IMG/VR virus record: IMGVR_UViG_3300020160_002621
Coordinates: 1-22,142 of that record
From: a virus
Direction: 5' to 3' (one strand)
DNA: 22,142 nt
Below the pieces are notes generated by a model. The model was given only the letters and a program-made list of their open reading frames with translations, was not told where the DNA came from and searched no databases. Of this stretch, positions 1 to 22,142 are shown one piece after another. The stretch's first letter is position 1. Each line of letters opens with the position of its first letter. Both the position numbers and the translations under genes were made by a program.

Positions 1-95
1 AATTCATAACGAGTGTTTGTTTTCTGAAATTCATCGTCCCCGAATAAGCTTCTGATGTGGGGCAATTTTGTTATTAAACGATCTGTAGGATTCAT
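1..95 (-). CDS. Partial hypothetical protein (N-terminal 31 residues)
   Basis: An ATG at 95-93 on the minus strand opens a frame that stays open to the window edge (31 codons, beginning MNPTDRLITKL). It starts 25 bases after the stop of the 922-residue LamG protein, in the same direction, so it is probably the next gene of the fibre and tail transcription unit. No Shine-Dalgarno sequence is visible. The fragment is too short to assign a family. From context it is likely a virion or baseplate protein, but that is inference. Confidence 0.55.
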   Translation of the reverse strand, partial: MNPTDRLITKLPHIRSLFGDDEFQKTNTRYE

Positions 96-120
96 AAAAT
101 TACTTATGTCTTTGATAATT

Positions 121-2889
121 TTAATCAAATATTACTTTGTTTAATTGCGTATTTGCAGGCACAAAAGAAGAAATATTGTCATTTATATAATTTTCAACAA
201 GATTCTGTAATGCAGAATCATTTGAGAAGTTCTTTATTCGAATATTAAAATAATTAGACTTAAATCCTTTGTAGCGATTTAAGTGAAATGTATCTATTTC
301 TTCAATCATTGTTATTTCTGGTGTGTTTATATAAAAAGAAATAGGTTGCCATTTATCATAACGACTGTTGAGATAAAGATTAAGAATTTGGAAATCATTT
401 AAAACTTTTTTATAAATTCTTACTTCATCAACTTCTCCAATAAAATATCCATTTTTTACAATAGCTTTTTCGATATTCTTTGCACCAAGTTTTCCAGTAA
501 TACCACCAATAATAAAAGGTGATGAGCGATATTGATAATCAATTTTATAATTTTTATTAAAGGTTTCTGTTTGAACAAGTCTTCCGTTTAAGTAAAACTT
601 AGCGGTTGTAGAATCTTTAGCGTTTTCTATTGTAAATGCTAAATGATTCCAACCTCTTGCTGATTTTGCAGGATAATCCATTCTGAGAAGCTTACGATCA
701 TTTCCGCATATAAGTTCTGCTCTTACTGAAAATGCTGGATTTTTAGGAGTAATTGGATCAGAGTTTACTCTTTCATATTTTCTCTTAGAATCAAATCCGC
801 TAAAATCTCCAGTTACATTTAAGTCGAAATCTTGACATAAACGCCCAGTGAAAAGATTTATTAGATTAATACGTTTAACTATATTCGCATCTGAATCTAA
901 AACTATAATTTGTTTTCCTTTATTAAAGATTATCCAAAGCTGAATTACTTCTTTATTGTTAGAATAATTTTTAACAAAGCTCATTTCACCGTCTGTGTTT
1001 GTAAACGAAAGAGAAAGTGTTTTTCTCATTAACAAAGTGCCTTTACTATCAGTTTTAATAATTTGATCTTTGAATAAAATCCATACGTTATCATAAAGAT
1101 CAAGCTTTAATGCTTGTGGTTTGTCTGTTAAGTGTAATACGCGATTATTGTTAATGTAAAGTGTAGGACCAACCATTTTAACAGGTTCATTAAGGCTATT
1201 AAATGTTAAAAATTCAGCAGAATCTACAACCACATTATTATTAAGATCTAATTCAAAAATATCTTGATAAGAAGGAATAACCCCACTTGATATATATTCG
1301 CCAAAAGAATTTATAGAAGAAATAGTTTTAGATGTGTTGTCTAAGAAATAAATGTTATTATTAGAGTCACAATCTATTTTTGTGATATTTGAATTACTTG
1401 GTAATGAAACGGTTTTAACTGCTAAATCATCATTTTCTATTTTATAAAGGTTATGATTATATGAATCGTATAACCAGCGATTACCAAATAAATCTGTTTT
1501 AACATAATCTATTGCTAATCCTGATAATCCTAAATCATCTTTAAGATCTTTTTCAAATACTTTATAGCCTTTATAATTTAATGCATAAAGATTATGCGAA
1601 CTAGTAGGAATAGAAATTAAATTGTTTGTTGTTCCAGTGTTGTAGAAAATTCCATAACCACTTTCGTTATAAAAATCTCCAAAAAACTGAGAATCGTTAT
1701 TATTGCTCCAGTCATTTGCATATGCCCATAAACCAACTGAAATGTCATTTTCAATAAACATCTGGTCTTCTGGCGGAATATGAGCATGAATGCCGCCATT
1801 AAGAATTAATGAATCAGAAGATTTAGGATAATCACCTACAACATATCCTGAAATTCCATTAACTTCTGATGAGAAATTTTTATCCCAATTTTTGAAATAT
1901 ATTTGTAAATCTGATGAGAAACTATTAACAAAAGTTTCGTTTCTATTAGGTCCATATCTTAAATAAGTTAATTTTTCTTTTTCAGAAAATATTTTATTTG
2001 ATGGAATGTCAGAGATGTATGAAAAACTAGAAGAAAGTGTATTTTTCTGAGATATAAACGCATTTCCTTGAGTTACAGTGTTTGGATCGTACCAACGTTC
2101 TGCCCATATTTTATTTGATGATGGTTCAACTGTTTGTGAAGAAAGCCATAAGCAAAGTAGTGTTCCGTTATTAAATGAGTTTACATTTTCTGGACCATTA
2201 TTATTATAAGAGCCGTATTCGCTTTGTTCAAAAAATATTACATCAGAATTTAATGGACAATCGCCACCAACAGCACCGTTATCAATAAAATCTGCATCGT
2301 TAATATAGCAAGAATTTATATTATATGAATTGAAAATAAGTGAATATTTATCAGGTTCTAAAACAAAAGGTATTTTATCAATTTTAAATTGTAAAAAAAG
2401 TGAATCTCCTACATCATATATTTTCTCATATTCTCTATAGTTTTCTGTATCAGAATAAAGATCATTATTAATAGAATATTTTGTTTTTAGCGGAAGAATA
2501 TTAAAATTTAAATCATTATCTACAATTCCTAAAAATTGAGTTTGATTATATGCTGTTGTGCTTTGTGAGAAATTATTTTTTATCCAATCATATTTTGTTA
2601 AAAATTCTTTCATATCATATCCACATGAAATTGAAGAAAATTGTGTTAATGAATCGAAATAAGATGAAAGATTTGAAAAGTCTGTTAAAAATGTGAAATA
2701 TGTATCAGAAAATTTAATATCTTTAAAAAATTTACTAAATTGTAAAAACCTTAAATCTAATTCACTTGTAAATAAACTTGATACAGAAATATTCAAATTT
2801 CTACTAGAATTTATAAAGTTCCAATCTTCTGAATTATAAACAGACGAAAAAGGATATAGACTAGATAATGCTGATAATGTAACGGACAT
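121..2889 (-). CDS. Large virion adhesin: LamG-like domain interrupted by a beta-propeller
   Basis: This 922-residue protein is probably a tail or baseplate adhesin. Residues 1-340 match no family I recognise and are rich in Ser, Asn, Phe and Tyr. Residues about 355-410 look like the first half of a LamG (concanavalin-type lectin) domain, with HAHIPPEDQMF followed by GLWAYANDWS. Residues about 430-690 carry blade-like segments of the NHL/SMP-30 propeller style (DLFGNRWLYDS, DSNNNIYFLDN, DLYDNVWILFKD). The LamG half then resumes: GWNHLAFTIE, FYLNGRLVQ and GEVDEVRIYKK (about 745-825). The last 80 residues (ending PANTQLNKVIFD) resemble short C-terminal arms of phage baseplate and tail proteins, perhaps an anchor. 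An exact TATAAATA lies 7 bases before the ATG. Virion location is inferred from neighbours. Confidence 0.7.
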   Translation of the reverse strand: MSVTLSALSSLYPFSSVYNSEDWNFINSSRNLNISVSSLFTSELDLRFLQFSKFFKDIKFSDTYFTFLTDFSNLSSYFDSLTQFSSISCGYDMKEFLTKYDWIKNNFSQSTTAYNQTQFLGIVDNDLNFNILPLKTKYSINNDLYSDTENYREYEKIYDVGDSLFLQFKIDKIPFVLEPDKYSLIFNSYNINSCYINDADFIDNGAVGGDCPLNSDVIFFEQSEYGSYNNNGPENVNSFNNGTLLCLWLSSQTVEPSSNKIWAERWYDPNTVTQGNAFISQKNTLSSSFSYISDIPSNKIFSEKEKLTYLRYGPNRNETFVNSFSSDLQIYFKNWDKNFSSEVNGISGYVVGDYPKSSDSLILNGGIHAHIPPEDQMFIENDISVGLWAYANDWSNNNDSQFFGDFYNESGYGIFYNTGTTNNLISIPTSSHNLYALNYKGYKVFEKDLKDDLGLSGLAIDYVKTDLFGNRWLYDSYNHNLYKIENDDLAVKTVSLPSNSNITKIDCDSNNNIYFLDNTSKTISSINSFGEYISSGVIPSYQDIFELDLNNNVVVDSAEFLTFNSLNEPVKMVGPTLYINNNRVLHLTDKPQALKLDLYDNVWILFKDQIIKTDSKGTLLMRKTLSLSFTNTDGEMSFVKNYSNNKEVIQLWIIFNKGKQIIVLDSDANIVKRINLINLFTGRLCQDFDLNVTGDFSGFDSKRKYERVNSDPITPKNPAFSVRAELICGNDRKLLRMDYPAKSARGWNHLAFTIENAKDSTTAKFYLNGRLVQTETFNKNYKIDYQYRSSPFIIGGITGKLGAKNIEKAIVKNGYFIGEVDEVRIYKKVLNDFQILNLYLNSRYDKWQPISFYINTPEITMIEEIDTFHLNRYKGFKSNYFNIRIKNFSNDSALQNLVENYINDNISSFVPANTQLNKVIFD

Positions 2890-2895
2890 TAACAG

Positions 2896-2903
2896 TATTT
2901 ATA
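2896..2903 (-). promoter_or_regulatory. T4-type late promoter element before the LamG protein
   Basis: An exact TATAAATA on the minus strand lies in the 49-base gap between the methyltransferase stop and the LamG-protein ATG at 2889. If the element spans about -13 to -6, as in T4 late promoters, transcription would start near 2890, one base ahead of the ATG. Confidence 0.6.
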
Positions 2904-2938
2904 AACTAATCAACTCAATTAAACTAATTAATTTATGG

Positions 2939-3661
2939 TTAAGTTAGAGGTGTTATTTTAGATGCTATAACACATAATCTTTTTTTAGATATTGATTTAA
3001 ATAATACTTTGAAGTATTTGAAGCCCAAAGCTTTAAGCATATAAATTAGGATACGATCATCATTTGGTTTCCACGAAACGCCTTCAATGCCTGTTAAACC
3101 ATGTTCAAGTTCTTTACTTTCAGTATTAAATACTAAGCATGGTTTATCACTTTGCACACTAGGTTCATACATTGTATTAACTGTGATTACATCTGTTGTT
3201 AAATTAGCTACTTTGGCTAGATCTGCAAATGGGAATGCAAGATGGTAAAAAATACCATTGAAAAAAGTAATATCAAACGGTTGTAATGTATCTAAAATTT
3301 TGAAATCTGCAACTTCAAATGTGAGATTATCAGTATTGTAAAGGTTAATGTTTTGTTTGAGCCAATTTGCTTGATTGATCCACATGTCTCTTATATCAAA
3401 ACCAAAACCACTTTTGATGCCTAATTTTTGACATTCAAACAAATGCCCACCTGCATTACATGCAACGTCCAGCACAGTTTTATCTTTAATGGATTCGCCA
3501 AAAATCCTAGTTAGTGGTGCAGTGATATATTTCTGATTACTAAATCCACTATCAGGACTTAAAAAATAAGGTTGAGTTAAATCACTTGTTCTTAAAGTTT
3601 CGGTAATTTGGACATCATGATGCCATTTACCCATCAATTGTTCGTTATATGTTGGTTCCAT
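2939..3661 (-). CDS. Class I SAM-dependent methyltransferase
   Basis: This 240-residue protein has a Rossmann-type methyltransferase core. Motif I is VLDVACNAGG (residues 63-72), with an acidic residue ending the second strand (GFDI, D89) and a motif IV-like FDITFFNGIFYHL at about 129-141. The last resembles the Methyltransf_9/CmoB-like group, in which xxGxxYHL is typical. The start overlaps the last 17 bases of the upstream sulfotransferase, suggesting translational coupling. It is the third gene of a glycosyltransferase-sulfotransferase-methyltransferase run. A likely role is O-methylation of a glycan on a virion protein or at the cell surface. The substrate cannot be read from the sequence, and a tRNA or small-molecule substrate remains possible. 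Confidence 0.8.
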   Translation of the reverse strand: MEPTYNEQLMGKWHHDVQITETLRTSDLTQPYFLSPDSGFSNQKYITAPLTRIFGESIKDKTVLDVACNAGGHLFECQKLGIKSGFGFDIRDMWINQANWLKQNINLYNTDNLTFEVADFKILDTLQPFDITFFNGIFYHLAFPFADLAKVANLTTDVITVNTMYEPSVQSDKPCLVFNTESKELEHGLTGIEGVSWKPNDDRILIYMLKALGFKYFKVLFKSISKKRLCVIASKITPLT

Positions 3662-4274
3662 AATTAAATCTTGTAAATATTTCCTTTTCGGTTTTGTATA
3701 TAATATCCTTAGTGGATTGACTTATATTTTTTCTATCATAAACTTGTGCATTGATATGTGATGGTGGCATTAATATTTTCCCAGTTGCAAGATCCTTTAA
3801 GCGTTCAGCATTGTATGGTTCATTAATTTCATCAAGTATAGTTTGTAAATCTCTATATAAATGCTCTGATTTACCAACTTTAGTAACTTTATTAGTGGTT
3901 GGAAAATTAGCATCTTCGCCCATATACCTTTTTACTGTTATTGTAAATTTACCAAGCCAATCTTGTCCATAATCATTAATCCACTCGTCAAATGATTTAG
4001 TTTTAAGTTCCATATCATCAAATCTAGAATTTGTTTGTGTTTTATTCCAATAATACCATGAATGCCACCAAGTAATCGGGTTACGAATAAATGTGACATT
4101 AATTTTATTGTCTTCTGGCATTTGCGATGCAAATAAATGACCGTGATGAGGTGTTGTAAAAACCTGATTTTTATCTTTAATACACCCGATATTCCATAAT
4201 ATAGACTGAATCGCTGTACCTCCACATTTAGGTATATGAATAAACTTACTGTTTTGTAAAATCACATTAGACAT
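3645..4274 (-). CDS. PAPS-dependent sulfotransferase (Sulfotransfer_2-like)
   Basis: This 209-residue protein begins with the classic 5'-phosphosulfate-binding loop, FIHIPKCGGTAI (residues about 11-22), which binds the sulfate donor PAPS in carbohydrate sulfotransferases. The 3'-phosphate-binding motif follows as FIRNPITWWHSWY (62-74), with the expected Arg and Ser. The length is short but complete for phage and bacterial members. It lies 1 base after the GT8 gene stop and overlaps the methyltransferase start by 17 bases, so all three probably act on the same product. The family transfers sulfate to sugar hydroxyls or amines; here the acceptor is inferred to be the glycan built by the neighbouring GT8 enzyme. 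Confidence 0.82.
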   Translation of the reverse strand: MSNVILQNSKFIHIPKCGGTAIQSILWNIGCIKDKNQVFTTPHHGHLFASQMPEDNKINVTFIRNPITWWHSWYYWNKTQTNSRFDDMELKTKSFDEWINDYGQDWLGKFTITVKRYMGEDANFPTTNKVTKVGKSEHLYRDLQTILDEINEPYNAERLKDLATGKILMPPSHINAQVYDRKNISQSTKDIIYKTEKEIFTRFNYGTNI

Positions 4275-4275
4275 A

Positions 4276-5511
4276 TTATATATTATTTACTATCATATAG
4301 TTATCAATGTGTTCAAGTTTAACTTTTGCGTTTAATGCAGGTCCAATAAAGTGAAGTATCATTTCATTTGTATTTGGTGGCTCCATGTTGCCAAATCGCA
4401 CAATTCCATTTTCTGTATTACGTAAATTGCCAGTTGGTATGAGTTTCACCTTTTTATCAAAGACAATTGAGTTGGTAAGATTATTTACACAAAAATAGTA
4501 GTTCATAAATGATTGCTCAAAGAAATATTCACCAGGCCAATTCTGTATAAACCAATTTACATTTTCAAAATGTAATTTCATTTTTGAAGAATTTTTGAAT
4601 AAAAATTGACCTGCATTGAATGGCATCTGTTTGTTATCTGTCACAACAACATAGTCAGCATCGCTTATCATTGCAAACCCGTGATAGAAACTTGTTTTAT
4701 GCGATGCTAATGTGAGATTTTTGTTATATGCAGTGTAAAGTTTGTTGTATTGTATGTTTAAATTAAAGATTTCTGAGATGTCCTTTGTTACAATCGTATC
4801 AGCATCCAAATACAATATTTTCTCATAGTCATTTATTTTTTCATAATTAAATATAGTTGTTTTAACTTTTGATGCATCTACACCATCAATTGGAGTAGGT
4901 ACTAGTTTGTAAGATATTAATCTATTGTTTGCACCTAATGTTGTTACAATTTTTTGTTTTGTAGAAGCATCTGTAAATACCAAAATATCAAAGTTTGTAG
5001 CATCGCCTAGAGAATTAATTGATTTGACTAATAGGTTAACATAATCAATATCACCAAACACAACATAATATAGTAAATTTTTACCAGTACGAATATTTCT
5101 ACTAGTAGTCATATTTTTAACAGTTAAAGCTTTTGTTTTAACTTCATCTAATAACTGCCATTTTACCTCTTCGGTATCTTCGTATGGAGTATTGGTATTT
5201 TTACGCATCAATGTAGTTGGATTATACTGAATCCCTGATAATCCTTCGATTCGTGTTGATACATATCTACGTAAATCCTCTGCATTAACAGCTTTGTTTT
5301 TACTAATAGATACACTACTAATTTCACCTGTAACTGTTTTAATATTGAATATTAAATTGGATGCTTGTTGAAATACGTCATCATGTAATCCAACTGCACC
5401 AAAAATTAGTGTCTCTGATGCAAGAGGTATAGAATAATTGTTGATATTCATAGTCACAGTCTGAATGCTTGACAAATTATTTGTTATTAAAGTTGGAAGT
5501 AAGATTTTCAT
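4276..5511 (-). CDS. GT8-family glycosyltransferase with an extra N-terminal domain
   Basis: This 411-residue protein ends in a glycosyltransferase family 8 domain from about residue 147. It begins YYVVFGDIDYV, carries the metal-binding DxD motif in KILYLDADTIV (DAD at 226-228), the acceptor-site FNAGQFLFK and the late motif HFIGPALNAK. GT8 enzymes use nucleotide-sugar donors and Mn2+ with retention of configuration. Residues 1-140 are a beta-rich region I do not recognise. The frame is open further upstream to 5583, but the ATG at 5511 was chosen: it begins 1 base after the stop of the 443-residue gene, and the extension would overlap that gene by 71 bases. It heads the three-gene cassette that continues with the sulfotransferase and methyltransferase. 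Confidence 0.83.
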   Translation of the reverse strand: MKILLPTLITNNLSSIQTVTMNINNYSIPLASETLIFGAVGLHDDVFQQASNLIFNIKTVTGEISSVSISKNKAVNAEDLRRYVSTRIEGLSGIQYNPTTLMRKNTNTPYEDTEEVKWQLLDEVKTKALTVKNMTTSRNIRTGKNLLYYVVFGDIDYVNLLVKSINSLGDATNFDILVFTDASTKQKIVTTLGANNRLISYKLVPTPIDGVDASKVKTTIFNYEKINDYEKILYLDADTIVTKDISEIFNLNIQYNKLYTAYNKNLTLASHKTSFYHGFAMISDADYVVVTDNKQMPFNAGQFLFKNSSKMKLHFENVNWFIQNWPGEYFFEQSFMNYYFCVNNLTNSIVFDKKVKLIPTGNLRNTENGIVRFGNMEPPNTNEMILHFIGPALNAKVKLEHIDNYMIVNNI

Positions 5512-5512
5512 A

Positions 5513-6844
5513 TTATGTTGGACAGCTATATACAGTATCAACAGTACCGCTACCATTAGTGGTAATATATGTGTTATAACCATATCGGAATAATGTAGCG
5601 TTTACAATTTCATTTGATAATCCTATATCCGAGTAAAGAACAGCACTACTAGATTGTAATCCTTCATTAGATATTTCAGAAGATGGTGTATATAAAGTAT
5701 TATCATTAGTACTTCCGCAACCACTTGTAGTATAAGGTATTGAATATATACAACTTTCAGCACTTTGAATTTCACCACTAGATAGAATATATACCATTCC
5801 TGTATACACTATTTGACCTACAGTAGCGGCTGTGGTGAGTTGATTATCAATGTATAAAGTTACACCAACTTGTAGAGTTGCATCCGCATATGCGGTATAA
5901 TATGATGTATTTCCTCCACCATCTCTTGCGTTATTACAAGTATCATATGTAGTCCATTCTCTACTACATACTCCTTCAGATGATGACACTATACCTTCAG
6001 ATGATGCGGTGTAAAGATTATTATTATAAACAAAAGAACCAACATAGTATGTACCCAAGTTAGCATCCGTATATAAAGTTATACCAGGTTCAAGGGTACC
6101 TGACTCACTCCATACTGTATTGAAATTAGAACCAGCACAGTCGTCATAAATTATAAACGATGAAGGACAATCACCTGAATAATCTACAACACCACTAGTA
6201 GCAGTGTATATGGTACTGCCATATATAAATGAACCAGAATAAGGGGTAGATAAATTATCATCAATGTATAATGTCATACCAACCTCAAATGTAGTTGATT
6301 CACTATAAACGGTATCTGATGTGGTTTGAGCACAATCATTGTAAATTGTATACGCTGTAGGACATACGGCTGGACCACTGCTTGGAGCTAAAATTTCACC
6401 ACCACCATTTGTTCGGAATCTACTATTATTGTATATAAACAATGCTACATTAGTTAACAAGCTTGTTAACTCAGGATCTGTATATAAAAGTGTACCAATT
6501 TCTGGAACAGAATCATATAATGTGTATACTGTTGAAGGATTAGCGTTGTCGCAGTCGTCATATATAGTAAATGAATTGTAACAAAATAAAGCAGTAGTAA
6601 TATCACCATTACTATCAGTACTATACGTTTTATTATTATATATAAATGAGGTTTCTACTAATCGTGTAGTTAATTCAGGATCGGAGAATATCGTTCTTCC
6701 AATTATTATTGTAAGTCCATATTCAGTATATACATCATATGGGCTACTACCAGCGCAATCTGTAGTTACAGTATAAGAACTGTATATGGGTGGAGTACCA
6801 CCCCCTATGGAACTAGCTATTATACCTAAAACTACAGGAATCAT
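5513..6844 (-). CDS. Six-repeat cysteine-pair virion protein (putative adhesin)
   Basis: This 443-residue protein is made of six degenerate repeats of about 65-70 residues. Each opens with a pattern like YTIYDDC and holds a VYxE, a GxTLYxDxxL and an FIYNNxxY segment before a closing Cys. Cysteines come in regular pairs (C30/C88, C98/C161, C171/C226, C236/C293, C303/C365, C376/C441), suggesting one disulfide or metal pair per repeat. A short hydrophobic N-terminus (PVVLGIIASSIGGG) is present but is not a convincing signal peptide. No family name can be given. Its place among fibre genes and the beta-repeat style suggest an extended fibre or receptor-binding protein. It sits 1 base from the preceding gene and 1 base from the GT8 gene. 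Confidence 0.72.
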   Translation of the reverse strand: MIPVVLGIIASSIGGGTPPIYSSYTVTTDCAGSSPYDVYTEYGLTIIIGRTIFSDPELTTRLVETSFIYNNKTYSTDSNGDITTALFCYNSFTIYDDCDNANPSTVYTLYDSVPEIGTLLYTDPELTSLLTNVALFIYNNSRFRTNGGGEILAPSSGPAVCPTAYTIYNDCAQTTSDTVYSESTTFEVGMTLYIDDNLSTPYSGSFIYGSTIYTATSGVVDYSGDCPSSFIIYDDCAGSNFNTVWSESGTLEPGITLYTDANLGTYYVGSFVYNNNLYTASSEGIVSSSEGVCSREWTTYDTCNNARDGGGNTSYYTAYADATLQVGVTLYIDNQLTTAATVGQIVYTGMVYILSSGEIQSAESCIYSIPYTTSGCGSTNDNTLYTPSSEISNEGLQSSSAVLYSDIGLSNEIVNATLFRYGYNTYITTNGSGTVDTVYSCPT

Positions 6845-6845
6845 G

Positions 6846-7382
6846 TTATTTTAAATTGCCGATTAGATACCAAGTATCGGTACCTGTCTTAATTAGTGTA
6901 CCTGCTGCATAATTACCAGCAAGTGATAGGGAAGCATTGAAACTATTAATAGTTACACCAGCACCAGATGATAAAATTGTGTAATTACTTGCAGTTTTAT
7001 TACCCTGAACAAAAGTTAGTTGTGTACCAGTTGGAAATGCAACTGTATTGTTGTTTGGAACACCGTAATATGTATTATTATTAAATGTATCAATAATGGT
7101 TCTGGATGCATCTACAAGATTAAATCTGTAATTTGCAACTGCTGTACTTGTAACAGTTGAAATAAAAGTTGCTGCACTAACTGTTCCAGTAAATACTGAC
7201 CATTTACCGCTGTTTGATTGCATGGTAGTATAAACTCCAAGACTTTTTTCAAAATTTAAAGTGTTTATTCTTGAAAATCCAGATGAACCAGATAATGAAT
7301 TATCTAATCTTAAAAGTAATTGAGTACCACTACTTGCTGAAGCACTGGTTTGTAAATTAGAAAAATTGAAAATATCTGCCAT
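6846..7382 (-). CDS. Hypothetical fibre-associated protein, 178 residues
   Basis: This protein has low-complexity, Ser/Thr/Asn/Gly-rich composition without long helices, typical of beta-structured fibre parts. The middle (LLLRLDNSLSGSSGF, then FRINTLNFEKSLGVYTT region, about 22-55) and the C-terminus (GTLIKTGTDTWYLIGNLK) resemble the tip modules common in phage fibres, whose last strand often reads DTWYLxGxL. No specific family is claimed. It starts 12 bases after the stop of the 259-residue gene and is followed 1 base later by the 443-residue gene. Virion location is inferred from context. Confidence 0.6.
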   Translation of the reverse strand: MADIFNFSNLQTSASASSGTQLLLRLDNSLSGSSGFSRINTLNFEKSLGVYTTMQSNSGKWSVFTGTVSAATFISTVTSTAVANYRFNLVDASRTIIDTFNNNTYYGVPNNNTVAFPTGTQLTFVQGNKTASNYTILSSGAGVTINSFNASLSLAGNYAAGTLIKTGTDTWYLIGNLK

Positions 7383-7394
7383 ATTATTACTTAC

Positions 7395-8174
7395 TTACTG
7401 ATCTAAACCTAAAACTTGTATATCATCTAAACCTAATAGAGTAATTGAATCATCTAATGATAAACCACCTAATACTTCTGGAAAATAAGAATTTGTCGAA
7501 TTTCTAATAATAGACCCATAATAATCTCCTAATTTATATGTTAGTGTATTTTCTTCAACATTTAAAAATTGTAAATTATAAGAATCTGAATATTTTATTA
7601 GTTCATATTTTTGAAGTTCACAAAGATCACTATTTATTTTTAAAGAAATAGAATTTATATAATTATAACTTCCGTCATTTGTCTGAAATACAATATATAA
7701 TTTATTATCTTTTAAGTTACAAATAGGTAAATTATCATTTTTAAAAGTATAATTATTAAAAGAATTGAAATTATCTATATCACTTTGTTTTGGAAAAATA
7801 CTTTCAACTGAATGTTTGTTTATATCATATAGATAAATTATCGGAATAGTGTTTCCGTTAATCATCTTTTTTAAACCAACTATTAAAACTTGTTTTTTAC
7901 CTTCTATTAAAATACTTTTTATAAAACAATTTCCTTTAGAATAAAAAGGAGTTGATTCTTCTGAGTCACCAAAATTTACTGTTATTCCGCTTTTTAATTG
8001 ATTTATAACTCCTGAACTATAGTCAAAACCTAGTTTTTCAATCAAAAGAACGTTATTATATTCTAAATTATTTTTTATTTTTAAATTAAAAAAGTAAGAA
8101 TCGTAAAAAACCTCTAAATCTTGAATACCCTGATTAGAGTATTGTTGTGTTAAGATTTGTGCTAAGGTATTCAT
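7395..8174 (-). CDS. Hypothetical virion protein with shared LxLD C-terminal tail
   Basis: I do not recognise the main body of this 259-residue protein, which alternates beta-type segments (QVLIVGLKKM, IPIIYLYDINKH, NKLYIVFQTNDGS), as in a propeller-like or beta-sandwich fold. Its last 24 residues contain three LxLD units (LSLD, LGLD, LGLD) and align without gaps, 15 of 24 identical, with the C-terminal tail of the gp15-like protein at 19548-20717. No other protein here has it, which suggests a docking or assembly tag. Upstream, AGTAAATA (8181-8188, minus) sits in the late-promoter position but differs from the consensus at two places, so I do not list it as a promoter. Confidence 0.6.
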   Translation of the reverse strand: MNTLAQILTQQYSNQGIQDLEVFYDSYFFNLKIKNNLEYNNVLLIEKLGFDYSSGVINQLKSGITVNFGDSEESTPFYSKGNCFIKSILIEGKKQVLIVGLKKMINGNTIPIIYLYDINKHSVESIFPKQSDIDNFNSFNNYTFKNDNLPICNLKDNKLYIVFQTNDGSYNYINSISLKINSDLCELQKYELIKYSDSYNLQFLNVEENTLTYKLGDYYGSIIRNSTNSYFPEVLGGLSLDDSITLLGLDDIQVLGLDQ

Positions 8175-8205
8175 TATAGATATTTACTTTATAAAATATT
8201 TAAAT

Positions 8206-8628
8206 TTATGATCTTAAAGAATAGCAATACATTCCGTAGTCTACCATGATTTCTAAAAATCTTTCTACAGTCAATGTACGGAAATTCTTAGTATGATCCC
8301 AAATTATTAATTGACTAGTTGGTGTGAATTTGTTTTGTGATAATGCCAGAGTAGATAAAGTAACAAGTTTCATAAACTCTTCTTCATCAGTTTTACCTGC
8401 TGCGAGTTTATAATTTTCTGGTTGCACATCAAACAATGGAGTGTCTGGACTTGCAGTTTCGAAGTATGAGATTGCAATCTCTTCTGAATCTGCCCATATC
8501 CACCCATCTACAGGATATGTATATGAATCTTTATTTTGAGCTACTAACACATAGCTTGGTGCCTCTACGATGTTTGGAGCATAGAGAATTTCTGTATCTT
8601 CTTTTTTATAAAATCCTTGGTTGTTCAT
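8206..8628 (-). CDS. Hypothetical protein, 140 residues (possible fibre accessory)
   Basis: This is a compact, mostly soluble protein with mixed alpha/beta composition (GWIWADSEEIAISYFE at about 42-57, and FRTLTVERFLEIMVDYGMYCY near the end), unlike the repetitive fibre proteins around it. Size, composition and position between two fibre genes are like small tail-fibre assembly chaperones or accessory proteins, but no family motif was recognised. The ATG at 8628 lies 6 bases after the stop of the 840-residue protein. A weak AGGAT sits 11-13 bases upstream inside the previous gene's end. Confidence 0.6.
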   Translation of the reverse strand: MNNQGFYKKEDTEILYAPNIVEAPSYVLVAQNKDSYTYPVDGWIWADSEEIAISYFETASPDTPLFDVQPENYKLAAGKTDEEEFMKLVTLSTLALSQNKFTPTSQLIIWDHTKNFRTLTVERFLEIMVDYGMYCYSLRS

Positions 8629-8634
8629 AATAAA

Positions 8635-11157
8635 TTATCCTGTAACTGCAAAACCTTTGAGAATTGCTTTGTAAGTTTGAAGTGGGCGAAAAGTGAGTGT
8701 CGTTAACGTAGTGCCTGCCATTGGTCTAGACATTGTAACACTATTCCCTGCAATACTCACAATTGTTGAATTGTATTTAACTGTTCCATTTGTAGTGCTA
8801 GTTGTTAATGCTAATGCCGTCCCGCCTGGAGTTAATGAAATTTGAAATGTATTTGTAGCTTTATTAACTACATAATAAATTGTATTAATAGCAATTACAG
8901 CCTGAGCAGGAAGGCCAGTAGAATAAAATGAAACTTCATCTCCATTTTCAAGTCCATGATCGCTTAAACCTACTAAATTAGTACCGCTCGTAAATGTTAC
9001 TGATCTACCTGTTGTTAGTGGTGTATTAGTTCCTGTAACTTGCATTCCATTAGCCAAGCCAGCTACACTGTTTAAAGTAATTATAGTATTATTTGCTGCA
9101 TAGCTTATTGGATTTGCTGCCACAGTATTCCCTACTCCCCAATTGCTTGTTATTGTTATTGTTCTACCAGTAGGATTTGCTCCTACTGCTGTTCCTAAAT
9201 TTGCAAAAATAGTTTCAAGTGCTTCTTTTGATAATTTACAAGAAACAAATGATGCTGTATATTTTATATTAGTCATTAATACAGATGCGAGAGAAACACA
9301 ACCTGCAAATGTGTTTGTCAATAATGTTGCTGCATTAGCATTTATATTAGGAATAGATGCTAAAGATTGACAACCATTGAACATACTAGTTAAAGTTAAT
9401 GCTGCTGTGAAATCAAATGCTGGAATTGAAGTTAAAGAAGTACAATCTACAAACATATTAGCAAATGTAGTAACTTTAACAGTGTTGAATAGTGGAACAC
9501 TAACTAATGATCTACAACCACTAAACATTGTATCCATAATTGTCACATTTCCTGTACTAAATGCAGGAACAGTTTTTAATGAATAACAGTTCTGAAACAT
9601 GGTTGACATGGTTGTTGCAGTTGCTGTATTAAAAAAAGGAACAGATGTCAAATTATAACAGTTCTGAAACATAATACCAAAGTTAGATACAAGTGATGTA
9701 TTAAACAGAGACACTGTTTTTAAACTAAAACAACCTTGAAACATACTACCTAAAACTGTTAAAGCTGGTGTATTGAATGGAGGTGTGTAAACTAATGAAA
9801 TACAGCCTTGGAATGTGGTACTAAAAGTAGTTACTTTAATAGTATTAAATAACGGAACAGTTTCTAATGCAAAACAATTGAAAAACATGTTTTGCATACT
9901 AGTTACATTTCTTGTATCAAATAATGGTACTGTAGTTAAAGCGAAACAACCAGCAAACATAGAAAGCATACTTGTTACATTTATTGTGTTAAACAAAGGA
10001 ACGCTTATTAAGCTTCGGCAATCTTGAAACATACTTGCCATGGTTATTACACTACTGGTATTAAACAAAGGAACAGTTGTTAAAGAATAACATGTCTGAA
10101 ACATGCTTTGCATGGTTGTTGCACTTCTGGTATCAAATGCAGGTACATTTATTAGTGACTGACAGCTAGCAAACACAGAAGACATGGTTATTACCTTTCT
10201 GGTATCAAATGCAGGTACTGTTAGTAGAGTATAACAAGCATTAAACATACCAGCCATGGTTGTTACACTTCTGGTATCAAATAACGGAACAGATGTTAGA
10301 GTATAGCAGTTGGTAAACATAGTTGCCATGGTTGTTACACTACTGGTATCAAACAACGGAACGCTTATTAAAGAATAACAGTTTCCGAACATGGATGATG
10401 CATTTGCATTGCTTGAAAAATTTGTATCACTTGAAATAGTTATTTCTTTCAAAGCATAGCAATTGTTAAACATACTTGCTGTAGATGACACTGCTGCTGT
10501 TTTATCTATATCAATCTTTTGTAAGCCAGCAAACCCCGCAAAAAGAGATAAAAATGAATTGACAGTACCACTGTTAATTAAATTGACATAGCTAGCTTTT
10601 TTACAAAAAACATTAGCAGATGTTGTTGTTAATGTTCCTAAGTTGGGACCAGAAATATATATTTCTTCAATGGGCTGGCTATATGCGCTTGATGCTGCAA
10701 CCATAGAGGGGTGTCTTACTGCAAGGTTCAAAGATGTTAAGTTCTGGCCAGCTTGTGGAGTAATAATAACAATAGCTTGTTTAAACCCTAAAGATGTTAA
10801 AGTAGAATTAGTTGGATCATAAGTTGAATAATTATATTCATGATTTGCTTGGGTGCCAGTTGAAATATCTTCTACTACACCATCACCCCAATCAACTGTA
10901 TAATTTCCAGCAACAGTTAATGATAAAAAGTTTGAATTATCACTAGAAATAAAAACTAACAATGCTACTCTTTGCTCAGTATTAGCAATTGTAGGCATTG
11001 TCAAATAATCTGTCGATCTTACATAAGGTGTTGGTGTTGGTCTAAATAAAGCAGCAGTTCCAGCGTAAGGAAGATCATTTCTATTGTACGAAACAAAAGA
11101 AGAAGCAACTTTTTTAGTTGAGAGTGGACCAACTTTTTGACCGTAACGCGTACTCAT
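8635..11157 (-). CDS. Tail-fibre adhesin with 17 BspA-type leucine-rich repeats
   Basis: This 840-residue putative receptor-binding protein has four parts. Residues about 60-150 resemble a PKD-like domain (YTVDWGDG, then NHEYNYS). Residues about 234-625 are 17 units of about 24 residues with the pattern MFxxCxSLxxVPLF and DTxxVTTM, the BspA/DUF285 leucine-rich repeat of bacterial surface adhesins. Next comes a beta module (NSVAGLANGMQVTGTNTP). Into it is set a segment like the FCCH-type fibre domain (HGLENGDEVSFYSTG, about 735-750, then INTIYYVVN and FQISLTPGG). The beta module appears to resume at STIVSIAGNSVTMSRP, about 800. Surface binding is the known role of BspA repeats; the phage role is inferred. 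It starts 2 bases after the 121-residue gene. Confidence 0.82.
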   Translation of the reverse strand: MSTRYGQKVGPLSTKKVASSFVSYNRNDLPYAGTAALFRPTPTPYVRSTDYLTMPTIANTEQRVALLVFISSDNSNFLSLTVAGNYTVDWGDGVVEDISTGTQANHEYNYSTYDPTNSTLTSLGFKQAIVIITPQAGQNLTSLNLAVRHPSMVAASSAYSQPIEEIYISGPNLGTLTTTSANVFCKKASYVNLINSGTVNSFLSLFAGFAGLQKIDIDKTAAVSSTASMFNNCYALKEITISSDTNFSSNANASSMFGNCYSLISVPLFDTSSVTTMATMFTNCYTLTSVPLFDTRSVTTMAGMFNACYTLLTVPAFDTRKVITMSSVFASCQSLINVPAFDTRSATTMQSMFQTCYSLTTVPLFNTSSVITMASMFQDCRSLISVPLFNTINVTSMLSMFAGCFALTTVPLFDTRNVTSMQNMFFNCFALETVPLFNTIKVTTFSTTFQGCISLVYTPPFNTPALTVLGSMFQGCFSLKTVSLFNTSLVSNFGIMFQNCYNLTSVPFFNTATATTMSTMFQNCYSLKTVPAFSTGNVTIMDTMFSGCRSLVSVPLFNTVKVTTFANMFVDCTSLTSIPAFDFTAALTLTSMFNGCQSLASIPNINANAATLLTNTFAGCVSLASVLMTNIKYTASFVSCKLSKEALETIFANLGTAVGANPTGRTITITSNWGVGNTVAANPISYAANNTIITLNSVAGLANGMQVTGTNTPLTTGRSVTFTSGTNLVGLSDHGLENGDEVSFYSTGLPAQAVIAINTIYYVVNKATNTFQISLTPGGTALALTTSTTNGTVKYNSTIVSIAGNSVTMSRPMAGTTLTTLTFRPLQTYKAILKGFAVTG
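9290..10470 (-). repeat. 17 x 72-bp coding repeat (BspA leucine-rich repeats)
   Basis: The stretch is a tandem array of degenerate 72-base units within the 840-residue gene, each encoding 24 residues; phrases such as gtatcaaataacggaac recur with small changes. Period and frame are kept throughout, so unit gain or loss would leave the frame intact. Boundaries are approximate. Confidence 0.85.
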
Positions 11158-11159
11158 AA

Positions 11160-11525
11160 TTAAGCTGTAATTCTATTAACGTATCCTAAAACTTCAACTG
11201 CTGATGGTGATGCAACTGTAGCATATATTGTAGAACCAACTGAACCATCACCATTTAAAATAAATCCTGGCGATAAAAGTGTTGGTCCAGCATAAGCTTG
11301 AATAACAATAGGAGCAAGTATATCAGTAGTTGCAGAAGATCCCCAATAGATCGTAATTAATGTATCAGCAGATGAGTTATTAGCAGCATACAACCAAATT
11401 TCATCTGTATTTGTTGATAAAGAACCAGTTGTGTGTAATAAAGTATATGGTGTAGCAGATGTAGTCAACATTATTGATCGTCCGTTTATACTTTGTGAAA
11501 GTGGTATTTTTGAATAAGTTGCCAT
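11160..11525 (-). CDS. Small beta-rich virion protein, 121 residues
   Basis: This protein is Ser/Thr/Ala-rich with alternating short beta-type segments (SIMLTTSATPYTLLH, DEIWLYAANNSS, TLITIYWGSS, PIVIQAYAG) and no long helix, suggesting a single beta-sandwich. I do not recognise a family. It lies 12 bases after the giant fibre stop and 2 bases before the leucine-rich-repeat adhesin, so it is likely a structural part of the same appendage, such as a collar, adaptor or decoration subunit. ACTAAATA (11531-11538, minus) occupies the late-promoter position before its ATG but is a weak match. Confidence 0.6.
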   Translation of the reverse strand: MATYSKIPLSQSINGRSIMLTTSATPYTLLHTTGSLSTNTDEIWLYAANNSSADTLITIYWGSSATTDILAPIVIQAYAGPTLLSPGFILNGDGSVGSTIYATVASPSAVEVLGYVNRITA

Positions 11526-11537
11526 AAAATTATTTAG

Positions 11538-14500
11538 TTAAAGAAACATTGATAGTCCAATGATTGTGTTGGCATCTTCTACAACAAAAGAGCCTCCTCC
11601 ACCACCCCATGAACCAGAATTTGTTTGAACAGTTGAATATACATTATTCCACTGATTGCTATTACCTGATGAATCATAAATAACGGATGATGCACTTATT
11701 TCTCCATTTACCGTAAAATCTACATTAGGTGTTGAAGTTTTAACACCAACATTTGGAAATGTTCCATTGTTGCCACCTACATGTAATACTTCTACATTTG
11801 CATCAATGTCATAAAATGATGCAATGTCACCAGTACCATTATTACCTACCCATAATGCAGGTCCATCACCAACATGCACAACGCTAACTGCACTAGTTGT
11901 AGAAAATATAGTATTATTAAATGTTTGAGTGCCGTTACATGATAAGTTTCCAAAAATATTTAAATTACCTGTTATTAAACCACCAGAAAGAGGTAAATAA
12001 TTACCTGCTGGATTCCAAATTGTTGCAGAGTATGAATTAACGGTAGAATAAACAGAAAGATTGTTTGCACTTTGAGAGCTAAAACTTACATATGTATTTT
12101 GCCAATTACTTGTTAAAGATTTAATGTCTGTGCCTTGATAATTCCAATTTGTAGAAGAATTTGTTTGAACAATACTATAAACAGAAAGATTATTTGCACT
12201 TTGAGTGCTAAATGTTGTATATGTATTTTCCCAATTAGCCGTTAACGCTTTAATATCAGTTCCTTGATAGTTCCAATTTGTTGATGAATTGCTTTGAACG
12301 GTTGAATAAGTACTATTCCATTGGTCACTATTACCACCAGTTGTATATAGGACATTTGTTGTAGATACAGCACCCGTTAATGTACCACCTGAAAGAGGTA
12401 AATATGCACCAACTGTAGGCACAATCTGAACATTTGTAACTTGTTTTACCGTTACAATAACACCAGGGGTATCAGGAATTGTAGGATTAGTATGAGTTGT
12501 AAATGTTTCTACAGTTACTGATGTGTTATTACAATGCCAGTATAATTCTATAAAATCACCAGCAGTCAAGGTTGACATAAATGGTGATACAGCAATTATT
12601 TGTGCAGGTATACTAGCATTTTTATGTGCAGGTATTGTAAATACAGAACTACTATTTGGTATGTCGTTACCATTTTGTTTAAGCCATATGTAAATGTCTT
12701 GTTGAGCATTGCTTGTATTTTTATACTGAATACTATAAATTAATTCATAAACACCATTGTAATTAAAAACAATTCTATTATTGTCTATACTAACACCATT
12801 TTGCTCATATGTTTGAGCTATATCAATTCTTTTAGCTTGTGTGGTGCTGGTAAGAGTTTGTGCAGTAGTGTCATAAAATGAACCATAATAACCAGTTGCA
12901 CCGCTTGCAGATAAAGGTGTACCAGCATTCCATTTATTTGTTATGCTGTTGTATGTAAGAACTTGACCATTTACTGGTGAAGGTATAGAAACATCATATA
13001 ATGCTGAAAGATAATTAACACCAACAGAACCATTACCTCCACCACTTAATGATGAAAGACTTACTGTGTTTCCGTCACTAATTGTTAATTCTGCATTAAT
13101 ATTATTAAATGATAAAGTTTGTGGACTGCTACCTGAACCCCATGTTGCAGAGTTTGTTTGTACTGTATTATAAACAGAATTGGCTGTTCTAGCTAAAACG
13201 CTGTCTACTTCAAGTAATTTCCAATATTCTGTTTGAGGAGTTCCGTTTTCATCTACAGGTGCAGGATAACCATATGGATTTGGTAATGTTTTTATACACA
13301 AATATAAATTTCCATCTGGTGTGTTTAATGGATTACTTAAATTGTCATAAACTTGTTGATCGTTTATAACAACATTCTTTACATCGTAAAATGGAGCGTC
13401 TGATGTAGAATATCTATATGATCCCTTATAAGAATAATCATAATATTCCCAAAAAGAACTATTAGTTTGTACACTCGTTGTAGTATCATTCCAACTACCA
13501 GAAGTATTAGAAACATCAGTGTAAACACTGTCCCAGTTTGCACTATTAGTATTAACACTGTTATAAACAGAAAGATTATTTGCACTTTGAAGGCTGAAAT
13601 TAGAGTATGTATTTTCCCAATTACTTGTTAAAGATTTAATGTCAGTGCCTTGGTAATTCCAATTTCCACTATTAGTATTAACATTACTATAAACAGAAAG
13701 ATTATTTGCACTCTGAGAAGAAAACCCGATATATGTGTTTTGCCAGTTACTTGAAAGAGATTTAAGATCAGTTCCTTGGTAATTCCATAAAGTTGCACTA
13801 TTAGTTTGAACAGTATTTCTAGTATCATTCCAATTTGCACTTGAACTCGTTAAAGCGGTATAGGAGGCTTGCCAGTTAGCAGTTAATGATTTAATATCAT
13901 TTCCTTGATAATTCCAATTTGTAGCAGAATTACTTTGAACAGTATTATAAACAGAATTATAATTACCTGAATTTGAATTAAATGTGTTATAAACAGAAAT
14001 ATTATTAGCACTTTGAACACTAAAATTAGAGTATGTGTTTTGCCAATTACCAGTTAATGCTTTAAGGTCAGAACCTTGATAGTTCCAATTTGTCGCAGAG
14101 TTAGAATTTACTGTAGAATAAACAGAAGCATTATTTCCGCTCTGAGAACTAAAACCTATATATGTATTCTGCCAATTACCTGTTAAAGCTTTAAGGTCAG
14201 TGCCTTGATAATTCCAATTTCCAGAATTTGTTTGTACATTATTATAAACAGAAAGGTTATTTGCACTCTGAGACGAAAATCCTGTATATGTATTTTGCCA
14301 ATTACTTGAGAGAGATTTAAGATCAGTTCCTTGATAATTCCAATTTGTCGAAGAATTAGTATTAACAGTAGAATAAGTTGAATCCCAATTTGCACTCTTT
14401 GAATTTACATTACTATAGACAGAAAGATTATTACTACTTTGAAGGCTGAAATTGGTATATGTATTTTCCCAATTACTTGTTAAAGATTTAAGGTCTGTGC

Positions 14501-15164
14501 CTTGGTAGTTCCAATTTCCACTGTTAGTTTGAACAGTGTTATAAACAGAAGTGTTGTTACCACTTTGAACAGAAAAGTTCGAATAAGTTTCTTCCCACTT
14601 ACCAGAATGTGAATTTGTTAATGTGTAGTTACTTTTAAAGTTTCCTACATCATTACTTTTTAAAGTTTCAATAACACTTCCAGTTCCGTCAAAGAAATTA
14701 ATTGTGCTACCCGCAACATAAAGATTATTTGTTGATAAACTTGGTGAACTTAATCCACCAGTCATAACATCACCAGAAAGTTTTACATATCGACTATTTC
14801 CAGAACTATTTGTTAAAAAACTAGAACTTGCTGTATTATATGAATTATAAACACTATTCCAATTACCTGATGTATTATTAACAACGCTATTTGATTGTAA
14901 TATGTTTGCAGAATTACTATAAACAAAAGTGTTTACATTATAGTCATCTGTTTGTTGCCAAAAAGAAGAATATGTGCTTACAGTTGTAAAAGTGTCGTAT
15001 AAATCACCTGAATACGTAGCTGCCCAACTTTCAAAAAGCGGTTCACCTCCTCCAATACCAGACATTTCTAATACAACTGCACAAACCGCAGATGTAAAGT
15101 TAGTTATATCCGATGCATAGAACGGTAATTTTTTTATTTCGATTTTTTGACACTGTAGGGACAC
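11538..15164 (-). CDS. Giant repetitive tail fibre (1208 residues) with C1q-like domain
   Basis: This is a long trimeric-type tail fibre. Residues about 200-575 hold seven units with NWNYQGTDLKSL and NWQNTYxxFSxQSANN phrases; two more units stand at about 965-1040, making nine. Residues about 580-650 look like a small carbohydrate-binding (ChtBD3-like) module (YKGSYRYSTSD, then YWKLLEVD). Residues about 755-905 match the jelly-roll C1q-like domain seen in other phage fibres (IVFNYNGVYELIYSIQY, then GDFIELYWHC). YLPLSGG fibre motifs occur near 920 and 1056. It probably reaches and binds the host surface. The first codon is GTG, 6 bases after an exact TATAAATA. A later start at Met34 is possible but would discard a run of plausible N-terminal sequence. 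Confidence 0.85.
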   Translation of the reverse strand: MSLQCQKIEIKKLPFYASDITNFTSAVCAVVLEMSGIGGGEPLFESWAATYSGDLYDTFTTVSTYSSFWQQTDDYNVNTFVYSNSANILQSNSVVNNTSGNWNSVYNSYNTASSSFLTNSSGNSRYVKLSGDVMTGGLSSPSLSTNNLYVAGSTINFFDGTGSVIETLKSNDVGNFKSNYTLTNSHSGKWEETYSNFSVQSGNNTSVYNTVQTNSGNWNYQGTDLKSLTSNWENTYTNFSLQSSNNLSVYSNVNSKSANWDSTYSTVNTNSSTNWNYQGTDLKSLSSNWQNTYTGFSSQSANNLSVYNNVQTNSGNWNYQGTDLKALTGNWQNTYIGFSSQSGNNASVYSTVNSNSATNWNYQGSDLKALTGNWQNTYSNFSVQSANNISVYNTFNSNSGNYNSVYNTVQSNSATNWNYQGNDIKSLTANWQASYTALTSSSANWNDTRNTVQTNSATLWNYQGTDLKSLSSNWQNTYIGFSSQSANNLSVYSNVNTNSGNWNYQGTDIKSLTSNWENTYSNFSLQSANNLSVYNSVNTNSANWDSVYTDVSNTSGSWNDTTTSVQTNSSFWEYYDYSYKGSYRYSTSDAPFYDVKNVVINDQQVYDNLSNPLNTPDGNLYLCIKTLPNPYGYPAPVDENGTPQTEYWKLLEVDSVLARTANSVYNTVQTNSATWGSGSSPQTLSFNNINAELTISDGNTVSLSSLSGGGNGSVGVNYLSALYDVSIPSPVNGQVLTYNSITNKWNAGTPLSASGATGYYGSFYDTTAQTLTSTTQAKRIDIAQTYEQNGVSIDNNRIVFNYNGVYELIYSIQYKNTSNAQQDIYIWLKQNGNDIPNSSSVFTIPAHKNASIPAQIIAVSPFMSTLTAGDFIELYWHCNNTSVTVETFTTHTNPTIPDTPGVIVTVKQVTNVQIVPTVGAYLPLSGGTLTGAVSTTNVLYTTGGNSDQWNSTYSTVQSNSSTNWNYQGTDIKALTANWENTYTTFSTQSANNLSVYSIVQTNSSTNWNYQGTDIKSLTSNWQNTYVSFSSQSANNLSVYSTVNSYSATIWNPAGNYLPLSGGLITGNLNIFGNLSCNGTQTFNNTIFSTTSAVSVVHVGDGPALWVGNNGTGDIASFYDIDANVEVLHVGGNNGTFPNVGVKTSTPNVDFTVNGEISASSVIYDSSGNSNQWNNVYSTVQTNSGSWGGGGGSFVVEDANTIIGLSMFL
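13640..14520 (-). repeat. Direct repeats of the fibre shaft (about 126-171 bp period)
   Basis: Seven copies of a unit marked by the phrase coding for NYQGxD[LI]K occur near 14500, 14329, 14203, 14076, 13905, 13775 and 13650. Spacing is 125-130 bases, with two longer intervals of about 171 bases where an extra 15-residue element is added. All periods keep the reading frame. Two further copies lie near 12270 and 12140. Boundaries are approximate. Confidence 0.8.
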
Positions 15165-15169
15165 TCTAT

Positions 15170-15177
15170 TATTTATA
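15170..15177 (-). promoter_or_regulatory. T4-type late promoter element before the giant fibre
   Basis: An exact TATAAATA on the minus strand lies in the 34-base gap between the fibre and the divergent small gene. The expected start of transcription, 6 bases past the element, falls on the G of the fibre's GTG codon at 15164. Confidence 0.6.
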
Positions 15178-15185
15178 CAACATAA

Positions 15186-15193
15186 AATAAATA
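15186..15193 (+). promoter_or_regulatory. Late-promoter-like element before the small plus-strand gene
   Basis: AATAAATA, one mismatch from TATAAATA, ends 6 bases before the A of the ATG at 15199. It is divergent from, and 8 bases away from, the fibre promoter element, giving back-to-back late promoters in a 34-base gap. Confidence 0.45.
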
Positions 15194-15198
15194 ATAGT

Positions 15199-15396
15199 AT
15201 GGGCTACCTAAAAATAATATATAGTATACTTTCAGTGTTTAAACAAATCTTTGATTTCTCTTTAAAAACTATTAAACATAAAAAAAGAGTAAAAGAAATT
15301 AAAGAAGTGAGAGAATTTGAAAAAGAGGTAAAAGAAAAGGTCGAAAATGGCGCAGTAAACGACATTGACGACCTTAATAAAAAACTGAGATTTTAA
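15199..15396 (+). CDS. Small membrane-anchored, highly charged protein (65 residues)
   Basis: The N-terminus (GYLKIIYSILSVFKQIF) is a short hydrophobic or amphipathic segment. A Lys/Glu-rich helix follows (about residues 27-50, probably coiled coil) and the protein ends in a short tail (NDIDDLNKKLRF). This layout resembles small phage lysis or spanin-type (Rz-like) proteins, but no family can be fixed. It is the only plausible gene in the 235-base gap between two minus-strand genes. It reads against all its neighbours and stops 2 bases from the converging stop of the VWA gene. A late-promoter-like element stands at the right spacing. Confidence 0.6.
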   Translation: MGYLKIIYSILSVFKQIFDFSLKTIKHKKRVKEIKEVREFEKEVKEKVENGAVNDIDDLNKKLRF

Positions 15397-15398
15397 TT

Positions 15399-16649
15399 TT
15401 ATTCGTATTCTGAAAGCATAAAAGTTTTACTTTTAGGTGGAATACAATATTTATAACTATGAGATAAAAACCAATACCATCTTTCAGGTTTTTCAGGAGT
15501 CACCTTATCTCCCATACCATCTGTGATTAAAAATACTGCTTTTGGATATTTCTTTTTCTCTGAAGTTATTATCTTTTGAATATAATTTTCAATAATAGAA
15601 AAAGATGTTCCGCCACCTCCATAAACACGTCCACTTTCTAGTGTAGTTTCAAAAACTCTTGTATCAAAGCAAAAAAGACGTATATTAAACTTTTTAGGAT
15701 CTAAACTTTTTGCAGCTTTGAAAAAACGATCTTTTAAATTGATACAAGAACCAGAAGTATCTAGGAAAAAGAAAACATCAATTTTATTTTTATCTTTATA
15801 CTCGTCTAAAACTTTAGAATTTGTAGGCAGATGAATATGATTAGAAATTATCTGGGAATATCTTGGATTAACTCTTTCCCATCTTTCTGTTTCATTAATT
15901 GTTTCCTTTTTTATTGAATTTTCCCATTTTTTAATAACACTTTCCCACTTTTTCTTTATTTTAGCTTTTACATTAACAGTATGCCAAGAACCACTTCCAA
16001 AAGCTGAACGAGATAACTGTTCTTTTTCTTTTACTGGTAATTTATCAATAAAATCAGAGTCGATATTTTCTAAAACACCGTTTTTTTCTAAAAATTCACC
16101 AAGACTTTCCGCTTCTTCCGCAGATAAAACAGAATGTGAGTCTATAGAGAAAAATGAACGTTTCGAATCCTCATCTTCTTCTTTTAATTTATTAAAATAG
16201 TATTCTGTAGATTCGTTACTTTCAACTTTAACTTTTTCAAAAACAATGTCTAACCAACAACCCTCTTTTTTCAAAGAATCCATTAAGTTTTCACGAACAA
16301 ATCCAAAAGAGTCACAAAGCATTTCATTAATAACAACATCAGCAGCACGATTCATTCGTTCACAATCTTTTGTACCAAGATATTCAACAAATCGTTTACC
16401 GTGTTGAAGAATAATATGAGACATTTCGTGACAAACTAGAAACATTCGTGTTTCTTCATTTAAAGATTCCCAAAACGTTTTATTAATAAGAAATTGTAAT
16501 GCTTCACCTTTTAAATCAAAAGATATAGCAGCAGTAGGCAAATCTGAAAACTCACCTACTACTGGTGTTCCTATATCCCAAAAAGAACGGAAAAAATAAT
16601 GATATTTTTGCAATTTTCCTGCAATTTCTAATTTTTCTTCAATGTTCAT
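15399..16649 (-). CDS. Metallopeptidase-like HExxH plus VWA domain protein
   Basis: Of its 416 residues, the N-terminal part resembles the DUF2201-type putative metallopeptidase domain: HEMSH (74-78, an HExxH zinc motif) followed by MNRAADVVINEML (about 99-111). The C-terminal part is a VWA-like domain with a metal-ion-dependent adhesion site: DTSGS (297-301), a Thr in GGGGTSF (about 348) and D377 in FLITDGMGD. Such proteins are the usual partners of MoxR-type AAA+ ATPases. Its ATG shares a base with the TAA of the ATPase gene (TAATG), so the two are translationally coupled. Metal-assisted remodelling or maturation of a partner protein is a reasonable role; the target is unknown. Peptidase activity is not proven by the motif. 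Confidence 0.82.
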   Translation of the reverse strand: MNIEEKLEIAGKLQKYHYFFRSFWDIGTPVVGEFSDLPTAAISFDLKGEALQFLINKTFWESLNEETRMFLVCHEMSHIILQHGKRFVEYLGTKDCERMNRAADVVINEMLCDSFGFVRENLMDSLKKEGCWLDIVFEKVKVESNESTEYYFNKLKEEDEDSKRSFFSIDSHSVLSAEEAESLGEFLEKNGVLENIDSDFIDKLPVKEKEQLSRSAFGSGSWHTVNVKAKIKKKWESVIKKWENSIKKETINETERWERVNPRYSQIISNHIHLPTNSKVLDEYKDKNKIDVFFFLDTSGSCINLKDRFFKAAKSLDPKKFNIRLFCFDTRVFETTLESGRVYGGGGTSFSIIENYIQKIITSEKKKYPKAVFLITDGMGDKVTPEKPERWYWFLSHSYKYCIPPKSKTFMLSEYE

Positions 16650-18250
16650 TATAGTTCTAGTAAATCAATAATATTGTTTTTAGACTCTGAAACAGTTAAA
16701 ACTGAACGAATATCGCGAACTTTCTTTAAGAATGATTCTGGAATTGGTGTAATTGCATTACTACCTCCTAAATATCCAATATAGTCATTAATTCTATTAG
16801 AAGATAGTTTACCACCATAAGTTTTGATAAATTCAACCATTTGTTTTATTTCATCAGGTTTAAGAGTTTCCTTTGCAACTTTACAAACTGTTCCAAAAAC
16901 ACTTAAGAAATTTTTATCACTTGTAATAGTTCCTTTTTGCATAGACATAAGGCACGATAATACAAAATTTATCATATGATGCTTATTTTTAATAATATTC
17001 CAGCAAAGAGTAATAGTTGCTATTCCTTTTCGTCTTTCTGTTGTATTCATATTATATATTGTATTTTTTGGATCAAAAGTTTTTGGCAGATTTATACCTT
17101 GCCATTGATATAGAAATATACTAAATGAGTCTCCTATTGAGTTATTAACAGGTTTTAGAGTGTTGAAATTAGGCTCTGATGAAATAAAGTCATTAAGATT
17201 GTTTGTTTCTGGAACATAATTTTGATCTATTAATGTTTTTAAAATCTTAATAGATGTATTTTTAGGATTACTTTTTGCAATCTCTACAAAAATGTCTCTA
17301 TAGATCTTTTCTCTTAAAAGAGCATGATAAAGTGCATAATTTTCAAAATTCTCATCAGTTTTAACTTCATCTGTTAAAAGTTCTTTTTGAGCATACTTCC
17401 AATACTTCCAAAAACGAGGTTCTTTTAAACGCTTCTTATATTTTAAGATATTTTTCTCATCAGAAAAGAATAGTTTCATTTGTTCTTCATCTGGTTTGCT
17501 AAGAAGTAAGTTAATAAGTTCTTCCTTTTCATCCATTGATAGTCTTTTTACCAATTCTTTAACATTTGCCGAAACTGGTAGTAAAAATTTTATATCAAGA
17601 CCTTTATTAAAGGATTCTCCTACATAATCAAGTCTTCTTGGAGATAAAATCTTAAGTGCATCCTTTGGTTGATCATGCCACCAATCAACAAGAATTTTTC
17701 CACGATAATCACCAAACTTTTGATGAAAATATTTTACATCAGGTTCATTTGGAAGCTCTACAACAATATGAAAACGATCAAGTTGAGCAGGATCAAGTTC
17801 ATCAACATCATAATCTGAACCATCTTCGTCTTCTCCTTTTGGTGGATTTACTGCACCCCAAACCATTTTAAGTTTTGGAAACTTACGACCATTAATAGAT
17901 TTAAATTGCTGAAGTTCAAGTAATGCATTACGAACAACTTTATTTGTTCTGTTCCACTCATCGCAAAAAATAGCTTCAACATCATCATCAAGATTTTCTG
18001 GAAGAATAAACTCCATTTTTTCTTTACCATCTGCGCCAAGTTTTGCTTTAGGAATACCTAAAAGATGAATCCATGGATCAAGAGTTGCACCAGAGAAATA
18101 AGCATATTTTAGATTATTTCGGTTAAAGGTGTTAATAATGTGATGAGATTTACCGACCCCTTTTTCTCCAATGAGAAGAACGTTGACCTCGGTTTTTACC
18201 CACTGATCTAATATTTCTGAATTTAATTTGCATTTATTGAATTTAATCAT
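16649..18250 (-). CDS. MoxR-type AAA+ ATPase
   Basis: This 533-residue protein holds a full AAA+ core in its first 210 residues: Walker A GEKGVGKS (28-35), Walker B IFCDEWNR (94-101), sensor 1 in VWGAVNPP (N135), a candidate arginine finger in LDPAQLDRF (R159) and sensor 2 in ILSPRRLDYV. Layout and the DExNR version of Walker B fit the MoxR group, which act as ATP-driven chaperones with a VWA partner, encoded here by the next gene. Residues about 215-533 are a helical extension of unknown function. The start follows a short hairpin just downstream of the gp15-like gene. It lies in the tail-gene strand between tail completion and fibre genes, suggesting a virion-assembly role (inference). Confidence 0.85.
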   Translation of the reverse strand: MIKFNKCKLNSEILDQWVKTEVNVLLIGEKGVGKSHHIINTFNRNNLKYAYFSGATLDPWIHLLGIPKAKLGADGKEKMEFILPENLDDDVEAIFCDEWNRTNKVVRNALLELQQFKSINGRKFPKLKMVWGAVNPPKGEDEDGSDYDVDELDPAQLDRFHIVVELPNEPDVKYFHQKFGDYRGKILVDWWHDQPKDALKILSPRRLDYVGESFNKGLDIKFLLPVSANVKELVKRLSMDEKEELINLLLSKPDEEQMKLFFSDEKNILKYKKRLKEPRFWKYWKYAQKELLTDEVKTDENFENYALYHALLREKIYRDIFVEIAKSNPKNTSIKILKTLIDQNYVPETNNLNDFISSEPNFNTLKPVNNSIGDSFSIFLYQWQGINLPKTFDPKNTIYNMNTTERRKGIATITLCWNIIKNKHHMINFVLSCLMSMQKGTITSDKNFLSVFGTVCKVAKETLKPDEIKQMVEFIKTYGGKLSSNRINDYIGYLGGSNAITPIPESFLKKVRDIRSVLTVSESKNNIIDLLEL

Positions 18251-18252
18251 AC

Positions 18253-18272
18253 GATGTAACCTAAGTTACATC
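18253..18272 (-). other. 8-bp perfect hairpin between gp15-like and ATPase genes
   Basis: The 8-base arms gatgtaac and gttacatc are perfectly complementary around a 4-base loop (ctaa). On the minus strand the stem includes the stop codon of the gp15-like gene and ends 2 bases before the ATPase ATG. It lacks a T-run, so it is not a clear terminator; it may alter initiation on the ATPase gene. Confidence 0.45.
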
Positions 18273-19531
18273 ACTGCGGACAGTTCTGCAAGCGAAATAT
18301 TGCATCCAGACATGATTTGTAGGATTGCTGTTATTGCAACATCTTTATCACACTCACCTTCTGTATAAATTGTTTGAGTGTCGTGATAATCAATGCATAA
18401 TGGATCGAAAAAGTCTGCAATTATTAATCCGTTAAGATATGGAAATTGTAAAACAGTCCATGTATAGTGATTTGGATCATCATTTGGATAAGGATTTTCA
18501 ACACGATTGCAACGATTTGCATCTTCTGTTAATAAACCGTAACCGCATGTATTAACCGCAATAATGTCAACAAAACCGTTTGCACTTGGCGGAGGAAGAG
18601 TAAAAGTTATTGTATTATCATTTTTCGAAAACTCACTTACAGGAAATGCGTTAAAAGAGTCAAGTGCAGAAAATGGTTGAAAGGTTGACATGGGATACAT
18701 AGCTGGATCTGAACCACTAAGGAATACTCCATTAACATCTCCGAAACTATAACCTTGTAGTTTTATTGTAGGAGATTGACCTTCAACAATATAATACGGT
18801 GAAACATAACGAAGAACAGGTCTTCCTGTAATAGCATAAGTTTCTGTAGTATTTCCGCTTGTATATTTTGTTAAATTATCATAATTACAGTAAAATTTAT
18901 CAGTAAACACATAATCTGTTTCTATAAAACAAATAGGTGTGGAATTTTCAACTTCTGTTTTAAAAACATATCCTTTAATAGTAAAAGAGGTTGTTGCAGT
19001 AACTCTAAAAGGCGGATCTTTTGCGCCTTGGTTTTTACCAGGATAATCATAAGCTACATTTCCATCCCAAAGTATTTCTGTTCTTATTTCTCGACCAGAT
19101 TTAGGTTCTTGCCAAGAAACAATAATATATGGATCTGTATTAACTGCAAAGTTTTGAATAATTTGATCCATGTCTTCTTGAAACTTTGTAAGAATGTTTA
19201 ATTGAACCTGAATATTCCATGGAACAACTTTTAAATTAACATAAGTGCCATCGTTGTTTCGATATTTAATATCTTCGATTTTATTTTTTACTCTAGAATT
19301 GTCTCTACCTTGACCTTTAATTTCAACTGCCATAATAGGAAGTCGAACAGTATCAGTTGGTCCTAATAAATCCGAAACAATATGACTTTTTGGTGCATAA
19401 ACAAATGGAACTTTAACAATTTCCTTCGAATATTTTTTACCGTCAAATCTTTTAATCTTTACGCCATCAAATGCAGCAGCGAAATGAGTTAAAAGAGTGC
19501 GAATCTCGAAATTATAGTTATATTCATCCAT
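18266..19531 (-). CDS. gp15-like tail sheath stabiliser / completion protein, copy 2 (with TIG-like domain)
   Basis: This 421-residue protein carries the T4 gp15 pattern: an N-terminal YNYNFEIRTLLTHF, then KRFDGKKYSKEIVKVPFVYA, the TKFQEDMDQIIQNF segment (compare T4 gp15 TRYEDDMFQIVEQI) and a late GYVFKTEVEN. T4 gp15 caps the tail tube and sheath and joins tail to head. Residues about 245-345 are a TIG-like (immunoglobulin-type) domain (LRYVSPYYIVEGQSP, then IKLQGYSFGDVNGVFLSGSD). The extra C-terminal region (about 350-421) carries several Cys and no LxLD tail, unlike copy 1. Tandem exact TATAAATA elements lie upstream of the ATG. It is well over half identical to copy 1. Confidence 0.78.
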   Translation of the reverse strand: MDEYNYNFEIRTLLTHFAAAFDGVKIKRFDGKKYSKEIVKVPFVYAPKSHIVSDLLGPTDTVRLPIMAVEIKGQGRDNSRVKNKIEDIKYRNNDGTYVNLKVVPWNIQVQLNILTKFQEDMDQIIQNFAVNTDPYIIVSWQEPKSGREIRTEILWDGNVAYDYPGKNQGAKDPPFRVTATTSFTIKGYVFKTEVENSTPICFIETDYVFTDKFYCNYDNLTKYTSGNTTETYAITGRPVLRYVSPYYIVEGQSPTIKLQGYSFGDVNGVFLSGSDPAMYPMSTFQPFSALDSFNAFPVSEFSKNDNTITFTLPPPSANGFVDIIAVNTCGYGLLTEDANRCNRVENPYPNDDPNHYTWTVLQFPYLNGLIIADFFDPLCIDYHDTQTIYTEGECDKDVAITAILQIMSGCNISLAELSAVM

Positions 19532-19545
19532 TATTTATATTTATA
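19532..19545 (-). promoter_or_regulatory. Two overlapping late promoter elements before gp15-like copy 2
   Basis: Exact TATAAATA motifs occur on the minus strand at 19538-19545 and 19532-19539, sharing two bases. The distal one would start transcription one base ahead of the ATG at 19531; the proximal one would start inside codon 2, so the distal element is the likelier promoter. Confidence 0.6.
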
Positions 19546-19547
19546 AG

Positions 19548-20717
19548 TTAAATGACAGAATCAAGTCCTAAGATTTCAGAACCATCTAATGATAAAAAGG
19601 TTATATCATCATCTAATAAAAGACCTCCGTAAACAATAGTGCATGTTAAAGGATAATTTACAAGTGAAATTAATCCACTAGCGTAAGGATAATATGTAGC
19701 AGAGTCTTCTGTTAATATTCCGTATCCGCATGTATTAACAGCAATAATATCTATAAATCCACTTGAACTTGGCGGTGGAAGTGAGAATGATAAGAAATTT
19801 AATGATTTAGAAAACTCATTTACAGGATACCCATTAAAAGAATCAAATGCAGAAAATGGTGTAAATGAACAAAGTGGATACATTTCACTATTAGAACCGC
19901 TTACATAAACACCAATAGTGTCATGAAAGCTATATCCTGTTATATTAATAATTGGTGAAGTGCCTTCTTTAATATAGTATGGCGAAACAAATCGTAGAAT
20001 TGGTCTTCCAGTTATAGAATATGACTCTGTTATAGAATCATCTATATATGCTGTAAGAGTTTTATAGTTACAGAAAAAATCATCTGTAAAAGAAATATCA
20101 GTGTTTATTAAACAAATAGGTTTTGGATTTTCTATATAAGTTTTAAACAAATAACCTTTAATAGTAAACGAAGTTGTTGCAGTAACTCTAAAAGGTGGTT
20201 CTTTTGGCGAATAATTTGCTGTTGCAGGATATTCTAGTGAAACATCACCGTTCCAAAGTATTTCGGTTCTTATTTCTCGACCTGATTTTGGTTCTCTCCA
20301 TGAAATTATTGCATATGGATTAGTGTTAACTGAAAAGTTTTGAATAATTTGGTCCATATCTTCTTGAAACTTTGTAAGAATAGTCATTTCAATTTCTATA
20401 TTCCAAGGTATTGCTTGAAGCGCAACATATGAACCGTCGTTGTTTTTATAAACAAGTTTATCAATTTTATTTTTTACTCTTTTATTATCACGATTCTCTG
20501 ATTTTATTTCTGCTGCCATTACTGGAAGACGAATAGCGTCTGCAACACCTACAACATCATTAAGAATATGGCTTTTAGGAGAATAAACTAAAGGAACCTT
20601 TATAACTTCTTTTGAGAATTTATTACCGTCAAATCTTTTAATCTTTACACCATCAAATGCTGAAACGAAATGTAAAAGTAAGTTTCTTTTCTCAAAATTG
20701 TAGTTATAATCTTCCAT
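19548..20717 (-). CDS. gp15-like tail sheath stabiliser / completion protein, copy 1 (with TIG-like domain and LxLD tail)
   Basis: This 389-residue protein is a paralogue of copy 2, which starts 16 bases past its stop. It has the same gp15 landmarks (YNYNFEKRNLLLHF, TKFQEDMDQIIQNF, RVTATTSFTIKGYLF) and a TIG-like domain (about 245-340, LRFVSPYYIKEGTSP). The C-terminus differs: it ends in a tail of LxLD units (LLLD, LSLD, LGLD) shared with the 259-residue protein at 7395-8174. In T4-type phages a single gp15 caps the tail. Two copies with surface-type extensions suggest that the second has a new role, such as a collar or distinct terminator ring. CATAAATA lies 6 bases upstream of the predicted start site. 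Confidence 0.78.
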   Translation of the reverse strand: MEDYNYNFEKRNLLLHFVSAFDGVKIKRFDGNKFSKEVIKVPLVYSPKSHILNDVVGVADAIRLPVMAAEIKSENRDNKRVKNKIDKLVYKNNDGSYVALQAIPWNIEIEMTILTKFQEDMDQIIQNFSVNTNPYAIISWREPKSGREIRTEILWNGDVSLEYPATANYSPKEPPFRVTATTSFTIKGYLFKTYIENPKPICLINTDISFTDDFFCNYKTLTAYIDDSITESYSITGRPILRFVSPYYIKEGTSPIINITGYSFHDTIGVYVSGSNSEMYPLCSFTPFSAFDSFNGYPVNEFSKSLNFLSFSLPPPSSSGFIDIIAVNTCGYGILTEDSATYYPYASGLISLVNYPLTCTIVYGGLLLDDDITFLSLDGSEILGLDSVI

Positions 20718-20723
20718 TCACAC

Positions 20724-20731
20724 TATTTATG
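20724..20731 (-). promoter_or_regulatory. Late-promoter-like element before gp15-like copy 1
   Basis: CATAAATA on the minus strand, one mismatch from TATAAATA, would start transcription at 20718, one base ahead of the ATG. It overlaps by two bases the opposite-strand element serving the neck gene. Confidence 0.5.
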
Positions 20732-20737
20732 TAAATA
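20730..20737 (+). promoter_or_regulatory. Late-promoter-like element before the neck gene
   Basis: TGTAAATA on the plus strand has one mismatch to TATAAATA and lies 6 bases before the ATG at 20743, so the expected transcription start is the A of the ATG. The gene pair shares a 25-base divergent control region. Confidence 0.45.
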
Positions 20738-20742
20738 ATAAC

Positions 20743-21519
20743 ATGGCGTATAATGTTCCATTCGTTTTTGACCCTTTAAAGAAAAATCCTGTTTTTAATC
20801 CTACACAGAGTAGAGTTAATGATTTAGGAAATACTGGTATTCCAAAAAACGAAAATCCTTATGTAGCAAAATGTGACAATGTAGTTTCTAATGTAAAGAG
20901 TAACTATCGTGGAATGGTTGCAAACTATGTATCTAATTACGGAATGCCTATTTCTTATTGGAGCACAGGATATAGTCTTCAAGATCAAAATGAAATATAC
21001 GGTGAAAATCCTGTTGCTCGTTATCGTGGTCCAAGAAAAATGAAAGCTGTAATAGATTTTCAGAGTTATTCTACATTTTTAACAAAATTTGGTGTTATGA
21101 GTGATCTTGATATAGTAATCTATATTCCAATTCAGAATTTTCGTGAGGTTTGGGGAGCAGTTATTCCTCTTGCAGGAGATTTATTCAGTATAGACGATTC
21201 TGCATGTGATCGTCCGCTTGAACAATCTCCTATAGTTTTCGAAATTACTGAAAAACATGATGCAATCAACCCTGCTGATTTTATGGGTGGTCATTTTGTT
21301 TGGAAAATTACTGCTAAACGTTACGACAACTCTTACGAACCTGGTGCTCCTCAAGAGAAATTCCTTGGTGGTCCTGTGGATTCTGGAGACTATGGAAAAA
21401 TCGAAAGTTCGATTGATGAAACTATTATTGTAGAAGATCAGTCACCTACAACTGCTGATGAGGAAGCAAAAGAAGATTTTGATACTCCAAATGACTCAGT
21501 TTATGGAAAATATTATTGA
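20743..21519 (+). CDS. gp14-like neck / head-tail connector protein
   Basis: This 258-residue protein is similar in length and pattern to T4 gp14. Shared features are an N-terminal variable part, a conserved middle with SYSTFLTKFGVMSDLDIVIYIP (compare T4 SFFSNFGMQVQDEVTLSI), a GDLFSIDDS loop, then a VFEITE and a GHFVWKITAKRYDNSYEPG segment. Neck proteins seal the filled head and receive the tail. The C-terminal about 35 residues are strongly acidic. It is transcribed away from the tail genes toward the prohead protease gene, while in T4 gene 14 is co-directional with gene 15. No Shine-Dalgarno sequence is present. The match is by motif pattern only. Confidence 0.7.
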   Translation: MAYNVPFVFDPLKKNPVFNPTQSRVNDLGNTGIPKNENPYVAKCDNVVSNVKSNYRGMVANYVSNYGMPISYWSTGYSLQDQNEIYGENPVARYRGPRKMKAVIDFQSYSTFLTKFGVMSDLDIVIYIPIQNFREVWGAVIPLAGDLFSIDDSACDRPLEQSPIVFEITEKHDAINPADFMGGHFVWKITAKRYDNSYEPGAPQEKFLGGPVDSGDYGKIESSIDETIIVEDQSPTTADEEAKEDFDTPNDSVYGKYY

Positions 21520-21523
21520 ATCT

Positions 21524-21531
21524 TATAAATA
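21524..21531 (+). promoter_or_regulatory. T4-type late promoter element before the prohead protease
   Basis: An exact TATAAATA stands in the 17-base gap between the neck gene and the protease gene. The expected transcription start, 6 bases past it, is the A of the ATG at 21537. Confidence 0.6.
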
Positions 21532-21536
21532 AGTGT

Positions 21537-22142
21537 ATGAATATATCGAGAAAATTAATTGTTGAGCAACCAAATTATGATTTGGAATTTGTATCAGAAC
21601 AGACTAACAGAGATGAAAAGAAAAGAACTTTCATCATTGGTGAATACGTTATGATGAATCGCGGAAACAAAAATCGTCGTAAATATATGGAAGAAGAAAT
21701 GGTTCCTGCTGTTGAGTCATACATCAAAGACTATGTACAGCAAAACCGTGGTGGAGGCGAATTAAATCATAGCAGCAACCCTGATGTTGATTTAGGTAAA
21801 CTCGCAGATAAGATTGTTAGTCTTGAAAGAAATAAGAGTGATCCTGATTTTTATATTGGTAAATCTCTAATTCTTAGCACTCCGTCTGGTAAAATTCTCG
21901 AATCACTTGTTCATGATGGTGTTAAATTTGGTAAATCTACTAAATGCCTTGGTCAAATTTCAGAAAGCTCAGACGGATTTAATATTGTTAAGAGTCCTAT
22001 TGTTCTTCTTGTAGACAACGTTTTTGATCCTTCTGTTGCAACAGCATTTGTAAACGGTATTCTTGAAAATAAAGAATATATCATTTCTGATGATGGTCGT
22101 GTTGCAGAAGCATACGGCGCATTAGAAAAGAAATTAGCTAAA
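21537..22142 (+). CDS. 21: Prohead core protease, gp21-like (partial, N-terminal 202 codons)
   Basis: The frame runs from an ATG at 21537 to the window end. It matches T4 gp21, the prohead serine protease of peptidase family U9, which matures the capsid by cutting scaffold and capsid proteins. The homologous block includes NRGNKNRRKYMEEEMVPAVE and then GGGELNHSSNPDVD (residues about 72-85), corresponding to T4 GELNHPPRANVD, with the catalytic-type His at 78. FGKSTKCLGQI (131-141) corresponds to the T4 GVSSRGLGSL region and holds the likely catalytic Ser134. A further match is GFNIVKSPIVLLVDNVFDPS. The C-terminus is missing. An exact TATAAATA element lies at the spacing seen before other late genes. 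Confidence 0.88.
   Translation, partial: MNISRKLIVEQPNYDLEFVSEQTNRDEKKRTFIIGEYVMMNRGNKNRRKYMEEEMVPAVESYIKDYVQQNRGGGELNHSSNPDVDLGKLADKIVSLERNKSDPDFYIGKSLILSTPSGKILESLVHDGVKFGKSTKCLGQISESSDGFNIVKSPIVLLVDNVFDPSVATAFVNGILENKEYIISDDGRVAEAYGALEKKLAK

Follow-up and report, generated by a model that had tools for sequence, protein, structure and literature searches.

The window, meaning the whole stretch of DNA analyzed here, is an IMG/VR record of 22,142 bp. Its markers (two gp15-type tail-sheath stabilizers, an Hc2-like head-closure protein and a prohead protease) assign it to a divergent T4-like myovirus, with the structural markers at most about 40% identical to their best matches among known phages. 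At one end of the window, five genes follow one another on the minus strand, listed in the order of transcription.

5513-6844, minus strand: repeat fiber protein, 443 aa, candidate acceptor (seven repeat matches)
4276-5511, minus strand: predicted GT8 glycosyltransferase, 411 aa (Pfam, AF2/Foldseek, conserved residues)
3645-4274, minus strand: predicted PAPS-dependent sulfotransferase (ST), 209 aa (PHROG 3347, AF2/Foldseek, invariant residues)
2939-3661, minus strand: class I SAM methyltransferase (MT), 240 aa, accessory third gene (Pfam)
121-2889, minus strand: LamG-domain adhesin-like protein, 922 aa, the next gene past the cassette (Pfam Laminin_G_3, 3e-11)

The fiber/GT8 and GT8/ST junctions are each 1 bp, ST and MT overlap by 17 bp, and 49 bp lie between MT and the LamG gene. 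An earlier note had placed three adjoining enzyme genes here and called their families recognizable; the three genes are confirmed at that place. GT8 and MT exceed Pfam cut-offs, and both sequence and AlphaFold/Foldseek support the folds assigned to GT8 and ST as well as their key residues. Promoter and terminator scans gave nothing informative on the cassette. The starts at 2889, 3661, 4274, 5511 and 6844 are preceded by A/T-rich stretches without a clear Shine-Dalgarno motif, a context that might hint at a Bacteroidota-like host.

Elsewhere in the window, the gp15-type stabilizer is duplicated in tandem (18266-19531 and 19548-20717, minus strand), the two copies sharing 66% identity over 339 aa and differing at their C-terminal ends. 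Between gp15 and the fiber block (15399-18250, minus strand), a DUF2201/VWA-like metallopeptidase protein and an AAA ATPase-like protein (PHROG ATPase, 1e-10) are encoded with a one-base gene overlap, a MoxR/VWA-like pair in a phage. The fiber block also encodes an 840-aa protein with seven stretches of the DUF285 surface-protein repeat (8635-11157, minus strand; 9e-62).

The GT8 protein matches Pfam Glyco_transf_8 (PF01501) at 1e-6, over the cut-off, and consists of an N-terminal beta-rich domain of ~100 aa followed by a GT-A catalytic domain. Its AlphaFold model (AF2, family alignment) has a mean pLDDT of 86 and matches WbbM, LgtC and glycogenin in Foldseek. Residues D236, D238, N299, A300, G301, Q333, H387 and K398 are invariant in 33 relatives and all present in the window protein, as is the pair E332-Q333, likewise invariant in the family alignment. 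They include the DxD metal motif and the family's conserved acceptor and His residues, taken as equivalent to residues of LgtC. The protein is predicted to be a GT-A enzyme of family 8 with retaining transfer from a nucleotide sugar. A start at 5583, which gives the longest ORF and lies inside the fiber gene, was rejected. The conserved start is the ATG at 5511 (MKILLP...), where a GT8 ortholog begins straight after its own fiber stop and where the model has a strand. With this start there is no N-terminal membrane segment, and none is predicted elsewhere in the window GT8 model. When six GT8 queries (one being a GT8-ST fusion, described below) were run by tblastn against 50,697 phage records, no match was obtained, and two scans of 84,980 bacterial and archaeal genomes found no relatives. 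At the search sensitivity used, the family therefore seems restricted to phages that have not been cultured.

The window ST has no Pfam match of its own, and its only PHROG match is to PHROG 3347, 'Galactose-3-O-sulfotransferase' (9e-5). Its orthologs match Pfam Sulfotransfer_2 below the cut-off, and 20 of 22 paired ST homologs match that family (E up to 0.01). The AlphaFold model (AF2, family alignment) has a mean pLDDT of 86; every PDB match listed by Foldseek is a sulfotransferase, SULT2A1 and HS2ST among them, two at E < 0.001. The PAPS-binding (5'-PSB/3'-PB) residues K16, R64 and S72 are invariant in the alignment and present in the window. Fold and residues support the prediction of a PAPS-dependent, Sulfotransfer_2-like sulfotransferase. 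The only PDB matches found by sequence were to interleukin-2, and they were discarded as chance. In the 50,697 phage records, tblastn found no match to the window ST, and the sole match of one paired-clade ST was to Pelagibacter phage Mosig at 26% identity in another gene context. A separate type of phage sulfation cluster occurs at L096, L099, L100 and similar loci, where up to six distinct sulfotransferase-like genes lie within about 8 kb without a GT8 of the cassette family.

The MT matches Pfam Methyltransf_9 and Methyltransf_31, both at 2e-8 and over the cut-off. Its SAM-binding motif is DVACNAGGH, with DxACNAGGH kept in four homologs.

Conservation of the gene order was examined by a GT8 alignment search of IMG/VR viral contigs, which gave 34 loci. 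These were clustered at 70% identity, and the GT8-first loci were counted. ST is the next gene after GT8 in 18 of 23 non-redundant GT8s, and in a 19th one gene lies between, compared with 2 of the 169 other ORFs in GT8 loci (Fisher p = 7e-19), where the ST HMM was built from GT8 neighbors, most being confirmed independently by Pfam, and related sequences are partly non-independent. Wherever the pair occurs, GT8 precedes ST, and in most cases the two ORFs overlap, by 4-74 bp; some of these overlaps hinge on the choice of start codon. When the search started from ST, GT8 was found directly upstream in 28 of the 30 closest matches, one of the remaining two being cut by a contig end. More distant STs mostly lack GT8 upstream. 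A subgroup of window-type STs (L127, L129-L133 and L138) has no cassette-family GT8, the upstream genes being, where inspected, GT2-like by reading alone. Distances among the GT8s are correlated with those among the STs (matrix comparison, r = 0.57; 0 of 2000 permutations). GT8-ST adjacency is far beyond chance.

Three relatives show what is kept and what is exchanged. L002 (84.8 kb) has fiber, GT8, ST and MT in the window's order with the identical 17-bp ST/MT overlap, at 81%, 80% and 89% identity for GT8, ST and MT, respectively. The L001 contig (80.9 kb) starts within GT8, of which the final 19 residues are left, and continues with ST and with an MT match over the first 31 residues only; next come a GT9-like gene, which stays under the Pfam cut-off, and a gene for an FkbM methyltransferase. 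In L033, a repeat fiber precedes GT8 and ST, and a LamG protein 45% identical to the window's lies downstream of the pair, with the ST belonging to another subgroup (15-20% identity to the window ST). Thus, the third gene and the ST type are swapped while GT8 plus ST persists. Besides the window, three records contain MT, and L001 keeps the 31-aa remnant; all four loci found by an MT-first scan, the remnant included, sit behind GT8-ST. Since relatives have lost or replaced MT, the idea that the three enzymes form a fixed unit was rejected. GT8 and ST are the core, and MT is an optional, exchangeable third gene.

A distant lineage shows further coupling. L126 encodes a single 538-aa protein in which GT8 is joined through a short proline-containing linker to a complete ST, and an APS kinase gene (Pfam 1.6e-25) comes next. 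L124 and L125 have consecutive genes for GT8, ST, MT and APS kinase, and their MTs share 50% and 46% identity, respectively, with the window MT. APS kinase, the enzyme that makes PAPS, adjoins the cassette in five records, immediately following its ST. In three lineages, extra GT8 copies stand in tandem by the GT8-ST pair (L012 4554-6978, L025 5917-8976 and L047 1402-4017), which might mean longer glycans.

The earlier note took tight coupling as a sign of one pathway, and the conserved adjacency, the fusion and the four-gene rows of the distant lineage support it. We conceive that GT8 would move a hexose from a nucleotide sugar onto an acceptor, that ST would put sulfate from PAPS on the newly added sugar, and that MT would O-methylate the product. 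In some phages, the APS kinase behind ST would supply the PAPS. Fusion, gene rows and MT linkage support, but do not prove, sugar transfer, sulfation and optional methylation on one product, as judged from sequence. A shared glycan pathway for GT8 and ST is well supported, the target is not; that GT8, ST and MT act in sequence on one sugar is probable.

In the window phage, the likeliest acceptor would be the Ser/Thr/Tyr-rich repeat fiber encoded 1 bp upstream of GT8. Fiber and cassette apparently form one late operon, and the adhesin would come to carry a charged glycan specified by the phage. The fiber is built of Cys/Tyr repeats of ~60-65 aa with conserved Tyr residues and has no Pfam or PHROG match. 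Five clusters have the repeat, each time in the gene immediately preceding GT8, and it turned up in no other position, most loci having been fetched through GT8 or ST. For a marker search independent of GT8, the alignment of repeat units was too diverged, and a narrower alignment matched only a near-identical copy of the window phage, cut at a contig end. More broadly, about 20 of 28 GT8-ST clusters flank a fiber or adhesin gene (neighbors read by eye), and 6 of 28 have genes for sheath, neck or head closure as neighbors. Proteins upstream of GT8 match tail-fiber and baseplate PHROGs, and the fibers flanking the pairs are heterogeneous, without a single common acceptor. Two clusters (L123/L124/L126 and L125) carry the full cassette elsewhere, away from fiber genes. 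The embedding among fiber genes that had been noted in the window thus holds for most relatives and fails for one lineage. Relatives with the genes single and unlinked to fibers had been named as evidence against the earlier note; L123-L126 are unlinked but keep the cassette whole, so that only half of this was found. As our best explanation, a glycan-modification cassette acting on the window phage's own fiber has an even chance of being right.

With the same enzymes and pathway, the sugar could instead be added to the envelope of the host, be it to LPS/O-chain, capsule or some other surface glycan. Receptors would then be altered or masked, either to exclude superinfecting phages or to keep progeny off debris. 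GT8s in the host-recognition cluster of pelagimyophages have been proposed to be such O-chain modifiers (PMC7029224). The LPS enzyme LgtC is among the closest folds of the window GT8, GT9-like and GT2-like partners occur at some loci, and in the GT8s of L017 and L031 the C-terminal tail is basic and could bind membranes. The lineage away from fibers also fits the envelope. On the other hand, the 1-bp coupling of fiber and GT8 lies inside a structural block, the window GT8 is without a predicted membrane segment, and a host-glycan pathway might have left some relatives among the bacterial and archaeal genomes, which yielded none. No flippase was recognized among the window genes. Because of the autonomous lineage, the basic GT8 tails and the published O-chain preference, we rate the tail fiber as acceptor at about one chance in two, and the envelope, its main rival, as somewhat less likely.

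ST could also sulfate Tyr of the fiber repeats in the manner of a tyrosylprotein sulfotransferase (TPST), with no part played by the GT8 sugar; GT8 and ST would then be neighbors only as both modify the fiber. The conserved Tyr residues of the repeat fit this, and human TPST is among the weaker fold matches of ST, but TM-scores are higher for HS 2-O-sulfotransferase (0.52-0.58) than for TPST2 (0.40-0.42), and the sole PHROG match is a galactose-3-O-sulfotransferase family. Moreover, GT8 and ST occur together in lineages without the repeat fiber, and their fusion favors a common product, making Tyr sulfation very unlikely. Slightly less likely still is that ST and APS kinase serve the host sulfur economy with GT8 as an unrelated neighbor: phage sulfotransferases are as a rule counted among accessory metabolic genes, with a function called unclear (PMC10580990), but the near-obligate GT8 pairing, the fusion (which by itself already disfavors it) and the structural-block location in most lineages speak against it.

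Some known systems come close to the cassette. Pelagimyophages are aquatic T4-like phages that, like the window phage, have GT8 genes among their tail-fiber genes; the searched text of their description (PMC7029224) contains no word beginning with 'sulfo' and does not describe GT8-ST coupling, the fusion or the APS kinase. In mycobacteriophages, virion glycosylation is known (Freeman et al. 2023, as cited in PMC12619734, PMC13313380): phage glycosyltransferases decorate capsid and tail proteins, and methyltransferases have been proposed alongside them in related phages. Those are different phages, the accessible portions of these sources mention no sulfotransferase, and the target is shown there whereas for the cassette it is predicted.

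Chlorovirus PBCV-1 A064R places a GT-A glycosyltransferase, a second glycosyltransferase and a SAM methyltransferase in sequence on one chain to build one methylated virion glycan (PMC9614988). Unlike the cassette, it belongs to a eukaryotic algal virus and makes an N-glycan of the major capsid protein with rhamnose and methyl but, as far as the available part of that review goes, no sulfate, the word sulfotransferase being absent there. PAPS sulfotransferase genes also occur in aquatic phages such as Pelagibacter phage Mosig (PHROG 3347), and their function in phages has been called unclear (PMC10580990). Unlike the cassette, these are single genes or lie in other glycan clusters, as in Mosig, where other glycosyltransferases and methyltransferases are nearby, beside nucleotide-metabolism genes.

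Literature on phage sulfotransferases with a tail fiber or a glycosyltransferase did not describe the GT8-ST pair; in the searchable literature, the unit and its fusion appear undescribed. We know of no earlier sulfated glycan on a phage adhesin, so the fiber reading, if true, would be the first. The recurrence of GT8 plus ST in many uncultured phages, once fused, suggests an undescribed decoration of their own fibers or of the host surface. A widespread phage system that puts sulfated, sometimes methylated, sugars on tail fibers through a GT8-ST pair of its own, in some cases as a fusion and alongside a dedicated APS kinase gene in the phage, is, taken as a whole, conceivable, with the balance tipping somewhat against it.

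With their near-obligate pairing to one GT8 family, up to fusion, a group of phage STs can be placed in a sugar-then-sulfate pathway that is open to testing, and a general role in sulfur metabolism becomes less likely. If the fiber-sulfation reading is true, a function would be assigned to a set of phage STs whose role has been called unclear. Whichever the target, direct assays are feasible for GT8 with ST, for their fusion and for the gene rows with APS kinase. Placed on the fiber, a sulfated glycan would let phages adjust the charge or mimicry of the adhesin; placed on the host surface, it would be a new exclusion mechanism.
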